A DNA stretch of 64,000 nt from Planctomycetota bacterium (GTDB taxonomy: Bacteria; Planctomycetota; Phycisphaerae; Phycisphaerales; UBA1924), in assembly GCA_033763975.1 (NCBI GenBank), contig JANRJM010000018.1, positions 248,001-312,000 on the forward strand. Direction: 5' to 3'. Both the position numbers and the translations under genes were made by a program. Shown here one piece after another: positions 1-64,000 of this stretch. Below the pieces are notes generated by a model. The model was not told the DNA's origin, did no database searches, and was given only the letters and a program-made list of their open reading frames with translations. The stretch's first letter is position 1; each line of letters starts with the position of its first letter.

Positions 1-586
1 TGCCGCCCGCGAGAGCGTCGATGGCCGGGGTCGCGATAGGGCCGGGGCTGATGGCGTTCACGCGGATCCTGCGCGACTTGAGGTCCACGGTCCAAGTACG
101 TGCGAAGGACCGGACGGCCGCCTTGGTCGCGCTGTAGACGCTGAAGTTCTCGAGTCCCTTGGTCGCGACGACGGAGGCGCTCAGGATGACGGACGAGCCA
201 TCCGGCATGAGCGGCAGAGCCCCTTGAACGGTGAAGAGCGTGCCCTTCACGTTGATTCCGAACCACTTGTCGAAGTGGGCCTCGGTGATCTGATCGAGCG
301 GGAGAAACTCCCCTCCGCCCGCGTTCGCGAAGAGCACATCGATCCGCCCCTTCTCGCGCCTGATCGTGGCGAAGAGCCGGTCAAGATCGGCGCTGTCAGA
401 CACGTCGCTTGGAATGCCGAAGGCATTGACGCCGAGATGAGCGACAGCGGCATCCAGCACCTCCTTCCTGCGCCCCGTGATGAACACGTAGGCTCCCTCC
501 ATGGCGAACCGTCGTGCGGTGGCAAGACCGATGCCGCTGGTGCCTCCGGTCACGAGTGCGACCTTACCTTCGAGCTTGTTCGACAT
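1..586 (-). CDS. SDR family oxidoreductase (C-terminus beyond window edge)
   Basis: Partial short-chain dehydrogenase/reductase; 195 codons are visible and the gene runs off the left edge. The N-terminus carries the Rossmann nucleotide motif TGGTSGIG, followed by the NAG motif (FANAGGG), a catalytic-type YSATKAA (YxxxK) and VNAISPGPIATP, the usual order for classical SDRs. An ATG at 598 is also in frame, but ATG 586 is preferred because GGAG lies 6 bases upstream of it. The substrate cannot be told. It is last in a same-strand run with an NTF2-like, an MBL-fold and an alpha/beta-hydrolase gene, suggesting a small-molecule or detoxification cluster (inference). Confidence 0.9.
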   Translation of the reverse strand, partial: MSNKLEGKVALVTGGTSGIGLATARRFAMEGAYVFITGRRKEVLDAAVAHLGVNAFGIPSDVSDSADLDRLFATIRREKGRIDVLFANAGGGEFLPLDQITEAHFDKWFGINVKGTLFTVQGALPLMPDGSSVILSASVVATKGLENFSVYSATKAAVRSFARTWTVDLKSRRIRVNAISPGPIATPAIDALAGG

Positions 587-841
587 GCTGAGCTCCATGC
601 AAGTGGCCTGATCTCGGATGATTCCGCAAAGACCGATCGTCGTGGTGGGTTCTGCCGCACCGTCATTCTGAGGTGCGACACTCAGCTCATCACCGGCGCG
701 GTGGGCTGAGAGAGGCCGGAAGCCGGCCAGCGGCGGTAGGGCCGACAGCGAGAGCGGCGGCGACGACGCGTGTTGGAACGAGGGAGGTGGCTGAGAGGTT
801 CATGATGATGTCCCCGGGTTGGCGATTCCCGTGGGGAGGAC
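587..841. other. Intergenic stretch upstream of the SDR gene
   Basis: This is the leader region of the minus-strand SDR gene. It holds only one weak possibility, a 37-codon minus-strand frame at 690-803 with a signal-peptide-like N-terminus (MNLSATSLVPTRVVAAALAV). It is too short and too GC-driven to call. No promoter or terminator could be assigned. Confidence 0.3.
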
Positions 842-1333
842 TTACGTGACGTGAGGGATGCCGGGATGGTCGGCGGGGCGTGGGCCTGAGGTGTCCCAGA
901 AGAACTTGCGGTCGGATTCGAGGATGGACAGGTCGTTGATGCTGGCTTCGCGGCGCTGCATCAGGCCTCGGTCATCGAACTCCCAGAGTTCGTTCCCGTA
1001 GCTGCGCCACCATCGGTTGTCGGCACTGCGCCATTCGTACTGGAATCGCACCGCGATGCGGTTGTCTCGAAAGTCCCAGAGGGACTTGGCTAAGCGGTAG
1101 TCGAGCTCGCGCTCCCACTTGCCGGCGAGGAACGCCTGGATCTCGGCACGGCCAGTGACGAAGTCACTGCGATTGCGCCATGCCGAATCCTCCGTGTAGG
1201 CGAGAGACACACGGATCGGATCCCGTGAGTTCCAGGCGTCCTCGGCAAGCCGCACCTTGCGAGTGGCGGACTGCAGATCGAACGGCGGGGCGATGACAGC
1301 GGGCGTCTGTGACGAGCGTTCGCGAGTGTCCAT
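842..1333 (-). CDS. NTF2-like / DUF1348 family protein
   Basis: 163-residue protein of the nuclear-transport-factor-2-like superfamily, best matching the DUF1348 group. Visible features are [10 protein letters not shown] near residue 35, [26 protein letters not shown], and the tryptophan-rich second half with [12 protein letters not shown]-like spacing. Such cone-shaped folds bind small hydrophobic ligands, but the ligand here is unknown and catalysis is not implied. The start is supported by AAGGAG about 8 bases upstream. It lies between an MBL-fold hydrolase and an SDR on the same strand. Confidence 0.85.
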
Positions 1334-1404
1334 TCATGGCTCCTTGGTGGCTGGTGATGACGAGGACCGCGGGTCGATGCATCCACGAGCAGGGCGTGTG
1401 CGTG

Positions 1405-2373
1405 TCAGACACCCGAGTAGACCAGGCCCGTAAAGTCGGCGGGTGCCATCAGAAAGTGTCCGTACCGGGGGTCGAACTCCAGCGTCGGCCTTGCGGTGAT
1501 AACCTCGGCGAGTGTCTTGCCCTGCTTCTTCATCCTGGCAACTCGCTCACGAACCTTGATCAGCATCTCTCGAAACTCGGCGAGCTGCGACGCGTCGCCG
1601 ACGGGTCCGTGTCCTGGGATGATGATGGTGCTCTCCTTGGCCCGCGCGAGGCAAGTGTCGACAGCGCTGATCGTGCCGTCGATGCTGCCGCCGGTCGAGT
1701 AGTCGATGAACGGATAGTGGCCGTTCCACCACACGTCGCCAACATGCATCACGGCGGCCTCTTGGAACTCGACGAGAAGGTCCGTATCGGTGTGGGCCGG
1801 GCCGAGTGCCTCCAGTACCAGGGTCGAACCGCCGAGGTGGAGAGTGAGCGAATCCCCCGGGGTGATCTGTGGGATCGCTCCGGCGGTCGAAGGCGGGAAG
1901 GTGAAGTTCCAGCCATCAACACGAGTTGCCTGGGAGAGTCGCGTACGACAGTTCGCGGACGCCACCACTACAGCACCCGCGGCGTGCATCCACGCGTTGC
2001 CGTCCGTGTGGTCGAAGTGCCAGTGCGTATTGACCAGATACCTGATTGGGTGTCCATCGATCGCGGCGAGTGCTTCCTCGACCTGGCGCCGTGCGGTGGA
2101 GATGCCTGAGTCGACGAGCACCTTTCCGTCCGGACCGCTTACGACGGCGATGTTGCCGCCCGCGCCGGCAAGCACACTGACCCCGCCGCGAAGTGACTGC
2201 GTGTGCACCCTGGCCGTCGAGGCCTGCTTGCGCATCCGCGCAACGATGCCGTCGTCGGGCTCGTGCCTCGCTCGAGCGAACGAACGAGACGACATCGCGA
2301 TCGCGGAGCCGGCAGCGGCGAGGCCGGTCGCGACGACAAATGCTCTTCGTGACATGGGATGCTGTGTGCTCAT
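1405..2373 (-). CDS. Tat-exported MBL-fold metallo-hydrolase
   Basis: 322-residue metallo-beta-lactamase-fold hydrolase. It begins with a twin-arginine signal (SRRAFVVATGLAAAG), so it is probably exported folded with its metals. The metal-binding HxHxDH motif appears as HWHFDHTDGN, with later ligand motifs HVGDVWWNG and IPGHGPVGD, giving a complete dinuclear site. It resembles broad-specificity MBL proteins of the SoxH/quinoprotein-associated type rather than a true beta-lactamase. ATG 2373 (MSTQHPMSRR) was chosen over an upstream in-frame start because it places the Tat motif near the N-terminus. The alpha/beta hydrolase gene ends 61 bases upstream on the same strand. Confidence 0.88.
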   Translation of the reverse strand: MSTQHPMSRRAFVVATGLAAAGSAIAMSSRSFARARHEPDDGIVARMRKQASTARVHTQSLRGGVSVLAGAGGNIAVVSGPDGKVLVDSGISTARRQVEEALAAIDGHPIRYLVNTHWHFDHTDGNAWMHAAGAVVVASANCRTRLSQATRVDGWNFTFPPSTAGAIPQITPGDSLTLHLGGSTLVLEALGPAHTDTDLLVEFQEAAVMHVGDVWWNGHYPFIDYSTGGSIDGTISAVDTCLARAKESTIIIPGHGPVGDASQLAEFREMLIKVRERVARMKKQGKTLAEVITARPTLEFDPRYGHFLMAPADFTGLVYSGV

Positions 2374-2434
2374 GGCAGACCTCGTGTGCGGTGTTCGTGC
2401 AGGGAGCCGGTGTGTGGCGGTGTCGCGCGTCTCG

Positions 2435-3682
2435 TCAGCGTGACGTCGCGGATGGGGTGGGCACATCAAATCGGATCACTGCGCGATCCATAACCTGGTG
2501 ATTCGTGTCAACGAGCTCGATGAGAACCTTGTGAGGACCCGGAGGCAAGCCGGTGATGCTCAGGGGCTCGCCACCGGCATCCAGCCAACGCCAGGGCAGG
2601 TCATCCACCGTGATGTGCAGGTGCCCAAGACGGGGAGAGACGTCCAGCGCCGCAGGCCCGTACACGGGCGCGATTCTGGCGTGCGAGACCCGGTACCTGA
2701 TCACCACGTATCCACGCCGAAGGGGCTCGGTCAGCGGAGCATCGACCGTGATGCGGGCGGGGGGCTCAGACAGGAGTGGAACAACCGGTGCTGCGTCAAA
2801 GTCCGGGGCGCCGGCAGCGGCCCCCGCTGGGATGTTGACTCCCGTCAGCGAGACCGCGGCTTCCGTGATCACGTGCACGACCGCGTCGGGGTGAGAGATC
2901 ATCACCACATGGGACGCTCCATCGACCTGCACCGCTCGCTTTGCGGAGGCGCGAGCGGCCATGAACTTCTGAGCAGCCGCTGGAATGTTCTTGTCTGCAG
3001 ACCCAAAGATGAACCATGAGGGGAGTGCCCTCCATGCCGGCTCTCCGGATGGTTCATTGAGCGCGGCCTCGGTCACAGGGCGTTGTGTCGCCGCCATCCT
3101 CGCGGCCTGCGTCGCAGGGATGTCGGCGGCAAACTGCGCCGCGAAGGCACCTTGGCGGATGTAGAGATCTCTCGTGCCGTCGGGCAGGATGGTCGGTGGA
3201 GACAGCGCGGGGCCGAGCGTGCCCCCCGCGAATCGACCAGCAAGGCCCGCACAAGTCTCTCCCGTGTCAGGGGCGAAGCCGGCGACGAACACGAGCGCCC
3301 TGACGTTGACATTGCCGTCGGCCGCGTTCGAAATGACCGCCCCGCCGTAGGAGTGACCCACGAGCACGATCGGTCCCTCGATCGTTGAGAGGGCTCCCGC
3401 GACGTGTGCGGCGTCTGATCTGAGGCCCCGCAGAGGAGTCGCGGCGGCGACCACCGGATATCCCGCGTCGAGCAGCGGAGTGATCACCGCGTCCCAACTG
3501 GAGGAGTCGGCAAAGGCCCCATGGACAAGCACGATGGTGGGCTTCTGCATCGCGTGTTCCTCTGCGAGCGCAGTCGCGAGCGGGACGGTGGAGATGGCAG
3601 CCGCAAGCCGCATCACACGACTCAGCGAGCGACGGATGAACCAAGGGGCTGCGGGTATCTGGAGGCGGGTGAGGGTCTTCAC
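2435..3682 (-). CDS. Secreted alpha/beta hydrolase fused to a DUF6130 domain
   Basis: About 415 residues from a GTG start preceded by AAAGGA. After a hydrophobic signal-like segment (MRLAAAISTVPLATALA) comes an alpha/beta hydrolase of the EstC/salicylate-esterase type: oxyanion motif LVHGAFADSSSW, nucleophile elbow GHSYGGAV (Ser), acid region SADKNIP and terminal GASHVVMISHP (His). A Pro/Ala linker then leads to a second domain with LGHLHITVDDLPW, ITGLPPGPHKVLIELVD and a C-terminal beta strand, matching DUF6130. The two domains are normally separate proteins. Predicted periplasmic or extracellular serine hydrolase of unknown substrate. Confidence 0.82.
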   Translation of the reverse strand: MKTLTRLQIPAAPWFIRRSLSRVMRLAAAISTVPLATALAEEHAMQKPTIVLVHGAFADSSSWDAVITPLLDAGYPVVAAATPLRGLRSDAAHVAGALSTIEGPIVLVGHSYGGAVISNAADGNVNVRALVFVAGFAPDTGETCAGLAGRFAGGTLGPALSPPTILPDGTRDLYIRQGAFAAQFAADIPATQAARMAATQRPVTEAALNEPSGEPAWRALPSWFIFGSADKNIPAAAQKFMAARASAKRAVQVDGASHVVMISHPDAVVHVITEAAVSLTGVNIPAGAAAGAPDFDAAPVVPLLSEPPARITVDAPLTEPLRRGYVVIRYRVSHARIAPVYGPAALDVSPRLGHLHITVDDLPWRWLDAGGEPLSITGLPPGPHKVLIELVDTNHQVMDRAVIRFDVPTPSATSR

Positions 3683-3895
3683 GCGAGGTCCTTTGTGGGC
3701 ACAGCACAACCAACCGCACAGGCGACGGTGTCGCCGTGAGCGGCATGAACGGTCCATCCGACTGCTTCAAGCCACGAGCGTCTTCACAGAGTCGTCATGG
3801 TCTCCGACACCTGCAGCTTCCTTCACGGGTGCACTCGCGTGCATCCCGGCATACATCTAGGCGTGGGTGCCAGACAGGCAGGTTGAGATGCCAGC

Positions 3896-6800
3896 TCACG
3901 GTCGGCTCGGGTCGGGCGGCCCGACGGCCGCTTTGGCGCGGGTCCAGAACGCGGACCATCGAGCGCGCTCTGGCTCGGGCATCGTCCCGGTCAGATCCGC
4001 CTCGCGCACAGATCGGAGTTCCGGCGCGGACTCCCAACCACGGATCACTCTGCGCGCCGCATCCTTGCTCCTCGAGTCACTCCCGCCGATCTCCTCCAGA
4101 GTACGAAGGCGACCCGAGAGCAGCGCGAGTGCCAGGTCACGCCAAGCCGTCCGGTCGGCCTCGGAGAAGTGCGGAGCATCCGTTCCAGCGCCGGACGCGG
4201 CCAGCACAAGCGCTCGTGCCGCGGGATCTACCCACTGCTCGGGCGCAGGAGTCCGGCTCGGCAGGACCTCTGACCACAGCTGGGCACACCGCGCGAACCG
4301 CTCCGACGAATGGCAGGCGCCCAGCAGAGCACGGCGCGAGTGGTCGTCGACGGGCACGGAATCGCCGCGAACGAGAGCGACGAGGTCTGGAAGCACGAGA
4401 ATCTCCGCTTCTCGACGAAGAATGTGGTAGATCCACGCTTCGCGGTTGTTCGCCGCGGACATGGTCCAGTCGAAGCCGACCACCGCGTCCGCGAGGTGCT
4501 GGCGCGCGATGGCGTGCTCTCCCATCTTCGCTCGGCACATGGCCGCCACGAGCCCGGGCGCTGGCCCCAGCACTCCCGCCGACTCGCCCTCGACGATCGT
4601 CGCGGCGGCGGCGAAGTTTCCCGCACGGTAATCCGCGAGCGCTCGCGCGAAGCGAAAGTAGGGGAATGCCCAAGAGTCTCTCGTCGCGGGCGCGGCGAGG
4701 GCGCGGTCGATCAGCGCGGCCGCACGGGTCAACTGTTCGGGATGGGCCGCGGGAGCGAGCACGCACGCCCGTCCGATCCGCTCGCACTCGTTGGGGTCTG
4801 TCGCGTCTCCGAAGCGCTCCAGCAGTTCCCGGCAGGCGACCTCGTACGACGCTGTGTCTTCGTTGAAGAGACACAACTCCGCGTAGCCGTCCCAGTGCGT
4901 GAGTGTGTTCGGCGTGCGCTGGAGTTCGCTCCGCCACATCGAGGCCGCCAGGTGGTGCCGACCGCACTTGAGGAGATACGCACGGGTGCCCCACGCATCA
5001 CTCCACTCGCCTGGGCTCAGCTCCAGGGACCGCAAGTAACTGTCGGCGGCCTGCTCGTGCATTCCCAGATTCGCGTAGGTCCAGGCAAGCTCCCGTCGCA
5101 GTAGGGCATCCGTCTCGTCGTGCGGCAGCGCGGCGAGATAGCACTTGAGAGCGTCCTCGTGACGCCCGGCGTTTGCAAAGGTCAGCCCCATGCTCTTCAG
5201 CGGGTCGATCGCACCGGGGTCACATTCCAGGGCCGCTCGGAAGCACCCGATGGCTTCGTCGTGAAGCCCCAGCGTGCCGAGTGCACGTCCGAGGTTGTAG
5301 TGCGCCGCCATCGTGTCTGGTCGGAGCGCGAGGGCGGCCCGGTAGTACCCGACCGCTTCGGCGTGACGACCGTGCCGCTTGAGCGAGTTGGCCATCGAAG
5401 ACGCCAGCCAGAAGTCGTCCGGATGAGCGGCTTGTGCGCGAAACAGAAACGGAAGGCTGTCGACCCCGGACGCGTTCATCGCCTCTGCGAACGCGTACAG
5501 GAAGGTGACCGGCTGCTCGCGCACCGGCGCCGTGCCGGCGACGGCCAGCAGCGAGTCTCCCTCTCCGGAGAGCATCGCCTCCCGAGCCGAACACCGCCAT
5601 CCGTGCGGATCGACCGCGCGGTCCGCGAGGCCGACGACCGCACCGAGCCACGACCGCTCGCGGGGGTCGCTGGACGCAAGCCGCCAATCGTCGAGCGCGC
5701 CGATCAGCACCGGCGCAATCTCGGACCCCACGATTCGCGCCGCGACTGAGTCCGGTTCATCGCTGATCGTCCCGAGGCCGGAGGACTGGAACGCGTGGGC
5801 GTACTCCCCGGTGGCTCGTCGATCGTTCAACGTGCCGTCCTCCGAACCAGCGCGCAGCAGCCGGACGGCGTCGAGACGATCCACGAGCATCAGTTCGGAT
5901 TGCGAGCGGTTGATCCGATCTTGCAGGTCCGACGGACCGTGTGACCCGATTCGAATGGCCGCTCGATCAAGCGAAGAACGGGCCTCGTCCCATTCGCCTC
6001 GGCGCTGATGCTGAACCGTGGCGCTGAGGTCCGCTTCAACTTCCGCGATGCGCGCTGCTCGCGCCGAAAGCGCCCACAGCAGCGTGCCCCCCGCGGCCAA
6101 CGCCCCAACGACTCCCAACGAGAGCATCGTCGCCTTTGCGGGCGATCTCCGCGCCCACTTCGCGGTCCGCTCCGCCAGTCCCGTAGGCCGCGCAGAAATG
6201 GGCCTTCCCGAGAGGTAGCGCCGCAGATCGTCCGCCAGGGCCTGCGCCGACGCGTAGCGCGCCGCGGGGCTCTTGTGCAGGCACTTCAGGCTGATCACGT
6301 CCAGATCCGCGGGCACGAGGCCGTTGAGGCGTCGCGCGGGCGTGGGATCGTCGTAGAGCAGTTGTCGCTCCGTGTCTCCCGGGGAATCGCCAAGGAACGG
6401 CGGGCGGCCCGTCAGCATCTCGTACAGCACGGCGCCGAGCGAGTAGATGTCGGTCGGAGGCCCCACCGTGCCTTCACGACCGATCGACTGCTCCGGCGAC
6501 ATGTAGCTCGGTGTGCCGAGACGAGCCCCGCGCAGTGTGAGATCGGGACCTCGCTCGTACCACCGCGCCAGCCCGAAATCGCTGATCTTGGGCGTGCCGT
6601 CTGACGTGAGCAGAATGTTCGCCGGCTTGAGGTCCCTGTGGATGATGCCGCCGATGTGCGCGACCTGAACTGCCTCGGCGAGCGTGGCAACAAGGTGTGC
6701 GGCCCGGCTCGCGGCCGGGAGGGCGTGCGAGAGCGCTTGCGAAAGGCTCCCGCCGTCCACGTACTCCATCGTGAAGTAGGGGCGGCCGTCAAGATCTCCG

Positions 6801-7237
6801 GTGTCGTACACCTGCACGATGTGCGGATGACGCAGCCCCGCCAGAGCCTGCGCCTCCCTGAGAAACCGTGACTGCTCCGCCGGCGAGGCGAACCCGCCGG
6901 ACAGCAGCATCTTGACCGCGACGACACGGTCGAGCTTCTGATGCCGCGCCATGTACACCACGCCCATGCCGCCGCGCCCGAGTTCGCGCAGAACGCTGTA
7001 GCCGGGGATGCAGGGCAGAGCCGCGCCGGGCAGAGTGTCAGACGTCCCCGCTTCCGATGGAGTGGGAGCATGGGTCGGGAACAACCCCGCCACTTCCGCT
7101 TCGACAGCCCTCAACTGACGCAGGCTGTCGACCACGGCCGGGAGTAGCTCGCGGCATCCGTGGCAGACCTCCTCGGGAGCCCGTCCGGAGGCCACGATCT
7201 CCTCAAGCAGTTGGTCCACTCGCGGATCTCTGCCCAT
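3896..7237 (-). CDS. Membrane Ser/Thr protein kinase with C-terminal TPRs
   Basis: 1113-residue Hanks-type kinase. The kinase domain spans roughly residues 80-345: glycine loop GRGGMG, lysine in VAVKML, catalytic HRDLKPANILL, SDFGLAR and activation-segment SPEQ are all intact, so it should be active. One transmembrane helix follows (MLSLGVVGALAAGGTLLWAL), then a long region with several TPRs (for example PDTMAAHYNLGRALGTLGLH). ATG 7237 was chosen because GAGG lies 5 bases upstream; a TTG abutting the upstream stop codon is a weaker alternative. It lies 42 bases after an ECF sigma gene, the usual planctomycete sigma/kinase pairing, which suggests signal-dependent control of the sigma factor (inference). 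Confidence 0.93.
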   Translation of the reverse strand: MGRDPRVDQLLEEIVASGRAPEEVCHGCRELLPAVVDSLRQLRAVEAEVAGLFPTHAPTPSEAGTSDTLPGAALPCIPGYSVLRELGRGGMGVVYMARHQKLDRVVAVKMLLSGGFASPAEQSRFLREAQALAGLRHPHIVQVYDTGDLDGRPYFTMEYVDGGSLSQALSHALPAASRAAHLVATLAEAVQVAHIGGIIHRDLKPANILLTSDGTPKISDFGLARWYERGPDLTLRGARLGTPSYMSPEQSIGREGTVGPPTDIYSLGAVLYEMLTGRPPFLGDSPGDTERQLLYDDPTPARRLNGLVPADLDVISLKCLHKSPAARYASAQALADDLRRYLSGRPISARPTGLAERTAKWARRSPAKATMLSLGVVGALAAGGTLLWALSARAARIAEVEADLSATVQHQRRGEWDEARSSLDRAAIRIGSHGPSDLQDRINRSQSELMLVDRLDAVRLLRAGSEDGTLNDRRATGEYAHAFQSSGLGTISDEPDSVAARIVGSEIAPVLIGALDDWRLASSDPRERSWLGAVVGLADRAVDPHGWRCSAREAMLSGEGDSLLAVAGTAPVREQPVTFLYAFAEAMNASGVDSLPFLFRAQAAHPDDFWLASSMANSLKRHGRHAEAVGYYRAALALRPDTMAAHYNLGRALGTLGLHDEAIGCFRAALECDPGAIDPLKSMGLTFANAGRHEDALKCYLAALPHDETDALLRRELAWTYANLGMHEQAADSYLRSLELSPGEWSDAWGTRAYLLKCGRHHLAASMWRSELQRTPNTLTHWDGYAELCLFNEDTASYEVACRELLERFGDATDPNECERIGRACVLAPAAHPEQLTRAAALIDRALAAPATRDSWAFPYFRFARALADYRAGNFAAAATIVEGESAGVLGPAPGLVAAMCRAKMGEHAIARQHLADAVVGFDWTMSAANNREAWIYHILRREAEILVLPDLVALVRGDSVPVDDHSRRALLGACHSSERFARCAQLWSEVLPSRTPAPEQWVDPAARALVLAASGAGTDAPHFSEADRTAWRDLALALLSGRLRTLEEIGGSDSRSKDAARRVIRGWESAPELRSVREADLTGTMPEPERARWSAFWTRAKAAVGPPDPSRP

Positions 7238-7279
7238 GAGTGCCTCGTTCCTCGCACCGGGACTCGTTGCAAGAGTCAA

Positions 7280-7960
7280 TCACAGCGGCGTGTCGTCAGA
7301 CGCTCTGTTCTCACGCTGATCCATATCGCCCCCGCGATCGTGTCCTCGGGGCGCAAGATCCTGGAGCGACGAGGTAAGCAGCACGAGTGCCCGACTCAAT
7401 CGTCGATGGACTGTCCGATCGGTCGTTCCGATGATCTCTGCGGCTTCGCTGTGCGTCATCCCCTGAAGCCGCACAAGCTCGAATGCCTCGCGTTCGTCCG
7501 GAGGCAAGCGGTCGATCGCCTCGAAGATCCGTCGGGCATTCGGGCTCAGTCCCGACGCGCTGCGCTGAGGTGCCGGTACTCGGGATTCGCGGACCTCGAA
7601 CGCTCGAGGACGATCATCCAGGCTTCGGGCAAGGCTGTTGAGCTCCCAACGAATATGCTGATTGGCGAGGCCGAAGAACTGGCGCACCGTCGGCGGGCGC
7701 GCCTCTCGCATCGCTTTGATCAGCCTCTCCACCAGCGCGCCCAGCAGTTCCTCCGCTTGAAGGTCCGTGGGGGGGCGTGTCAGGCGCTGATAGTCTCGAA
7801 ACAGCATAGAACCGCAGAGCATCTGCAGCCGCCCCACAGATTGAGAAAGGAGCTCGCGAACGATCGGTTCTGCGGGGGAGGCGCCGTTCAGTGCGTTCAG
7901 ATACTGCTGAACCAGGATCGTGGTGCGATGATCGGCGCTCATGGACAGAGGATATCGCAT
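7280..7960 (-). CDS. ECF-type RNA polymerase sigma factor
   Basis: 226-residue sigma-70 family factor of the ECF type found next to planctomycete kinases. Region 2-like sequence lies in the N-terminal half (FRDYQRL...ELLGALVERLIKAM). A clear region 4 helix-turn-helix is RLPPDEREAFELVRLQGMTH followed by SEAAEIIGTTDRTVHRRLSR. ATG 7960 is preferred because GGAG sits 5 bases upstream; another in-frame ATG at 7942 lacks a Shine-Dalgarno. It is first in a pair with the downstream Ser/Thr kinase and divergent from the HAF-repeat gene. Confidence 0.88.
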   Translation of the reverse strand: MRYPLSMSADHRTTILVQQYLNALNGASPAEPIVRELLSQSVGRLQMLCGSMLFRDYQRLTRPPTDLQAEELLGALVERLIKAMREARPPTVRQFFGLANQHIRWELNSLARSLDDRPRAFEVRESRVPAPQRSASGLSPNARRIFEAIDRLPPDEREAFELVRLQGMTHSEAAEIIGTTDRTVHRRLSRALVLLTSSLQDLAPRGHDRGGDMDQRENRASDDTPL

Positions 7961-8121
7961 CTCCACTCCGCCGGCCCTCCGGGTCCAATCCCTCGCATCA
8001 GAATCATCCGAAATCATGATGCCTGCACGCGGCGACGTCGCTTGGAGGGCGGAGATCGGGCTCGCATGGCCTACGTGTGGCCTGTGAGCGCGGAAGGTCG
8101 TTTCAAGATTGGAGCATCGCA

Positions 8122-9255
8122 ATGCGTATTCGAGCTGGCGTTTCGCCCATCCGTCCTTCTCGTTCGACCCGCGCCGCGTGTGTGGCGGCCGCGGCCGGAT
8201 TGCTGGCGGCAGCGACGGGCACATCGGCCCAGTCCATCACGAGCATCGGCGTGCCGCCGGGAGGTTCCTGGTCGTTCGCGAGCGCTGTGAGCGGCAATGG
8301 CTCGACGGTCTCGGCGAATGTTGACTTCGCGAGTGCCCATCGCTGGACAGGGTCGGGGCTTGCCGACATCGGCATGCTGCCGGGGGCAGCGGCAATGTCG
8401 GCCGATGACATCAACGAAGACGGCTCGGTGATCGTCGGGAGCGCGTTCCTCGCGGTCCCCGAAGAGACAGTCCGCGCCCATCGCTGGACGTCCTCCGGGG
8501 GCTTGCAGGACCTGGGCGTGGTTCCGGGGGGCACCGCGTCCATCGGCGGAGGCGTCAGCGGCGACGGCACCATCGTGACGGGCGTCTCATTCGACGTTGA
8601 CTTCAACGGTATCGCGTTCCGCTGGACGAGCGCTGGGGGCATGCAGTCCATCGGCACGGTGCCCGGCGGCACGACCTCCGAGGGCCGGCGGGTGAGCCGC
8701 GATGGCAGCACGATCATCGGCGTCGCGGGCACGCCCGAGGGCGACCGTGCGTTCGCGTGGACCCAGTCCGGCGGCATGCAGAACCTGGGCCTGCTCTCGC
8801 CCGGCGACAGCGGGTCGAGCGCGTTCGGCGTGAACGGTGACGGCACCGTCGTCGCGGGCTTCAGCGGGAGCACCGCGACGATCTGGACCAACGGCGTCGC
8901 CCAAGACATCGGCATGCTCCCCGGCGCCGACCTCTCGATCGCCTACACCCTCAGCGACGATGGCTCGCTCGTCGGCGGCTACAGCTTCTTCGGCCAGGAC
9001 CCCGTCGCCACGCTCTGGTCGCAAGCGCTGGGCACTGTGGACCTCAACACCTACCTCCCGACGCTGGGGATCGACCTCACCGGCTGGGAGTTGGACTACA
9101 CGCGCGACATCTCTTCGGACGGCACCACCATCGTCGGCGATGGCCTGTTCAACGGCGAGCCACGTGGGTGGGTCGTCACGATCCCCTCGCCCGGCACGGC
9201 CGCGATGCTGGGTGTCGGAGGGCTGATGGTCGCGCGGCATCGCCGCCGCCGATGA
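8122..9255 (+). CDS. HAF-repeat secreted protein with PEP-CTERM-like tail
   Basis: 377-residue exported protein. A signal peptide (AACVAAAAGLLAAATGTSAQS) is followed by at least six repeats of about 45-50 residues built around HRWTxxGGxxxxGxxPGG and VSxDGSTIVG, the HAF/extracellular-repeat signature. The C-terminus, IPSPGTAAMLGVGGLMVA then RHRRRR, is the Phycisphaerae variant of a PEP-CTERM sorting signal: Pro motif, hydrophobic helix, basic end. The start is set by GGAG 7 bases upstream. It is likely anchored at or exported past the outer envelope. It lies between two ECF sigma/kinase modules and may be a target or ligand of one of them (inference). Confidence 0.88.
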   Translation: MRIRAGVSPIRPSRSTRAACVAAAAGLLAAATGTSAQSITSIGVPPGGSWSFASAVSGNGSTVSANVDFASAHRWTGSGLADIGMLPGAAAMSADDINEDGSVIVGSAFLAVPEETVRAHRWTSSGGLQDLGVVPGGTASIGGGVSGDGTIVTGVSFDVDFNGIAFRWTSAGGMQSIGTVPGGTTSEGRRVSRDGSTIIGVAGTPEGDRAFAWTQSGGMQNLGLLSPGDSGSSAFGVNGDGTVVAGFSGSTATIWTNGVAQDIGMLPGADLSIAYTLSDDGSLVGGYSFFGQDPVATLWSQALGTVDLNTYLPTLGIDLTGWELDYTRDISSDGTTIVGDGLFNGEPRGWVVTIPSPGTAAMLGVGGLMVARHRRRR

Positions 9256-9285
9256 ACGAGATCTGGCGAGCACGCTCACAACAGC

Positions 9286-9322
9286 CACCGCGACCCCGGC
9301 ACGCACGGCCGGGGTTGCGGTG
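9286..9322 (+). terminator. Hairpin terminator after the HAF-repeat gene
   Basis: A 15-pair stem starts 30 bases after the stop: CACCGC-G-ACCCCGGC pairs with GCCGGGGT-T-GCGGTG around a 7-base loop, with one G-T pair. Only a short TTG follows, so the U-tract is weak. Confidence 0.6.
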
Positions 9323-9382
9323 TTGCCGCTCCGCGACTTGGAACGTCCGCAGAAGGGCGCGGCGTCCGTCTTCAAACTCGTT

Positions 9383-9388
9383 TAGTAT
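9383..9388 (+). promoter_or_regulatory. Putative -10 element (TAGTAT) of ECF sigma gene, leaderless
   Basis: TAGTAT ends 7 bases before the ATG at 9396, so transcription would start at or next to the start codon. The bases between are CTGGGGG, too close to the ATG to act as a normal Shine-Dalgarno. Confidence 0.5.
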
Positions 9389-9395
9389 CTGGGGG

Positions 9396-10040
9396 ATGTC
9401 TTCAAACGAACCCTCGCCCGCAGCTCGGCCGAACACTCCGCCTTCCCGTGCCGCGTCCGAGGATGCCACGGTTCTCATGGTCGCGGCGGCGAACGGGGAC
9501 GCGCGGGCGGCGCAGCAGTTGTTGCCGCTGGTGTACGAGCAGTTGCGCAAAGCCGCGCAGCTCAGCATGCAGGGCGAACGCGCCGGGCACACGCTGTCGG
9601 CGACGGCGCTGGTACACGAGGCGTACATCAAGTTGTCGGGCCCGCGCCAGGTGCCCTGGGAGGGGCGCGGGCATTTCTACGCTGCCGCAGCGGAAGCGAT
9701 GCGGCAGATCCTGCTCGATCATGCCAAGGGGCGTTTGCGGCTCAAGCGAGGGGGTGGGGGCCCGGGAAATGAGGCCGCCCGAAGACAGCCCGCGAGCAAC
9801 TTCGAGGATGTCGCCGCGTTGTCGCAGCAGGAGCCCGAACAGATCGTGAGGTTCGATGATCTGGTCCGTCGCTTGGAGGCGGAGTCGCCCGACGGCGCGG
9901 CGATCGTGCGGCTGCGGTTCTTCGCGGGTCTGAGCGTAGAGCAGACGGGCCAGGTGCTGGGGCTTTCCACGAGCACGGTGGACCGTCGCTGGGCGTTTGC
10001 GCGGGCGTGGCTGTTTCAACGCTTGCACGAGCAGGCATGA
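9396..10040 (+). CDS. ECF-type sigma factor (planctomycete TIGR02999-like)
   Basis: 214-residue sigma factor. Its body has the features of the planctomycete ECF group with TIGR02999-like architecture: LVYEQLRKAAQLSMQGE, GHTLSATALVHEAYIKLS, GHFYAAAAEAMRQILLDHA, then region 4 VRLRFFAGLSVEQTGQVLGL and STSTVDRRWAFARAWL. The stop lies 12 bases before a Ser/Thr kinase start, so the two are probably cotranscribed and functionally linked. The start lacks a spaced Shine-Dalgarno but has a TAGTAT box 7 bases upstream, consistent with leaderless translation. Confidence 0.93.
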   Translation: MSSNEPSPAARPNTPPSRAASEDATVLMVAAANGDARAAQQLLPLVYEQLRKAAQLSMQGERAGHTLSATALVHEAYIKLSGPRQVPWEGRGHFYAAAAEAMRQILLDHAKGRLRLKRGGGGPGNEAARRQPASNFEDVAALSQQEPEQIVRFDDLVRRLEAESPDGAAIVRLRFFAGLSVEQTGQVLGLSTSTVDRRWAFARAWLFQRLHEQA

Positions 10041-10052
10041 GAGAAGGGCATC

Positions 10053-13000
10053 ATGGCCGGGAAGCTGCAGGAGGTGTTTGAGCACGTGGTCGGCCTCGAG
10101 CGGGCCGAGCGCGAGGCATACCTCGACACCGCGTGCGGCGGCGACGCGGTGCTGCGGGCGGAGGTGGAGGCACTCTTGCGTGCGCACGACGGCGCCGCGA
10201 ACTTCATGGCATCGCCCACGGCTGATTCCTCGGCCGGGGCCATGCTGACGGTTGTGACGCCGTCGGCGGCCGCGACCGTCGACGGGGGGCTGCGTGAGGG
10301 ACCGGGCAGCAGGATCGGGCCGTACAAGGTCCTGCAGCTCATCGGCGAGGGCGGCTTTGGCTCGGTGTTCATGGCAGAGCAGGCGAAGCCGGTCTTGCGC
10401 AAGGTCGCGCTCAAGATCATCAAGCTGGGGATGGACACGCGCCAGGTGGTGGCGAGGTTCGAGCAGGAGCGGCAGGCGCTGGCGATGATGGACCACCCCA
10501 ACATCGCGCGGGTGCTGGATGCCGGCGCGACCGACACCGGACGGCCCTTCTTCGTCATGGAGTTGGTCAAGGGCGACCCGATCGTTGAGTATTGCGACAA
10601 GCACAACCTGAGCATCGAGGATCGGCTTGAGTTGTTCGCGCAGGTGTGCAACGCCGTGCAGCACGCGCACACCAAGGGGATCATCCACCGCGACATCAAG
10701 CCCAGCAACGTGCTGGTGAGCACGCAGGATGGCAAGCCGCACGCCAAGGTCATTGACTTCGGCATCGCGAAGGCCACGGCGAGCAAACTGACGGAGAAGA
10801 CGCTCTTCACGGAGCACCGCCAGTTGATCGGCACGCCGGAGTACATGAGCCCGGAGCAGGCGGAAGGCTCGCTTGACATCGACACGCGGACGGATGTCTA
10901 CAGCCTCGGCGTGCTGCTCTACGAGCTGCTCACGGGAACGACGCCCTTCAGCAGCAACGAGCTGCGTTCGGCGGCCTACGCGGAGATTCAGCGGATCATC
11001 CGCGAGGTTGAACCGCCCAAGCCCAGCACACGTCTGAGCCAGAACGCGGACACCATCGCGAGCATCGCCGCGAAGCGGCAGATCGAGCCCAGGCGCCTCG
11101 GCACGCTGGTGCGGGGCGAGCTGGACTGGATCGTGATGAAGGCGTTGGAGAAGGACCGCCAACGCCGGTACGAAACTCCCAGCGGGCTGGCCGCGGACAT
11201 CTCTCGGTACCTGAGCGGCGAGGCGGTGGTGGCCGCGCCGCCGAGCAACGCGTACCGCGTCAAGAAGTTCGTCGCGCGGAACAAGGGCCCCGTGCTGGCG
11301 GGGAGCGCGGTGGCCGCGGCGCTGATCTTCGGGCTTGCCGGCACGGCGTGGCAGGCAAAGGTCGCGAGCGAGCAGCGCGACGTCGCGCTCGCGGCGCAGA
11401 TCGCGGAAGCCGATCAGCGCCGGCAGGCCGAACTGGCGCGCGCGGAGGCGCTGGAGCAGAAGGCGCGCGCCGAGGCGAACGAGGCCGAGGCGAGGTTGCA
11501 GAAGCGCATCGCTGAGGGCGTGGTGAAGTTTCAGTCCGACATGCTCGCCGCGGTCGATCCGTTCAGCCTTCCCAAGGACCCCAAGACCGGCGAGCCGCTG
11601 AAGGACCGCGTTACGGTGCTGCAGGCGCTCGAGGCCGCCCTGAACGCCATCGACGAGGGGTCGCTCGACGGCCAGCCGCTGGTCGAGGCGGGCGTGCGAA
11701 GCACCATCGGCAACACGCTGCTCGCGCTGGGGCGCTATCAAGAAGCCTTGCCCGTGCTGCAACGGGCGCTGGAACTTCGACGGGCGAGCACTCCCGGCGG
11801 CAGCCTCGAACTCTCTCAGAGCCTCGACTCGCTCGCGTCGATCCACCAGTACCTGTCGAAGCACGCCGACGCCGTGCGGCTCTACCGCGAAGCGCTCGAG
11901 ATGCGTCAGCGATTCTCGCCCGCGGGCGATCCACTGATCGGCATCGCGATGGGGAATCTCGGCCAGAGCCTGTGGGCACTCGGCGAGTTTGCCGAGGCGG
12001 AGTCGCTCCTGCGCGGGGCGCTGGCCATCGAGCTGGACCAGCCCTCGAAGGCTCCCGGTGATCGGGCACACATACTCGACAATCTGGCGAAGGTTCTGAC
12101 CGAGCTCACCAAGCTCGACGAGGCCGAACAGCACATGCGAGCGGCGCTCGACCTGCGCATCGCCGCGTTTCCGCCCGGGCACCCCGAGATCGCTATGGGC
12201 GAGGGCAATCTCGCCACGGTGCTGATCGCCGCCGACAGGCACGCCGAGGCCGAGCCACTGCTGCGATCGTCCCTGGCGATTCGGCGCGCCGCGTATTCCG
12301 CCAACCACCCCGAGGTCGCCGTCAGCGTGCGAAAGCTCGCGGCTGTTCTGCGCAAGCTGGACAAACTCGCGGAGGCCGAGCCACTCTATCGCGAAGCGCT
12401 GGCGATCGACCGCGCGACGCTGCCCGCGGGGCACCCCTCGATCGCGGCATCGCTCAATGGCCTCGGGCTGCTGATGCGGGACATGAAGAAGGATGACGAG
12501 GCCGAGCCGCTGTACCGCGAAGCGCTGGCCATCCGGCGTGCGGCGTTGCCCGCCGGGCACACGGACATCGGCACTTCTCTCAACAACCTGGCGGCGCTGC
12601 TGCGCGACCAGGGCAAGCTCGACGAGGCCGAGCCGCTCTACCGCGAATCGCTGGCGATCCGCCGCGAGTCACTGCCGTCCGGGCATCCGAGCATCGCGCT
12701 GGCACTGCACAATCTGGCCAACCTGCTCGGGCAGCAGAACAAGCCCGCCGAGGCCGAGCCTTTGTTCCGCGAGGCGATCAAGATCCGTCGTGCGGCGCTG
12801 CCCGCCGGGAACGAGAGCCTCGTGAACTCGGTCAGTGGGCTCTGTGGCGTCCTGCAGGCGCAGGGAAAGTTCGCCGAGGCCGAGCCGCTCGCGGAGGAGT
12901 TGCTTGCGGGCAACCGCGCGACCCTCCCGGCGGGGCACGAGAAGATCGCGAACGCGATGAGCACCCTGGCGGCGGTGCGACACGGCCTCGGCAAAGCCGT

Positions 13001-13250
13001 CGAAGCACGCGCGGGCTGGGATGAGGCCATCGCCATCCTCCGCGCGAGGTTCCCGAACGGGTCCGCACAGCTCGCCCGCGCGCTGTGGTGTTCCGGCTCC
13101 GCCCGCTTCGAGAACAACGAGCTCTCCGCCGCTCGCGCCGAACTCGAAGAGGCTGTCGCGATGGGCGAGAAGGCGCTGCCTCCCAATCATCCATACCTCA
13201 GGGTCTACACCGAGACGCTGGCGAAGTGCAGGGCCGCGGGCGCGAAGTAA
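10053..13250 (+). CDS. Membrane Ser/Thr protein kinase with kinesin-light-chain-type TPRs
   Basis: 1065-residue protein. The N-terminus (about 1-55) matches the helical leader common in planctomycete kinases. The kinase domain covers about 90-385 with GEGGFG, VALKII, HRDIKPSNVLV, DFGIAKA and the family signature GELDWIVMKALEKDRQRRYE. One transmembrane helix lies near 412-432, then a coiled region rich in Ala/Glu/Arg. From about residue 545 there are at least ten 42-residue TPRs (EAEPLYREALAIRR...LPAGHxxIxxSLNNLA) nearly identical to each other. Likely sensing or scaffolding on the extracytoplasmic side, with the cytoplasmic kinase paired with the ECF factor 12 bases upstream. Confidence 0.95.
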   Translation: MAGKLQEVFEHVVGLERAEREAYLDTACGGDAVLRAEVEALLRAHDGAANFMASPTADSSAGAMLTVVTPSAAATVDGGLREGPGSRIGPYKVLQLIGEGGFGSVFMAEQAKPVLRKVALKIIKLGMDTRQVVARFEQERQALAMMDHPNIARVLDAGATDTGRPFFVMELVKGDPIVEYCDKHNLSIEDRLELFAQVCNAVQHAHTKGIIHRDIKPSNVLVSTQDGKPHAKVIDFGIAKATASKLTEKTLFTEHRQLIGTPEYMSPEQAEGSLDIDTRTDVYSLGVLLYELLTGTTPFSSNELRSAAYAEIQRIIREVEPPKPSTRLSQNADTIASIAAKRQIEPRRLGTLVRGELDWIVMKALEKDRQRRYETPSGLAADISRYLSGEAVVAAPPSNAYRVKKFVARNKGPVLAGSAVAAALIFGLAGTAWQAKVASEQRDVALAAQIAEADQRRQAELARAEALEQKARAEANEAEARLQKRIAEGVVKFQSDMLAAVDPFSLPKDPKTGEPLKDRVTVLQALEAALNAIDEGSLDGQPLVEAGVRSTIGNTLLALGRYQEALPVLQRALELRRASTPGGSLELSQSLDSLASIHQYLSKHADAVRLYREALEMRQRFSPAGDPLIGIAMGNLGQSLWALGEFAEAESLLRGALAIELDQPSKAPGDRAHILDNLAKVLTELTKLDEAEQHMRAALDLRIAAFPPGHPEIAMGEGNLATVLIAADRHAEAEPLLRSSLAIRRAAYSANHPEVAVSVRKLAAVLRKLDKLAEAEPLYREALAIDRATLPAGHPSIAASLNGLGLLMRDMKKDDEAEPLYREALAIRRAALPAGHTDIGTSLNNLAALLRDQGKLDEAEPLYRESLAIRRESLPSGHPSIALALHNLANLLGQQNKPAEAEPLFREAIKIRRAALPAGNESLVNSVSGLCGVLQAQGKFAEAEPLAEELLAGNRATLPAGHEKIANAMSTLAAVRHGLGKAVEARAGWDEAIAILRARFPNGSAQLARALWCSGSARFENNELSAARAELEEAVAMGEKALPPNHPYLRVYTETLAKCRAAGAK
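12120..12900 (+). repeat. Tandem 126-bp coding repeats (TPR array)
   Basis: Within the kinase gene, consecutive 42-codon units keep the same order: GAGGCCGAGCC, CTCTACCGCGAAGCGCTGGC, then GCGCTGCCCGCCGGGCAC, with high nucleotide identity between neighbours. Boundaries are approximate. The near identity suggests recent unit duplication or gene conversion. Confidence 0.7.
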
Positions 13251-13466
13251 GCACCACGAGAGCGGGCTGTCCCGCGGAAACCTCTGCGGCAGGATGGCGC
13301 GTGGTTAGTTCGCGGCGCTCGCGATGAAAACGAATCGGTTGATCCGCGGCTGTTGGGGCCCGGAAGATCCTTCGGCCGCCGACCGGTCGAGATGCACGTG
13401 TGCGGGCACAACGGGCTAGCACCGTTGCCGAAGGACCGATTGGTACTCTGCCACCGCACGCGCGGG

Positions 13467-13850
13467 CTAGCCGCCCTTGACCAGGTCTGAGGGCCAGCCG
13501 ATGCGAACCAGAAGGCCGTCCGGCCCGGAAATGCCGACCTCGTAGAGGCCCCACTCGCGGTGGCGGAGCACGCCGCCGGGGCGGATGATCAGATCGTCAA
13601 CGCGGGCGGCGATCTCCGCGACCTGCGGCGTGCGGATGAACACGCCGAATGGGTTGCTCTCCGAGGGCACTCGCCACGGGCCCTTGCCCGCTTGCGTCAG
13701 ATGAACTTCACATCCCCAGCCCGCCATGATGATGTACTGGACGTGCGCGTTCACACGGGCGAACCCGAGCCGCTCCCAGAACGGCACGGCGGACGGCAGG
13801 TCGTTGCTGGGCACGATGGCAAAGGCACCAACCGTCGGGGGTGTGGACAT
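13467..13850 (-). CDS. VOC family (glyoxalase/bleomycin-resistance fold) protein
   Basis: 127-residue VOC-superfamily protein. Its beta-alpha-beta-beta-beta pattern is visible as AFAIVPSNDLPSAVPFWERL, then GWGCEVHLTQAG, NPFGVFIRT and GLYEVGISGPDGLLVRIGWP. Such proteins act as metal-dependent lyases or dioxygenases or as antibiotic-binding proteins; the length and lone domain fit the bleomycin-resistance-like subgroup. GGAG lies 7 bases before ATG 13850. It is convergent with the upstream kinase gene and directly downstream of the ankyrin gene on the same strand. Substrate unknown. Confidence 0.85.
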   Translation of the reverse strand: MSTPPTVGAFAIVPSNDLPSAVPFWERLGFARVNAHVQYIIMAGWGCEVHLTQAGKGPWRVPSESNPFGVFIRTPQVAEIAARVDDLIIRPGGVLRHREWGLYEVGISGPDGLLVRIGWPSDLVKGG

Positions 13851-13936
13851 CTGTGTGCTCCGTGGCTGCTGATGCCGCGGTGCGGATTCGTCGAGCCGCA
13901 ACGGCGGCCCGGGACGGGTCGACTGAGAACGACCGG

Positions 13937-14761
13937 CTAGGGCACCCGCGACGCGACCAGCACGCTGACGTGATCGACGATTTCGAGCGTCTGCGCGTCC
14001 GGGTTGGCGCCGGAGAACCGGACGCGCACCGCCGGCGCACCGGCGGGGAAGAAGGTGTGACTGCCCGCGTGGCGAAGCACGCCCGCCTGCTCGCCGTTCA
14101 CGCGGAGGATCAGGTCGCCGTTGTTGTTCAGGCGAATCTCGACACCGGGCCCGTCGGGCGCGGTGTTCGCGAACCGGCCGACATACGCACGCTTCTGATC
14201 GTCGGCGAGCGGCGTCGTCTCGGGCCGCACGCCCGCGTCGCCCAGGCTCTCGAGGAACGCGAGCGTTTCGGCGGCGGGCTCGCCGCCGGCCTGCGCGTGC
14301 GCCAGCAGCGGGATCCCGTGCGGGCCCGGCGTGCGCTGGATGCCCGGCGATGCGGCGATCATCGCGCGGACGGCCTGTGTGTGCCCGAGCATCGCGGCCG
14401 CGAAGATGTCCAGGCGTGCACCCCGCTCCAGGAGCAACTCGGCGATGTTGCGTCGCCCGGTGTGCGCGGCGGCGCCGAGCGCCGTCTCGAAATCGCCGAA
14501 CCCCCAGTCCCAAGTCGCGTTCACCAGGGCGGGATACTGATCGAGCAACTCTCGCGCCCGGTCGATATCGCGGTGGCAGACGCCGACCAGCTCGCGCACG
14601 CGGTCCGCCGGCTGGCGGGGAAAGTCGGCCGCGACCGGCGTGCGCGCGGGCGCGTCGGAATCGTCGACCAGGGCCGTGGCGCGCCCAGACAGCCCGAGGA
14701 TGCCCGCGGCCGCACACGCACCCGGAGCGACGGTCAGGAAGCCACGACGTGAAAGCGCCAT
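13937..14761 (-). CDS. Tat-signal ankyrin-repeat protein
   Basis: 274-residue protein starting with a twin-arginine motif (SRRGFLTVAPG) and a hydrophobic stretch, so exported. The middle contains ankyrin-type repeats: ELVGVCHRDIDRARELLDQY, ETALGAAAHTGRRNIAELLL and AAAMLGHTQAVRAMIAA. The C-terminal third (EIRLNNNGDLILRVNGEQ...VRVRFSG) looks like a small beta domain of unknown type. GAGG is spaced 7 bases from ATG 14761. It is divergent from the arsenic operon and precedes the VOC gene; a role beyond protein or ligand binding cannot be assigned. Confidence 0.8.
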   Translation of the reverse strand: MALSRRGFLTVAPGACAAAGILGLSGRATALVDDSDAPARTPVAADFPRQPADRVRELVGVCHRDIDRARELLDQYPALVNATWDWGFGDFETALGAAAHTGRRNIAELLLERGARLDIFAAAMLGHTQAVRAMIAASPGIQRTPGPHGIPLLAHAQAGGEPAAETLAFLESLGDAGVRPETTPLADDQKRAYVGRFANTAPDGPGVEIRLNNNGDLILRVNGEQAGVLRHAGSHTFFPAGAPAVRVRFSGANPDAQTLEIVDHVSVLVASRVP

Positions 14762-15128
14762 GTGTGTGCCTCGCGTGGGGTGACAGGTTCGAGAGTTCAG
14801 CGCCCGCCCTTGCCGCGCACTGTAGCCGCCGGTCGTGCGCGATCGCACGGAGCCGGAGGTTGAGGCGGCATCACGCGAAGCCCGTGCGTGCATCGCGCCG
14901 GCTCAGGATGAGACGTCGCGTCGAAGTGCCGTCTCTTATCCGCGCGATTCTGCATGACCATCGGCGAGCCCGAGAGGTGGCGATGCCGCCCGGCTCCCCG
15001 TGGGATGACGTGTGACTCCGCCTGTGCCTGACGCCCGAGAACACGGAGGGGACGACGTCCACTCTGGGGCGGGGCGGACGCGCGTCGTTCGGGCCGCGTC
15101 GCCTTGACTCCCGGCAACGCGGCGCCAA
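14762..15128. other. Intergenic region between ankyrin gene and arsR
   Basis: About 370 bases of divergent leader sequence. Frames on both strands exist but are rich in Arg and Pro, show no recognisable domain and look like GC-driven shadows. The only signal seen is the palindrome at the arsR start, listed separately. Confidence 0.4.
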
Positions 15129-15150
15129 TACTTGCATCGTGACGCAAATA
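15129..15150 (+). promoter_or_regulatory. Imperfect palindrome over the arsR start, putative ArsR operator
   Basis: TACTTGC-ATCGTGAC-GCAAATA is a 22-base imperfect inverted repeat (16 of 22 positions match its own complement) that includes the GTG start codon of arsR. ArsR repressors usually autoregulate by binding such a site over their own promoter; binding here is inferred. Confidence 0.45.
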
Positions 15151-15522
15151 CGCAAACGACCGCCCGCGACCCCCCGCCAGGCCGCCGCCCGAAGAGGGCC
15201 GATCGACCGGCGTCTGGACCCGGCGTTATTCAAGGCCCTGGCGGACCCGACCCGGGCGATGCTGGTGGCGTGCATCGCGAAGTGCGCGCGGGGGTGCACG
15301 GTGGGAGAGATGGCCGAGTGCTGCGACGTGGACGTCTCGGTGGTGTCGCGCCACCTGGCGCTGCTCGCCCGCGCGGGCGTGCTCGAGGCCCGGCGCAAGG
15401 GGCGGACGGTGTCGTACCGCGTGCGGTCCGGAGAGTTGTGCCGCGCGCTGCGAGAACTGGCGGACGCGCTCGAGGCGTGTGCGCCGGCGGAGGAAGGAGG
15501 GTGCGATGGCACCTGCTGCTGA
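15139..15522 (+). CDS. arsR: ArsR-family metalloregulator
   Basis: 127-residue winged-helix repressor with LFKALADPTRAMLVACIA, VSVVSRHLALLARAGVLEAR and KGRTVSYRV, the normal ArsR/SmtB layout. Ten cysteines are present; notable ones are Cys45, Cys49, Cys53, Cys61 and Cys62 around the recognition region and a C-terminal CDGTCC (122, 126, 127). This resembles ArsR proteins that bind As(III) through cysteines other than the classic ELCVCDL motif. The GTG start lies inside a palindrome. The downstream arsC start overlaps its 3' end by 17 bases, so the genes are translationally coupled. Expected to repress the operon until As(III) binds. Confidence 0.9.
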   Translation: MTQIRKRPPATPRQAAARRGPIDRRLDPALFKALADPTRAMLVACIAKCARGCTVGEMAECCDVDVSVVSRHLALLARAGVLEARRKGRTVSYRVRSGELCRALRELADALEACAPAEEGGCDGTCC

Positions 15523-16888
15523 GCGCCCCGCCGTGCTGTTCCTCTGCACGGGCAACTCCTGCCGAAGCCAGATGGCCGAGGGATGGGCCCGCGCCCTGCA
15601 CGCCGGGCGCTTCGACGCCTACTCGGCGGGCACGCAGCCGCACGGCCTCAACCCGCTCGCGGTGCGGGTGATGGCCGAGGCGGGCGTCGACATCTCGCGC
15701 CACGCGTCGAAGACCGCCGCGTCGCTGGCGGGCGTGCCCATCGACCTGATCGTCACGGTGTGCGACCGCGCGCACGAAGCCTGCCCGCTGTTCTCGGAGT
15801 ACACGCGGACGGTGCACGCGCCCTTCGACGACCCGCCGCGACTGGCGGCGCACGCGGCCAGCGACGACGACGCCCTGCCGCACTATCGGCGGGTTCGTGA
15901 CGAGATCCGCCGATTCGTGGAAGCACTGCCCCAGACCCTCTTTGGAGACTCGACCATGACGAAGCGTTCATGCTGCGACGATTCCTGCTGCCCCCCGGCG
16001 ACCGCTGCAACGACCACCGTGACGGCCGCCGCCGCCACCGCGCCCCTTGCCTCGACGGCCGACATCGTCCGCGAACAGGTCCGCGCGGGGTACGCGAAGA
16101 TCGCCGGCGGGGGCTGCTGCGGCCCCAGCGGGAGCGGCGGGGGCTGCTGCGGGGCGACGGCGTTCTCGCCCGACCAGCTCGCGCAGGCGATCGGCTACGC
16201 GAGCGGCGAACTCTCGGCCGTGCCGGACGGCGCCAACATGGGCCTTTCGTGCGGCAACCCCACGGCCATCGCATCGCTCCGTCCCGGCGAGGTCGTGCTC
16301 GATCTCGGCTCCGGCGGCGGGTTCGACTGCTTCGTCGCCGGACCCAAGGTCGGCGCCGCCGGGCGCGTCATCGGCGTCGACATGACCCCCGACATGCTCG
16401 CCAAGGCCCGACGCAACACCGCGTCGTACCGCGCGCAGACCGGGCTCGACAACGTCGAGTTCCGCCTGGGCGAGATCGAGTCGCTGCCCGCGGGCGATGC
16501 GAGCGTCGACGTGGTGATCTCCAACTGCGTGCTGAACCTCTCGCCCGACAAGGCGCGCGTGTGGCGTGAGATCGCCCGCGTGCTCAAGCCCGGCGGACGA
16601 GTGGCCGTGTCGGACCTCGCGCTCGTCCGCCCGCTGCCCGACGCGGTGCGCGACGATGTCGAGGCGCTCATCGGGTGCGTCGCCGGCGCGGTGCTCGTGG
16701 AAGAAACCCGCGCGATGGCCGCGGCGGCGGGGCTCAGCGATATCACGCTCACGCCCAAGCCCCAGTACATCGACGCGATGACGAACTGGGAAGACCCGCT
16801 GTACCGGCGGATCGTCGAGAAGCTGCCCGCGGGCTCCAAGCCGAGCGACTTCGTCACGAGCCTGGACGTCTCGGCGGTGAAGCGCTGA
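15506..16888 (+). CDS. arsC-arsM: Arsenate reductase fused in frame to As(III) methyltransferase
   Basis: One uninterrupted frame of 460 residues. Residues 1-150 are a thioredoxin-coupled, LMW-phosphatase-type arsenate reductase: P-loop C14-TGNSC-R20, relay cysteines 86 and 93 in VCDRAHEACPLF and the acid loop APFDDPP. Residue 151 begins a complete ArsM: Cys-rich leader (CCDDSCC, GGCCG twice), SAM motif VLDLGSGGGFDCFVAG, and the three conserved As(III)-binding cysteines at 249 (LSCGNP), 341 (VISNCVLNLS) and 391 (IGCVAG). AAGGAGG lies 5 bases before ATG 15506. An internal ATG at 15956 has GGAG 8 bases upstream, so separate ArsM could also be made. The product would reduce As(V) and methylate As(III). 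Confidence 0.9.
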   Translation: MAPAAERPAVLFLCTGNSCRSQMAEGWARALHAGRFDAYSAGTQPHGLNPLAVRVMAEAGVDISRHASKTAASLAGVPIDLIVTVCDRAHEACPLFSEYTRTVHAPFDDPPRLAAHAASDDDALPHYRRVRDEIRRFVEALPQTLFGDSTMTKRSCCDDSCCPPATAATTTVTAAAATAPLASTADIVREQVRAGYAKIAGGGCCGPSGSGGGCCGATAFSPDQLAQAIGYASGELSAVPDGANMGLSCGNPTAIASLRPGEVVLDLGSGGGFDCFVAGPKVGAAGRVIGVDMTPDMLAKARRNTASYRAQTGLDNVEFRLGEIESLPAGDASVDVVISNCVLNLSPDKARVWREIARVLKPGGRVAVSDLALVRPLPDAVRDDVEALIGCVAGAVLVEETRAMAAAAGLSDITLTPKPQYIDAMTNWEDPLYRRIVEKLPAGSKPSDFVTSLDVSAVKR

Positions 16889-16895
16889 GCGTCGT

Positions 16896-19761
<2,866 letters not shown>

Positions 19762-19789
19762 GGCCCCGGGGCGAACGCCGCCGGGCGCG

Positions 19790-20260
19790 TTAGTCCATGG
19801 CGGCGTGGAGCGTGCGGTTGGCGCGGTCGGCGGCCTCTGCGCACCCGTCGAGCGGCGCGTCCGCGCCGGCGTACTGGCCCAGGAGCGCCTTGAGCGCGTG
19901 CCGCTCGCCCTCGATCTCGCGCTGCGTCCGCACGCCGAGCGACCGGAAGAGCGGGAGTGGGGGGCACCAGCCCTGCAGGGCGTGCTGCATGAAGAACCCC
20001 TGCACTGCCGCCGAGAGCAGCAGCCAGCGTCGATGCAGCGTCGTGCCGAGCACCAGCCCGGTGAGCGTGAGCGCCGCCGACCCGGTCTCGAGGCAGCGCT
20101 CGACGTCCCACTCGAGATCGAGCTCGCGCATGCGCTGGCGGATCTCGTCGGGGCGGCCCGCGAGCGCGCGGACCCGGCGCTCGGTATCGCGCCGGATGCG
20201 CTCGTTGATGTGCGGACGGGTGTGAGACTGGGCCCGGGTGGCGTTCGTGGCGATGCGCAT
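19790..20260 (-). CDS. DUF2892 (YgaP-like) membrane protein
   Basis: 156-residue protein. The N-terminal half is soluble and charged (INERIRRDTERRVRALAGRP). Two hydrophobic segments follow, SAALTLTGLVLGTTL and WLLLSAAVQGFFMQHALQGW with CPPLPLFRSLGVRT, the DUF2892/YgaP transmembrane-domain pattern. YgaP pairs this module with a rhodanese domain, which is absent here. GGGAG is spaced 7 bases from the ATG. It is convergent with the DUF1801 gene. Function unknown; a membrane-associated sulfur or stress role is only an analogy. Confidence 0.8.
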   Translation of the reverse strand: MRIATNATRAQSHTRPHINERIRRDTERRVRALAGRPDEIRQRMRELDLEWDVERCLETGSAALTLTGLVLGTTLHRRWLLLSAAVQGFFMQHALQGWCPPLPLFRSLGVRTQREIEGERHALKALLGQYAGADAPLDGCAEAADRANRTLHAAMD

Positions 20261-20413
20261 GCGAGTGCTCCCTGCGTTGATCAAGGCTGGCGCCTGCGCA
20301 TGAATCCGCCGCCGCCGGACGCGTGAACGAACGCTCGCGCGCCGGCGTGGCACCGGCTTCACGCCGCACTCAGGTCGTCGCACCATGCCGAAGCGTCGCC
20401 GGAGGCGAATCGC

Positions 20414-20977
20414 ATGAACTCGATCGACGCGAACCAGCCCGAGAAGAACTACCAGGACGTCCGCGGCGAGGACGCCGTGAAGAAGATCCGCGAGGTCGTG
20501 AAGCACGCGAACAGCGGGTTCTTCTGCACGCAGCCCGCCGGCTCCGGCCCCGAGGCCGCCCGCCCCATGTACGTGCAGCAGGTCGACGACGACGGCAACC
20601 TCTGGTTCTTCAGCGCGACCGACAGCCACAAGAACCAGGAGATCGCGGCGAACCCCTTCGTGCGCCTCTACTTCCAGGGTTCGAACTCCGAGTTCCTGCT
20701 CGTCGACGGGCGTGCGGCCGTCCTGCACGACCGTGCGAAGATCGACGAACTCTGGGGGCCCATGGTCAGGGTCTGGTTCACCCAGGGCAAGGACGACCCG
20801 CGGCTCTCGCTCATCCGCGTCAGCCCGACAGGCGGGTACTACTGGGACACCAAGCACGGCATGGCCGTCGCGGGCGTCAAGATGGTCATCGGCATGATGA
20901 CCGGCAACACGCTCGACGATGGCATCCAGGGGCGCGTCGCGGTGCAGGCGCCCACGCCCCCGTCCGCGACGACCTAG
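20414..20977 (+). CDS. Pyridoxamine 5'-phosphate oxidase-fold general stress protein
   Basis: 187-residue split-barrel flavin-binding protein of the general-stress-protein-26 type. It shows IREVVKHANSGFFCT, RPMYVQQVDDDGNLWFFS, DSHKNQEIAANPFVRLYFQG and VDGRAAVLHDRAKIDELWG, the conserved order for this family. These proteins bind FMN or F420-like cofactors; B. subtilis and plant-pathogen homologues are linked to oxidative stress, but the reaction is not settled. The start has GGAGG 8 bases upstream. Neighbours (katG, DUF1801, DUF2892) also suggest stress. Confidence 0.9.
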   Translation: MNSIDANQPEKNYQDVRGEDAVKKIREVVKHANSGFFCTQPAGSGPEAARPMYVQQVDDDGNLWFFSATDSHKNQEIAANPFVRLYFQGSNSEFLLVDGRAAVLHDRAKIDELWGPMVRVWFTQGKDDPRLSLIRVSPTGGYYWDTKHGMAVAGVKMVIGMMTGNTLDDGIQGRVAVQAPTPPSATT

Positions 20978-21070
20978 CAGCCGGCTCGCACCCGCGGGCA
21001 CGGTACAGGCCGCGGGCCCCCCCGGCGGAGGCCGGGACCTCGGCGATCCGGGCCGTGGGCCCGGGTCGCG

Positions 21071-21076
21071 TACCAT
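21071..21076 (+). promoter_or_regulatory. Putative -10 element (TACCAT) of ispG
   Basis: TACCAT ends 9 bases before the ispG ATG, and no Shine-Dalgarno lies in the short space between. Transcription would begin within about 3 bases of the start codon. Confidence 0.45.
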
Positions 21077-21085
21077 CGCAGCGGT

Positions 21086-22375
21086 ATGCAGCCACGCCGC
21101 CCCACGCGCCAGGTCGTTGTCGGTGATTCCCGTGTCGGCTTCGTGAAGATCGGCGGCGGCGTCCCGTCTCGCGACGGCACGCCGACCACGCCCGCGCCCG
21201 TCTCGGTGCAGACCATGACCGCCGGCTACACGCACGACATCGACGCGTGCGTGCGCGAGATCCACAAGCTCGCCGCGGCCGGGGCCGACATCGTCCGCGT
21301 CGCGGTGCCGGAGAAGAAAGACACCGATGCACTCCGCGAGATCATCCCGCAGGTGCAAGTGCCGATCGTCGCCGACGTGCACTTTCACTTTCAGCGGGCG
21401 ATCGAGGCCGTCGAGGCGGGCGTGCACAAGATCCGCCTGAACCCCGGCAACATCCAGGACCGGGCGCAGGTGGTGGACGTGATCCGGGCGTGCAAGGCCC
21501 GCAACCTGCCGATCCGCGTGGGCGTGAACGAGGGCTCGATCATCGAGCGGCGCGACAAGCAGAAGCGCATGAAAGAGCTCGGCGCCGTCTTCAGCGAGCA
21601 CAAGCACGGGTACCTGCTCGCCATCATGATCGCCAAGCTCGAGGAATACCTCGACATTTTCTACGAGCAGGACTTCCACGACATCGTCATCAGCGCCAAG
21701 AGCATGGACGCGTCCCTCGTCGTCGACGCGTACACCGAGATCAGCCGGCGATTCGACCACCCGCTGCACCTGGGCGTGACGCACGCCGGCCCGCGCGAGA
21801 CCGGCGCCATCCGGTCCGTCGCCGCCCTCTCGGGCCTGCTGGTGCACGGCATCGGCGACACCATCCGCATCTCCTACGCCAGCGACCCGGTGTACGAGGT
21901 CGAGGACGGGCTGGAACTGCTCTACGCCCTCTCGCTGCGCCCGCGCAAGGGCGTCGACCTCATCGCCTGCCCCACCTGCGGGCGCATCCAGGTCGATCTC
22001 TTCACGCTCGTGCAGGACGTCCGCAAGGCGCTCGCATCGCAGGTGACCGTCCCCATGAAGGTCGCCGTCATGGGCTGCATCGTGAACGGCCCGGGCGAGG
22101 CCGAGGGCGCGGACGTCGCCGTCTTCGCCGGCGACCGTCGCGGCATCATCTACGTGCAGGGCGAGAAGGTCGCCAACGTGCCCGAGCCCGAGATCCTGGA
22201 CCGCCTGCTCGCCGAGTGCCTGGCCTTCCAGGGCAAGGTCATGCGGGGCGAGGCGAAACTCGGCGAAAAGAAGGTCGAGATCATCCCGCCCGACCCCATC
22301 GGCGAACTCGGCAGCGGCTACGCCAAGATCGCCAGCGGCGGGGTGCCCACGCCGCTGACGGTGCGGGGAAGTTAG
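21086..22375 (+). CDS. ispG: 4-hydroxy-3-methylbut-2-enyl-diphosphate synthase (flavodoxin)
   Basis: 429-residue GcpE/IspG of the methylerythritol phosphate pathway, converting MEcPP to HMBPP with a [4Fe-4S] cluster. Visible: substrate-barrel motifs PVSVQTMTAGYTHDIDACV, ADIVRVAVPEKKDTDAL, PIVADVHFHF, KIRLNPGNI; cluster ligands in ACPTCGRIQ and GCIVNGPGEA (two Cys plus one Cys and Glu). It is of the single large-barrel type with a C-terminal extension of about 30 residues beyond the usual end. The start lies just after a TACCAT box, suggesting a leaderless message. The 3' end is 12 bases from a convergent membrane-protein gene. Confidence 0.96.
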   Translation: MQPRRPTRQVVVGDSRVGFVKIGGGVPSRDGTPTTPAPVSVQTMTAGYTHDIDACVREIHKLAAAGADIVRVAVPEKKDTDALREIIPQVQVPIVADVHFHFQRAIEAVEAGVHKIRLNPGNIQDRAQVVDVIRACKARNLPIRVGVNEGSIIERRDKQKRMKELGAVFSEHKHGYLLAIMIAKLEEYLDIFYEQDFHDIVISAKSMDASLVVDAYTEISRRFDHPLHLGVTHAGPRETGAIRSVAALSGLLVHGIGDTIRISYASDPVYEVEDGLELLYALSLRPRKGVDLIACPTCGRIQVDLFTLVQDVRKALASQVTVPMKVAVMGCIVNGPGEAEGADVAVFAGDRRGIIYVQGEKVANVPEPEILDRLLAECLAFQGKVMRGEAKLGEKKVEIIPPDPIGELGSGYAKIASGGVPTPLTVRGS

Positions 22376-22387
22376 CGCCCCGCAGCG

Positions 22388-23071
22388 CTATCGCGTCGGC
22401 ACCACATCCTCCGCCTTCAAACCTTGCTTCACCACCGGCGTGCCCGTGCGGAGGCGCTGCGTGAGGTACCACCACACGCACAGCAGGGGCCACAGCGGGT
22501 ACGACCGCACGTGCGCCGCGACGCCATGGACGGATTCGAGCAGGAGTTCGTCGATCGGGCGGTCGTCGCGCCGGGGCAGCAGGCGCAGCTCGCTGCGCAG
22601 GTGCTGGTCGGCCTCCGCGTGCGCGAGCCACAGTTCGGTGAGCGAGCGGCCGGGCAGAATCTGGCGGACCTTGCCGCGGCGTGTCGGGAACAGCGCTCCG
22701 CCCGGCGCCGACCCCGTGGTGAGCGTGCAGCTGTTGGCATACGTGCTCACCAGGTCCGAGTAGACCTGGGCGTTGACGACGTACGCGACGAGTATCGGCC
22801 CCGTGCCCCGCGACCGCCACGTGCAGCAGACGATTCGCGGGTTGTTGGGAAACTCCGAGCGGAACGCACCGGACCACTCGAGCCCGTGCGCGTCGGCGAA
22901 CCTGGCGTGGGCCGCGGCGAGCCCCGCGATGCCGTTGACCTCGCCCTGGTCGAGCGTCGCGATCCGCCCATCGGGCGAGCCGAGCCCGCGCACCGACAGC
23001 CACGACGCGATCACGATGAGCCCGGCAAAGAACAGCGGCACGATCAGCAGCAGGTACAGCAGGTCGGTCAT
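22388..23071 (-). CDS. Uncharacterised single-anchor membrane protein
   Basis: 227 residues, not recognised. An N-terminal hydrophobic helix (LLYLLLIVPLFFAGLIVIAS) would anchor it. The rest is soluble, with AHARFADAHGLEWSGAFRSE, a Cys pair in IVCCTWRSRGTGP and an Arg-rich region with LRLLPRRDDRPIDELLLES. The codon pattern and downstream neighbour make it a genuine gene rather than a shadow. It is convergent with ispG, with a TATTCT box 10 bases before the ATG and no Shine-Dalgarno. Confidence 0.7.
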   Translation of the reverse strand: MTDLLYLLLIVPLFFAGLIVIASWLSVRGLGSPDGRIATLDQGEVNGIAGLAAAHARFADAHGLEWSGAFRSEFPNNPRIVCCTWRSRGTGPILVAYVVNAQVYSDLVSTYANSCTLTTGSAPGGALFPTRRGKVRQILPGRSLTELWLAHAEADQHLRSELRLLPRRDDRPIDELLLESVHGVAAHVRSYPLWPLLCVWWYLTQRLRTGTPVVKQGLKAEDVVPTR

Positions 23072-23081
23072 GACGCCGCGG

Positions 23082-23087
23082 AGAATA
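23082..23087 (-). promoter_or_regulatory. Putative -10 element (TATTCT), near-leaderless
   Basis: On the minus strand TATTCT ends 10 bases before the ATG at 23071, leaving a leader of about 3-4 bases. Confidence 0.35.
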
Positions 23088-23144
23088 CCGCGACGCGCCG
23101 GAAGCGTGAGGGCGTTGGAACCGCCATCGCCTCCCCGGCCGCGT

Positions 23145-24452
23145 CTACTTCCCCTGGCGCATCTGCCCCATCATCGATCGGATCATCTCGCGCATGGTCG
23201 CGGCCTGCTCCTTGCCGCCCGGCACCGCGTCGTACGCGACCGTCATGCCCGTCAGCCAGCGGGCCTCGCGGAACTCGTACCCGAAGTCCGCGACGAGACG
23301 CTTCTCCAGGTCCGGCAGGTGCCCCGCCCCGTAGAACAGCGCGATGCTCGCGTGCGTCTTCTCGCGGTCGAGCACCCGGCGCAGGTCGTCCAGCACCGCC
23401 TCGTTGCGGTCGTGGATGATCACCCGCATGAAGTCGTCCATCTCGCCCGGCATCGAACCCATCAGGTCCTCGGCCTGCGAGAGCGTCTCGATCATCATCA
23501 GCCGCATCAGCGACGACATCTGCGGGTCGCGCTCGATCATGCCCAGCAGCATGCCCGCCATCTTCGCCATCGTCGATGATCCGTCGAGCAACTGGAACAG
23601 CGGCTCGGCGCTCTCGCCCTCGCCCCCGCCCCCCAGACGCTCCTCGACCTCGTCGATCGAGAGGTCGCTGTTCCGCCAGTTCGGGCGGTTGTAGTCGATC
23701 GCCGCGAGCTGGAACTCCATGCCCAGCGCCCGCGCGAGCTGCATCTGGATGCCCTCTCCCGCGGCGTCAACCTCTGACTTGCGCAGCGGCTTCTGCGTCG
23801 AGAACCGGATATCCGCGTTCGCACCCTCGCCTCCCTCGGCGCCGTCGGCCCCGAGCGACACGATGTCGAAGCGCTGCCGCCGCGTGTCGGGCTCCAGCGT
23901 CAGAACAAGCCGCTGCGGGTTTCCCCATCCGTCCTGCATCGCGCCGCGCGCGACCTGCCCCACCTGACCCCCGACCGCGTCGACGGCGGCCTCCAGCGAC
24001 TCGGGCAGCACGGTGTTCGCTCGGCGGAACTTCGACACCATGATCGCGAGCAGACGCTGGCGCGACGCGGTGATCTTCGCCCGGGCCGCGTCGTCGCGGT
24101 CGAGCCCCGCGGCGTCGGCCTCGGGCTTCACGCCCTCGTACAAGACGAGCGACTGGGCGTCGAGAAACTCCTGCAGGCCGGCGTAGTAGGTCTTTTCGCC
24201 GATGTGGGCCGCCCCCACGAGGTGCACGATCGGCCCCTCGCCCGCCTTCGGCGCGAGCGTGCGGATGCTGATGTGCAGCTCGCGCCGGGCCCCGTCTTCC
24301 GAGTCGGTCGCGCGGACGTACCGTGACGCGGGGCCGGCGGGTTCGGCCGCCCCGGCGCCCTGCGGCGCGGGCGGCGCCTGGACCACGCCGGCGGCGGGCA
24401 GACCGAAGAGCCCCGCTCCGATCGCGAGGACGCGAAGAATCGTCGAACGCAT
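23145..24452 (-). CDS. Exported TraB/Tiki-fold protein
   Basis: 435 residues with a signal peptide (ILRVLAIGAGLFGLPAAGVV). The mature part matches the TraB/PrgY-GumN fold: GPIVHLVGAAHIGEKTYYAG, LVLYEGVKPEAD (conserved Glu), then IALFYGAGHLPDLEKRL (GxxH near the C-terminus). Tiki members are metal-dependent membrane proteases; bacterial relatives are mostly uncharacterised. An insertion at about 240-320 contains an acidic/Gly stretch and MAKMAGMLLGMIERD, unusual for the family. GGAGG is spaced 5 bases from ATG 24452. The start is divergent from an esterase gene. Confidence 0.85.
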   Translation of the reverse strand: MRSTILRVLAIGAGLFGLPAAGVVQAPPAPQGAGAAEPAGPASRYVRATDSEDGARRELHISIRTLAPKAGEGPIVHLVGAAHIGEKTYYAGLQEFLDAQSLVLYEGVKPEADAAGLDRDDAARAKITASRQRLLAIMVSKFRRANTVLPESLEAAVDAVGGQVGQVARGAMQDGWGNPQRLVLTLEPDTRRQRFDIVSLGADGAEGGEGANADIRFSTQKPLRKSEVDAAGEGIQMQLARALGMEFQLAAIDYNRPNWRNSDLSIDEVEERLGGGGEGESAEPLFQLLDGSSTMAKMAGMLLGMIERDPQMSSLMRLMMIETLSQAEDLMGSMPGEMDDFMRVIIHDRNEAVLDDLRRVLDREKTHASIALFYGAGHLPDLEKRLVADFGYEFREARWLTGMTVAYDAVPGGKEQAATMREMIRSMMGQMRQGK

Positions 24453-24552
24453 GCATACCTCCGGGGCAGTGCCCGACCATCCCGATCGACAGAGTTGTAC
24501 GCCCGAGGCGTCCGGGGCGCTGCACGCCTCGGGCACGGTGCAGCCCTCCGCG

Positions 24553-25224
24553 ATGTCGTTCGACGAGGCCGCCCGGTTCTGCGCGGGGCTCCGCAGGTCG
24601 CCCACGCCCCTGGCCCGTCCCGTCGTGGTGCTGGACGGCTGGCACTCGCCCGGGATTACCGCCTGGGGGCTCGCCCGGCGCCTGTGCGCCATGACCAGCC
24701 GACGCTGGCGCGACTTTACGTGGTCCACGTACGCCTGGGCCATCTCGCTCGAGATGGCTTGCGCCCACGCCCACAAGACCCTCGCCAAGGCCGACCTGCT
24801 CGGGCGTGAGATCGACGTCGTCGGCATCTCGATGGGCGGGCTGGTGGCCCGCGCGCTCGCGGGGGGCGTGCTGGGCGGCGGCGATGTCCGCATCCACCGC
24901 CTCTTCACCATCGCCTCGCCCCACCAGGGCGCACGCCTGGCGCGACACATCCGCCTCGATCGCGCCAGCGCCCAGATGAAGCCCGGCAGCGCCTTCCTCG
25001 CCTCCCTCGACCGCGCGCTGGGCGACGCCACGTTCCGCCTGCGCTCCTACGGCATCGGGCGCGACTGGCTCGTCGGCGCCGAGAACGTCGCCCCGCCCCG
25101 CGCCCGCGCGATCGTCGTCTCGCCCCGGGGCGTCTTCGCCCGGCGCCTCTCGCACTTCGCCAGCATCTACGACCCGCGCATCCAGGGCGACATCGCCTGG
25201 CGGCTGCGCTCGCCCGACGCGTAA
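24553..25224 (+). CDS. Alpha/beta hydrolase (esterase/lipase)
   Basis: About 223 residues. VVLDGWHSPGI gives the oxyanion loop, DVVGISMGGLVARAL the nucleophile Ser (GISMGG), FTIASPHQGARLAR a lipase-like ASPHxG motif, and LSHFASIYDPRIQGDIAWRL probably the catalytic His. No signal peptide is obvious, so it is likely cytoplasmic. The start is uncertain: ATG 24553 lacks a Shine-Dalgarno, and an in-frame ATG at 24451 overlaps the divergent TraB start codon within the palindrome ATGCAT. It is convergent with the sigma-54 activator gene, 7 bases between stops. Confidence 0.8.
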   Translation: MSFDEAARFCAGLRRSPTPLARPVVVLDGWHSPGITAWGLARRLCAMTSRRWRDFTWSTYAWAISLEMACAHAHKTLAKADLLGREIDVVGISMGGLVARALAGGVLGGGDVRIHRLFTIASPHQGARLARHIRLDRASAQMKPGSAFLASLDRALGDATFRLRSYGIGRDWLVGAENVAPPRARAIVVSPRGVFARRLSHFASIYDPRIQGDIAWRLRSPDA

Positions 25225-25231
25225 GCCCGCT

Positions 25232-26689
25232 CTAGCCCGCCAGGCGCTCGTCACCCAGCAGCCCGTGCGCCTTCATTTTCTTGTACAGCGTCGTGCGGTT
25301 GATGCCCAGCGCCTCGCTCGTGCGCTGCCGGCTCCACCCGCACGCCCGCAGCGCCCGCAGGATGATCCGGCGTTCCGGCTCGCGCAGCGCGTCTTCCAGC
25401 GTCGCGGGCGTCCAAGCCTCGTCGTCTTCCGCGAGCCGGATCGGGCCTGCCGACGCCGCGGGACGCGCCAGCAGGTGCGGGGGCAGGTCCTCGGGCTGCA
25501 CGGTCTGCCCGCGCGCGAGCACGACCGCCCGCTCGATGATGTTCTGCAGCTCGCGCACGTTGCCGGGGTAGGGGTAGCGCTGGAGCACCTCCATCGCGCC
25601 CGGGGCGAACCCCACGATCGCCCGCCCGTGCTCGCTCGCGTGCCGCTCGAGCAGGCGCTGCGCCAGCAGCGGGATGTCGCCGGGGCGTTCGCGCAGCGGG
25701 GGCAGCTCGATCTTCACGACATTCACCCGGTAGTACAGGTCCTGGCGGAACTGCCCCGACGCCACCAGCCCCTCCAGCGGCTGGTTGCTCGCGAGGATCA
25801 CGCGCACGTCGACGTCCACCGTCTGCGTCGAGCCCACGGGCTCGAACCGGCGCTCCTGCAGCACCCGCAGCAGCTTGAGCTGCATCGCCGGGCTCGCGCT
25901 GTTGATCTCGTCGAGGAAGATCGTCCCCGTGTTCGCCGCCAGGAACTTCCCACCCTTGTCCGCGTGCGCCCCCGTGAACGACCCCTTCGCGTGCCCGAAG
26001 AGCTCGCTCTCCAGCAGCGTCTCGGGGATGCTCCCGCACGACAGCTCCACGAAGGGGCGATCCCGGCGCGGGCTGTGATGGTGGATCGCGTGCGCGATCA
26101 GGCTCTTGCCCGTCCCGCTCTCGCCTTCCATCAGCACCGTCGTGCGGCTGGGCGCCACCGCCTGCACCATGTCGTACACGCGGCGCATCCGCGGATCCGC
26201 CCCGACGATGTTGTCGAGGTTGAACCGGTCGTCCAGGCGCCGGCGCAACGCCGCGTTCTCCGAGAGCAGCGCCCGCTGGCGGGCGGCCCGGGCCAGGCTC
26301 TGGCGCAGCTCCGCGTCCACGATCGGGCGGACCAGGTAGTCGCACGCCCCCGCCCGCAGCGCGTCCACCGCCGCCTCGACCGTTGCGTACGACGCGATCA
26401 TCACCACCGGCACGTCGCGGTGCCGACGCGTCAGGTCGCGCAGCAGCGCCCCGGCCCCGGCCCCGACGGCGCACAGCACCGCGTCGATCCCGCCCGCCGC
26501 GTCGCGCAGCGCCGCCAGCGCGTCGTCCGCGTCGCGCACGCACGTCGCGTCGTGCCCCTCGCGCCGCAGGAACTCGAGCGTCGACTTGCTCGCCAGGGCG
26601 TCGTCGTCGACGAGCAGCACGCGGAGCGGCGGGGTGTCGTCGTCTCGCGTCGCCTCCGCCCCGGCACGCTTCGCCGGGACGCGCTTCAC
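25232..26689 (-). CDS. Sigma-54-dependent activator with degenerate receiver domain
   Basis: 485 residues in NtrC order. The N-terminal receiver (about 23-135) has the acidic pair in LLVDDDALAS, but the expected phospho-acceptor Asp is Ala74 (IDAVLCAVGAG) and the conserved Lys is Arg121 (YLVRPIVD). The AAA+ domain is intact: Walker A GESGTGKS at 189-196, the sigma-54 contact loop GSFTGA at 236-241, Walker B TIFLDEIN and the PYPGNVRELQN motif. A Fis-type HTH ends the protein (RACGWSRQRTSEALGINRTT). It starts at a GTG overlapping the TGA of the upstream kinase (GTGA). It likely activates sigma-54 promoters by a route other than Asp phosphorylation. Confidence 0.92.
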   Translation of the reverse strand: MKRVPAKRAGAEATRDDDTPPLRVLLVDDDALASKSTLEFLRREGHDATCVRDADDALAALRDAAGGIDAVLCAVGAGAGALLRDLTRRHRDVPVVMIASYATVEAAVDALRAGACDYLVRPIVDAELRQSLARAARQRALLSENAALRRRLDDRFNLDNIVGADPRMRRVYDMVQAVAPSRTTVLMEGESGTGKSLIAHAIHHHSPRRDRPFVELSCGSIPETLLESELFGHAKGSFTGAHADKGGKFLAANTGTIFLDEINSASPAMQLKLLRVLQERRFEPVGSTQTVDVDVRVILASNQPLEGLVASGQFRQDLYYRVNVVKIELPPLRERPGDIPLLAQRLLERHASEHGRAIVGFAPGAMEVLQRYPYPGNVRELQNIIERAVVLARGQTVQPEDLPPHLLARPAASAGPIRLAEDDEAWTPATLEDALREPERRIILRALRACGWSRQRTSEALGINRTTLYKKMKAHGLLGDERLAG

Positions 26690-27534
26690 GCGGCGCCCCC
26701 GATCATGAGCCTCGCAACCCCCGGGGCCGTGGGGAACCGCACCCGCAGCACCGCGCCGCCCTCGGCGCGCCGGGCCAGCTCGATCGTCCCGCCCATTCCC
26801 TGAACCACGCTGCGCGCCACCGCGAGCCCGACGCCCGAGCCGCGGGGCTTGGTCGTGAACCCCAGGTCGAAGCAGCGGGTGGTCTCGCCGGGCGGGCCGT
26901 CCCCGTCGTCGGTGATCTCCAGCACGTACCAGTCGCGCGCGTCGCGTCCGTAGCCCATGCCCACGGGGGGCGCGTCGGCCCGCGCCGAGATCTGCACCAC
27001 GCCCGCGCGTCCCTGGCGCGCGACCGCCTCCACCGCGTTCTGCACCCCGTTCAGGATCACGGTGTACAGCGCGCCCGCCGGGAGCGAATCCACCGAGGGC
27101 CCCATCGAGGTCGACAGGCGCACCTGGCTCGCCGCCGCCAGCGGCGCCAGCACCTCCACCGCGTGCTGCACCGCCTCGCCCAGCGTCACCGGACGGGCCC
27201 GCGCGAGCGTGGGCGAGCCGATCGGGCGCGTCGCGTTCTGCATCGCGGCGTGCACGAGTTCCACCATGCGGTCGAGGCGTTCCACCGCCGCGTTGAGATC
27301 CCGCTCGACATCTCTCGCCCCGCCCCGCGCCAGCAGCGACGCGTTCCCGGTCAGTTCGCGCTTCGCGTGCTCCACGAGCGCGCGAGAACCGTCGAGCAGC
27401 GCCCGCAGCTCGCCCAGCAGGGACGAGAGGCGGTCTACCTGTCCGATCGCGGGCGCCGAGCGCTCGTCCTGGGGAGAGGGAAGGGGCATCGGCAGCAGGC
27501 ATCGGCACGCCGCCCCCGGGCCTCGCCCGCGCAT
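26686..27534 (-). CDS. Soluble histidine kinase with atypical H-box
   Basis: About 282 residues, no transmembrane segment. The HATPase_c half is clear: N-box LNGVQNAVEAVA, G1 DDGDGPPGETTR, F-box DLGFTTKPRG and G2 GSGVGLAVARSVVQGMGG. Where NtrB-like kinases have HExxNPL there is EHAKREL, retaining a His but not the acidic or Pro residues, so phospho-transfer is doubtful. It overlaps the activator gene by 4 bases, so they form a pair. The start is uncertain: ATG 27534, GTG 27552 and ATG 27489 are all in frame without a convincing Shine-Dalgarno. Confidence 0.82.
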   Translation of the reverse strand: MRGRGPGAACRCLLPMPLPSPQDERSAPAIGQVDRLSSLLGELRALLDGSRALVEHAKRELTGNASLLARGGARDVERDLNAAVERLDRMVELVHAAMQNATRPIGSPTLARARPVTLGEAVQHAVEVLAPLAAASQVRLSTSMGPSVDSLPAGALYTVILNGVQNAVEAVARQGRAGVVQISARADAPPVGMGYGRDARDWYVLEITDDGDGPPGETTRCFDLGFTTKPRGSGVGLAVARSVVQGMGGTIELARRAEGGAVLRVRFPTAPGVARLMIGGAA

Positions 27535-27613
27535 GTTGCCCGGACGCCACACCGCGCGCCGCCCGTGACGCCTGTAGCGTTGAGTCCGGTGAACACCGGG
27601 CTATCGGAACTGC

Positions 27614-28270
27614 CTACGCGCGGGTGAAGAACCTGGACTCGGTGCCCAGCACGTCCTTGAGGCGCTCGTGCGCGCGCGCCAGGAGCATGTAGACCGCGCC
27701 GGGCGAGCGCCCGATCGCGTCGGCGACTTCCTTGGCGTCGCGCCCCTCCAGATCGTACAGACGGACCACTTTCGCGTAATCCGACGGGAGTTTCGCGAGC
27801 GCACACTCCAGCGCGTCGTGGATCTCCCCGCGGTGCGCCTGCAGGCTCGGCGTGGTCAACGTCGCGCCCAGCAGTTCGACGAGCGCGACGTACGAGTCCC
27901 CCGACCCCGCCGCGTCCACGCGGTGACGCGGGTTCGGACGCTTCTGGCGCTCCAGTTCCTTGATCGCGTCGCGCAGGTTGTTCTCGGCGATGAGCGTGAG
28001 CCACGCCAGGAACGACCCCTCGTGCCGCGGCTGGAACGACGGCAGGCGCAAGAACGCCTCCAGATACGTCACCTGCATCACGTCGTCCGCGTCGACCACC
28101 GACTGCCACACCGGCGAGATCTTGCCCGCCAGGCGGGAGCGCACCGTCCCGCCGTGACGCTTCAGCAGTTCCGTCGCCGCGGTCCGATCACCCGCGACGC
28201 CCGCGGCGATCAACTCCGCATCGGTGGGCGGGGAGCCGGCCGGGGTGTGTTCGGGAGCAGGGTCTGTCAT
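27614..28270 (-). CDS. ECF-type sigma factor
   Basis: 218-residue sigma-70 family protein. Region 2 shows VWQSVVDADDVMQVTYLEAF, SFLAWLTLIAENNLRDAIKE and region 4 ALAKLPSDYAKVVRLYDLEG followed by RDAKEVADAIGRSPGAVYML. This fits the planctomycete ECF groups with a long region 2-4 linker. ATG 28270 follows AAGGA closely. It lies between the tricorn-type protease upstream (28 bases) and the kinase/sigma-54 activator pair downstream, all same strand, making a regulatory array of two different sigma systems. Confidence 0.92.
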   Translation of the reverse strand: MTDPAPEHTPAGSPPTDAELIAAGVAGDRTAATELLKRHGGTVRSRLAGKISPVWQSVVDADDVMQVTYLEAFLRLPSFQPRHEGSFLAWLTLIAENNLRDAIKELERQKRPNPRHRVDAAGSGDSYVALVELLGATLTTPSLQAHRGEIHDALECALAKLPSDYAKVVRLYDLEGRDAKEVADAIGRSPGAVYMLLARAHERLKDVLGTESRFFTRA

Positions 28271-28298
28271 GGTCCTTACCCATCTGACTCTAGCCGCC

Positions 28299-31200
28299 TC
28301 ACCGGGGAGAGCCCGAGCCGCCCGGTGCGCGGGCCGGCGCGTTACCACCCGGGCCCCGGAAGCTCTTGTCCGGGTGGTCGGGCGCGGGCGGGACGGCCAC
28401 GGGCTTCTCGCGCACCTTCTGACGCAGCAGGTCGATGGCGCGATCGAGCTGCGCGTCCTCGCCCTTGAACGTCGCGTGCGGGAGGTTGTCGACGACGATG
28501 TCGGGCTCGACGCCGTGCCCTTCGATGAGCCACTCGCCCTCCGGGCCGTACACGCCGTACTCCGCCGCCGTCGCGATCCCCCGGTCCACCAGGAAGTTGC
28601 TCGACGAAAGCCAGATCTCCCCGCCCCAGGTGCGCGTGCCCAGCACCGTGCCGATGTCCAGGCGCTTGACGCCCTCGGCGAAGGCCTCGCCGTCGCTGGC
28701 GGTGCGCTCGTTGCACAGCACGACGACGTGCCCGCGGAACGCCAGCTGCATGTTCCAGTACGGGTCGCCCACGCGGGGCTGCCAGTAGAACCACGCCTTG
28801 CGCAGTAGGCGCGACAGCAGCCACGAATCGATGTTCCCGCCCCGGTTGTGGCGCACGTCGATGATCAGCCCCGACCGTCGGAACACCGGATAGAACCCCT
28901 TCGCGAACTCGTTCATGTTCTCGGCGCCCATCGCGCGCAGGTGCACGTACCCGAACTGCCCCTCGCTCTCGCGCTCGACGATTCTCCGGCGCGTGTACTG
29001 CCACTCGTGGTACCGCAGGTCCTCCTCGTCGCCCGCGGAGATGGGCGTCACGATGACGCGCCGTTCGCGCTCGTCGGCGCCGCGCACCGTCAGCATCACC
29101 TGGCGCCCCACCTTCCCCCGCAGGTGCACGCTCAGGTCCGGCTCCTCGAGCGCCGGGCGCCCGTCCACCCGCGTGACGACGTCGCCGGGGCGCACGTCCA
29201 CGCCCGGCCGCGCGAGCGGCGCGCGCCGGTCCGGCTCGTCCGGGTCGGACTCGAACACGTGCGCCACCCGGTACCCGCCCGCCTCGTCGTCGCGCTCGAA
29301 CAGCCCGCCCAGCATGCCCGGCATCACCCGGTCCTCGCCCTGGCGCAGATCTCCCCCGCGCACGAAGATGTGCAGCGCCGCCAGTTCGCCCACCATCTGC
29401 GAGATCAGGTCCGACAGCTCCGCGCGCGTCGCCACGCGATCGACCAGCGGCATGTAGCGCGCCAGCATCGCCTTCCAGTCCACGCCGTGCATCTGGGTGT
29501 CGTAGAAATAGTCGCGCTCCAGGCGCCAGGCCTCGACGAACATCTGGCGCCATTCCTCGCGCGGGCTGAGCGCGAACGACCAGCCGTCCAGCCTCAGCTT
29601 CGACTTGTTCAGGTCAGCGCCCGGCGCCGCGCCGGCCTCGATGATCGCCAGCGTGTCGCCCGACCGCACGAGGAGGCTCTTGCCGTCCGCCGCGAGCTCG
29701 TACAGCGAGACCTTTGGCGCGAGCGTCTTCACCTCGACGTCCTTGCGCGCGATCTCGACGAACACGAGCGACACGTCCTCGCTCCGCCCCGGGCCGCGAG
29801 ACTGCATGAACAGCCGCTTGTCGTTCGCGCTCAGGTTCGAGTAGTTCCCCGCCGGCACCGGCACGCGCACCAGGCGCTCGGCCAGCCCGTCGAACTCGAT
29901 CTCCACCGGCTCGGGCTTTTTCGCCCCCTTCTTCCCGTCGGCCGGCGGCCCGGCGCCCTCCTTCCCCGCCTCACCGTCGGGCTTCGCGGGCTCGTCGGGC
30001 TTCGCCGGCGGGGTGGTCTCGTCGGTCTTCCCCGGCTGTTCAGGCTTCCCGGGCTCGTCCGTGCGCTCAGGGGCGTCCTTCTTCTTCGACGCTTCCTCGA
30101 CCGCCAGCAGCTCGTCCCACGCCTCGAAGGGTGAGCGCTGCCCCTTTCGAAGCGAGAGCGCGTACACCTCGGTCCGCGTGTCGAAGTACGGCTCGGGCTG
30201 CAGCGGGCCCCACGGCGAACCCACCACCGTGCTGATGTTCCGATCGCTCAGCAGGTACAGCCACCGCCCGTCCGCGCTCCACGTCACATCGAACGTGTCC
30301 CACCGGTCGGTGGTCACCTCGCGCGTCGAGCCGTCCCGCGTGTCGTGGATCTTCACCTGCCGGTTGAAGTTCGCGGCCGAGGCGACGTACGCCAGCCACC
30401 GCGAATCCGCCGACCACGACAGATCGGCGAAGTTGTCCACCGCGTTCTGGTCGATCCGCGTGTCGACCTTCGTGGCGACGTCGAAGATCCACAGCGTCTG
30501 GTTCTTGTCGTGATGGGCGATCTTCGTGCCGTCGGGCGAGGGCACGCCCTCCCAGCGCAGCACCACGCCGTCGTCGGTGAGTTGAGCGGCCTCGCCCAGC
30601 CCGTTCGCGGGCAGCGTCCAGAGTTCCACCTCGCCGGATTCGTCCGACAGCGTCAGCAACGTGCCCGCGTCGGCGAGGAACCGTGCGTCGCGGTAGCGCA
30701 CGCCCTCACGCCGCGCCGCCTCGACCAGGCGTCCGCCCTCCTTGTACACGACGAACACCTGCCCGCGCGCCGTGAGCGCCGCCGCCGAGCCGTCGGGCGC
30801 GATCGAGGCGCTCGTCAGGTACTCGATGGGCTTCTTGACCCAGCGATCGCGCGTCTGGTCAAAGTCCGAGCGCAGCGTGATGTCGAGGCGCTGCTGCACC
30901 CCCGTCGCCGGGTCGACCGTCCACAGGTCCGCGCCTAACTGGTAGACGATGCGTCCGCTGGCGCCCGACGCGTCGATCGAGGCCCCGCGCGCGTCGAGCA
31001 GACGCTCGCCCTCGCCCTCGTGGCTCGTCTGCTGGCGCGGGTCCGATCCGTCCGGACGGATCGACCAGACCTCCATCGTGCCGTCACGATCGCTCAGAAA
31101 GTACACCCGCCCGCCGAACCACATCGGCGTCGTGCTCGTGCCCGTGAAGTCCGGCGTCAGCGGCGTCGCCTCGGCGTCCGTGGACGCGAACTTCCAGATG

Positions 31201-31814
31201 TTCTGCGCGGTGCCGCCCTTGTACCGCTTCGTGTGGCTCCCCTGGAACGGCAGGCGCGTGAAGTACAGCGTTCCGTCGGGCCCGTACGCCCCGTCGCTCG
31301 CCTGCCAGAGCGGGACACGCTCGCGCGACCCCGTCCGCGGGTCGATCAGCGTCAGTTGCACGTTCGGCAGCGTCGAGAATCGCGTCGTCGACGCGATGAC
31401 CCGCGGCGCACGCCCCCCCTCCCCGCGCGTCCAGCCCACAACCGCCGCCCGTGCCGCGTCGTGCGTGAGGCGCGTCGGACGCCCGCCCTCCAGCGGCATC
31501 ACGTACACCTCCGTCGGGCCCTCGTACGTCGCGGTGAACGCCACCAGCGTCCCGTCGGGCGAGATCTGCGGCGTGGACTCATCCCCCGGGTGCGACGTCA
31601 GGCGCGTCGCCGCCCCGCCCTCGAGCGTCGTCCGCCACAGGTCTCCCTCGGCGACAAACACCACCGTCGTGCCGTGCAGCGTCGGCTGGCGGTAGTACCC
31701 GAGGTTCGTCGCGTCCAGGCCCGCGTTCGCGCCCGATTCCTGCGCGTGCGCCGCGCTCGTCAATATGCCCGCCGCCAGAACGATCGCCACGTGCCGCCCA
31801 AACCCACTGCGCAT
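28299..31814 (-). CDS. Exported tricorn-type S41 protease with beta-propellers and PDZ
   Basis: 1171 residues with a signal peptide (VAIVLAAGILTSAAHAQE). Residues about 35-560 form PD40/WD40-like propeller blades (STPQISPDGTLVAFTA, LSWSADSRWLAYVASA). A Lys/Pro/Glu-rich linker follows near 570-640. A tricorn core region and PDZ domain (PGVDVRPGDVVTRVDG, about 870) lead into the S41 domain with LIIDVRHNRGGNIDSW (about 985) and the nucleophile region NERTASDGEAFAEG (about 1038). Size and order match bacterial tricorn homologues acting on peptides or unfolded proteins in the periplasm. GGGAG is spaced 6 bases from the ATG. It is divergent from the inositol-monophosphatase-family gene. Confidence 0.93.
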   Translation of the reverse strand: MRSGFGRHVAIVLAAGILTSAAHAQESGANAGLDATNLGYYRQPTLHGTTVVFVAEGDLWRTTLEGGAATRLTSHPGDESTPQISPDGTLVAFTATYEGPTEVYVMPLEGGRPTRLTHDAARAAVVGWTRGEGGRAPRVIASTTRFSTLPNVQLTLIDPRTGSRERVPLWQASDGAYGPDGTLYFTRLPFQGSHTKRYKGGTAQNIWKFASTDAEATPLTPDFTGTSTTPMWFGGRVYFLSDRDGTMEVWSIRPDGSDPRQQTSHEGEGERLLDARGASIDASGASGRIVYQLGADLWTVDPATGVQQRLDITLRSDFDQTRDRWVKKPIEYLTSASIAPDGSAAALTARGQVFVVYKEGGRLVEAARREGVRYRDARFLADAGTLLTLSDESGEVELWTLPANGLGEAAQLTDDGVVLRWEGVPSPDGTKIAHHDKNQTLWIFDVATKVDTRIDQNAVDNFADLSWSADSRWLAYVASAANFNRQVKIHDTRDGSTREVTTDRWDTFDVTWSADGRWLYLLSDRNISTVVGSPWGPLQPEPYFDTRTEVYALSLRKGQRSPFEAWDELLAVEEASKKKDAPERTDEPGKPEQPGKTDETTPPAKPDEPAKPDGEAGKEGAGPPADGKKGAKKPEPVEIEFDGLAERLVRVPVPAGNYSNLSANDKRLFMQSRGPGRSEDVSLVFVEIARKDVEVKTLAPKVSLYELAADGKSLLVRSGDTLAIIEAGAAPGADLNKSKLRLDGWSFALSPREEWRQMFVEAWRLERDYFYDTQMHGVDWKAMLARYMPLVDRVATRAELSDLISQMVGELAALHIFVRGGDLRQGEDRVMPGMLGGLFERDDEAGGYRVAHVFESDPDEPDRRAPLARPGVDVRPGDVVTRVDGRPALEEPDLSVHLRGKVGRQVMLTVRGADERERRVIVTPISAGDEEDLRYHEWQYTRRRIVERESEGQFGYVHLRAMGAENMNEFAKGFYPVFRRSGLIIDVRHNRGGNIDSWLLSRLLRKAWFYWQPRVGDPYWNMQLAFRGHVVVLCNERTASDGEAFAEGVKRLDIGTVLGTRTWGGEIWLSSSNFLVDRGIATAAEYGVYGPEGEWLIEGHGVEPDIVVDNLPHATFKGEDAQLDRAIDLLRQKVREKPVAVPPAPDHPDKSFRGPGGNAPARAPGGSGSPR

Positions 31815-31869
31815 GATGTGCTCCCGTGATCCGTTGATCCCGCCCAGCATACCGGGCGCTCCGCGCTGG

Positions 31870-31875
31870 TACCAT
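31870..31875 (+). promoter_or_regulatory. Putative -10 element (TACCAT), leaderless
   Basis: TACCAT ends 6 bases (CGGGCG) before the ATG at 31882. No Shine-Dalgarno is present. Confidence 0.55.
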
Positions 31876-31881
31876 CGGGCG

Positions 31882-32694
31882 ATGGCCGACGAACTCCTGC
31901 AACGACTCGACACCGCGCTCGCGGCGGTCTCCGCCGCGGGAGACGCCATCCTCGCCCACTACCAGCGCGACGACCTGCCCATCGAGATGAAGCGAGACGG
32001 CACACCCGTCACCATCGCCGATCGCGAGGCCGAGCAACTGCTCCGCGCCTTCGTCCGCGCCCGCTACCCGGCCGACGCGCTCGTTGGCGAGGAGTTCGGC
32101 GTGCAGGAGGGCGACTCCGATTTCCGATGGGTCTTCGATCCCATCGACGGGACCAAGTCGTTCGCGTGCGGCGTGCCGCTCTTCGGCACGCTGATCGGCG
32201 TCGAAAAGCGCGACGAGCGCGGGCAGTGGGGGAGTGTCATCGGCGTCGTGCACATGCCCGCGCTGGCCGAGACCGTCTGGGCCGCCTCGGGGCACGGCGC
32301 CTGGCACCGCACCGCGGGCAAGCCCGTCCGTCCGGCGCGCGTCTCCGGGGTTGAACGCCTGGAAGACGCGGTGTTCGTCACCACCGGGCGCGAGTACTTC
32401 GAAGCAGGGCGTGCCGAGCACGTGCACGAGCGCCTCGCCCGCGCCTGCCGCCTGACGCGCGGGTGGTCGGATTGCTACGGCTTGGTGCTCGTCGCGACCG
32501 GGCGGGCCGACGTCTGGTGCGAGCCCGTGGTGCACGTCTGGGACGTCGCGCCCGCGCCGCCCATCATGCGCGAGGCGGGCGGGGTGTACACCGACTGGGC
32601 CGGCACGCCCGACATCCGATCCTCCACCGGGCTCGCCGCCAACCGCGCGGTGCACGCCCAGGCGCTCGGCGTCGTCCGTTCGGGCACCGCCTAG
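31882..32694 (+). CDS. Inositol monophosphatase family phosphatase, possibly histidinol phosphatase
   Basis: 270-residue Mg2+-dependent, Li+-sensitive-type phosphatase. Metal-site motifs are complete: VGEEFG (Glu), WVFDPIDGTKSF (Asp-Pro-Ile-Asp-Gly-Thr) and VVHVWDVAPAPPIMREAGG. Length and the KSFACGVPLFGTLIG segment fit HisN-type histidinol phosphatases as well as inositol monophosphatase, so the substrate is undecided and no symbol is given. It starts 6 bases after a TACCAT box without a Shine-Dalgarno. The TAG stop shares a CTAG palindrome with the convergent zinc-ribbon gene. Confidence 0.9.
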   Translation: MADELLQRLDTALAAVSAAGDAILAHYQRDDLPIEMKRDGTPVTIADREAEQLLRAFVRARYPADALVGEEFGVQEGDSDFRWVFDPIDGTKSFACGVPLFGTLIGVEKRDERGQWGSVIGVVHMPALAETVWAASGHGAWHRTAGKPVRPARVSGVERLEDAVFVTTGREYFEAGRAEHVHERLARACRLTRGWSDCYGLVLVATGRADVWCEPVVHVWDVAPAPPIMREAGGVYTDWAGTPDIRSSTGLAANRAVHAQALGVVRSGTA

Positions 32695-33455
32695 CCCTCG
32701 CGCACCGTCGCGGCGTATCGGCACGCCCGCACGCCCCGGTACACGAGCATCTCGAAGATCATCATCCCCGCGAAGTAGCCCAGCAGCGGGCCTCCCACGC
32801 CGATCAGCTCGTACCACGCGATGCGCGTGTTCCACAGCGGCGCCAGCGAGAACGTCCCGCCCGGCGCCACGCCCGTCGTGCGCTGCAGCGCGAAGAGCGC
32901 CGCGAGCAGCAGCATCGGCAGCACCCCGCTGAAGATCCACCCGTAGCTCGCGTGCGCGCACACCTGCCACGCCCCGGCGCGCGTGAGGCGCCAGCCCTTA
33001 CGGCGCGAGAAGAACCGCACGCCGACGACCTCGATCCACGTGAGCACCCACAGCACGCCCGCGATGGGCAGCACCTGCGCCGCCAGCACCAGCCCCACCC
33101 GGGCGATCTGCCCCGCCGAGTGCACAGGGGGCGAGCCGCGCAGTGGGTCGCCCACGAACACGCCCGACCACGGCGCTGCGATGAGCATCGCCGCCAGCAC
33201 GATGTTGATCCCGAGCAACCCCCATCCGCGCCCGTGGATGCGTAGCGCCCGTCCAAGCTCGCTCGGGCTCGTGACCGCCATGACGCCTGTCGTGATCCAC
33301 GCCAGCAGGCCCGCGCGACGCTGCCACGGGCTGCCCGCGCGGCGCGCCGGGTCCGAGAGCGCGGCCGGCCGGGCACACTCCGGGCACGCGGCCCCGCCCG
33401 GCAGACCCGCCAGGGGGTACCCGCACTGCTCACAGAGAATCGCAAACTCGTCCAC
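32691..33455 (-). CDS. Zinc-ribbon multi-pass membrane protein
   Basis: 254 residues. The N-terminus has a zinc ribbon, CEQCGYPLAGL then CPECARP, of a kind very common in Phycisphaerae membrane proteins. It is followed by about five hydrophobic segments (LLGINIVLAAMLIAAPWSG, VGLVLAAQVLPIAGVLWVL, WIFSGVLPMLLLAALFAL, LIGVGGPLLGYFAGMMIFEM). This is Yip1-like in outline but not assignable. The GTG start has AAGGA 5 bases upstream. Its stop overlaps that of the convergent phosphatase gene by 3 bases. Function unknown. Confidence 0.85.
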   Translation of the reverse strand: MDEFAILCEQCGYPLAGLPGGAACPECARPAALSDPARRAGSPWQRRAGLLAWITTGVMAVTSPSELGRALRIHGRGWGLLGINIVLAAMLIAAPWSGVFVGDPLRGSPPVHSAGQIARVGLVLAAQVLPIAGVLWVLTWIEVVGVRFFSRRKGWRLTRAGAWQVCAHASYGWIFSGVLPMLLLAALFALQRTTGVAPGGTFSLAPLWNTRIAWYELIGVGGPLLGYFAGMMIFEMLVYRGVRACRYAATVREG

Positions 33456-33541
33456 AGAGTCCTTTCTGCGTTCCCGCCCGTCCGGCGGTCAACCCGAGCC
33501 ACCTGCTGGCTTTCCGGGTCGTGCATTCCAATACTGATACC

Positions 33542-33994
33542 ATGGTTCCCGGCGAGAAGTCGCACCCCACCCCCGAGTTCGTCCGCGAGGTCTTTCGGCG
33601 GCACGACCTCCGGTGCACCCATCAGCGAGAGATGGTGTTCGTCGGGCTGTGGTCCATGCTGACGCACCCGACGGCCGACGAGCTCTACCAGACGCTGCAC
33701 GCCCAGGACCCGAACATCAGTCTCGCGACGGTCTACAACACCCTGGACGCGCTGTCCGAGGTCGGGCTCGTCCGCAAGCTGCCGTCTCCGTCCGGCCCGT
33801 GCCGCTACGACGCCGAGATGTCCCCGCACGTGCACATCGCGATGCCCGACGGGCGCATCATGGATGCCCCGCCCGAGGTGTCGTCGCGGCTCCTCGCCGC
33901 CCTGCCCGAATCCGTGCTGCGCGATCTCGAGTCCTCCATGGGCATCGCCGTCGCGGGCGTCCAGTTGCAGGTGGTCGCCGCCCGCCCGCAGTAG
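33542..33994 (+). CDS. Fur/PerR-family regulator lacking structural zinc cysteines
   Basis: 150 residues. The DNA-binding half reads CTHQREMVFVGLWSMLTHPT and SLATVYNTLDALSEVGLVRK, the classic Fur recognition helix. Regulatory-site residues of the PerR pattern are kept: His in HPTADELY, Asp in CRYDAE, two His in SPHVHIAM and Asp in GRIMDAP. Both CxxC pairs that hold structural zinc in Bacillus PerR and most Fur proteins are missing. It could sense Fe(II)/Mn(II) and peroxide; katG, 14 kb away, is a possible target but no operator was seen. ATG 33542 was chosen; a GTG at 33521 is also in frame. Confidence 0.88.
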   Translation: MVPGEKSHPTPEFVREVFRRHDLRCTHQREMVFVGLWSMLTHPTADELYQTLHAQDPNISLATVYNTLDALSEVGLVRKLPSPSGPCRYDAEMSPHVHIAMPDGRIMDAPPEVSSRLLAALPESVLRDLESSMGIAVAGVQLQVVAARPQ

Positions 33995-34077
33995 GTGCAG
34001 GGCCGGCGCCCGGCGCGCAAGATTGTGGGATACTTCAACCGGCGCGTGAGTACGTCACGGCGCTGTCGCTCGCATCC

Positions 34078-36363
34078 GTGGTCCCCGGACATCCACCCGT
34101 GCTGCCCCCTCCCCAGTCATCTCCGCCCCCCAGCGGCGAGGATCCGCTGATCCAGGCCGCCCTGCGCCAGATCGACGGCCTGCCGAGCGATGCGCCGACG
34201 TCGCCCAGCCCGTCGTCGCTGCTGACGGCGTCGGCCGGAATCGCGCCAGATATCTTCCCCGGGTACATCGTGGTCCGAGAACTGCACCGGGGCGGGCAGG
34301 GCGTCGTGTATCAGGCGATCCAGAAGAGCACGAAGCGCAAGATCGCGATCAAGGTGATGAAGGAGGGACCCTTCGCGGGGCCCAAGGAGCGGGCGCGGTT
34401 CGAACGCGAGATCGAGGTGCTGGCCCAGCTCAACCACCCGAACATCGTGACGGTGCAGGACAGCGGCGTGCTGCCCCCGGAGAAGGGCGGGCTGCACTAC
34501 TTCGTGATGGACTACGTGTCCGGGCGCTCGCTGGACCGGTTCCTCGAGGAATCAAACCTGGCGCCGCGCGAGGTGCTCGGCGTGTTCGCGAAGATCTGCG
34601 ACGCCGTGAACGCCGCCCACCTGCGCGGGGTGATCCACCGCGACCTCAAGCCCGGCAACATTCGAGTGGACTCCAACGGCGAGCCGCACATTCTGGATTT
34701 CGGGCTCGCGAAGATCGTGGGCGTGCATTCGAACGACACGCCGGACCTGATGACGGTGACGGGGCAGTTCGTCGGCTCGCCGGCGTGGGCCAGCCCCGAG
34801 CAGGCGGCGGGCGACATCGCGCGGATCGACGTGCGGACGGACGTCTACTCGATCGGCGTGATGATGTACAAGGCGCTGACGAGCCAGTTCCCCTACGCGG
34901 TGGTGGGGGTGCTGCGCGAGGTGCTCGACAACATCGAGAAGGCGCTCCCCCAGCGCCCGCGCTCCATCAGCCGCAGCGTGGACGACGAGATCGAGACGAT
35001 CCTGCTCAAGGCGCTGTCGAAGGAGCGGGAGCGTCGGTACCAGACGGCCGGGGAACTCGCGCGCGACATCCGCCACTACCTGAGCGGGGAGCCGATCGAG
35101 GCGAAGCGCGACAGCGTGCTGTACATGGTGCGCAAGGCCGTGTCGCAGCGCCGGGCGCTCGCGACCACGATCGTCGCGGTGGCGGCGTCGCTGGTGCTGG
35201 GGCTGGTGGTGTCGCTCGTGTTCTGGCGGGGCGAACAGGCGCAGCGCGTGCGGGCCGAGAGAGCGGCGTTGCAGGCGACGGCCGCCCGTGAGGAGTCCGA
35301 GATCGCCCGTCGCCGGGCGGAGCGCGAGGCGACCAAGGCGCAGCGCATCGCCGACTTCGTCGACGAGATCTTCTTCTCGGCCGAACGCACGCTGCTGACG
35401 GGCGTGGGCCCCGAGCCCATCGTCGAACTACTGCGCCAGGGCGACGCGCGGGCGGGGGCCGAGCTGGCGGCCGAGCCCCTCGTGCAGGCCGCGGTGCTCG
35501 ACACGATCGGGCGCGCGTACCTGGCGATGGGGCGCGTGGACCTGGCCGACAGCGCGATGGAGCGGTCGCTGGACCTGCGGGCGAAGGCGGCCGGGCCCGA
35601 CCAACTGTCGCCCGACCTCGCCGACAGCTACGAGAGCCTCTCGATCCTCCGCACCTTCAAGGGCGAGCACGACGGCGCGCTGCGCATGCTCGACAAGGCG
35701 TTGCCGGTGCGCGTCGCGGTGCACGGCGAAGAGAGCATCGAGGTGGCGCGCACCGAGCACATGATCGGGCGGGCGCACAAGTACCGCGAGGCCCTCGACG
35801 ACGCCGAGGCGTGGTACACGCGGGCGCTGGCGCGGGCGCAGCGCGTGGCGCCCGACACGCTCGAGGTGGCGGAGTTCCAGACCAGCCTGGCGTCGGTCGC
35901 GATGGCCCGCCAGCAGTGGGACAAGGCGATCCCCCTGCTGCAGAACGCCCGCGCGTTCGCGACGCTGCGCCTGGCGGGCGAGGACAACCTTCCGGGCGGA
36001 ACGATCAAGCACCATCTCATCGACTGCTACCTCGCGCGCCGCGAGACGGGCGACGTGCGCCTGGCGGTGGGCCTGGCGCGCGAGGTCGTCGCGTCGTACG
36101 AGCGCCTCTACGCCCCGCTCAACCCGCGTCACCCGGCGCTCGTGCGGGCGTACTCGCGCCTGGGGCGGACGCTGGACGCCGACGGCGACGCCGCGGGCGC
36201 TGAGGGGGCGTTCCTCAAGTCCGTCGAGGCGGCGGCGGGGGACGGCGCCGAGCCCCGGCGCTTGCGGGGCATCGTGCTGGGGTACCTGGCCGGGCTCTAC
36301 GAGCGGACGGGCCAGGCCGAGAAGCTGGCGGAGACGCGCCGGCAGATCGACGCCCTGCGGTAG
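34078..36363 (+). CDS. Membrane Ser/Thr protein kinase with TPR region
   Basis: About 761 residues. The kinase domain covers about 61-345: a glycine loop with the unusual HRGGQG, AIKVMKEG, HRDLKPGNIRV, DFGLAKIVG and a SPAWASPEQ activation segment. A transmembrane helix (IVAVAASLVLGLVVSLVFW) lies near 361-383, then an Arg/Glu coiled stretch and TPRs to the end. Unlike the two kinases on the left it has no adjacent ECF sigma gene; the Fur/PerR-like gene lies 83 bases upstream in the same direction. The start is tentative: GTG 34078 is in frame, but no clear Shine-Dalgarno was found. Confidence 0.9.
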   Translation: MVPGHPPVLPPPQSSPPPSGEDPLIQAALRQIDGLPSDAPTSPSPSSLLTASAGIAPDIFPGYIVVRELHRGGQGVVYQAIQKSTKRKIAIKVMKEGPFAGPKERARFEREIEVLAQLNHPNIVTVQDSGVLPPEKGGLHYFVMDYVSGRSLDRFLEESNLAPREVLGVFAKICDAVNAAHLRGVIHRDLKPGNIRVDSNGEPHILDFGLAKIVGVHSNDTPDLMTVTGQFVGSPAWASPEQAAGDIARIDVRTDVYSIGVMMYKALTSQFPYAVVGVLREVLDNIEKALPQRPRSISRSVDDEIETILLKALSKERERRYQTAGELARDIRHYLSGEPIEAKRDSVLYMVRKAVSQRRALATTIVAVAASLVLGLVVSLVFWRGEQAQRVRAERAALQATAAREESEIARRRAEREATKAQRIADFVDEIFFSAERTLLTGVGPEPIVELLRQGDARAGAELAAEPLVQAAVLDTIGRAYLAMGRVDLADSAMERSLDLRAKAAGPDQLSPDLADSYESLSILRTFKGEHDGALRMLDKALPVRVAVHGEESIEVARTEHMIGRAHKYREALDDAEAWYTRALARAQRVAPDTLEVAEFQTSLASVAMARQQWDKAIPLLQNARAFATLRLAGEDNLPGGTIKHHLIDCYLARRETGDVRLAVGLAREVVASYERLYAPLNPRHPALVRAYSRLGRTLDADGDAAGAEGAFLKSVEAAAGDGAEPRRLRGIVLGYLAGLYERTGQAEKLAETRRQIDALR

Positions 36364-36546
36364 GCCCCGGCCCTGCGCCAGGTCCCAGAAGCCCTCGGCG
36401 TGTGCGGAAAAGCGCGTGCCCGGGCGGAACTCGGCGCGATTCTCGTCCGATAGAACGCCCGGCGCGTTTGTTCGCCCGTCCCCGCGTCGCTGAAAGAGCG
36501 AAGGGCGGCCGACCGCCGCCGACACGCCCCAATACGGGAGTTCCCC
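36364..36546. other. Short intergenic region before PilZ gene
   Basis: 183 bases with no gene. GGGAG, 6 bases before the PilZ ATG, is the ribosome-binding site. I found no terminator with a T-tract after the kinase. Confidence 0.4.
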
Positions 36547-36936
36547 ATGCCCGCGCTCGCCCACAACCGCCGCCGTCACGAACGCCTCGCCGTCCCCCCG
36601 ATGTACGCGGGCATCCGCGTGCGATTGCTCACGGAGAAGCGGTTCACGCGCGACGGGCACACGTACGACATCTCGGAGGGCGGCGTGCAGTTCGAGCTCG
36701 ACGGCGCCATCACGCCGGGCACGCCCATCGCCATCCGCCTGACGCTGCCCTCGAGCGTCGCGGGCGAGCACGCGGGCGAAGAGATCGAGGTGTTCGGGAA
36801 TGTCGTCTGGGCGGACGAGTCCGAGCCCGGCCCGGTGCGCCACGCGGCGGTCTTCTCGCGCTTCGCCAGCGAGGCGGCGCGCGACGTGCTGCTGGCGTCG
36901 CTCCGCCGCTCGCTCACCGCGTCTCGGGCGGCGTAA
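36547..36936 (+). CDS. PilZ-domain protein (probable c-di-GMP receptor)
   Basis: 129 residues, a single PilZ domain. The two c-di-GMP-binding motifs are present in order: the RxxxR-type NRRRHERL at residues 7-14 and DISEGGVQF (D/NxSxxG) near 40. A beta-barrel pattern follows (PIAIRLTLPS, EIEVFGNVVWADE, HAAVFSRF). It should therefore bind c-di-GMP. It has no effector domain, so it would act by protein contact. It is followed 45 bases downstream by obg. Confidence 0.88.
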   Translation: MPALAHNRRRHERLAVPPMYAGIRVRLLTEKRFTRDGHTYDISEGGVQFELDGAITPGTPIAIRLTLPSSVAGEHAGEEIEVFGNVVWADESEPGPVRHAAVFSRFASEAARDVLLASLRRSLTASRAA

Positions 36937-36969
36937 GGCCTTCCGGCGGGCTCCGGCCCCCACGCTCCC

Positions 36970-36975
36970 TACGCT
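36970..36975 (+). promoter_or_regulatory. Putative -10 element (TACGCT) of obg, leaderless
   Basis: TACGCT ends 6 bases (GCTCGC) before ATG 36982, with no Shine-Dalgarno in between. Confidence 0.5.
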
Positions 36976-36981
36976 GCTCGC

Positions 36982-38034
36982 ATGTTCGTCGATCGTGCAG
37001 TGATTACCGTGCGCGCCGGCAAGGGCGGTGATGGGCGCGTGTCGTTCCGACGCGAGAAGTTCGAGTCCAAGGGCGGGCCCGACGGCGGGAACGGCGGGGA
37101 GGGCGGCTCGGTCGTCGTCGTCGCCGAGGAAGGGATGAGCACCCTCTACGACTTCCGCCACCAGCGACTCTGGGCGGCCGAAGACGGCGGGGCGGGCGGC
37201 GCCAAGCAGTGCAGCGGCGCGGCCGGGCAGGAACTCATCATCCGCCTGCCCCCGGGAACGATGCTCTTCGACGCCGACTCCGGCGAGCTCGTCCACGACC
37301 TCAAGCCCGGCGAGCGGGTGGTCGTGGCCAAGGGCGGGAAGGGCGGCTGGGGAAACGAGCACTACAAGCGCTCGACCAACCAGGCGCCCCGCACCGCCGA
37401 GCCCGGCGCCCCGGGCGAGGAGCGCCGGCTCCGCCTCGAGCTCAAGCTCATCGCGGAGGCGGGGATCATCGGCAAGCCCAACGCGGGCAAGTCCACGCTG
37501 CTGGCGGCCCTCACGCGCGCCAACCCCAAGATCGCGAACTACCCCTTCACCACGCTCTCGCCCCAACTGGGCGTCGCGGAGATCTCGGGCGAGCGCCGCG
37601 TGATCTTCGCCGACGTTCCGGGCCTCATCGAAGGGGCGGCCGACGGCGCCGGGCTCGGGCACGAGTTCCTTCGCCACATCGAGCGGACGAGGGTCATCGT
37701 CCACCTGCTCGACCTGTACCCCGAGGACCAGTCGAACCCCGCCGACAACTACCGCGCGGTGCGCGCGGAGCTGGGCGCGTATTCGCAGGCTCTGGCCGAT
37801 AAGCCCGAACTGGTCGTGATCAACAAGGCCGACCTCGCGCCCGACGAGGCCGACCTCGCGAAGCGCACCAAGGCCCTCTGCCGCGCGCTGGGCCTGCGGG
37901 CCGACCGCGACGTGCTGGTGATCTCCGGCGCGGCCCGGCAGGGGCTGGACGACCTGCTCGAGCGGGTGTGGTCGCTGCTGCACCCGCAGGGCGAGCGCGA
38001 GCCGGGGTGGGGACGCTCGCCCGCGCCGGCCTGA
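36982..38034 (+). CDS. obg: Obg GTPase (ribosome assembly / stress)
   Basis: 350 residues. The glycine-rich Obg domain is at the N-terminus (FVDRAVITVRAGKGGDG, GGPDGGNGGEGGSVVVVA). The G domain follows: G1 GKPNAGKST, G2/switch NYPFTTLSPQLGV, G3 DVPGLIEGA, G4 NKAD. The protein ends soon after the G domain, so the variable C-terminal OCT domain of many Obg proteins is absent, which is common outside Firmicutes. Expected roles are large-subunit maturation and ppGpp-linked stress control. It starts 6 bases after a TACGCT box. In many bacteria obg sits next to rplU/rpmA; it does not here. Confidence 0.96.
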   Translation: MFVDRAVITVRAGKGGDGRVSFRREKFESKGGPDGGNGGEGGSVVVVAEEGMSTLYDFRHQRLWAAEDGGAGGAKQCSGAAGQELIIRLPPGTMLFDADSGELVHDLKPGERVVVAKGGKGGWGNEHYKRSTNQAPRTAEPGAPGEERRLRLELKLIAEAGIIGKPNAGKSTLLAALTRANPKIANYPFTTLSPQLGVAEISGERRVIFADVPGLIEGAADGAGLGHEFLRHIERTRVIVHLLDLYPEDQSNPADNYRAVRAELGAYSQALADKPELVVINKADLAPDEADLAKRTKALCRALGLRADRDVLVISGAARQGLDDLLERVWSLLHPQGEREPGWGRSPAPA

Positions 38035-38092
38035 GGCCGGGTGCGATGCACGCGTTGGGACGACTCAGGTGCCGCGAGCGGGGCCCGGCCCG

Positions 38093-38098
38093 TACCGT
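38093..38098 (+). promoter_or_regulatory. Putative -10 element (TACCGT), leaderless
   Basis: TACCGT ends 6 bases (TGGCCC) before ATG 38105, with no Shine-Dalgarno. Confidence 0.5.
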
Positions 38099-38104
38099 TG
38101 GCCC

Positions 38105-39025
38105 ATGCTGTCCATCATCGTTCCGTGCCGCAATGTGCGGGAACTGACCGTCGAGTGCCTGACGTCGATCCACGGCGCGGTGACGGCGCTGGGGCTGACG
38201 CCGCGGGTGGAGTACATCCTGCTGGACGACCAGTCGGACGCGGGCGAGCAGATCCCGGAGTTGTTCCGACAGTTCCGGGCCGGGGCAGGGGCCGAGGTGC
38301 GGGCGTGGACGTTCAAGCAGCGTCAGCACTACACGGGGTCGTTCGCGTTCGGGCTCTCGCGGGCGCGGGGCGACCTGGTGCTGTTCATCAGCAACGACAT
38401 GCACGTGACCGCGCCGTGGATGCGGACGCTGCTGGCGGTGGCGGCGGTGGATCGGCGGCACGGGATCGTGCGGGGTGTCGCGAACATCTGCGACTCGCAC
38501 GAGTATCACCAGGTGCAGCCGCCCGTGGAGCGCGGGCCCGACGACTACCACGCGTTCGCGGAGTACCTGGCGAAAGCGCACGGGCTTACGCACGTCGAGG
38601 ACACGATCTTCTCTGGCGACGCGGTGCTTATCCGGCGCGAACTCATCGAGAAGATCGGCGTGCTCGACACGCGGTTCTACGGCTACTTCGGCGACCCCGA
38701 CTACGGGCTGCGGGCGCGCCGCGCGGGGTTCAAACTCGTGTGCGCGAAGGGCGCGTGGCTCAAGCACTACGGGCAAGGGCACGTCAAGGGCGAGCACCTC
38801 GCGACCGGCGTGCAGATGGACGAACTCAAGCGCGCGCGCATGGAGCTCGTGGTCGCGGCGTTCGAGAAGTTCCGGGCGAAGTGGGGCTCGCCCCCGGTGC
38901 CCGCCGAGCCGGCGGACCTCAACCTGTGGGACTGGCCCGCGCTGCTCAAGGCCCCCGCGCCCAAGGGCGGGGAGTTCCAGAACCCGCTGCCCGACGACGG
39001 GTCGATCGCCCGCCCGATCACGTGA
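38105..39025 (+). CDS. GT2-family glycosyltransferase
   Basis: 306 residues, no transmembrane helix. The N-terminus MLSIIVPCRNVRELT begins a GT-A fold. The family's nucleotide/metal region appears as LVLFISNDMHVTAPWM, the acceptor region as EDTIFSGDAVLIRRELIEKI, and FYGYFGDPDYGLRARRAGFK matches the ED-type catalytic motif of GT2 enzymes. It probably transfers a sugar to a surface glycan; the substrate cannot be given. It runs into the convergent GT4-type gene with an 8-base overlap (TCACGTGA), hinting at one glycan locus. Confidence 0.88.
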   Translation: MLSIIVPCRNVRELTVECLTSIHGAVTALGLTPRVEYILLDDQSDAGEQIPELFRQFRAGAGAEVRAWTFKQRQHYTGSFAFGLSRARGDLVLFISNDMHVTAPWMRTLLAVAAVDRRHGIVRGVANICDSHEYHQVQPPVERGPDDYHAFAEYLAKAHGLTHVEDTIFSGDAVLIRRELIEKIGVLDTRFYGYFGDPDYGLRARRAGFKLVCAKGAWLKHYGQGHVKGEHLATGVQMDELKRARMELVVAAFEKFRAKWGSPPVPAEPADLNLWDWPALLKAPAPKGGEFQNPLPDDGSIARPIT

Positions 39026-40124
39026 TGTCGCGCGGGAAGCCCCCGCGGTTGGCGTTCTCGGGCACCAGCGCTGCGTACGTCTGCAGGACCGCGCGGACGT
39101 GGTCGCTGGCGCGCCGGTGGGTGCGGATGAACTCGTGGGCGCTCGCGGCGAGCATGCGGGAGCGTTCCGGGGTGCGGAGGATGTCGAGCAGCGTGGCGCT
39201 CCACTCGGCCGGGTGCTGGGCGCGCACGAGCCGCGCCGTGCGTCCGTCGATGAGGACGCTGGCCATCGGGTCGGCGGCGGCGACGACGATCATGCCCGAC
39301 GCCATGGCCTCGAGCACCACGCTGCGCGACTCGCCGTGGGCGTCGGGCTGGATGAGCAGGTCGCCCTGGAGCAGCAGGTCGCGCCGGCCCTCGAGGTCGG
39401 CGATCAGCGAGAGGTGATGATCGAGACGCAGCCGGCGGGCGACGCCCCACAGCCCCGCGCGACGGGCGGTATCGGCGTCGCAGAAGACCAGCAGGTCCGG
39501 GTGCGCCGCGGCGACGGGCTGCAGGCCCTCGATGATCGCCGCCATCGCCGAGGCGTCGCGCCCCGAGCCGACGATCATGGCGCTGACGGCGCGGCCTTCG
39601 GGGAACACCTGCCGCAACGTGGGCTCGGCGAGCACGCCCCACGGGGCCGCCCGGATCTCGCGCCCTTCAATCGATGCACGGAGCACGCGCTCGATGGCCG
39701 GGTCGGGCGCCTGGAGCGCGGTCCGCCACGCGCGGGGCGCCAGTTCGCGGGCGCGATCGACCAGCCCGGAGCGCCACACCTCCAGCACGAGCGCGCAGCC
39801 GAGTTCATCGGCGATCTCCGTGGCCAGCGTCCACGCCGACCCGCCGAACACGTGCAGCACGTCGATGCGTTCTTCGTCGGCGCCGGCGGCCTGCTCGAGC
39901 AGGCGGGCGACCCGGGCCGCCGACGCGCTGCGCAGGATCGAGAGCGTCCGCGCGGGGTATCCCACGCACGTGCGGAACATGCTCTCGCCCTCGGTGGGCA
40001 TGACCGACTCGGGAACGGCGTGCACGACGCGGACGCCCTCGTCGGCCAGCCCGATTTCCAGGCGCTGGAGCAGCGGGCGCTCGCGCGTGGCGAAGAACTC
40101 GTCGGCCAGGATGACGGCCCGCAT
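39018..40124 (-). CDS. GT4-type glycosyltransferase
   Basis: 368 residues of GT-B outline. The N-terminal half has VILADEFFATRERPLLQRLE and RIDVLHVFGGSAWTLATEIA. The C-terminal half has the GT4 pattern: LQGDLLIQPDAHGESRSVVL (Ex7E-like region) and EAMASGMIVVAAADPMASVL. It is cytoplasmic and likely uses a nucleotide sugar for glycan or glycolipid synthesis. A TATGAC box ends 6 bases before the ATG, similar to the leaderless promoters here but with C in the last position. It is convergent and overlapping with the GT2 gene. Confidence 0.82.
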   Translation of the reverse strand: MRAVILADEFFATRERPLLQRLEIGLADEGVRVVHAVPESVMPTEGESMFRTCVGYPARTLSILRSASAARVARLLEQAAGADEERIDVLHVFGGSAWTLATEIADELGCALVLEVWRSGLVDRARELAPRAWRTALQAPDPAIERVLRASIEGREIRAAPWGVLAEPTLRQVFPEGRAVSAMIVGSGRDASAMAAIIEGLQPVAAAHPDLLVFCDADTARRAGLWGVARRLRLDHHLSLIADLEGRRDLLLQGDLLIQPDAHGESRSVVLEAMASGMIVVAAADPMASVLIDGRTARLVRAQHPAEWSATLLDILRTPERSRMLAASAHEFIRTHRRASDHVRAVLQTYAALVPENANRGGFPRDIT

Positions 40125-40192
40125 GGGGAAGTCATAGGCGGGGCGGGCGTTCGGGGGTTCGCGCGTGCGCTACCCTCTCCGCGAGAGGGCTG

Positions 40193-41656
40193 TTGGAAAC
40201 GTCTACGAGCAAACTGATACCGCCGCCCGCGCAGACCGGACAGGTTCCGCCCGAAGTCGTGCAGACGCCCAGCGCGGGGGCCTCCCCGGGCACGGACGAC
40301 GCGCCCCCGTCGCGCTGGGGCGTGCTGCGCCACCGGCATTTCCGCACGGTGTGGATCGCGTCGTTCGGGTCGTATGTCGGCGGGTGGTTCGAGTTCGTCG
40401 GCGTGCAGTGGATCGTGACCGAGAAGACCGGCGAGATGGTCTGGTCGAGCTACCTGGGGGCCGCTCAGTTGCTCCCGTCGCTCGTGCTGGGCATCCTCGG
40501 CGGGGTGGTCGCGGACAGGGTGAACCGCAAGAAGCTGCTCCTGGTGACGCAGGCGGCGATGATGGTGATCGCCATCGCGTTCGCGCTCGTGGTGTGGCTC
40601 GATCCGCCCCAGCGGGTGCTGCTGCCCGCGCTGCTCGGGCTCTCGCTGGCGCAGGGCGTGGTCGTGGCGTTCAACAACCCGGCGTGGCAGGTGCTGACGC
40701 CCCGGCTGGTGCCCCGCGCGGACCTGGTGAAGGCGATCACGCTCCAGGGCATCTCGTTCAACGCCGCCCGCGCGGTGGGGCCGGCGCTCGCGGGGGTCAT
40801 CATGGGCCTCTGGAGCCCGATGGCGCTGTTCGTGGTAAACGCGGTGAGCTTCATCGGCGTCATGGTCGCGGTGCTCACCACGCCCGACGCCCCGGTGGTG
40901 AACCCCGAGAGTCGCTGGTGGCGAAAGCTCTGGGCCGACACGAAGTTCTCGGCGGAGTTCGTGTTCAAGCGGCGGGGGCCCCGGGCGGCGCTGCTCGCCA
41001 CCACCGTCTTCGCGGCGTTCGGCACGCCCGTGCTGCGGTTCCTCTCGATGTTCGTGTCGAGCGTGTACCACCTCGAGGAACGCACGTTCGGGGTGCTGAC
41101 CGGGGTCATGGGCGCGGGCGCGGTGGCCGGGGGCTTCGCGATGAAGCTCGTCCCCCCGTGGTACCCGCGCCATCACTTCATCCCGCTCTCGGTGCTCATG
41201 GGAGGGTTCTGGATCCTGCTCTTCTCGATCACGAGCAACCCGTGGATCGCCGGCGGGCTGATGTTCTTCGTCGGGTGGTTCTGGATGTGGTCGTTCAACT
41301 CGGCGATGAGCGCCCTCCAGATGCTCGTGGAAGACGCCGTCCGCGGGCGCGCGCTCGCGCTCGTGAACGTCGTGGCGCTCGGGGCCATGCCCCTGGGGTA
41401 CTTCTTCGCCAGCGGCGTGGGCGAGGGGGTCGCGGCCGCGGTGAAGCGGGCCGCCCCTGATGCATGGCACGACGGGCTCGCCACCCAGACCGGCGTCGGC
41501 GTCTGCGCCGCGATCCTGTTCATCGCGGGCATCGTGATGCTCACCTTCCGCACGCCCGAGGTGGACGGCCTGTCGCCGGGCGATCCCGGGTACGACCGGC
41601 GGCCCGGGCTCATCCGGGGGCTGTTCGCGCGGGCGCATCGCCCGCCGTCCGCCTAG
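40193..41656 (+). CDS. MFS transporter, EntS/MFS_3-like exporter
   Basis: 487 residues with about 12 hydrophobic segments. FRTVWIASFGSYVGGWFEFV opens helix 1, and the helix 2-3 loop has the MFS signature GGVVADRVNRKKLLL. Helices 4-5 include QGISFNAARAVGPALAGVIM. The family (MFS_3) mostly exports siderophores, drugs or small metabolites. A TTG codon at 40193 is taken as the start with GAGAGGG upstream; the first in-frame alternative is far inside. Its TAG stop shares CTAG with the convergent DUF421 gene. Confidence 0.9.
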   Translation: METSTSKLIPPPAQTGQVPPEVVQTPSAGASPGTDDAPPSRWGVLRHRHFRTVWIASFGSYVGGWFEFVGVQWIVTEKTGEMVWSSYLGAAQLLPSLVLGILGGVVADRVNRKKLLLVTQAAMMVIAIAFALVVWLDPPQRVLLPALLGLSLAQGVVVAFNNPAWQVLTPRLVPRADLVKAITLQGISFNAARAVGPALAGVIMGLWSPMALFVVNAVSFIGVMVAVLTTPDAPVVNPESRWWRKLWADTKFSAEFVFKRRGPRAALLATTVFAAFGTPVLRFLSMFVSSVYHLEERTFGVLTGVMGAGAVAGGFAMKLVPPWYPRHHFIPLSVLMGGFWILLFSITSNPWIAGGLMFFVGWFWMWSFNSAMSALQMLVEDAVRGRALALVNVVALGAMPLGYFFASGVGEGVAAAVKRAAPDAWHDGLATQTGVGVCAAILFIAGIVMLTFRTPEVDGLSPGDPGYDRRPGLIRGLFARAHRPPSA

Positions 41657-42216
41657 GTCGCCGGGCCTTCGCCCGTCGTGTCCGCCGGCGCCCTGGGCGA
41701 GTCGCTCCACCCGCGCACACCTTCCAGCGACGTCGGGAGCGTCCCGGTGCGGTCGGCCGGAACGACGCTCAGCGCCCCGCTCGACTCGAGCACGACCGCC
41801 TCGACCTGGCGCAGCGCACCGAAGCCCTCGCTGCGCACGCCCGTTCGGACTTCGTCTTCGGTGATGCGTTCGTCCTGCATGGCGTCGCGGAGGAAGCGGC
41901 CCCGGAAGCAGAGCAGGCGCGGCTCGGACTTCACGACGCGGTCGGCCGCCCGGACGCGCACCGACAGCCACGTCACCACGAACTGCATGGAGAGGAGCAG
42001 CACGAAGGCCAGCACGCCGTCGGCGAGCGCGGTGGACCTCGAGAGCAGCGCGGTGGCGAGCGTGGACCCGAGTGCGACGGTCACCACGAGGTCGAAGGCG
42101 TTGAACTGCGAGAGGGATCGCTTGCCGTACACGCGGATGAGCAGCACGAGGGCGACGTACGAGCACGCGCCAACGACGAGGATCCGCAGCAGCGAGTCGG
42201 TGCTGGTGAAGAACAT
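41653..42216 (-). CDS. DUF421 (YetF/YcaP) membrane protein
   Basis: 187 residues. Three N-terminal helices contain the family signature YGKRSLSQFNAFDLVVTVAL and GSTLATALLS. The C-terminal soluble domain has KSEPRLLCFRGRFLRDAMQD, ITEDEVRTGVRSEGFGAL and VVLESSGALSVVP. YetF-type proteins are widespread and stress-linked but have no established biochemical role. Two bases past the usual end lies an Asp/Pro-rich tail. It sits 19 bases downstream of the GSP39-like SDR gene and opens the stress island. Confidence 0.9.
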   Translation of the reverse strand: MFFTSTDSLLRILVVGACSYVALVLLIRVYGKRSLSQFNAFDLVVTVALGSTLATALLSRSTALADGVLAFVLLLSMQFVVTWLSVRVRAADRVVKSEPRLLCFRGRFLRDAMQDERITEDEVRTGVRSEGFGALRQVEAVVLESSGALSVVPADRTGTLPTSLEGVRGWSDSPRAPADTTGEGPAT

Positions 42217-42235
42217 GCCGTGGGAGTGCGGCCGG

Positions 42236-43285
42236 TCAGGGCGTGGGGTTGCCGCCGGTCACGCCGTGAATCTCGCCGGTGACGTAGCTCGCGTCGTTGC
42301 TCGCCAGAAGCACGTAGGTGGGGGCGAGCTCGACGGGCTGGCCGGGGCGTTTGAGCGGGGTGTCCGTGCCGAAGGTCTCGAGCTTTTCGGGCGACATCCC
42401 GCCGCTGGGCTGCAGCGGGGTCCAGATCGGGCCCGGCGCCACCCCGTTGACGCGGATGCCCTTGGGCGCGAGTTCCTTCGACAGGCCCTTCACGAAGATG
42501 GCGTTGCACGCCTTCGTCATCGCGTAGTCGAGAATGTGCTGCGACGGATCGAAGGCCTGGATCGACGTCGTGCAGATGATCGAGGCGCCGGGCTTCAGGT
42601 GCGGGATGGCGGCCTGCGTGATCCACACCATCGCGAAGACGTTCGTCCGGAACGTCGACTCCATCTGCTCGGTCGAGACATCCATGAACGACTGCTGGAA
42701 GACCTGCTGGCCCGCGTTGTTCACCAGAATGTCGAGCCCGCCGAGCTGCTCCACCGCGTCGGCGACCAGCGTGCGCGCGGTCTTCTCGTCGCGGATGTCG
42801 CCCGGCAGCGGCACGGCTTTGCGCCCGGCGGCCCGGATGATCTCGACCACCTGCTGCGCGTCGGGCTCTTCGGCGGGCAGATACCCGAACGCGACGTCGG
42901 CGCCCTCTCGCGCGAACGCGATCGCCGCCGCGCGTCCGATGCCGGAGTCTCCGCCCGTGATGAGCGCTCTGCGTCCGGTGAGTTTGCCCGAGCCGCGATA
43001 GCTGTTCTCGCCGTGGTCGGGCGGGGGCTTCATCTTGAGCGCCAGTCCGGGCGCTTCCTGGCGCTGGCGTTCGAACGGAGGCTTGGGGTACATCTCGAGC
43101 GGGTTGGTGCCCGGCGCCACGTGCCCGCTGGCGGCGCGGGCGACGTCCTGTGACGCGTTCGCGTCGGGCGCCGCCCCGCCGGCCGGCTGCGGCTGGCCCC
43201 TGGAGAAGCCCATGAGAAGCGGGACGCCGAACAACCCGCCGCCGCCGACCATCATCGCCCGCCGAGACAGAATGAACTGGTGCAC
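42236..43285 (-). CDS. SDR oxidoreductase, general-stress-protein-39 type, Tat-like leader
   Basis: 349 residues. The SDR core resembles B. subtilis GSP39/YdaD-type enzymes: NSYRGSGKLTGRRALITGGD, SGIGRAAAIAFAREGADVAF, DILVNNAGQQVFQ, catalytic YAMTKACNAIF and NGVAPGPIWTPLQPSGG. The first 25 residues carry SRRAMMVGGGGLFGVPLLMG, a twin-arginine-like leader, so this copy may be exported, unlike cytoplasmic relatives. The GTG start has AGGAGGT 5 bases upstream. Substrate unknown. It lies between DUF421 and small membrane-protein genes on the same strand. Confidence 0.9.
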   Translation of the reverse strand: MHQFILSRRAMMVGGGGLFGVPLLMGFSRGQPQPAGGAAPDANASQDVARAASGHVAPGTNPLEMYPKPPFERQRQEAPGLALKMKPPPDHGENSYRGSGKLTGRRALITGGDSGIGRAAAIAFAREGADVAFGYLPAEEPDAQQVVEIIRAAGRKAVPLPGDIRDEKTARTLVADAVEQLGGLDILVNNAGQQVFQQSFMDVSTEQMESTFRTNVFAMVWITQAAIPHLKPGASIICTTSIQAFDPSQHILDYAMTKACNAIFVKGLSKELAPKGIRVNGVAPGPIWTPLQPSGGMSPEKLETFGTDTPLKRPGQPVELAPTYVLLASNDASYVTGEIHGVTGGNPTP

Positions 43286-43375
43286 GCGCCACCTCCTGGA
43301 GTGGGGGAAGGATGCGTGCGCGGAGCGAAGCGGGGATGAATGCGCGGTGACGCGGAGCGCCGCCGCCGGGGAGAC

Positions 43376-43702
43376 TTATCGCCGGCCCGGGCCGCGCTCG
43401 CGCCGGATGCGCATGGCCTCGCCGACTTCGTGCCCGGCGAAGCGCATGCCGAGCACCTGCGCCACCCAGGGGATGGCGACCATGGCGATGCGGGCGATCA
43501 TGACGAGCCCCGCGAGGCTGCCGAGCGTCGGGGCGGGGGGCGGCGGGACGGCGCGGTAGCGGATGACCGGGCGGTTGACGATGAAGAGCGCCATGCCGGC
43601 GGCGAAGAGGGAGAGCCCGACGGCGGTGCGGGCTTTGTTCCGCTCGCCGGACTTGCGCCCGAAGTCGAGCAGTTCCTGCTTGGCGACGCGGGTGGTGTTC
43701 AT
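43376..43702 (-). CDS. Small two-helix membrane protein
   Basis: 108 residues, family not identified. After a charged N-terminus (ELLDFGRKSGERNKARTA) come two hydrophobic segments, VGLSLFAAGMALFIVNRPV and LAGLVMIARIAMVAIPWVAQ, and a basic C-terminus. Its ATG overlaps the TGA of the upstream holin-like gene (ATGA), so the two are translationally coupled. Probably an envelope stress component with its neighbours. Confidence 0.75.
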   Translation of the reverse strand: MNTTRVAKQELLDFGRKSGERNKARTAVGLSLFAAGMALFIVNRPVIRYRAVPPPPAPTLGSLAGLVMIARIAMVAIPWVAQVLGMRFAGHEVGEAMRIRRERGPGRR

Positions 43703-44010
43703 GACGACAGCATCCGTCGTGCCTGCAGCACGCACCCGACGCCGATGAGCAGCCCCGCGCCGCCCGCCGCCACGGCGCCCCAGGCCTGCCCGGCGACTTC
43801 ACGCACGGCGAAGTAGATGGCGCCGAGCCAGAACAGGACGCCGATGAGGATGATGATGCCCCCGCCGGCGGCGGTGAGCAGGCCGACGCCGAGCCCGGCG
43901 ACGCTGTCGCGCATCCGACGGGTGTCGGCGTGCACGACGTCGTACGCCGCCCGGGCTTCGGCCTCCAACAAGTTGGTGACCTTGACGATGAACTCGGTCA
44001 CGTCCTTCAC
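43699..44010 (-). CDS. Holin-superfamily/DUF1469-like membrane protein
   Basis: 103 residues. An amphipathic N-terminal helix (VKVTNLLEAEARAAYDVVHA) precedes two helices with GLLTAAGGGIIILIGVLFWL and GAVAAGGAGLLIGVGCVLQA. The layout matches the phage-holin-like/DUF1469 family, often found beside DUF883 genes, as here. The GTG start has AAGGAG 6 bases upstream. Together with the DUF883 protein it probably acts at the cytoplasmic membrane under stress; no phage genes are nearby, so a lysis role is unlikely. Confidence 0.78.
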   Translation of the reverse strand: MKDVTEFIVKVTNLLEAEARAAYDVVHADTRRMRDSVAGLGVGLLTAAGGGIIILIGVLFWLGAIYFAVREVAGQAWGAVAAGGAGLLIGVGCVLQARRMLSS

Positions 44011-44062
44011 GCGCGTCTCCTTGGGGCTCCGCGGGGCAACCCGTTCGCGGCCGGCGCGAGAA

Positions 44063-44347
44063 TCACATGCGGCGCATCATCGAGGCCAGGAGCACGCCCG
44101 CGCCGAAGGCGATCGCCGCGGCGGCGAGCGGGTTCGCACGGATCGCGTCGCGCGCGTGGTCCACGGTCTCGGTTCCCTGCTCGCGGACGGCGTCGATGCC
44201 CGAACGCGCCGCGCCGCTGATGTCGCGGGCGGTGGTGGACACGTCCTCCTTGAGGCGGGAGAGGTCGTCCTTCACGTGCCCGACGTCGTCGCGGAAGCCC
44301 TGGCGCATGTCGGTGGACTTGGCGTTGGGATCAGAGTACTGGCTCAT
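44063..44347 (-). CDS. DUF883 (ElaB/YqjD-like) membrane-anchored protein
   Basis: 94 residues. A hydrophilic amphipathic region (DDVGHVKDDLSRLKEDVSTT) is followed by ARDAIRANPLAAAAIAFGAG and a C-terminal membrane segment ending in MMRRM, the DUF883 pattern. E. coli ElaB and YqjD are sigma-S-dependent, C-tail-anchored and bind ribosomes in stationary phase; the same role here is by analogy. AAGGAG is spaced 7 bases from the ATG. First gene of a run with the holin-like and two-helix proteins. Confidence 0.88.
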   Translation of the reverse strand: MSQYSDPNAKSTDMRQGFRDDVGHVKDDLSRLKEDVSTTARDISGAARSGIDAVREQGTETVDHARDAIRANPLAAAAIAFGAGVLLASMMRRM

Positions 44348-44388
44348 GGGGTCTCCTTGGTGTGAAATCGAGGTCACGATTCGAATGC

Positions 44389-44424
44389 GCCGGCCCGGGT
44401 CCGAGAGGGAGTGACCGGGCCGGC
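44389..44424. terminator. 10-bp GC hairpin between BON and DUF883 genes
   Basis: GCCGGCCCGG pairs perfectly with CCGGGCCGGC around a 16-base loop. It lies between two same-strand genes and has no T-tract, so it is either a factor-dependent terminator or an mRNA-stability element. Confidence 0.45.
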
Positions 44425-44437
44425 ACGAGACTCGGGA

Positions 44438-44455
44438 GCTTCGCGTCAGCGAAGC
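44438..44455 (-). terminator. Short hairpin just after the BON-repeat gene
   Basis: GCTTCGC-GTCA-GCGAAGC is a perfect 7-bp stem with a 4-base loop, starting 6 bases after the stop codon on the minus strand. No T-run follows. Confidence 0.45.
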
Positions 44456-44461
44456 GGAACC

Positions 44462-45895
44462 TCACTGCTTCGATGCGGACTTGCCGCTCTGCGTAGAACC
44501 GCTGGACGCGCCGCTGCCCGACGAACCGCCCGAGCCGCTCGTTCCGTACGACGAGCCGTACGACGACCCGGCGCCCGAGCTGCTCTCGGCCGACTGACCA
44601 GACGCGGACGAGCCGGACGAGCTCTTGTCGGAGCGGCCCGAGCGAACGCGGACCTTGATGTCCACGTCCTGAACGCCCATGGTGTCGGACGCGACCTGCT
44701 CCATGCGGAACTTGTCGATGCGGTCGTCGACCTCGCCGGAGATGGTGACGACGCCGTCCTTGGCGCTGATGTCGACATTGCTGCAGTCGATGCCCTGGCT
44801 CATGAGTCGCTCGCTGACGCGCTCGGTCAGCCGCTCGTCGGAGAGCTTGAAGTTTCGCGGAGCGGAGCCGGAGCGCCCGCGCCCTGACATCGTGGACGTG
44901 CCGCCCTGGGATCCGGAGCCGTATTCGCTCTGGCCCATGCCGCCCGACTGGCCGTAGCCAGCCTGCGATCCGCCGCCGTACTGGCCCTGGCCGTAGCCGC
45001 CCTGCGAGCCACCGCCGTACTGACCTTGGCCGTAACCGCCCTGCGAGCCACCGCCGTACTGGCCCTGGCCGTACCCGCCCTGCGAGCCACCGCCCATGCT
45101 GCCGTACTGGCCTTGGCCGTAGCCGCCTTGCGAGCCGCCGCCGTACTGGCCCTGGCCGTACCCGCCCTGCGAGCCACCGCCCATGCTGCCGTACTGGCCT
45201 TGGCCGTAGCTACCGGACTGGCCGTAACCGCCCTGCGAGCCACCGCCGTACTGGCCCTGGCCGTAGCCGCCTTGCGATCCGCCGCCGTACTGGCCCTGGC
45301 CGTAACCGCCCTGCGAGCCACCGCCGTACTGACCTTGGCCGTAACCGCCCTGCGAGCCACCGCCGTACTGGCCCTGGCCGTAGCCACCCTGCGAGCCTCC
45401 GTACTGGCCCTGGCCGTAACCACCCTGCGAGCCACCGCCGTACTGGCCCTGGCCGTAACCGCCGTGCGAGGCGTAGCGGCCCGACTGGCCCTGTGAGCCG
45501 TAGCCCCCGCCGTACTGCCCGTACCCGCCCTGCGAGCCGCGCTGGCTGCTCCAGCCATGGCGGCTCGAGCGTCCGGCGTGCTCGTCGCCCTCGTACTGGC
45601 GGCCCTGGTCGCGGGACGATTCGCCCGCGTAGTCACTGTGGAAGGCGCCAGTGTCGTACTGATCGCTGGGATAGCCCGACTCGTAGCCCGGGCGACGGTA
45701 ATCGCCCGAGGCACGGTTGCTCTCGTGCTGCGAGTAGCGTCCGCCTTCGGACGCGCGAGTTCGCGACGAGCCATCATCGTCACCCTGGAACTCCGGGCGG
45801 ATCCCCGTGCCGCGCTGCCCCGTCCAGGAGCTCTCGTCGTACTCGCGGCCGCTGTATCCCTGGCTGTCCTGCTGCGACCGATTCCGTGACCTCAT
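44462..45895 (-). CDS. BON-domain protein with prion-like Gly/Tyr/Gln repeat region
   Basis: 477 residues, no signal peptide. The N-terminal ~120 residues are Ser/Arg/Tyr/Asp-rich and disordered. Next is a low-complexity tract with 11 copies of GYGQGQY (plus one SYGQGQY), mostly as the 13-residue unit GGGSQGGYGQGQY. A BON domain follows (LTERVSERLMSQGIDCSNVD, ISAKDGVVTISGEVDD, DTMGVQDVDIKVRV), then a Ser/Gly tail. BON domains bind phospholipid or partner proteins. The SYGQ-type tract resembles phase-separating FUS-like sequences. AAGGAG lies 7 bases before ATG 45895. It probably forms assemblies at the envelope under stress (inference). Confidence 0.9.
   Translation of the reverse strand: MRSRNRSQQDSQGYSGREYDESSWTGQRGTGIRPEFQGDDDGSSRTRASEGGRYSQHESNRASGDYRRPGYESGYPSDQYDTGAFHSDYAGESSRDQGRQYEGDEHAGRSSRHGWSSQRGSQGGYGQYGGGYGSQGQSGRYASHGGYGQGQYGGGSQGGYGQGQYGGSQGGYGQGQYGGGSQGGYGQGQYGGGSQGGYGQGQYGGGSQGGYGQGQYGGGSQGGYGQSGSYGQGQYGSMGGGSQGGYGQGQYGGGSQGGYGQGQYGSMGGGSQGGYGQGQYGGGSQGGYGQGQYGGGSQGGYGQGQYGGGSQAGYGQSGGMGQSEYGSGSQGGTSTMSGRGRSGSAPRNFKLSDERLTERVSERLMSQGIDCSNVDISAKDGVVTISGEVDDRIDKFRMEQVASDTMGVQDVDIKVRVRSGRSDKSSSGSSASGQSAESSSGAGSSYGSSYGTSGSGGSSGSGASSGSTQSGKSASKQ
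44950..45470 (-). repeat. 39-bp tandem coding repeat tract
   Basis: Units of 39 bases (13 codons) encoding GGGSQGGYGQGQY recur about 11 times, with small variants: one unit lacks a Gly codon, two carry an extra Ser-Met, one has an inserted Ser-Gly-Ser-Tyr. Edges are approximate. Synonymous differences between units are few, so the tract is likely prone to length change. Confidence 0.9.
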
Positions 45896-46192
45896 GATCG
45901 TGCTCCTTTTCCCCTGCTGGTGCGCGGGGGCGAAAATGAAACCGAAAGGCAAGCCCGCGGCGTCCCGCCGAACGGAGCTTGCCGTAGCGGGCTCAGCATG
46001 CCCTGCAACCCTGAAGCCCGTGTTGCGAGAAGCGTGAACAGGCGCTCACGACGCCGATCGCCCCGGCGCCTGCCTCGTCCGTCGGATGATGCTGGGTTCA
46101 CAGCGATCTCACCCGATCCGCCCTCTCACGCCGCACATCAGGCACGTCGGACGCGGCCCGAGCGCCCGGCACACATCCAAAGGAGACACCTG
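45896..46192. other. Divergent control region between BON-repeat and PRC-barrel genes
   Basis: 297 bases with no gene. It holds AAAGGAGA ahead of the PRC gene, a possible hairpin (GGCAAGC at 45948 with GCTTGCC ending 45983) in the leader of the BON gene, and the palindrome GTGAACAGGCGCTCACG at 46034-46050. Promoters for both genes must lie here but none stands out. Confidence 0.4.
46034..46050 (+). promoter_or_regulatory. GTGAAC-N-GCTCACG palindrome, copy 1
   Basis: GTGAACAGGCGCTCACG has half-sites GTGA and TCAC and differs at only two central bases from the sequence at 53177-53193. It lies in the divergent region of two stress genes. Function is hypothetical. Confidence 0.25.
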
Positions 46193-47998
46193 ATGCGCAC
46201 GACGCGATCCAACATCACCCGAACCATCGCCTGCATCGTGCTGGCGGCCGGCGCCGCGACCCCGGCCTTCGCCCAAGGGCGCGTTCAGCCCCGCACCCCG
46301 ACCACCACCGAACGCGACGGCACGCGCGAACAGGACCGCCGCCAGGACCGCGGGCGCACCGATGACGGGGACACGATCAAGAACAAGGACTACTACGGCC
46401 TGAACTGGCTGATGGATATCGACATTACCGACACCGGCGGGGACACGATCGGCGAGGTCTCCGACTTCGTGATCGACCGCGGCTCCGGGCAGATCGAGTT
46501 CATCATCGCCGAGATCGACGGGCGCGACGTCGCGGTTCCCTACGCCTCGCTGCGCTGGAACTCCGGCAACAACCAGTTCGTCTCCGAGATCGGCGCGGCG
46601 CAGTACCGCGAGCACCCGGCGTTCTCGTCCGAGGACTGGCGCAAGATGCGCGAGCCCGTCGCGGGAGAGACCGCCGCGGGCCGCATGCTGCCCGACTGGG
46701 ACTGGGACTGGGACGACACCGACGCGGACGACGACGACATGAACCGTCGTCCGACCGACGACCGCCGCACGACCGACGGGCGCGACCGCGCGAGCGACGG
46801 AGAGAACCGCACGACCCAGACGCAGGACGGGATGCGCCGCGATTCTCGCCAGAAGTGGGACGAGTACGAGGGGCGGTACGACCGCAACCAGACCGCGTCG
46901 ATCGAAGGCGAGGTCACGAGCGTCGAGCGCATCCGGCGTGACCGCTTCGGCGAGCAGGTGATCCTGACCGTCCGGTCGAATGACGGCGAGACCAGGCGTG
47001 TCGCGATCGGGCCCTCGTGGTACGCCGCCGCCGGCGGCGCCATGCCCAGCCGGGGCGACACCGTCGCCATCGACGCGTATCGCGTCACCAACGACAGCGC
47101 CATGCTCACGGCCCGGCGCATGACGGTGAACGGCACCACCGTGAACTACCGCACCGACCAGGGCCAGGCCCGCTGGGGAGACGACACCATCGAGTCGAGC
47201 GGGCGCCGGTACCGCGCCGAGCACTGGCGGTACATCCTCGCCAGCGAGCTCGACGGGATGGACGCCCGCGCCCGGGGCACGGACTGCGGCGAGGTGCAGT
47301 CGGTGGTCGTGGAGCGCCGGTCCGGGCGCGTCGTGTTCCTCTCGATCGACCCCGACGACAACTTCCTGGGCATCGGCGACACGACCCGACTCGTGCCCTG
47401 GGACATCGCGAGCATCGGCGCGGACGGCATCGTCCACCTCGACGCGAACAAGGCGATGATCCTCGCCAGCCCGCAGACGCCCTCGGACTTGACGCTGCTG
47501 AGCACGAACTCGGTGCCCCAGATGGTGTACCGCGCCTACGAGATCAAGCCGCCGCAACTCCAGCCCGTGCGGTACCGCTCGATGTCCCGCTCGTCGGGCG
47601 GCTCGGACCGGGACGGCGTCCCGTACCACCAGTGGTCGAAGAACGACGCCTGGTGGCGCGACGACCCGCGCGTCAGCGAGTCGATCCGCAACGGGCAGAC
47701 CTCGACCTGGACCGGGACGGTCCTGGGCATGAAGACCGTCAACGTCGGCGAGTCTGACCAGCCGCACACCGCCGTGCGGGTGAAGCTCAGCAACGGCACG
47801 ACGCAGACCGCCCTGCTCGGCCCGGCCAAGTTCATGGAAGGCCAGAAGCATGACATGAAGCAGGACCGGGAGATCACCCTCAACGTCGTCCGCGCGACCA
47901 TCGGCGACGACACGCACTGGATCGCCCGGTCGTTCGAGTGCGACGGCGAGCGGATGACGCTCTGGAACGGCAACAGCCCCGTGTGGGACGACCGCTAG
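46193..47998 (+). CDS. Exported double PRC-barrel protein
   Basis: 601 residues with a signal peptide (TIACIVLAAGAATPAFAQG). First PRC-barrel at about 65-120: GLNWLMDIDITDTGGDTIGE, VSDFVIDRGSGQIEFIIAEI, DVAVPYASLRW. An acidic/Arg/Thr linker contains DWDWDWDD. The central part (IEGEVTSVERIRRDRFGEQV) looks OB-like. A second PRC-like module lies at about 340-420 (AEHWRYILASELDGMDARAR, GRVVFLSIDPDDNFLGI). The C-terminus repeats an OB-like pattern (WTGTVLGMKTVNVG). Probably a periplasmic envelope protein. AAAGGAGA precedes the ATG by about 8 bases. Confidence 0.82.
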   Translation: MRTTRSNITRTIACIVLAAGAATPAFAQGRVQPRTPTTTERDGTREQDRRQDRGRTDDGDTIKNKDYYGLNWLMDIDITDTGGDTIGEVSDFVIDRGSGQIEFIIAEIDGRDVAVPYASLRWNSGNNQFVSEIGAAQYREHPAFSSEDWRKMREPVAGETAAGRMLPDWDWDWDDTDADDDDMNRRPTDDRRTTDGRDRASDGENRTTQTQDGMRRDSRQKWDEYEGRYDRNQTASIEGEVTSVERIRRDRFGEQVILTVRSNDGETRRVAIGPSWYAAAGGAMPSRGDTVAIDAYRVTNDSAMLTARRMTVNGTTVNYRTDQGQARWGDDTIESSGRRYRAEHWRYILASELDGMDARARGTDCGEVQSVVVERRSGRVVFLSIDPDDNFLGIGDTTRLVPWDIASIGADGIVHLDANKAMILASPQTPSDLTLLSTNSVPQMVYRAYEIKPPQLQPVRYRSMSRSSGGSDRDGVPYHQWSKNDAWWRDDPRVSESIRNGQTSTWTGTVLGMKTVNVGESDQPHTAVRVKLSNGTTQTALLGPAKFMEGQKHDMKQDREITLNVVRATIGDDTHWIARSFECDGERMTLWNGNSPVWDDR

Positions 47999-48034
47999 CC
48001 CCGCACGATCGACATCTCATCAGACGCCCATTGT

Positions 48035-48087
48035 GGGCGCGGCGCCTGCCTGCCTGTCCCCCCCCGAGGCGACGCCGCGCCCTTTTT
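48035..48087 (+). terminator. Hairpin plus T-tract after the PRC-barrel gene
   Basis: GGGCGCGGCG pairs perfectly with CGCCGCGCCC across a 28-base loop, and TTTTT follows directly at 48083-48087. It starts 37 bases after the stop. Confidence 0.7.
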
Positions 48088-48286
48088 CTGCGCCCACCGC
48101 GTCGTGCCCGGCAATGGCGACTCGTGGCTCCAAAACCATGAGCCGTGACTCACGGACATCTCACTGCCGCACGCGACATTTCGAGCATGCTCTCTGCGAC
48201 TCACGCATTCCGTGCGCAGTCTGCTCGGATCGTGAACGCGGGCCCGTCGCCCGCGTGCCGACGAGTGTAAATAAGGAGCTTCGACG

Positions 48287-48682
48287 ATGACTTCGAATCG
48301 CAAGACGCTGTTCATGGGCCTCGGAGCGGGCATCCTCGTGACCGTCGCCGGCGGGCTGCTCATGGGCCAGGGCATCCGTCAGCCCGGCGACACGATGCGC
48401 CCCGGCATGGACGCCGATTCCGGCAACTACTTCGTGACCGGCGACAGCACCCGCGCCGTGCTCTGGAAGCGCGACGGCAACTCGCTCCGCAAGGTCGGCG
48501 ACGGCGATTCGACCGACGATCCCATGCGTCGCGATCGCGATCCGCTCCGCCCCAACATGCCCCGTAACCCCAACGACCCCAACAACCCCAACCACCCGAG
48601 CAATCCCAACGACCCCGACTCGCCCCGCACCCCGGGCACCCCCAGCAACCCCAGCCCCCGCAACCCCACCAACCCCCGCTAA
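48287..48682 (+). CDS. Small exported or anchored protein with Asn/Pro repeat tail
   Basis: 131 residues. A short basic N-terminus and one hydrophobic helix (LFMGLGAGILVTVAGGLLMG) indicate export or N-terminal anchoring. The middle (SGNYFVTGDSTRAVLWKRDG) could be a small beta unit. The last about 45 residues are a low-complexity NPNDPNNPNHPSNPNDPDSP region followed by Pro/Thr/Asn, of extended polyproline-like character. No family recognised. AAGGAG lies 8 bases before the ATG and a strong terminator follows at 48710. Confidence 0.75.
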   Translation: MTSNRKTLFMGLGAGILVTVAGGLLMGQGIRQPGDTMRPGMDADSGNYFVTGDSTRAVLWKRDGNSLRKVGDGDSTDDPMRRDRDPLRPNMPRNPNDPNNPNHPSNPNDPDSPRTPGTPSNPSPRNPTNPR

Positions 48683-48709
48683 CCGAGCGCACGGACTCCC
48701 GGTGTTCGC

Positions 48710-48745
48710 CAGCCCGCGGCCCGCGCCGCGGGCTGTTGCGCTTTT
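48710..48745 (+). terminator. Rho-independent-like terminator
   Basis: CAGCCCGCGGC pairs with GCCGCGGGCTG (11 bp, 4-base loop) and is followed by TTGCGCTTTT. Confidence 0.75.
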
Positions 48746-48871
48746 GCCCCCGCGGGCCGCCCGACCACGGCGCCGCCGACCCGTTCACCACCGGTTCATC
48801 CGCGAAGGGCATGCTCTGGCGCGTGCCGCCCCGCGTGCGGCACGCACATGACCGCACGCAAGGAGGCATCC

Positions 48872-49363
48872 ATGAAAGTCAAGACGCTGAGCGACCTCTA
48901 CCTCGAGCAGCTGCAGGACCTGCACAACGCCGAGACGCAGCTCCTGGCGGCACTTCCCAAGATGGCCCAAGCCGCCGGGCACCCCGAGCTCAAGCAGGCG
49001 TTCGCCGAGCACCTCCTCGAGACCCGCGAGCACGTCGCCCGGCTCGATGGCATCCTGGGCTCGCTGAACAAGGGCGGAACCACCAAGAAGTGCCCCGCCA
49101 TGCAGGGTCTCATCAAGGAGGGCGAGGAACTGATGGACGAGTCCGCCCGCGAGAACGCCCGCGACGCCGGGCTCATCTGCGCCGCGCAGAAGGTCGAGCA
49201 CTACGAGATCGCCTCGTACGGCACGCTGCGCACGTTCGCCGAACTGCTCGGACATGCAGAGCACGCCCGCACCCTCGAGCGCACGCTCGAGGAGGAGAAG
49301 AAAACCGACGGTCGGCTGAGCGAGCTCGCGACCAGCGTCATCAACCTGGACGCGCTCGCCTGA
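48872..49363 (+). CDS. DUF892 (YciF-like) ferritin-fold stress protein
   Basis: 163 residues, a four-helix ferritin-like DUF892 domain: LSDLYLEQLQDLHNAETQLL, FAEHLLETREHVARLDGIL, CAAQKVEHYEIASYGTLRTF. The Glu and His positions (E in NAETQ, ExxxH in ETREH, H in KVEHYE) match the di-metal sites of the family, so an iron or manganese centre is likely. YciF of E. coli is a stress-induced, sigma-S-linked protein. The start was set at ATG 48872, where AAGGAGG is spaced 5 bases; an upstream in-frame ATG lacks this. Confidence 0.92.
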   Translation: MKVKTLSDLYLEQLQDLHNAETQLLAALPKMAQAAGHPELKQAFAEHLLETREHVARLDGILGSLNKGGTTKKCPAMQGLIKEGEELMDESARENARDAGLICAAQKVEHYEIASYGTLRTFAELLGHAEHARTLERTLEEEKKTDGRLSELATSVINLDALA

Positions 49364-49407
49364 GGTGGCAGACACGCGGCGCACCGCCGCGCACACGGAG
49401 TGACACC

Positions 49408-49914
49408 ATGAAGTATGCGTACGCCCTGATGGTCGCGGTCGTCGGTGTGAGCGGCATGGCCCTCCCCGCCTGCGAAGATACCCGCAACGACCGCGACGCC
49501 GACACCACACCGGCCATCCCCCCGACCCCGGGCACCACCGATGGCACGTCCCCGCGCACCGATGGCGAGCGGACCGGTACCACCACCCGTCCCCCAGCCC
49601 CCCCGCCGGCCCCGGCGCCCGCTCCGGCCCCGGCGCCCGCTCCGGCGCCGCGCAACGACGTCCCGCCCGTGGGTCCGCCCGCCGGCGACGTGGACGTCGA
49701 CGACCGCATCGCCCGCGACGTCCGCCAGGCCATCCAGGCCGACACCGCGCTCGCCAACGCGCGAGACATCGAGGTCTCGGTCGACGGCGCGGTTGTCACG
49801 CTCTCGGGCATGGTCGCGCTGCAGGCGGACAAGGACGCCGCCGGCGCCCGCGCGTCGGCGGTCCAAGGCGTCGTGCGGGTGATCAACAACATCGAAGTCC
49901 GCCCGCCGCAATAG
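49408..49914 (+). CDS. BON-domain lipoprotein with Pro/Ala linker
   Basis: 168 residues. The signal sequence ends in a lipobox (MALPAC), so Cys would be lipidated. A disordered Thr/Pro-rich region follows, with a PAPAPAP-type run of about 20 residues, and then one BON domain (ARDVRQAIQADTALANARDI, VSVDGAVVTLSGMVALQADK, VQGVVRVINNIEVRP). The pattern is that of OsmY-related envelope proteins: membrane tether, spacer and a phospholipid- or protein-binding domain. GGAG is spaced 7 bases from the ATG. It is convergent with the two-component kinase gene. Confidence 0.88.
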   Translation: MKYAYALMVAVVGVSGMALPACEDTRNDRDADTTPAIPPTPGTTDGTSPRTDGERTGTTTRPPAPPPAPAPAPAPAPAPAPRNDVPPVGPPAGDVDVDDRIARDVRQAIQADTALANARDIEVSVDGAVVTLSGMVALQADKDAAGARASAVQGVVRVINNIEVRPPQ

Positions 49915-49954
49915 CGCCGGGTCGCGGCGCCATACCCGGGCCGGGCCCGCACGG

Positions 49955-51445
49955 TCAGGCGTGGGTCTCCGGCTCGGTGCGGACGGGCAGGCGCACCGTG
50001 AACTCGCAGCCCCCTTCCGCGCAGTTCTCGAAGGTGATCGTTCCGGCGTGGAGCCGGGCGATCCCCATCGCGACCTCGAGCCCGAGCCCCGTGCCGCCCG
50101 AGTGGCGCACGCCCGCGACGCCGTTGACCGACTGCGTGAACTGCTGGAACATGCGCGGGATCATCTCGTCGGGAACCCCGGGTCCAAAGTCCCGGATCCT
50201 GATGAGGCACGTTGCGTCCCTGAACTGCGTCCGCACTGACACCACCGCGCCGGGTGCACTCACCGTGACCGCATTCTTCAGGATGTTGCCGAGCAGCAGA
50301 CGCAGCAGTTCGCAGTTGCCGTGCACGGCGGCCTCGGCGTGCGGGCCTTCCGGCAGGCGCACGTCGATCGAGACCCCTTGCGCCCGCGCGACCGTCACGC
50401 AGTCCGCGTAGCTGTCCAGCAGCATGTCACGCACGTGGCACCACTCGGCGGCGGGAATCTGCAACTTTCCGTGGCGTACGCGCGTCAGGATCGAGAACGT
50501 GTCCACCGTCGTCGCCAGCCGACGCAGTTCCTCCACGCCGCTGCGGAAGAACGCGCGAACCCGCGGCGGGAGGTCGCTCGTGTCCAGCAACTGGATCTCG
50601 GTCAGGATCGTCGCGATCGGCGTCTTCAACTCGTGCGACACGTTCGCCAGGAAGCGCTCCTGCGTCGCGAAGCCGGTTTCCAGGCGCACCCGTGCGTGCT
50701 CCAGTTCGTCCCGGAGCTCCTCCACCTCCGCCAATCGCGACGACGGCGGCATCTGCTGCCCGATGCTCTCGGGCGCCAGTTGGCGCGCCGACTCGGTGAG
50801 GCGGGTGATCGGCCGGACCGCCACGCCCGCGACGATGTACGCCGCTACCGCCACGATGAGCATCCCGAACGGCACCATGACGAGCGCGACCCGCGTCACC
50901 AGGCCGATCATGGCGTTCGTCTGGTCGGCGTCCGCCACGAGCACCAGCGCGTACCTTGACCCCTGTTCGTCGTAGGTGTGCATCGCGAAGGCCCGCAAGC
51001 TGCGCGCACCGGCGCCCTGCGCGCCGAACGTCGGCGGGCGGATCTGCGTGACGGGCGCGTGCCGTGACCCGGGGCGGCTCCGCGCGCCGGCGTCCAGCTT
51101 CATGTCGGTCGGGCGCGACGAGGCGAGCATCACGCCGCGATCGTCGAGCACCACGATGATCACGTCCGTCGACAGCACGCGGCGCTCCCGCTCCGCGATC
51201 GGCGCGAGATCCGAGGGTGTCACCGTCGAGAGGACGGGGCGCAGCGCGTGCTCGACGAACTGCAGGCGGGTCGCGATCCGCCCGTCGAAGAAGTCGTTGA
51301 TCGCCTTCGTCTGGTAGTAGGTCATCACCAGCGAGAACGCGATCTGCGTGCACAGATAGATCACGAGCATCCAGGCGGTCAGCCACAGTCGCAGAGAACG
51401 CCGGTGCCGCGCGAGCAGGTGCAGTGTGAGCGCGGGACCGCCCAT
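49955..51445 (-). CDS. Membrane sensor histidine kinase
   Basis: 496 residues. Two transmembrane helices (WLTAWMLVIYLCTQIAFSLV near residue 20 and VALVMVPFGMLIVAVAAYIV near 195) bracket a periplasmic sensor of about 150 residues. A HAMP region (RPITRLTESARQLAPESIG) precedes H-box FLANVSHELKTPIATI, N-box LLLGNILKNAVTVS, G1 RDFGPGVPDEMIPRMF and G2 SGGTGLGLEVAMGIARLHAG. All catalytic residues are intact, so it is an active kinase. It is the second gene after its response regulator, 6 bases apart. The signal is unknown; surrounding genes suggest envelope stress. Confidence 0.95.
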   Translation of the reverse strand: MGGPALTLHLLARHRRSLRLWLTAWMLVIYLCTQIAFSLVMTYYQTKAINDFFDGRIATRLQFVEHALRPVLSTVTPSDLAPIAERERRVLSTDVIIVVLDDRGVMLASSRPTDMKLDAGARSRPGSRHAPVTQIRPPTFGAQGAGARSLRAFAMHTYDEQGSRYALVLVADADQTNAMIGLVTRVALVMVPFGMLIVAVAAYIVAGVAVRPITRLTESARQLAPESIGQQMPPSSRLAEVEELRDELEHARVRLETGFATQERFLANVSHELKTPIATILTEIQLLDTSDLPPRVRAFFRSGVEELRRLATTVDTFSILTRVRHGKLQIPAAEWCHVRDMLLDSYADCVTVARAQGVSIDVRLPEGPHAEAAVHGNCELLRLLLGNILKNAVTVSAPGAVVSVRTQFRDATCLIRIRDFGPGVPDEMIPRMFQQFTQSVNGVAGVRHSGGTGLGLEVAMGIARLHAGTITFENCAEGGCEFTVRLPVRTEPETHA

Positions 51446-51451
51446 GCCGGG

Positions 51452-52126
51452 CTACTCCAGCACGCCGAAGCGATAGCCGGCATTCTTGACGGTGTGGATG
51501 AGCGGACGGCGCCCTTCCCCCTCGATCTTCTTCCGGAGCGCCGAGATGTACACGTCGATGACGTTGCTCGTCGCCTCGAAGTTCAGATCCCACACGTTCT
51601 CGCCGATCTGCGCACGGGTGAGCACGCGGTCCTGGTTGCGCATGAGGTACTCCAGCAGCGCGAACTCGCGCGACGGCAGGTCCCACTGCTTGCCCGCGCG
51701 CGACGCGCGCCGCGTGTACAGGTTCAGCTCCAGGTCGTCGCACCGCAGCGCCTTGCCCTCCGTCGCCTGCCCGCGGCGCAGCAGGGCACGCAGGCGCGCG
51801 ACGAGCTCCTCGAACTTGAAGGGCTTGGGCAGATAGTCGTCCGCCCCGGCGTCGAGCCCGTGGACCTTGTCCTCCACCGAGCCCAGCGCCGTCAGCATCA
51901 GGATGGGCGTCGAGATCTTGCGCCGGCGGAGGTTGCTGCACACCTCGACCCCGTCCCGGTCCGGCAGCATGAGGTCGAGCACGACGACGTCGAACGGGCG
52001 CGTGGCGGCGAGCTCCTCGCCGTCGATCCCGCTGGGGCTGAGTTCCGTGGCAAAGCCGGCCTCTTCGAGCCCGGCCTTGATCGCCGCGGCCATCTTGGGA
52101 TTGTCTTCGATCACGAGGGCGCGCAT
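51452..52126 (-). CDS. OmpR-family response regulator
   Basis: 224 residues. Receiver with VIEDNPKMA (acidic pair), VVLDLMLPDRDGVEV (phospho-acceptor Asp), MLTALGS and PKPFKFEELVAR (conserved Lys); all key residues are present. The winged helix ends in the OmpR/PhoB effector domain: LPSREFALLEYLMRNQDRVL, IGENVWDLNFEATSNVIDVY and TVKNAGYRFG. ATG 52126 was chosen because GGAG lies about 8 bases upstream. It is cotranscribed with the downstream sensor kinase and lies in the middle of the stress island. Confidence 0.96.
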   Translation of the reverse strand: MRALVIEDNPKMAAAIKAGLEEAGFATELSPSGIDGEELAATRPFDVVVLDLMLPDRDGVEVCSNLRRRKISTPILMLTALGSVEDKVHGLDAGADDYLPKPFKFEELVARLRALLRRGQATEGKALRCDDLELNLYTRRASRAGKQWDLPSREFALLEYLMRNQDRVLTRAQIGENVWDLNFEATSNVIDVYISALRKKIEGEGRRPLIHTVKNAGYRFGVLE

Positions 52127-52217
52127 GTGGTGTTCTCCAAGTGACAAGGCACTCCAACGATCGAAGCGACGTCCCCCGCCGCCAGCCTAGCACGATCTTC
52201 GCGTCGGCGGGGAGGAA

Positions 52218-53084
52218 TCATGCGACCGAGTCCATCCGGTGGCGCAGCGTCATGCGCTGTCCGCTCGCGCGCGGGCGCGACGCGCTCGCGTGACGCCCCA
52301 GCTTCGCCATCGCCATCTCCAGGCGCGTGCGGATCACGCGGGGCTGCACCCGCAGCATCGACGCGATCACCGGGATCGACCGCGCCTGCGGGCCGTCCAG
52401 GCCGAAGCGCAGCTCGACGATCCGCCGTTCATCGGCCGAGAGCACGTCGAGCAGCCCGCTGATCATCCGGCGCTGCTCGTCGCTGATTCCCTCGGCCTCC
52501 TCGGCCGCCGGCGTGTCGTGCGGCGCCGGCCCCGCGTCGCCCAGCGAGAGGGGCTGCGTCCGCGCCGACGCGAGCAACTGCACCGTCCGAGCCTTCTCGA
52601 TCGGCCAGCCGAGCGCGCCGGCCAGTTCGCCCACCGAGGGCAGATACCCGTGCGTGGCGCGGAACGCCGCCTCCGCGCCCCGAAGCGTCGTGATGTCGCC
52701 CCGCTCGCCCCGCGACAGCGACGGGCGCGCCGACGCACGCGCGAACGCTTCCGCGATCGAGTGGCGGATCCAGTACGCGGCGTACGTGCTGAACCGTACG
52801 CCGGCGTGCGGATCGAAGTGATCCACCCCGAGCACGAGCCCGATGTTCGCCTCCGCCACCAGCTCGTCGAACGCGATCCCGCGGTTGAGATACCGACGCA
52901 CCATCGAGATCGCCAGGCGCAGGTTGGCCGTGATGAGACGGTCGCGCGAATCGCGGCACTGGCGCTCCCGCCACGCGATCGCGAGCGAGCGCTCCTCGTC
53001 CGCGCTCAGGCGCGGGATGTGACGCAGCGACGAAAGATACTGGTCGATCGAATCGGCAGCGCTCGAGTATCGAAGTGAACCCAT
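52218..53084 (-). CDS. Sigma-70 family alternative (group 2/3) sigma factor
   Basis: 288 residues. Region 1.2-like SIDQYLSSLRHIPRLSADEE; region 2 LRLAISMVRRYLNRGIAFDE, LVAEANIGLVLGVDHFDPHA, GVRFSTYAAYWIRHSIAEAF; a region 3 stretch; region 4 LSADERRIVELRFGLDGPQA and SMLRVQPRVIRTRLEMAMAK. It is not an ECF factor: it keeps region 3 and RpoD-like core-binding motifs, as in RpoS-, RpoH- or SigB-like stress factors. AAGGAG lies 9 bases before ATG 53084. Surrounded by CsbD, YciF, entericidin and Usp genes, it is a candidate general-stress sigma factor (inference). Confidence 0.9.
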   Translation of the reverse strand: MGSLRYSSAADSIDQYLSSLRHIPRLSADEERSLAIAWRERQCRDSRDRLITANLRLAISMVRRYLNRGIAFDELVAEANIGLVLGVDHFDPHAGVRFSTYAAYWIRHSIAEAFARASARPSLSRGERGDITTLRGAEAAFRATHGYLPSVGELAGALGWPIEKARTVQLLASARTQPLSLGDAGPAPHDTPAAEEAEGISDEQRRMISGLLDVLSADERRIVELRFGLDGPQARSIPVIASMLRVQPRVIRTRLEMAMAKLGRHASASRPRASGQRMTLRHRMDSVA

Positions 53085-53176
53085 GTCGCAGAACTCCTTG
53101 GAAGTGGCGCAGCCCCGCCCGCAATGAATGCTTGGCCTTCCCTTCGGGCGCATCCTGAACGCGGGCTGAGTAACAC

Positions 53177-53193
53177 GTGAACCCGCGCTCACG
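53177..53193 (+). promoter_or_regulatory. GTGAAC-N-GCTCACG palindrome, copy 2
   Basis: GTGAACCCGCGCTCACG lies between the sigma factor gene and the entericidin-like gene and matches the 46034-46050 element at 15 of 17 bases. Possible binding site of a shared regulator; unproven. Confidence 0.25.
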
Positions 53194-53340
53194 CGGCGCA
53201 CCGCCCCGCGACAACGCGCCACGCGTCCTTCTGAATCGCGCATCACCCGGCGTTCACGGTGCGAGAAGCGGCGCCGGGCATCTTCGGCGTGTCCGCGATG
53301 CGGGGCGGTATCCCGCACACGGGCACCGGGGACCATCACC

Positions 53341-53508
53341 GTGCACAACGCTTCTTCCCGCTCGCGTCGTTCCATGTCGATGTTCGGCACCCTCCTGGCG
53401 GCCCTGCTGCTCGCCGGCGTCGCGGGGTGCCAGACCACCAAGGGGTTCGGACGCGACGTCGAAAACACCGGCGACGCGATCGAGGGCGCCGCCGAGGCCA
53501 ACGACTGA
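53341..53508 (+). CDS. Entericidin (EcnA/EcnB)-like small lipoprotein
   Basis: 55 residues from GTG, or 44 from ATG 53374. A basic start (SRSRRSMSM) and a hydrophobic core lead to lipobox LLAGVAGC. The mature part QTTKGFGRDVENTGDAIEGA matches the entericidin pattern (cys, TxKGxGxDI, AG-AIxxAA). E. coli EcnA/EcnB are an antidote/toxin lipoprotein pair under sigma-S control; only one member is seen here. The longer GTG start gives a better signal n-region. It is divergent from the sigma factor gene. Confidence 0.75.
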   Translation: MHNASSRSRRSMSMFGTLLAALLLAGVAGCQTTKGFGRDVENTGDAIEGAAEAND

Positions 53509-53559
53509 TCGCGACGCGCCGTGCGCGCCGCGCCACCGTCCGTACACAGGAGATCGCAC

Positions 53560-53922
53560 ATGCATCGGATCATGACTACCGCCGCGGCACTGCTGGCGCT
53601 GGGCGCCGCCCAGGCGTGCCAGTCGTCGCGCACGTCGAGCACCGGCGAGCGACTTCCCTCCATCGCCGTCGAGGCGTCCTCGCGCGAGGTCATCGCGGGC
53701 GAGCTCGTGACCTTCATCGCCCGCTCGCGCGACACCTACGGACGCGAGACGGAGATCCGCTGGCGCAGCACCGCCGGTGATATCCAGACCGACCAGGACG
53801 GGCGGGTTGCCCGCGTGAAGTTCGACCAGCCCGGCACCTACAGCGTCAGCGCGGTGCTCATCTTCGACGGGCGCGAGGTCGAGCGCGACACGATCGAGGT
53901 GCGCGTCCGCCCGCTGAGCTGA
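53560..53922 (+). CDS. Lipoprotein with Ig/PKD-like domain
   Basis: 120 residues. Lipobox ALGAAQAC at about 12-19 follows a hydrophobic core. The mature part is a single beta-sandwich: AVEASSREVIAGELVTFIAR, RETEIRWRSTAGDIQTDQDG, VARVKFDQPGTYSVSAVLIF, matching Ig-like/PKD domains (the D-x-PGTYxV motif is typical). Probably a cell-envelope-tethered adhesion or structural unit. AGGAG is spaced 8 bases from the ATG. 51 bases after the entericidin-like gene and 61 bases before csbD. Confidence 0.78.
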   Translation: MHRIMTTAAALLALGAAQACQSSRTSSTGERLPSIAVEASSREVIAGELVTFIARSRDTYGRETEIRWRSTAGDIQTDQDGRVARVKFDQPGTYSVSAVLIFDGREVERDTIEVRVRPLS

Positions 53923-53983
53923 ACGCCCGCGCCGGGCGCCGCCGGCGAGCGCGGGCCCGGCGCACATCATCAGGAGATTCCGC

Positions 53984-54190
53984 ATGAACTGGGACACCAT
54001 CGAAGGACAGTGGAAGGACATGAAGGGGCGCGTCCGCGAGCAGTGGGGGCGCCTCACCGACGACGAGATCGATCAGATCGCCGGGCGGCGCGAGCGCCTC
54101 GAAGGCGCCGTGCAGCGCGCGTACGGCAAGACGCGCGACGAGGTCCAGCGCGAGGTCGACGACTGGGCCCGCGACTGCAACTGCCCCTGA
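53984..54190 (+). CDS. CsbD-family stress protein
   Basis: 68 residues: IEGQWKDMKGRVREQWGRLT, DDEIDQIAGRRERLEGAVQR and AYGKTRDEVQREVDDW, the complete CsbD signature of short amphipathic helices. CsbD of B. subtilis is a sigma-B general stress protein; homologues are strongly induced by envelope, osmotic and desiccation stress but have no known activity. A C-terminal CNC adds two cysteines not usual for the family. AGGAGA precedes the ATG by about 6 bases. Confidence 0.92.
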   Translation: MNWDTIEGQWKDMKGRVREQWGRLTDDEIDQIAGRRERLEGAVQRAYGKTRDEVQREVDDWARDCNCP

Positions 54191-54235
54191 GGGCCCGATC
54201 CGACACGCCAAGACCCCGTTCCAAGGAGAGTGATC

Positions 54236-55672
54236 ATGCATCGTGACGGTGAATCCGTGTGCTTCGAGGCCCTCGAGACGCGCCTCGCCCTCACCGGCGA
54301 GGGCTTCAAGTTCGAGTCCGTGTACCCCGAGGGGTACGTCTCCGCGAACGTCAACGAGTACGTCCCCATCACCAACTACAACGACCAGGACGCGTCGTGG
54401 GAGCTGCTCGCCCGGTACGAATCCGGCGAGCGCGACCAGGTGATCGCATCGGGCGTGCTCCCCGCCAACGCGCGGGGCGGGGTCACCATCAGCGACATCC
54501 TCTTCCCCGAGCAGGTGCTCGTCCGCACCGACGTGCCGTTCGCGCTGATCCTCCGCTCCACGCTGCCGCTGGCCGCCACGAGCAGCCACTACGACTTCGG
54601 GTCGTCGCTCGGCGAGTCCTTCACCGCGGCACGCGACACGTTCTGGACCTTCAGCGACGGGCAGAAGGACCCCTTCATCCGCGACTACTTCCTCGTCTAC
54701 AACCCGCAGGAAACCACCACCACCGCCACGCTCACGCTCTACTACGAGGACGGCTCCACCTACACGAACACCAAGCTCGTCGAGGGGCTGCGCCGCAGCG
54801 GCTGGAGCATCGCCGACCTTCCCGCACCCACCGGCGCGTTCTCCGCCAGCATCACCGCGAACGCCGAGGTCGTCGCCGCCCACTCGCACTACGACCTCCG
54901 CCAGGGACGCGGCTACGGCGAGATCGGCAGCCCCGGCGGCGGCACGCTCGCCGGCGCCATCGGCTCCATCGACTACGACGGCAACTTCTACGAGGTGAAC
55001 GGCGACGACGCGGGCGGCGCCCGCTTCGAGGCCCAGAGCTACGTCACCATCCTCAACACCGGCAACACCGACGCCTCCGTCACGCTCTACTTCATCCTCG
55101 ACGAAGCGGGAGACCCGCCGCCCGTTACCCGCACGATCAACGCCGAGCCCGGGCGCACCACGTTCCGCGTCGACGATCTCGACCTGCAGATCGGCGACGA
55201 GATCGGGCTTGTCTTTGAGTCCGATCGCCCCGTCACCGTCGGCGGCTCCGTCTACCAGGGACGCGACGCCACCGGCCAGGTCGCCACCTCCGTCGCCGCC
55301 ACCGATTGGGTCTTCGGCGAGGGCTACATGGACCGCACCTTCGCCGGCAGCGGGCTCCTCGAGAACCTCTACATCTTCAACCCCGACGACACCAGCGTCG
55401 AGGCCACCATCGAGATCTTCTTCAGCGAGGGCACCACCGTCACCCTGGTTCGCGGCGTCGACGACCGCGAGTTCGAAGATGTCGTCATCAACAACCTCGA
55501 CGAGATCATCAACCGGCCCAACGCCACGAACTGGTACGGCTTCCGCGTCACCGCCCCGGCCCCCATCGTCGTCACCTTCGAGCATTGGGACGGCGGCCTC
55601 GGCGGCGGATTCCAGACGCCCTTCATGCCTGTGAACGGCATCGTCCCGCTCTCCGACGTGCTGACCCTCTAG
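54236..55672 (+). CDS. Large secreted beta-rich protein with LEPR-like motif
   Basis: 478 residues. The N-terminus MHRDGESVCFEALETRLALT fits the planctomycete extracellular motif (FExLExRxLL): a short charged start then FEALETRLAL. The rest is beta-rich, with repeats of Ig- or DUF5719-like type: NVNEYVPITNYNDQDASWEL, DYFLVYNPQETTTTATLTLY, EAQSYVTILNTGNTDASVTL, LENLYIFNPDDTSVEATIEI. Such units recur every ~110 residues. Probably secreted or surface-bound; no enzyme motif seen. AAGGAG is spaced 7 bases from ATG 54236. A strong terminator follows 30 bases after the stop. Confidence 0.8.
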   Translation: MHRDGESVCFEALETRLALTGEGFKFESVYPEGYVSANVNEYVPITNYNDQDASWELLARYESGERDQVIASGVLPANARGGVTISDILFPEQVLVRTDVPFALILRSTLPLAATSSHYDFGSSLGESFTAARDTFWTFSDGQKDPFIRDYFLVYNPQETTTTATLTLYYEDGSTYTNTKLVEGLRRSGWSIADLPAPTGAFSASITANAEVVAAHSHYDLRQGRGYGEIGSPGGGTLAGAIGSIDYDGNFYEVNGDDAGGARFEAQSYVTILNTGNTDASVTLYFILDEAGDPPPVTRTINAEPGRTTFRVDDLDLQIGDEIGLVFESDRPVTVGGSVYQGRDATGQVATSVAATDWVFGEGYMDRTFAGSGLLENLYIFNPDDTSVEATIEIFFSEGTTVTLVRGVDDREFEDVVINNLDEIINRPNATNWYGFRVTAPAPIVVTFEHWDGGLGGGFQTPFMPVNGIVPLSDVLTL

Positions 55673-55704
55673 CACGCCCGCCTCGAAACTCAACGAACCA
55701 CGCG

Positions 55705-55740
55705 CCCGCGGACCACTCCGGTCCGCGGGTGTTTCCTTTT
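55705..55740 (+). terminator. Rho-independent terminator
   Basis: CCCGCGGACC-ACTCC-GGTCCGCGGG is a perfect 10-bp stem with a 5-base loop, followed by TGTTTCCTTTT. It lies 33 bases after the stop codon and is the clearest terminator in the window. Confidence 0.85.
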
Positions 55741-55943
55741 GCATGCGCCTATCGGACCACCCGGTCGTGTGTTTCTCCCGCCGGAACATGGGGCCGTCGC
55801 CCAGCGCGATGTCACTGTGGGCGATCTGCGCGGCGTGCCCGGGCGAGCCCGCGCACGTCGTCCGCTCCCTTGCGCCCAAGTGTGCGAGCGCCGCGGACGA
55901 TGACCCACCGTCATCGATTGCCCCGCAAACAGGAGTCCGGACC

Positions 55944-56783
55944 ATGAAGTGCGCCCGCCCGTCGTCTGTGTGCCGCAACGCCGCCACCATGCTCCTCGCC
56001 GGCGCGGCGATTGTCGCGCCCGCCCTCGTCGGCTGCCAGACCACCACCTCCGCCCGCTCCGCGAGCGGCGCCCGCGTGATGACGGCCTCGGCCCAGCAGG
56101 CGATGTCGCCCGCGCAGGTCGTCGAGGACCTCCGCCTGGGGAACGCCCGCTTCGTCGCGGGCACGCCCGATCGCCACGACTACGGGTCGCAGGTCCGCGA
56201 GACCGCCGGCGGGCAGCACCCCAAGGCCGTCGTGCTCAGCTGCATCGACTCGCGCGTCCCGCCCGAGATCGTCTTCGATCAGGGCGTGGGCGACATCTTC
56301 GTCGGGCGCGTCGCGGGCAACTTCGAGAACGAGGACCTCCTCGGCGGCATGGAGTACGCCACCGCGGTCGCCGGCGCCAAGGCCATCATCGTGCTCGGGC
56401 ACTCCAGTTGCGGCGCCATCAAGGGCGCGATCGACCACGTCCGCCTGGGCAACCTCACCGCGTCGCTCGAGAACGTGCGCCCCGCCATCGAAGCCGCCAG
56501 CGCGCACGCCCACGCCGACCACCTCGACTCGCACAACGCGCCGTTCGTCCAGGCGGTCGCCGAGGCGAACGTCCGCCAGACCATGCGCGACATCATGGCG
56601 CGCAGCGAGGTGCTCCGCGAGCGCGTGGAGCGGGGCGAACTGACGATCGTCGGCGCCGTCTACGACCTCAAGACCGGCGCCGTGCAGTGGCTGAACGAGG
56701 ACGTCTCCCGCCACCAGGTGACACACGGCGACAGCGCGCTCCCCGGCGAGCACGCCCCGGCCCGCGTCTGGGACGCGCGGTAG
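55944..56783 (+). CDS. Lipoprotein beta-carbonic anhydrase
   Basis: 279 residues. Zinc and active-site residues of beta-carbonic anhydrases are complete: Cys100-Ile-Asp102-Ser-Arg104, His153 and Cys156 (GHSSCGAIKG), and RVAGNFENEDLLGGMEYATA. The first 31 residues form a lipoprotein signal with lipobox ALVGC (Cys31), so the enzyme would be tethered in the periplasm or outer membrane. Beta-class enzymes are usually cytoplasmic. It interconverts CO2 and bicarbonate, possibly for pH homeostasis or inorganic carbon supply. AGGAG lies about 8 bases before ATG 55944. Confidence 0.92.
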   Translation: MKCARPSSVCRNAATMLLAGAAIVAPALVGCQTTTSARSASGARVMTASAQQAMSPAQVVEDLRLGNARFVAGTPDRHDYGSQVRETAGGQHPKAVVLSCIDSRVPPEIVFDQGVGDIFVGRVAGNFENEDLLGGMEYATAVAGAKAIIVLGHSSCGAIKGAIDHVRLGNLTASLENVRPAIEAASAHAHADHLDSHNAPFVQAVAEANVRQTMRDIMARSEVLRERVERGELTIVGAVYDLKTGAVQWLNEDVSRHQVTHGDSALPGEHAPARVWDAR

Positions 56784-56945
56784 GACGCCGCCGCCGCTCA
56801 TCGACTGCGCTCTGAAGCCCGGGATGCTGCGCCGTCCCGACGCACCCCGGCACATGCCGCCTTCATCTCCCGCGTGCATAATGCCCGTTGCCGCTCGCGA
56901 CAGGCGCCGCGGCACATGCCGCCAGCCGCCGCGCGGGAGGGTTCC

Positions 56946-57431
56946 GTGATCCAGCCGCCCGAGATCGTCTCCGCCTCGACCCGCCCCGCCGCGGTCATCC
57001 GCCTGGCGATCCCGCGCGCGGAGATACGCCACGTCATGGGGCCGGCCATCAGCGAGATCCTGAGCACCGTCGCGGGGCAGGGCGCTGCCGTCAGCGGTCC
57101 GATGTTCTCGCACCACCTTTCCATGCCGTCCGGTCACTTCGACTTCAACGTCGGGTTCCCGATCACCGGCGTGCTCACCCCGCAGGGGCGCGTCGCGGCG
57201 GGCGTGCTTCCGGGCGGACGGGCCGCGCGCACCGTCTACCGCGGGAACTACGAGGGACTTCCCGCGGCGTGGGGCGCCTTCGAAGCCTGGCTCGCCGCCC
57301 AGAAACTCAGCCTCGGATCAGACCTGTGGGAGGTCTACGTGCGCGGCCCGGAGGCGTCTGCGGACCCCAGCGCCTGGGAGACCGAACTCTTCCGCCGCAT
57401 CGACGCCGAAGGGCTCGACGGCCCCAAGTAG
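56946..57431 (+). CDS. GyrI-like small-molecule-binding protein
   Basis: 161 residues of the GyrI-like/AraC effector-binding (SHS2-type) fold: VIRLAIPRAEIRHVMGPAIS, GPMFSHHLSMPSGHFDFNVG, FPITGVLTPQGRVAAGVLPG, ARTVYRGNYEGLPAAWGAFE, and the terminal LWEVYVRGPEAS. It lacks a DNA-binding domain, so it is a stand-alone member likely to bind cationic or drug-like small molecules; some relatives are drug-inactivating hydrolases. The GTG start at 56946 is preceded by GGGAGG spaced 5 bases. It is convergent with the antiporter gene. Confidence 0.85.
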   Translation: MIQPPEIVSASTRPAAVIRLAIPRAEIRHVMGPAISEILSTVAGQGAAVSGPMFSHHLSMPSGHFDFNVGFPITGVLTPQGRVAAGVLPGGRAARTVYRGNYEGLPAAWGAFEAWLAAQKLSLGSDLWEVYVRGPEASADPSAWETELFRRIDAEGLDGPK

Positions 57432-57552
57432 GTCCGAACGTCGTCGCATCGGCCACGCCCCGCGCCTGAACGCGCGAGGCGCAGGTCCGCGCTGTCAGTC
57501 GCCCGTGCCGATCTCGCACGCGCCGACTTCGCGCGGGCCGCGAGACCGCCGC

Positions 57553-58555
57553 TCACCCCGCGATCGGGGGCGTGCGGTCCAGCGAGAGCAGCGCGGTCGC
57601 GCCCAGGAACACGGCGTACGACCCCACCAGAATCGCGCCCTCCACGCGCGACACCGTGCGCCCGAACGTGCGGCTGATGGGCACCAGCGCGATCGCCAGC
57701 AGCGCCATGTACCCCAGGCCGAGCATGAGCGCAGGATCGTGCGGCGGGGGCGAGATCAGCGCCGCGATCCCGAAGATCGCCCCCGCGTTGAACAGGCACG
57801 ACCCCAGCGCGTTGCCCACCGCCAGGTCCGTCTGGCCCCGGCGCACCGCCGTCACACCGGTCACGAGTTCCGGGAGCGACGTCCCCAGCGAGACGATCGT
57901 CACGCCGACCACCGCGCGCGGCAGGTCGAGCCCCGCCGCGATCCCCGACGCCCCCCCCCGTCGCCAGCATTCCACCCAGCGAGAGCAGCGCCACCCCGCC
58001 CGCGCCGAACAGCAGGATCAGCACCCACGACAGCGGCACGCGCGTGCCGACCGGCGCGGGCTCGGGCCCGGTGGCGGACGCGGCGGCCGGCACCGCGCGG
58101 CCGCGCGCTCGCATGGCCGACATCACCGTCCACATGCTGTACCACCCGAACACCGCGAGCATGATCCCTGCTTCCAGCGACGAGAACCCCGCCACGAGGC
58201 CCAGCACCGCCATGAACGTCAGCACCGCCGCGTTCAGCCAGATCTCCACGCGGATCAGACGCTGCTCGACGACCAGCGGCGTGAAGAGCGCGCACACGCC
58301 CAGCACCAGCGCCATGTTGCAGATGTTCGCGCCCACCACGTTGCCCAACGCCAGGCCCCCGAACCCGCGCAGCGCCGATACCACGTTCAGCGCCAGTTCC
58401 GGTGCGCTTGTCCCCCACGCCACCAGCGTCAGGCCGACCACCAGCGACGGCACGCGCAGACGCACCGCGGCGTCGACCGACGCCGAGACCAGCAAGCGCC
58501 CGCCGGCCAGCAGCAGCACGAGCCCCCCGACGAACTCCGCGACGCTCGCCAGCAT
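57553..58555 (-). pseudogene. CaCA-family Ca2+/Na+ antiporter, frameshifted at a G9 tract
   Basis: Two adjacent frames together encode a complete ~333-residue antiporter. From ATG 58555 (AAGGGGG upstream): VPSLVVGLTLVAWGTSAPEL (first alpha-repeat GTSAPE motif) and GNVVGANICNMALVLGVCAL. The second half, in another frame to the stop at 57553, has VGVTIVSLGTSLPELVTGVT (second alpha-repeat GTSLPE), GNALGSCLFNAGAIFGIAAL and a last membrane helix. They join at the C9 run at 57951-57959 (G9 on the coding strand); eight G would restore the frame. It could be a sequencing indel, a true mutation or a slippery tract controlling expression. Confidence 0.8.
57951..57959 (-). repeat. G9 homopolymer at antiporter frameshift
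   Basis: Nine consecutive C on the plus strand (G on the coding strand) mark the point where the antiporter frame breaks. Such tracts are classic slippage sites. Confidence 0.8.
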
Positions 58556-58684
58556 CGTCCCCCTTTCCGGCGCTCAAGACGCCCGCCGAGTCTCGATCGG
58601 CAGGCATACGACGCGTACCGTACTCCTGTTCGGCAAGCTGCCTGTCATCGCGCACGGGCGCGCGTGTACGAAGGGAGGTACGAC

Positions 58685-59581
58685 ATGCGTGTGCTTCGTT
58701 CTGTGGCCGCCGCCGTCGACTTTACCGCCGGTTCCCGTGTCGCGCTCCACTGTGCCCTTCGCATCGCCGCGCGCGACAACGCGACCGTCCACCCCATCCA
58801 CGTGATCGACACGCTCGTCGCCACCGAGCTGGAAGAGGCCCTGAGCCCCTACCAGAAGGACCTGCGCGCCGGCCTCGTCCGCGACGCGCAGCTCGCATGG
58901 GACTCCTGGCGCAGCGCCAGCCCCGGCGCCGCGGCCCTCCCGCTTGATGTTCGCATCGACACGCGCGTCATGGGCATCCTCCGCGCCGCCGCCGACGCCA
59001 AGGCCGATCTGCTCGTCGCCGGCGCCTACGGCACGACGCGTCCGGACGTCGGCATGGGCACCGTCGCCACGGCCTGCGTGCGGTACGCCGCCATGGACGT
59101 GCTGCTCGTGCGCGACACGCACCCCGCCGGGTTCCGCCGCATCGTCGCGTGCGTGGATTTCTCGCAGGCCTCGCGTGCCGTCGTCGCCGATGCCGCCCGG
59201 ATCGCCGCTCAGGACGGCGCCGAGCTGCACCTGCTCCACGTCTTCCGGGCGCCGTGGCACGAGCTGCACTACCCCGCGCCCACGCCAGGAGCCGACCCTC
59301 GCCTCCAGAAGCAGTATCGCGACGGGCTGGAGGGACGCCTGCGCGCGTTCTGCGACCAATGCCGCGACGATCTCAACGGGGTCACGCCCGTCCGCCAGCT
59401 CCAGGACGATCGGGGGCATCGCAGCGGGATCGTGGAGTACGCCGCAAACGTCCAGGCCGATCTCATCGTGCTCGGCACCCGGGGTAAGTCCAACATCCGC
59501 GACATCGTCCTGGGCAGCACCGCGGAGAAGGTCCTCCGCGACACGCCCTGCTCGGTGCTCGCCGTCCGCGTGACGGCCTAA
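58685..59581 (+). CDS. Tandem universal stress protein (UspA)
   Basis: 298 residues with two Usp domains. Domain 1: VLRSVAAAVDFTAGSRVALH, ADLLVAGAYGTTRPDVGMGT. Domain 2: FRRIVACVDFSQASRAVVAD, ADLIVLGTRGKSNIRDIVLG then STAEKVLRDTPCSVLAVRV, with the ATP-binding G-2x-G-9x-G(S/T) pattern intact. Domain 1 has a degenerate version (GAYGTTRPDVGMGTVA). Probably a cytoplasmic nucleotide-binding stress protein. GGGAGG is spaced 7 bases from the ATG. Its TAA stop shares bases with the convergent DCC gene (CTAA). Confidence 0.94.
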   Translation: MRVLRSVAAAVDFTAGSRVALHCALRIAARDNATVHPIHVIDTLVATELEEALSPYQKDLRAGLVRDAQLAWDSWRSASPGAAALPLDVRIDTRVMGILRAAADAKADLLVAGAYGTTRPDVGMGTVATACVRYAAMDVLLVRDTHPAGFRRIVACVDFSQASRAVVADAARIAAQDGAELHLLHVFRAPWHELHYPAPTPGADPRLQKQYRDGLEGRLRAFCDQCRDDLNGVTPVRQLQDDRGHRSGIVEYAANVQADLIVLGTRGKSNIRDIVLGSTAEKVLRDTPCSVLAVRVTA

Positions 59582-60099
59582 ACCGGGCGTGCAGTGTCAG
59601 GCCTGGGGCCGGGGAGCGTCTCGCCCGCTTCATCCGCATCCAGGAAGCGATTGCGCACTTCCGGCGCGGGGACCATGCACGCCTCGCGTCGACCGAACCA
59701 GCGGTACCGCCGCCGCGCGATCGCGTCATACGCCCGGTCGCGCAGCACGCGCGGCGCGAGCCCCGCCACCCGCGCCAGCACCCCCCACACGCCCCCCACG
59801 CCGCGCGCGATGCGCAGCACCGCGTCCGAACGCACGTGCACGCCGTCGGCGTCGATGAGGACCATGCTGTCGGGACGCGTTGGTGGGCCCGACGTCCCGG
59901 GGGGGCCATCCTGCGCCCGCGGGGCGGTCTCCGCCGGCATGCCGCCCTGCCCGAGCAGGCCCGCCGCCGCCCGAGATTGCAGCGACGCGAACCGGAACAC
60001 GCCCGCCCGATCCCGCCGCACGATCCAGGCGACCGATCTGTTGCACAGCGTGCACACGCCGTCGAACAGCACGACGGGGTGCGGGGCGTGGGGGGCCAT
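59578..60099 (-). CDS. DCC-family thiol-disulfide protein (DUF393)
   Basis: 173 residues. The DCC signature DGVCTLCNRSVAWIVRRDRA at residues about 14-33 includes the thioredoxin-like CxxC (Cys-Thr-Leu-Cys). Later parts match the family: FRFASLQSRAAAGLL, DSMVLIDADGVHVRSDAVLR, YDAIARRRYRWFGRREACMV. A Gly/Pro-rich insert lies at about 55-80 (PRAQDGPPGTSGPPTRPD). Predicted to act in disulfide redox chemistry. It starts 6 bases after a TATGCT box with no Shine-Dalgarno. Divergent from purD, 77 bases apart. Confidence 0.9.
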   Translation of the reverse strand: MAPHAPHPVVLFDGVCTLCNRSVAWIVRRDRAGVFRFASLQSRAAAGLLGQGGMPAETAPRAQDGPPGTSGPPTRPDSMVLIDADGVHVRSDAVLRIARGVGGVWGVLARVAGLAPRVLRDRAYDAIARRRYRWFGRREACMVPAPEVRNRFLDADEAGETLPGPRPDTARPV

Positions 60100-60105
60100 C
60101 AGCGC

Positions 60106-60111
60106 AGCATA
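60106..60111 (-). promoter_or_regulatory. Putative -10 element (TATGCT) of DCC gene, leaderless
   Basis: On the minus strand TATGCT ends 6 bases (GCGCTG) before the ATG at 60099. Confidence 0.5.
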
Positions 60112-60164
60112 GGAACCGGGCGGCGTCCGCCCGCGCCGCCGCGACTCCACCCCCGGCACGCCCG

Positions 60165-60170
60165 TAGGAT
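60165..60170 (+). promoter_or_regulatory. Putative -10 element (TAGGAT) of purD, leaderless
   Basis: TAGGAT ends 6 bases (CGGCCG) before ATG 60177, with no Shine-Dalgarno. Confidence 0.55.
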
Positions 60171-60176
60171 CGGCCG

Positions 60177-61595
60177 ATGACACCCCTCAACGTGCTCCTC
60201 ATCGGCGGCGGCGGACGCGAGCACGCGCTCGCGCTCGCCATCGCACGCTCCCCCCTGCTCGGGACGCTCTACGCCACGCACGTCGACAACCCGGGCATCG
60301 CCGCCCTCGCACGCCCCGCCGACGTGCCCGTGAACATCCGCGAGATCTACCGCCTCCAGCAGTTCATCGAGAAGCACGCGATCGACCTCGTCGTCGTCGG
60401 GCCCGAAGAGCCCCTCGCCGACGGGTTCGCCGACAAGCTCGCCTCGCCCCGCACGCGCGTCTTCGGGCCGGTCGCCGCCGCCGCACGCCTCGAGGGCGAC
60501 AAGGCCTGGGCCAAGCAACTGATGCGTTCGGCGTCGATCCCCACGGCCGAGGCGCGGGTCTTCACGAACGCTGACTCCGCCCGCGCGTACGTCGAGTCGC
60601 GCGAGTCCGACGACCCGGTGCTGGCGCGCCTCGCCGCCGACCTCGCGCGCCACAACGACCCCGCGGAGCGCCGGCGCGCGCTCGAGCAGCGCGCCCGCGA
60701 GAACCGCGACGTGCAGCGCGCGCTCGACGCCGTCCGCCCGGACCTGCCCGTCATCAAGGCCGCCGGGCTGGCGAAGGGCAAGGGCGTCGTGGTGCCCGCG
60801 TCCCTCACCGAGGCGTTCGGCGCGATCGACGACATCATGGTCCGGCGCATCCACGGCGACGCCGGAAAGCAGATCGTCGTCGAGGAGCGTCTCGACGGGC
60901 CCGAGGTCTCCGTGCTCGCGCTCTGCGACGGACGCACGCTCTACGTCCTCCCGCCCTGCCAGGACCACAAGCGCCTGGGCGACAACGACACCGGCCCCAA
61001 CACCGGCGGCATGGGCGCCTTCTGCCCCTCGAACGTCCTCGACGAAACGCTCATGGCGCGCGTCGAGCGCGAGGTCCTCGTCCCCGTGGTCGACGCGCTC
61101 CGGCGCGAGGACGTCGAGTTCAAGGGCGTGCTGTACGCCGGGCTCATGCTCACCCACGCCGGGCCCAAGGTGCTCGAGTTCAACGTCCGCTTCGGCGACC
61201 CCGAGTGCCAGCCCCTCATGGCCCGCCTCCGCACCGACCTGCTCCGGATCATGCTCGCCGTCTGCGACGGCCGCCTCGACGAGACGGCCATCGAGTGGGA
61301 CCCGCGCCCCGCCTGCTGCGTCGTGCTCGCCAGCGCCGGCTACCCCGAGAAGCCCCGCACGGGCCTGCCCATCGTCGGGCTCGACCGCGCCGCCGCGCTC
61401 CCCGACGTCACCATCACCCACGCCGGCACGCGCCGCGCGCCCGACGGCACCGTCGTCACCGCCGGCGGGCGCGTGCTCGGCGTCACCGCCCTCGCCGACA
61501 CCATGGCCGCCGCCCGCGACCTCGCCTATCGCGCCTGCGAACTCATCCACTTCGAGGGCAAGACCCTCCGCACCGACATCGCCGCACGCCAGTAG
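60177..61595 (+). CDS. purD: Phosphoribosylamine-glycine ligase
   Basis: 472-residue GAR synthetase of de novo purine synthesis, joining phosphoribosylamine and glycine with ATP. Motifs: NVLLIGGGGREHALALAIAR, LVVVGPEEPLADGFADKL, ATP-grasp VIKAAGLAKGKGVVVP, PCQDHKRLGDNDTGPNTGGM, GAFCPSNVLDE and EFNVRFGDPECQPLMARL. The usual length is about 420-430; the extra residues are a charged Arg/Ala/Asp insert at about 141-189, just before the ATP-grasp lysine loop. It starts 6 bases after a TAGGAT box, no Shine-Dalgarno. folD follows 41 bases downstream. Confidence 0.96.
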   Translation: MTPLNVLLIGGGGREHALALAIARSPLLGTLYATHVDNPGIAALARPADVPVNIREIYRLQQFIEKHAIDLVVVGPEEPLADGFADKLASPRTRVFGPVAAAARLEGDKAWAKQLMRSASIPTAEARVFTNADSARAYVESRESDDPVLARLAADLARHNDPAERRRALEQRARENRDVQRALDAVRPDLPVIKAAGLAKGKGVVVPASLTEAFGAIDDIMVRRIHGDAGKQIVVEERLDGPEVSVLALCDGRTLYVLPPCQDHKRLGDNDTGPNTGGMGAFCPSNVLDETLMARVEREVLVPVVDALRREDVEFKGVLYAGLMLTHAGPKVLEFNVRFGDPECQPLMARLRTDLLRIMLAVCDGRLDETAIEWDPRPACCVVLASAGYPEKPRTGLPIVGLDRAAALPDVTITHAGTRRAPDGTVVTAGGRVLGVTALADTMAAARDLAYRACELIHFEGKTLRTDIAARQ

Positions 61596-61623
61596 CGCCC
61601 GCCGCTCGCCCCGCCCGCGCCTG

Positions 61624-61629
61624 TACCAT
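61624..61629 (+). promoter_or_regulatory. Putative -10 element (TACCAT) of folD, leaderless
   Basis: TACCAT ends 7 bases (CCACCCC) before ATG 61637, with no Shine-Dalgarno. Confidence 0.55.
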
Positions 61630-61636
61630 CCACCCC

Positions 61637-62578
61637 ATGCCCGCCCTGATCATCGACGGCAACTCCCTCGCGCACGCGCTCCGCGAGCGCATCCGCGCCC
61701 GCGTAGCGGCCCTCGCCGCCCGCGGCGTGCCCGTCCGTCTCGACGCGGTGCTCGTGGAGTCCGGCGACAACGCCGCCCGCGTCTACGCCGAGAACCAGCA
61801 GAAGACGTGCGCCGCGCTGGGCATCGAGTACCGCCTGCACCGGATCGTGCCCGCGCCGGGGCAGCAGGCGACCTTCGACGACATCGCCGGGCGCGTCCTG
61901 CTGCTCTCCAGCGACGACGCGGTGTCCGCGCTCATGATGCATCTCCCGCTGCCCGAGGGCGTCGACGCCTACCGCGTGCAGCGCCTCATCGCGCCCGAGA
62001 AGGACGTCGAGGGCGTCAACCCCGCCAACATCGGCAACATCGTCTACGGACGCTCCAGCCTCGCGCCGTGCACCGCACTGGCCGTCATCAAGATGATCGA
62101 GCACGTCGTCGCGCCCGAGGTGTCGCTCGCGGGCGGCGGGCTGTGCTCGGGCGTGCCGTCCGAGCCGCTGCTGCGCGGGAAGGTCGCGGTGTGCGTGGGC
62201 GCGGGCGATGTCGTCGGCAAGCCCATCGCCGTGCTCCTCATGCGCCACGAGGCCACGGTCATTTCCTGCAACAAGCACACGCCCGATCTGCCGGGGCTCG
62301 CGCGGTCGGCCGACATCCTCGTCGCCGCCGCCGGCGTGCCCGGGCTCATCTCGCGCGACATGGTGAAGCCCGGCGCGGTCGTGCTCGACGTCGGGGTCAA
62401 CCGCGTGAAGGGGGCCGACGGCAAGTCGCGCACCGTCGGCGACGTCGAGTTCTCGGGCGTCAGTCAGGTCGCCGGACACGTGAGCCCCGTGCCCGGGGGC
62501 GTCGGGCCCGTCACGGTCGCGATGCTGCTGCACAACGTCGTCGAGGCCGCCGAGGCCCGCCTCGCCCCGCGTCGGTAA
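61637..62578 (+). CDS. folD: Methylenetetrahydrofolate dehydrogenase/cyclohydrolase
   Basis: 313 residues. Catalytic Tyr and Lys are in VYAENQQKTCAALGIEYRL, folate-binding MMHLPLPEGV and IAPEKDVEGVNPANIG follow, then the NADP fold with CVGAGDVVGKPIAVLLMRHE, and the C-terminal PVPGGVGPVTVAMLLHNVVE. The order and residues are canonical for bifunctional FolD. The cofactor-loop GAGDVVGKP replaces the common GRSxxVGxP. It supplies 10-formyl-THF to purine synthesis, so lying next to purD fits. The start lies 7 bases after a TACCAT box. Confidence 0.96.
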   Translation: MPALIIDGNSLAHALRERIRARVAALAARGVPVRLDAVLVESGDNAARVYAENQQKTCAALGIEYRLHRIVPAPGQQATFDDIAGRVLLLSSDDAVSALMMHLPLPEGVDAYRVQRLIAPEKDVEGVNPANIGNIVYGRSSLAPCTALAVIKMIEHVVAPEVSLAGGGLCSGVPSEPLLRGKVAVCVGAGDVVGKPIAVLLMRHEATVISCNKHTPDLPGLARSADILVAAAGVPGLISRDMVKPGAVVLDVGVNRVKGADGKSRTVGDVEFSGVSQVAGHVSPVPGGVGPVTVAMLLHNVVEAAEARLAPRR

Positions 62579-62620
62579 AGCCCGAAGGTCCGGCCCCGCC
62601 CGGCAATGCGCCGACGCTGC

Positions 62621-62626
62621 TATCGT
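62621..62626 (+). promoter_or_regulatory. Putative -10 element (TATCGT) upstream of tatA
   Basis: TATCGT would place a start site near 62633, giving tatA a leader of about 58 bases. A GTG lies 6 bases after the box but opens a frame that only shadows tatA. Confidence 0.4.
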
Positions 62627-62690
62627 TCCCCCGTGAGCAGCCGTGTGCCGCCCCGCGCGGGGACGCACGCCAAGCCTCCCGGAACCACCC

Positions 62691-62969
62691 ATGTTCGGCC
62701 TGAATCACTGGGAACTGCTGATCATCCTCGCCATTGCGCTGCTGCTCTTCGGGCGCAAGCTGCCCGACGTGGGTCGCAGCCTCGGCAAGGGCATCATCGA
62801 GTTCAAGAAGGGCCTCAAGGGCGTCACCGACGAGATCGACGAGGCCTCGCGCGCCGACGTCGAGCGTCCCAACCCCTACCGCGCCCCGCTCGCCGAGAGC
62901 GGCGAGGACCGGCGCGTGAGCCGCGAGGACGTCGTCGTCGAGGCCCCCAAGCCCGCGCAGAACGCGTGA
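62691..62969 (+). CDS. tatA: Sec-independent translocase TatA
   Basis: 92 residues. One N-terminal transmembrane helix (WELLIILAIALLLFG), the TatA/B hinge with FGRKLPDVGRSLGKG, then an amphipathic helix FKKGLKGVTDEIDEASRADV and a charged tail. The FGxKLPxxGRxLGKGIxEFKKGLK pattern is TatA rather than TatB. It forms the pore of the twin-arginine system. Several Tat substrates are predicted in this window (MBL-fold hydrolase, ankyrin protein, GSP39-like SDR). tatC is not nearby. GGA spaced 8 bases from the ATG gives a weak Shine-Dalgarno. Confidence 0.94.
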   Translation: MFGLNHWELLIILAIALLLFGRKLPDVGRSLGKGIIEFKKGLKGVTDEIDEASRADVERPNPYRAPLAESGEDRRVSREDVVVEAPKPAQNA

Positions 62970-63003
62970 CACGCCCGTGACCGGGCCCCCCGCCCCGCGC
63001 GGG

Positions 63004-63009
63004 TACACT
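63004..63009 (+). promoter_or_regulatory. Putative -10 element (TACACT), leaderless
   Basis: TACACT ends 7 bases (CGCGCGC) before ATG 63017, with no Shine-Dalgarno. Confidence 0.5.
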
Positions 63010-63016
63010 CGCGCGC

Positions 63017-64000
63017 ATGCCCCGGTTCATTCCTCCCCGTCTCGGCCGTCCGCTCATCGCTCGCGCGTGCGCGGGCTTGCTCGCGTGCTGCGGCACAACG
63101 CTCGCCGCGTACGCCCAGCCCGGCTTCACGCCTGACATCACGCTGCCCGACGTCCTGGTGACGCGCGACAACACGCGCATCGACCGCTCGTGCCGCGTCG
63201 TGATTCCCGAGGGGCTCGTCATCCCCGACGCCGACGGCGACGGCGTGATCCACATCCTCACCCCGGGCATCACCGTCGAGTTCGCGGCCGGCGCGCCCCT
63301 GCGCGGCACTCTCGTCGGCGACGCCCCCGACCACACCCCCTGGGACGCGCTCGCCGGCGTCGGCATCCGCGTGGAGAACGCCGCCAACGTCACCATCCGC
63401 GGCGCCCACGTCGGTGGCTACAAGGTCGCGATCCTCGCCCGCAACGCCGACGGGCTCACCGTCGAGCACGCCGACCTGCGGGACAACTTCCGCCAGCGCC
63501 TGGGCTCGACGCCCTGGGCCGAGGACGCCCGCGACTGGCTCTGGCCCCACGCCAACGACAGCCGCGAGTGGGCCACGCGCTACGGCGCCGCCCTGCTCGT
63601 CGAGCGCTCGCGCGACGTCACCATCCGGCGCGTCGTCGCCCGGCGCGGGCAGAACGGCATCATGCTCGACCGCGTCTCGCACGCGAGGATCTACGACAAC
63701 GACTGCTCGTTCCTCTCCGGCTGGGGGCTCGCCATGTGGCGCACCTCCGACAGCGTCATCTCGCGCAACGCCTTCGACTTCTGCGTGCGCGGGCACAGCG
63801 AGGGCGTCTACAACCGCGGGCAGGACTCCGCCGGCATCCTCTGCTTCGAGCAGTGCTCCCGCAACCTCTTCGCCGAGAACTCCGCCACCCACGGGGGCGA
63901 CGGCTTCTTCGGCTTCGCCGGCAAGGAGGCCCTGGGCGAAACCCCGCCGCCCTCCCCGGACTTCGACTACGCCCACGCCGGCTGCAACGACAACGAGTTC
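63017..64000 (+). CDS. Secreted right-handed beta-helix protein (partial)
   Basis: 328 codons are visible and the gene continues past the right edge. A signal peptide (ACAGLLACCGTTLAAYAQPG) is followed by short beta-helix turns with the NosD/pectate-lyase-like spacing: VGIRVENAANVTIRGAHVGG, VAILARNADGLTVEHADLRD, SAGILCFEQCSRNLFAENSA. NosD-type proteins and parallel beta-helix carbohydrate-active enzymes share this; no catalytic site is seen in the part available. Likely an exported polysaccharide-binding or -cleaving protein. It starts 7 bases after a TACACT box. Confidence 0.85.
   Translation, partial: MPRFIPPRLGRPLIARACAGLLACCGTTLAAYAQPGFTPDITLPDVLVTRDNTRIDRSCRVVIPEGLVIPDADGDGVIHILTPGITVEFAAGAPLRGTLVGDAPDHTPWDALAGVGIRVENAANVTIRGAHVGGYKVAILARNADGLTVEHADLRDNFRQRLGSTPWAEDARDWLWPHANDSREWATRYGAALLVERSRDVTIRRVVARRGQNGIMLDRVSHARIYDNDCSFLSGWGLAMWRTSDSVISRNAFDFCVRGHSEGVYNRGQDSAGILCFEQCSRNLFAENSATHGGDGFFGFAGKEALGETPPPSPDFDYAHAGCNDNEF

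Follow-up and report, generated by a model that had tools for sequence, protein, structure and literature searches.

The locus described here raises the question of whether a bacterial genome can encode one protein that both reduces and methylates arsenic. In the window (the whole stretch of Planctomycetota DNA analysed, 64,000 nucleotides in length), an ATG-to-TGA frame on the forward strand (15506-16888; 460 codons plus TGA) translates into 460 amino acids with no internal stop, and joins an arsenate reductase (ArsC) to an arsenite methyltransferase (ArsM). The initial annotation had claimed such a stop-free arsC-arsM frame at this place, and the translation, the residues it named and the domain matches all agree. 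In what follows, the window's fusion is locus L001 and its genome is G000.

The fused gene is the second of two closely packed forward-strand genes. The first, arsR (15139-15522), encodes a Cys-rich ArsR/SmtB-type repressor of 127 amino acids (NCBIfam NF033788, 65.9 bits, above the cut-off of 55); its 3' end shares 17 bases with the 5' start of the fusion, and it is a separate gene, lying outside the fused frame. A Shine-Dalgarno-like AAGGAGG, read from the forward strand at 15494-15500, stands 5 bases ahead of the ATG at 15506. An arsR relative is found directly upstream in all 15 fused loci known to us (weakest E value 1.3e-7, in L036), and ArsR may be expected to repress the unit formed by its own gene and the fusion. 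Just ahead of arsR lies a promoter-like TTGACT-17-AATACT (15104-15132), the sole such site in 14900-17100; it is a weak site, and the rules for sigma-70 promoters may be inapplicable in this organism. Beyond the fusion, the opposite strand carries a peroxidase-family (katG-like) frame. Further upstream, the reverse strand (13937-14893) holds a 318-codon frame with a Tat-like RRGFL stretch near its N-terminal start and no Pfam match at 1e-5, and 10053-13250 encodes a serine/threonine kinase fused with a long TPR array.

The N-terminal part of the protein (15506-15946, forward strand) has the LMW-phosphatase fold of thioredoxin-linked, pI258-like ArsC. Pfam LMWPc (PF01451) spans residues 10-140, and the P-loop C-x4-CR-S together with two further redox cysteines (C14, C19, R20, S21, C86 and C93) is present in the window and in the 14 other fused loci. 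This residue assignment is backed by alignment to the solved B. subtilis ArsC 1jl3, which the ArsC domain of the structural model also fits in a fold comparison (TM 0.90 by target length). The best ArsC model, TIGR02691, gives 128.3 bits within the fusion and 131.7 for the domain alone, both below its cut-off of 174.3. We call the domain a putative divergent relative of pI258-type ArsC, and not a strict equivalog, because the seven separately encoded relatives tested (7 of 7) likewise fall under this cut-off, at 122.6-140.7 bits. With the thioredoxin-type enzymes of pI258 and B. subtilis (TIGR02691; 1jl3, 1ljl) it shares the LMW-phosphatase fold, the P-loop Cys and Arg and the two further relay cysteines, but it scores under the model cut-off and has no terminating stop.

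The C-terminal part (residues 184-460; 16055-16885, forward strand) is an ArsM domain. NCBIfam arsenite methyltransferase NF008823 spans residues 185-425 and scores 304.1 bits for the fusion and 305.9 for the free form, above the cut-off of 263. The SAM motif DLGSGGG occupies residues 266-272, and alignment to 5evj supports D266, G268 and the three arsenic-binding cysteines C249, C341 and C391, whose counterparts in CmArsM are given as Cys 72, 174 and 224 in a passage of PMC5552862; by fold, the domain matches the group of 5evj and 4fr0. It thus has the SAM motif, the three cysteines and the above-cut-off score of known ArsM enzymes (NF008823; CmArsM 4fr0, CrArsM 5evj), and differs from these standalone proteins in bearing an N-terminal ArsC. 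All 15 fused loci retain the key residues of both halves (C14, C19, R20, S21, C86, C93 and D109 of ArsC; C249, D266, G268, C341 and C391 of ArsM).

The stop-free joining of two close genes, taken alone, is not by itself surprising. The joining observed here stands above chance, because 15 distinct loci (the window included) show it, two of them (L008 and L117) without an ATG at the junction. The initial annotation had proposed a search across Planctomycetota for proteins with both domains; an equivalent joined frame was found at 14 further distinct loci. Among 61 genomes of the relatives sample, that of the window included, four contain a stop-free full-length match (G000, G002, G046 and G037), and in G017 and G032 the match is interrupted by one TGA. 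In the order sample 161 of 400 genomes match at 1e-80, with at least 11 fused among the matches listed, which reach down to about 1e-102 (G000, G002, G216, G116, G279, G141, G302, G372, G046, G183 and G037). The class sample (115 of 397 genomes matching at 1e-95) contains seven fused genomes, G481 and G602 being new, and the phylum sample (57 of 392 at 1e-95) three, none of them new; the order, class and phylum samples overlap one another. A scan of genome contigs, covering the best 80 of 579 relatives and the only route here to other phyla, added L036 and L059; one of its loci, L033, duplicates L116 of G141. After removal of six identical loci (L116, L130, L132, L133, L136 and L164), 80 distinct adjacent or joined pairs remained, 15 fused and 65 separate, figures that are not a census, since the fused protein served as query. 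Thirteen of the 15 fused loci belong to genomes related to that of the window, while L036 comes from Hydrogenedentota and L059 from a genome labelled Paceibacterota, possibly mis-binned. As to carriage by mobile replicons, 62 plasmid records match, none covering 80% of the query, and three viral-contig loci match in the ArsM part only.

In a further ten separate loci (L006, L007, L029, L035, L044, L086 and L120-L123), arsC and arsM lie in the same frame with one stop between them, and only that stop bars joining. Read-through or selenocysteine insertion at the single TGA of L006/L007-type loci was considered and rejected: the sequence at these junctions reads like a normal end of arsC with the start of arsM behind it, and the loci were counted as separate.

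How the two frames became one is suggested by the junction. An in-frame ATG at 15956-15958 (forward strand), 450 bases past 15506, is preceded at a distance of 8 bases by a Shine-Dalgarno-like GGAG (15944-15947, forward strand), and corresponds to the arsM start position of separately encoded relatives; it is the probable start of a free ArsM of 310 amino acids. Coordinates and frame thus uphold the proposal of the initial annotation that a fusion and a free ArsM could both be produced. GGAG stands 8 bases ahead of the ATG also in L004, L033, L113, L114, L115, L118 and L137 (in L033 the scoring rule labels the site GGAGG with spacing 7). The arsM ATG lies 48 bases from the ArsC motif R-x-x-DEI in seven fused loci (L001, L004, L033, L113, L114, L118 and L137), and 47 bases from it in four loci with separate genes overlapping by ATGA (L040, L046, L126 and L128). 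That 48 and 47 differ modulo 3 follows from the definition of the two classes; the observation is that the lengths are otherwise equal. The distance is 59 to 86 bases in the remaining nine overlap loci, and 69, 51 and 66 in the fused L115, L138 and L036, respectively, while in L005 the ATG preceded by a Shine-Dalgarno-like site lies at 93. Among the 65 separate pairs the ATGA overlap, with 13, outnumbers every other single arrangement. Most likely, the fusion came from an ATGA-overlapping arsC-arsM pair, a direction of change that we infer: a change of one base in the stretch from the arsC 3' end to the arsM ATG would bring this ATG into the arsC frame and remove the stop.

The same one-base offset from four overlap junctions, in a genome available as a draft, is what would be expected if one extra base had been introduced before 15956 by sequencing or assembly. 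This explanation is nevertheless highly improbable, as the 48-base spacing is repeated in loci of six other genomes (L004, L033, L113, L114, L118 and L137) and the other fused junctions differ in make-up. The concern, voiced at the outset, that a missing or extra base near 15940-15960 separates the genes has accordingly lost most of its force, given that other assemblies carry the joined frame. The gene fusion is real and recurrent, and has a simple likely origin.

The history of the fusion was followed on a tree built from the concatenated ArsC and ArsM sequences of 75 loci, 14 of them fused, with the junction columns omitted and L044, L059, L072, L086 and L094 left out as too distant. The fused or separate label changes 9 times on this tree and 9-10 times across bootstrap trees, with 5 changes required by the well-supported branches. 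Many inner branches are weak, which leaves the count of events uncertain, and gains are indistinguishable from losses. One ancient fusion inherited by all was ruled out, since a single fused clade is rejected with p-AU 1.75e-5. The fused L138 groups, with good support, with the overlap loci L040, L046, L126 and L128. The label is also clustered beyond chance (0 of 500 shuffles as low), and some fused loci therefore share an origin. Among the relatives, the joining seems to have arisen more than once.

What the joined gene produces is a matter of prediction. The whole account that we favour, with a probability of about three in four, is that it yields a bifunctional arsenic-detoxifying protein. 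As translation from 15506 runs into no stop before 16886, the one ArsC of its type found in the genome would be made joined to the arsenite methyltransferase. To judge from the two families, the ArsC half would reduce As(V) to As(III) through a Cys14/Cys86/Cys93 relay recycled by thioredoxin, and the ArsM half would methylate As(III) with SAM via Cys249, Cys341 and Cys391. The internal ATG at 15956 probably adds some free ArsM, in which case methyltransferase would outnumber reductase. Within a single molecule, the two activities would stay together at a fixed minimum ratio.

The proportion of the two products bears on an alternative, in which two tightly packed genes were joined by accident and the result was tolerated: arsC lost its stop, the internal ATG still supplies most of the ArsM, and the fused chain functions as no more than a tailed ArsC. 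Ten of the 15 fused loci (L001, L004, L005, L033, L036, L113, L114, L115, L118 and L137) retain both the ATG and the Shine-Dalgarno-like site, as such an accident would lead one to expect. Moreover, the Gly codon bearing this site is GGA in 8 of 8 loci of this register, compared with 73 GGA among 629 Gly codons over the fused genes (a count made by eye, over loci that are not independent by descent), and among the matches listed no fused frame appears for 150 of the 161 matching genomes of the order sample. In the window the internal start is well kept, and most of the methylation could be due to free ArsM. Against this, L119, L059 and L138 have a junction ATG without a Shine-Dalgarno-like site, and L008 and L117 have no junction ATG at all, yet the ArsM cysteines and SAM motif are intact in these five, so that the fused form there is probably the working ArsM. 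(The junction ATG was picked by the best Shine-Dalgarno-like match, a rule that yields none in L008, L117, L140 and L148.) L008 and L117 each contain one GTG, within the conserved VREGY stretch of ArsM, and a start there is possible. The recurrence of the joining speaks against an accident. We regard a packing accident as possible but doubtful.

For the favoured bifunctional protein, the next point is a possible direct transfer of As(III) from one half to the other; the initial annotation had proposed that a fusion would channel As(V) through As(III) to methylated species. The AlphaFold2 model (46 rows) has a mean pLDDT of 82.5 and a pTM of 0.59, with residues 1-3, 148-182 and 203-212 under 50. 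The second of these segments is a linker (15947-16051, forward strand) that contains CC-x3-CC at residues 156-162. The model supports two predicted folded domains on a loose tether, and offers no evidence for a fixed channel or a fixed domain contact. The ArsM cysteines might still receive nascent As(III) straight from the active site of ArsC, perhaps via the linker CC-x3-CC; the order of the domains follows that of the pathway, and 9 of 15 fused loci have cysteine pairs of the form CC-x(2-5)-CC ahead of the ArsM core, which L117 retains despite its lost start codon. Such pairs, however, are shared by 19 of 65 separate loci and are lost in L008, the shortest fusion, and the linker has low model confidence. 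On this evidence, a direct transfer of the substrate is unlikely.

The fate of the As(III) depends on the other arsenic genes of the cell. Searches of the window's genome (a draft of 3.27 Mb in 19 contigs, 96.95% complete) gave no match to the pump families Acr3, ArsB and ArsP_1, for which controls matched in 7, 6 and 8 of 14 genomes, respectively, and none to the glutaredoxin-type ArsC family PF03960 (6 to 8 of 14 control genomes matched across these family searches). A protein search of the genome with the ArsC half returned the fusion as its only match. Two further LMWPc proteins are encoded; one best fits the tyrosine phosphatase model Wzb (46 bits, cut-off 243), and the LMWPc half of the other (L179) weakly best fits the arsenate reductase model PRK13530 (43 bits, cut-off 215), its second and third redox cysteines not being seen by eye. 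Arsenite is more toxic than arsenate, and for this reason a reductase without a pump would be harmful unless its As(III) were taken up. Since none of the three pump families was found, the As(III) made by the reductase is likely to be disposed of mainly by methylation. A pump could have been missed, the genome being a 96.95% complete draft and the families covered being Acr3, ArsB and ArsP_1.

Pumps are not foreign to fused loci elsewhere. An acr3 relative lies directly downstream in 6 of 15 (L005, L008, L036, L059, L119 and L137; the query was L036's own neighbour), and a family search places Acr3 next to the fusion in the L005, L008, L119 and L137 genomes. Over 57 genomes, ArsB is found in none; Acr3 is matched in 6 of the 13 with a fusion and in 23 of the 44 with a separate pair, one of these 23 scoring below cut-off (Fisher p 0.76), which leaves the fusion as a replacement for an absent pump unsupported. 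An extended account is distinctly unlikely: the gene of a repeatedly evolved reductase-methyltransferase would switch between fused and coupled two-gene forms by one-base changes to the spacer of the arsM ribosome site, would yield both a fusion and free ArsM from one frame, and its protein would hand As(III) over directly, so that a pumpless cell never releases it.

Both halves of the protein are known from other fusions. Passages of PMC6205960 and PMC6514093 report ArsR-ArsC, Acr3-ArsC, AqpS-ArsC and ArsN-ArsC proteins, which have in common with the window's protein the joining of ArsC to an arsenic-handling protein; there ArsC is paired with a regulator, with a pump or channel, or with ArsN, whereas here it is paired with the methyltransferase ArsM. 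The window's chain bears no regulator or transporter of the ArsR-ArsC, Acr3-ArsC or AqpS-ArsC kind, arsR being separate. ArsM is described as joined to another ars protein in the ArsR-ArsM fusion of Brevundimonas M20 (PMC10190100), where the partner is a repressor, and as lying within larger proteins, with other partners, in the ArsM-AhpD and ArsM-DUF2284 selenoproteins (NF041537, NF041536; PMC13188914) and in ArsM-SelD of Naegleria gruberi (PMC5552862). According to a passage of PMC12124457, arsC and arsM are co-expressed in the arsRMC operon of Arsenicibacter rosenii SM-1, but as separate genes, and 'arsCM' in PMC8515886 is an entry in a list of resistance genes that we read as arsC and arsM. 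The open-access full-text literature searched yielded no title, abstract opening or passage on an ArsC-ArsM fusion, and within that scope this agrees with the initial annotation, which was not aware of a described one. An ArsSM fusion, again with ArsM in a larger protein and with another partner, is named in the title of a cited work. As judged by sequence, the novelty would lie in the pairing of ArsC with ArsM, fusions of either with other partners being already known.

A single protein that both reduced and methylated arsenic would be a direct test object for channelled arsenic methylation, and the repeated fusions with their unfused neighbours form natural matched pairs for a test of channelling. 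The one-base step between ATGA overlap and fusion is, in addition, a clear and countable example of how a bifunctional enzyme may originate.

Other arrangements of these domains were seen as well. In the window's genome, the L179 frame (715-1914; G000:C2, about 43457-43870) combines a half resembling L-threonylcarbamoyladenylate synthase (TIGR00057, 43.9 bits, below the cut-off of 123.2) with an LMW-phosphatase half in one open frame. In a Glassbacteria record (L058, 3001-3843), two ArsC-like stretches, with 67% and 46% identity to that of the window, lie in tandem ahead of arsM.
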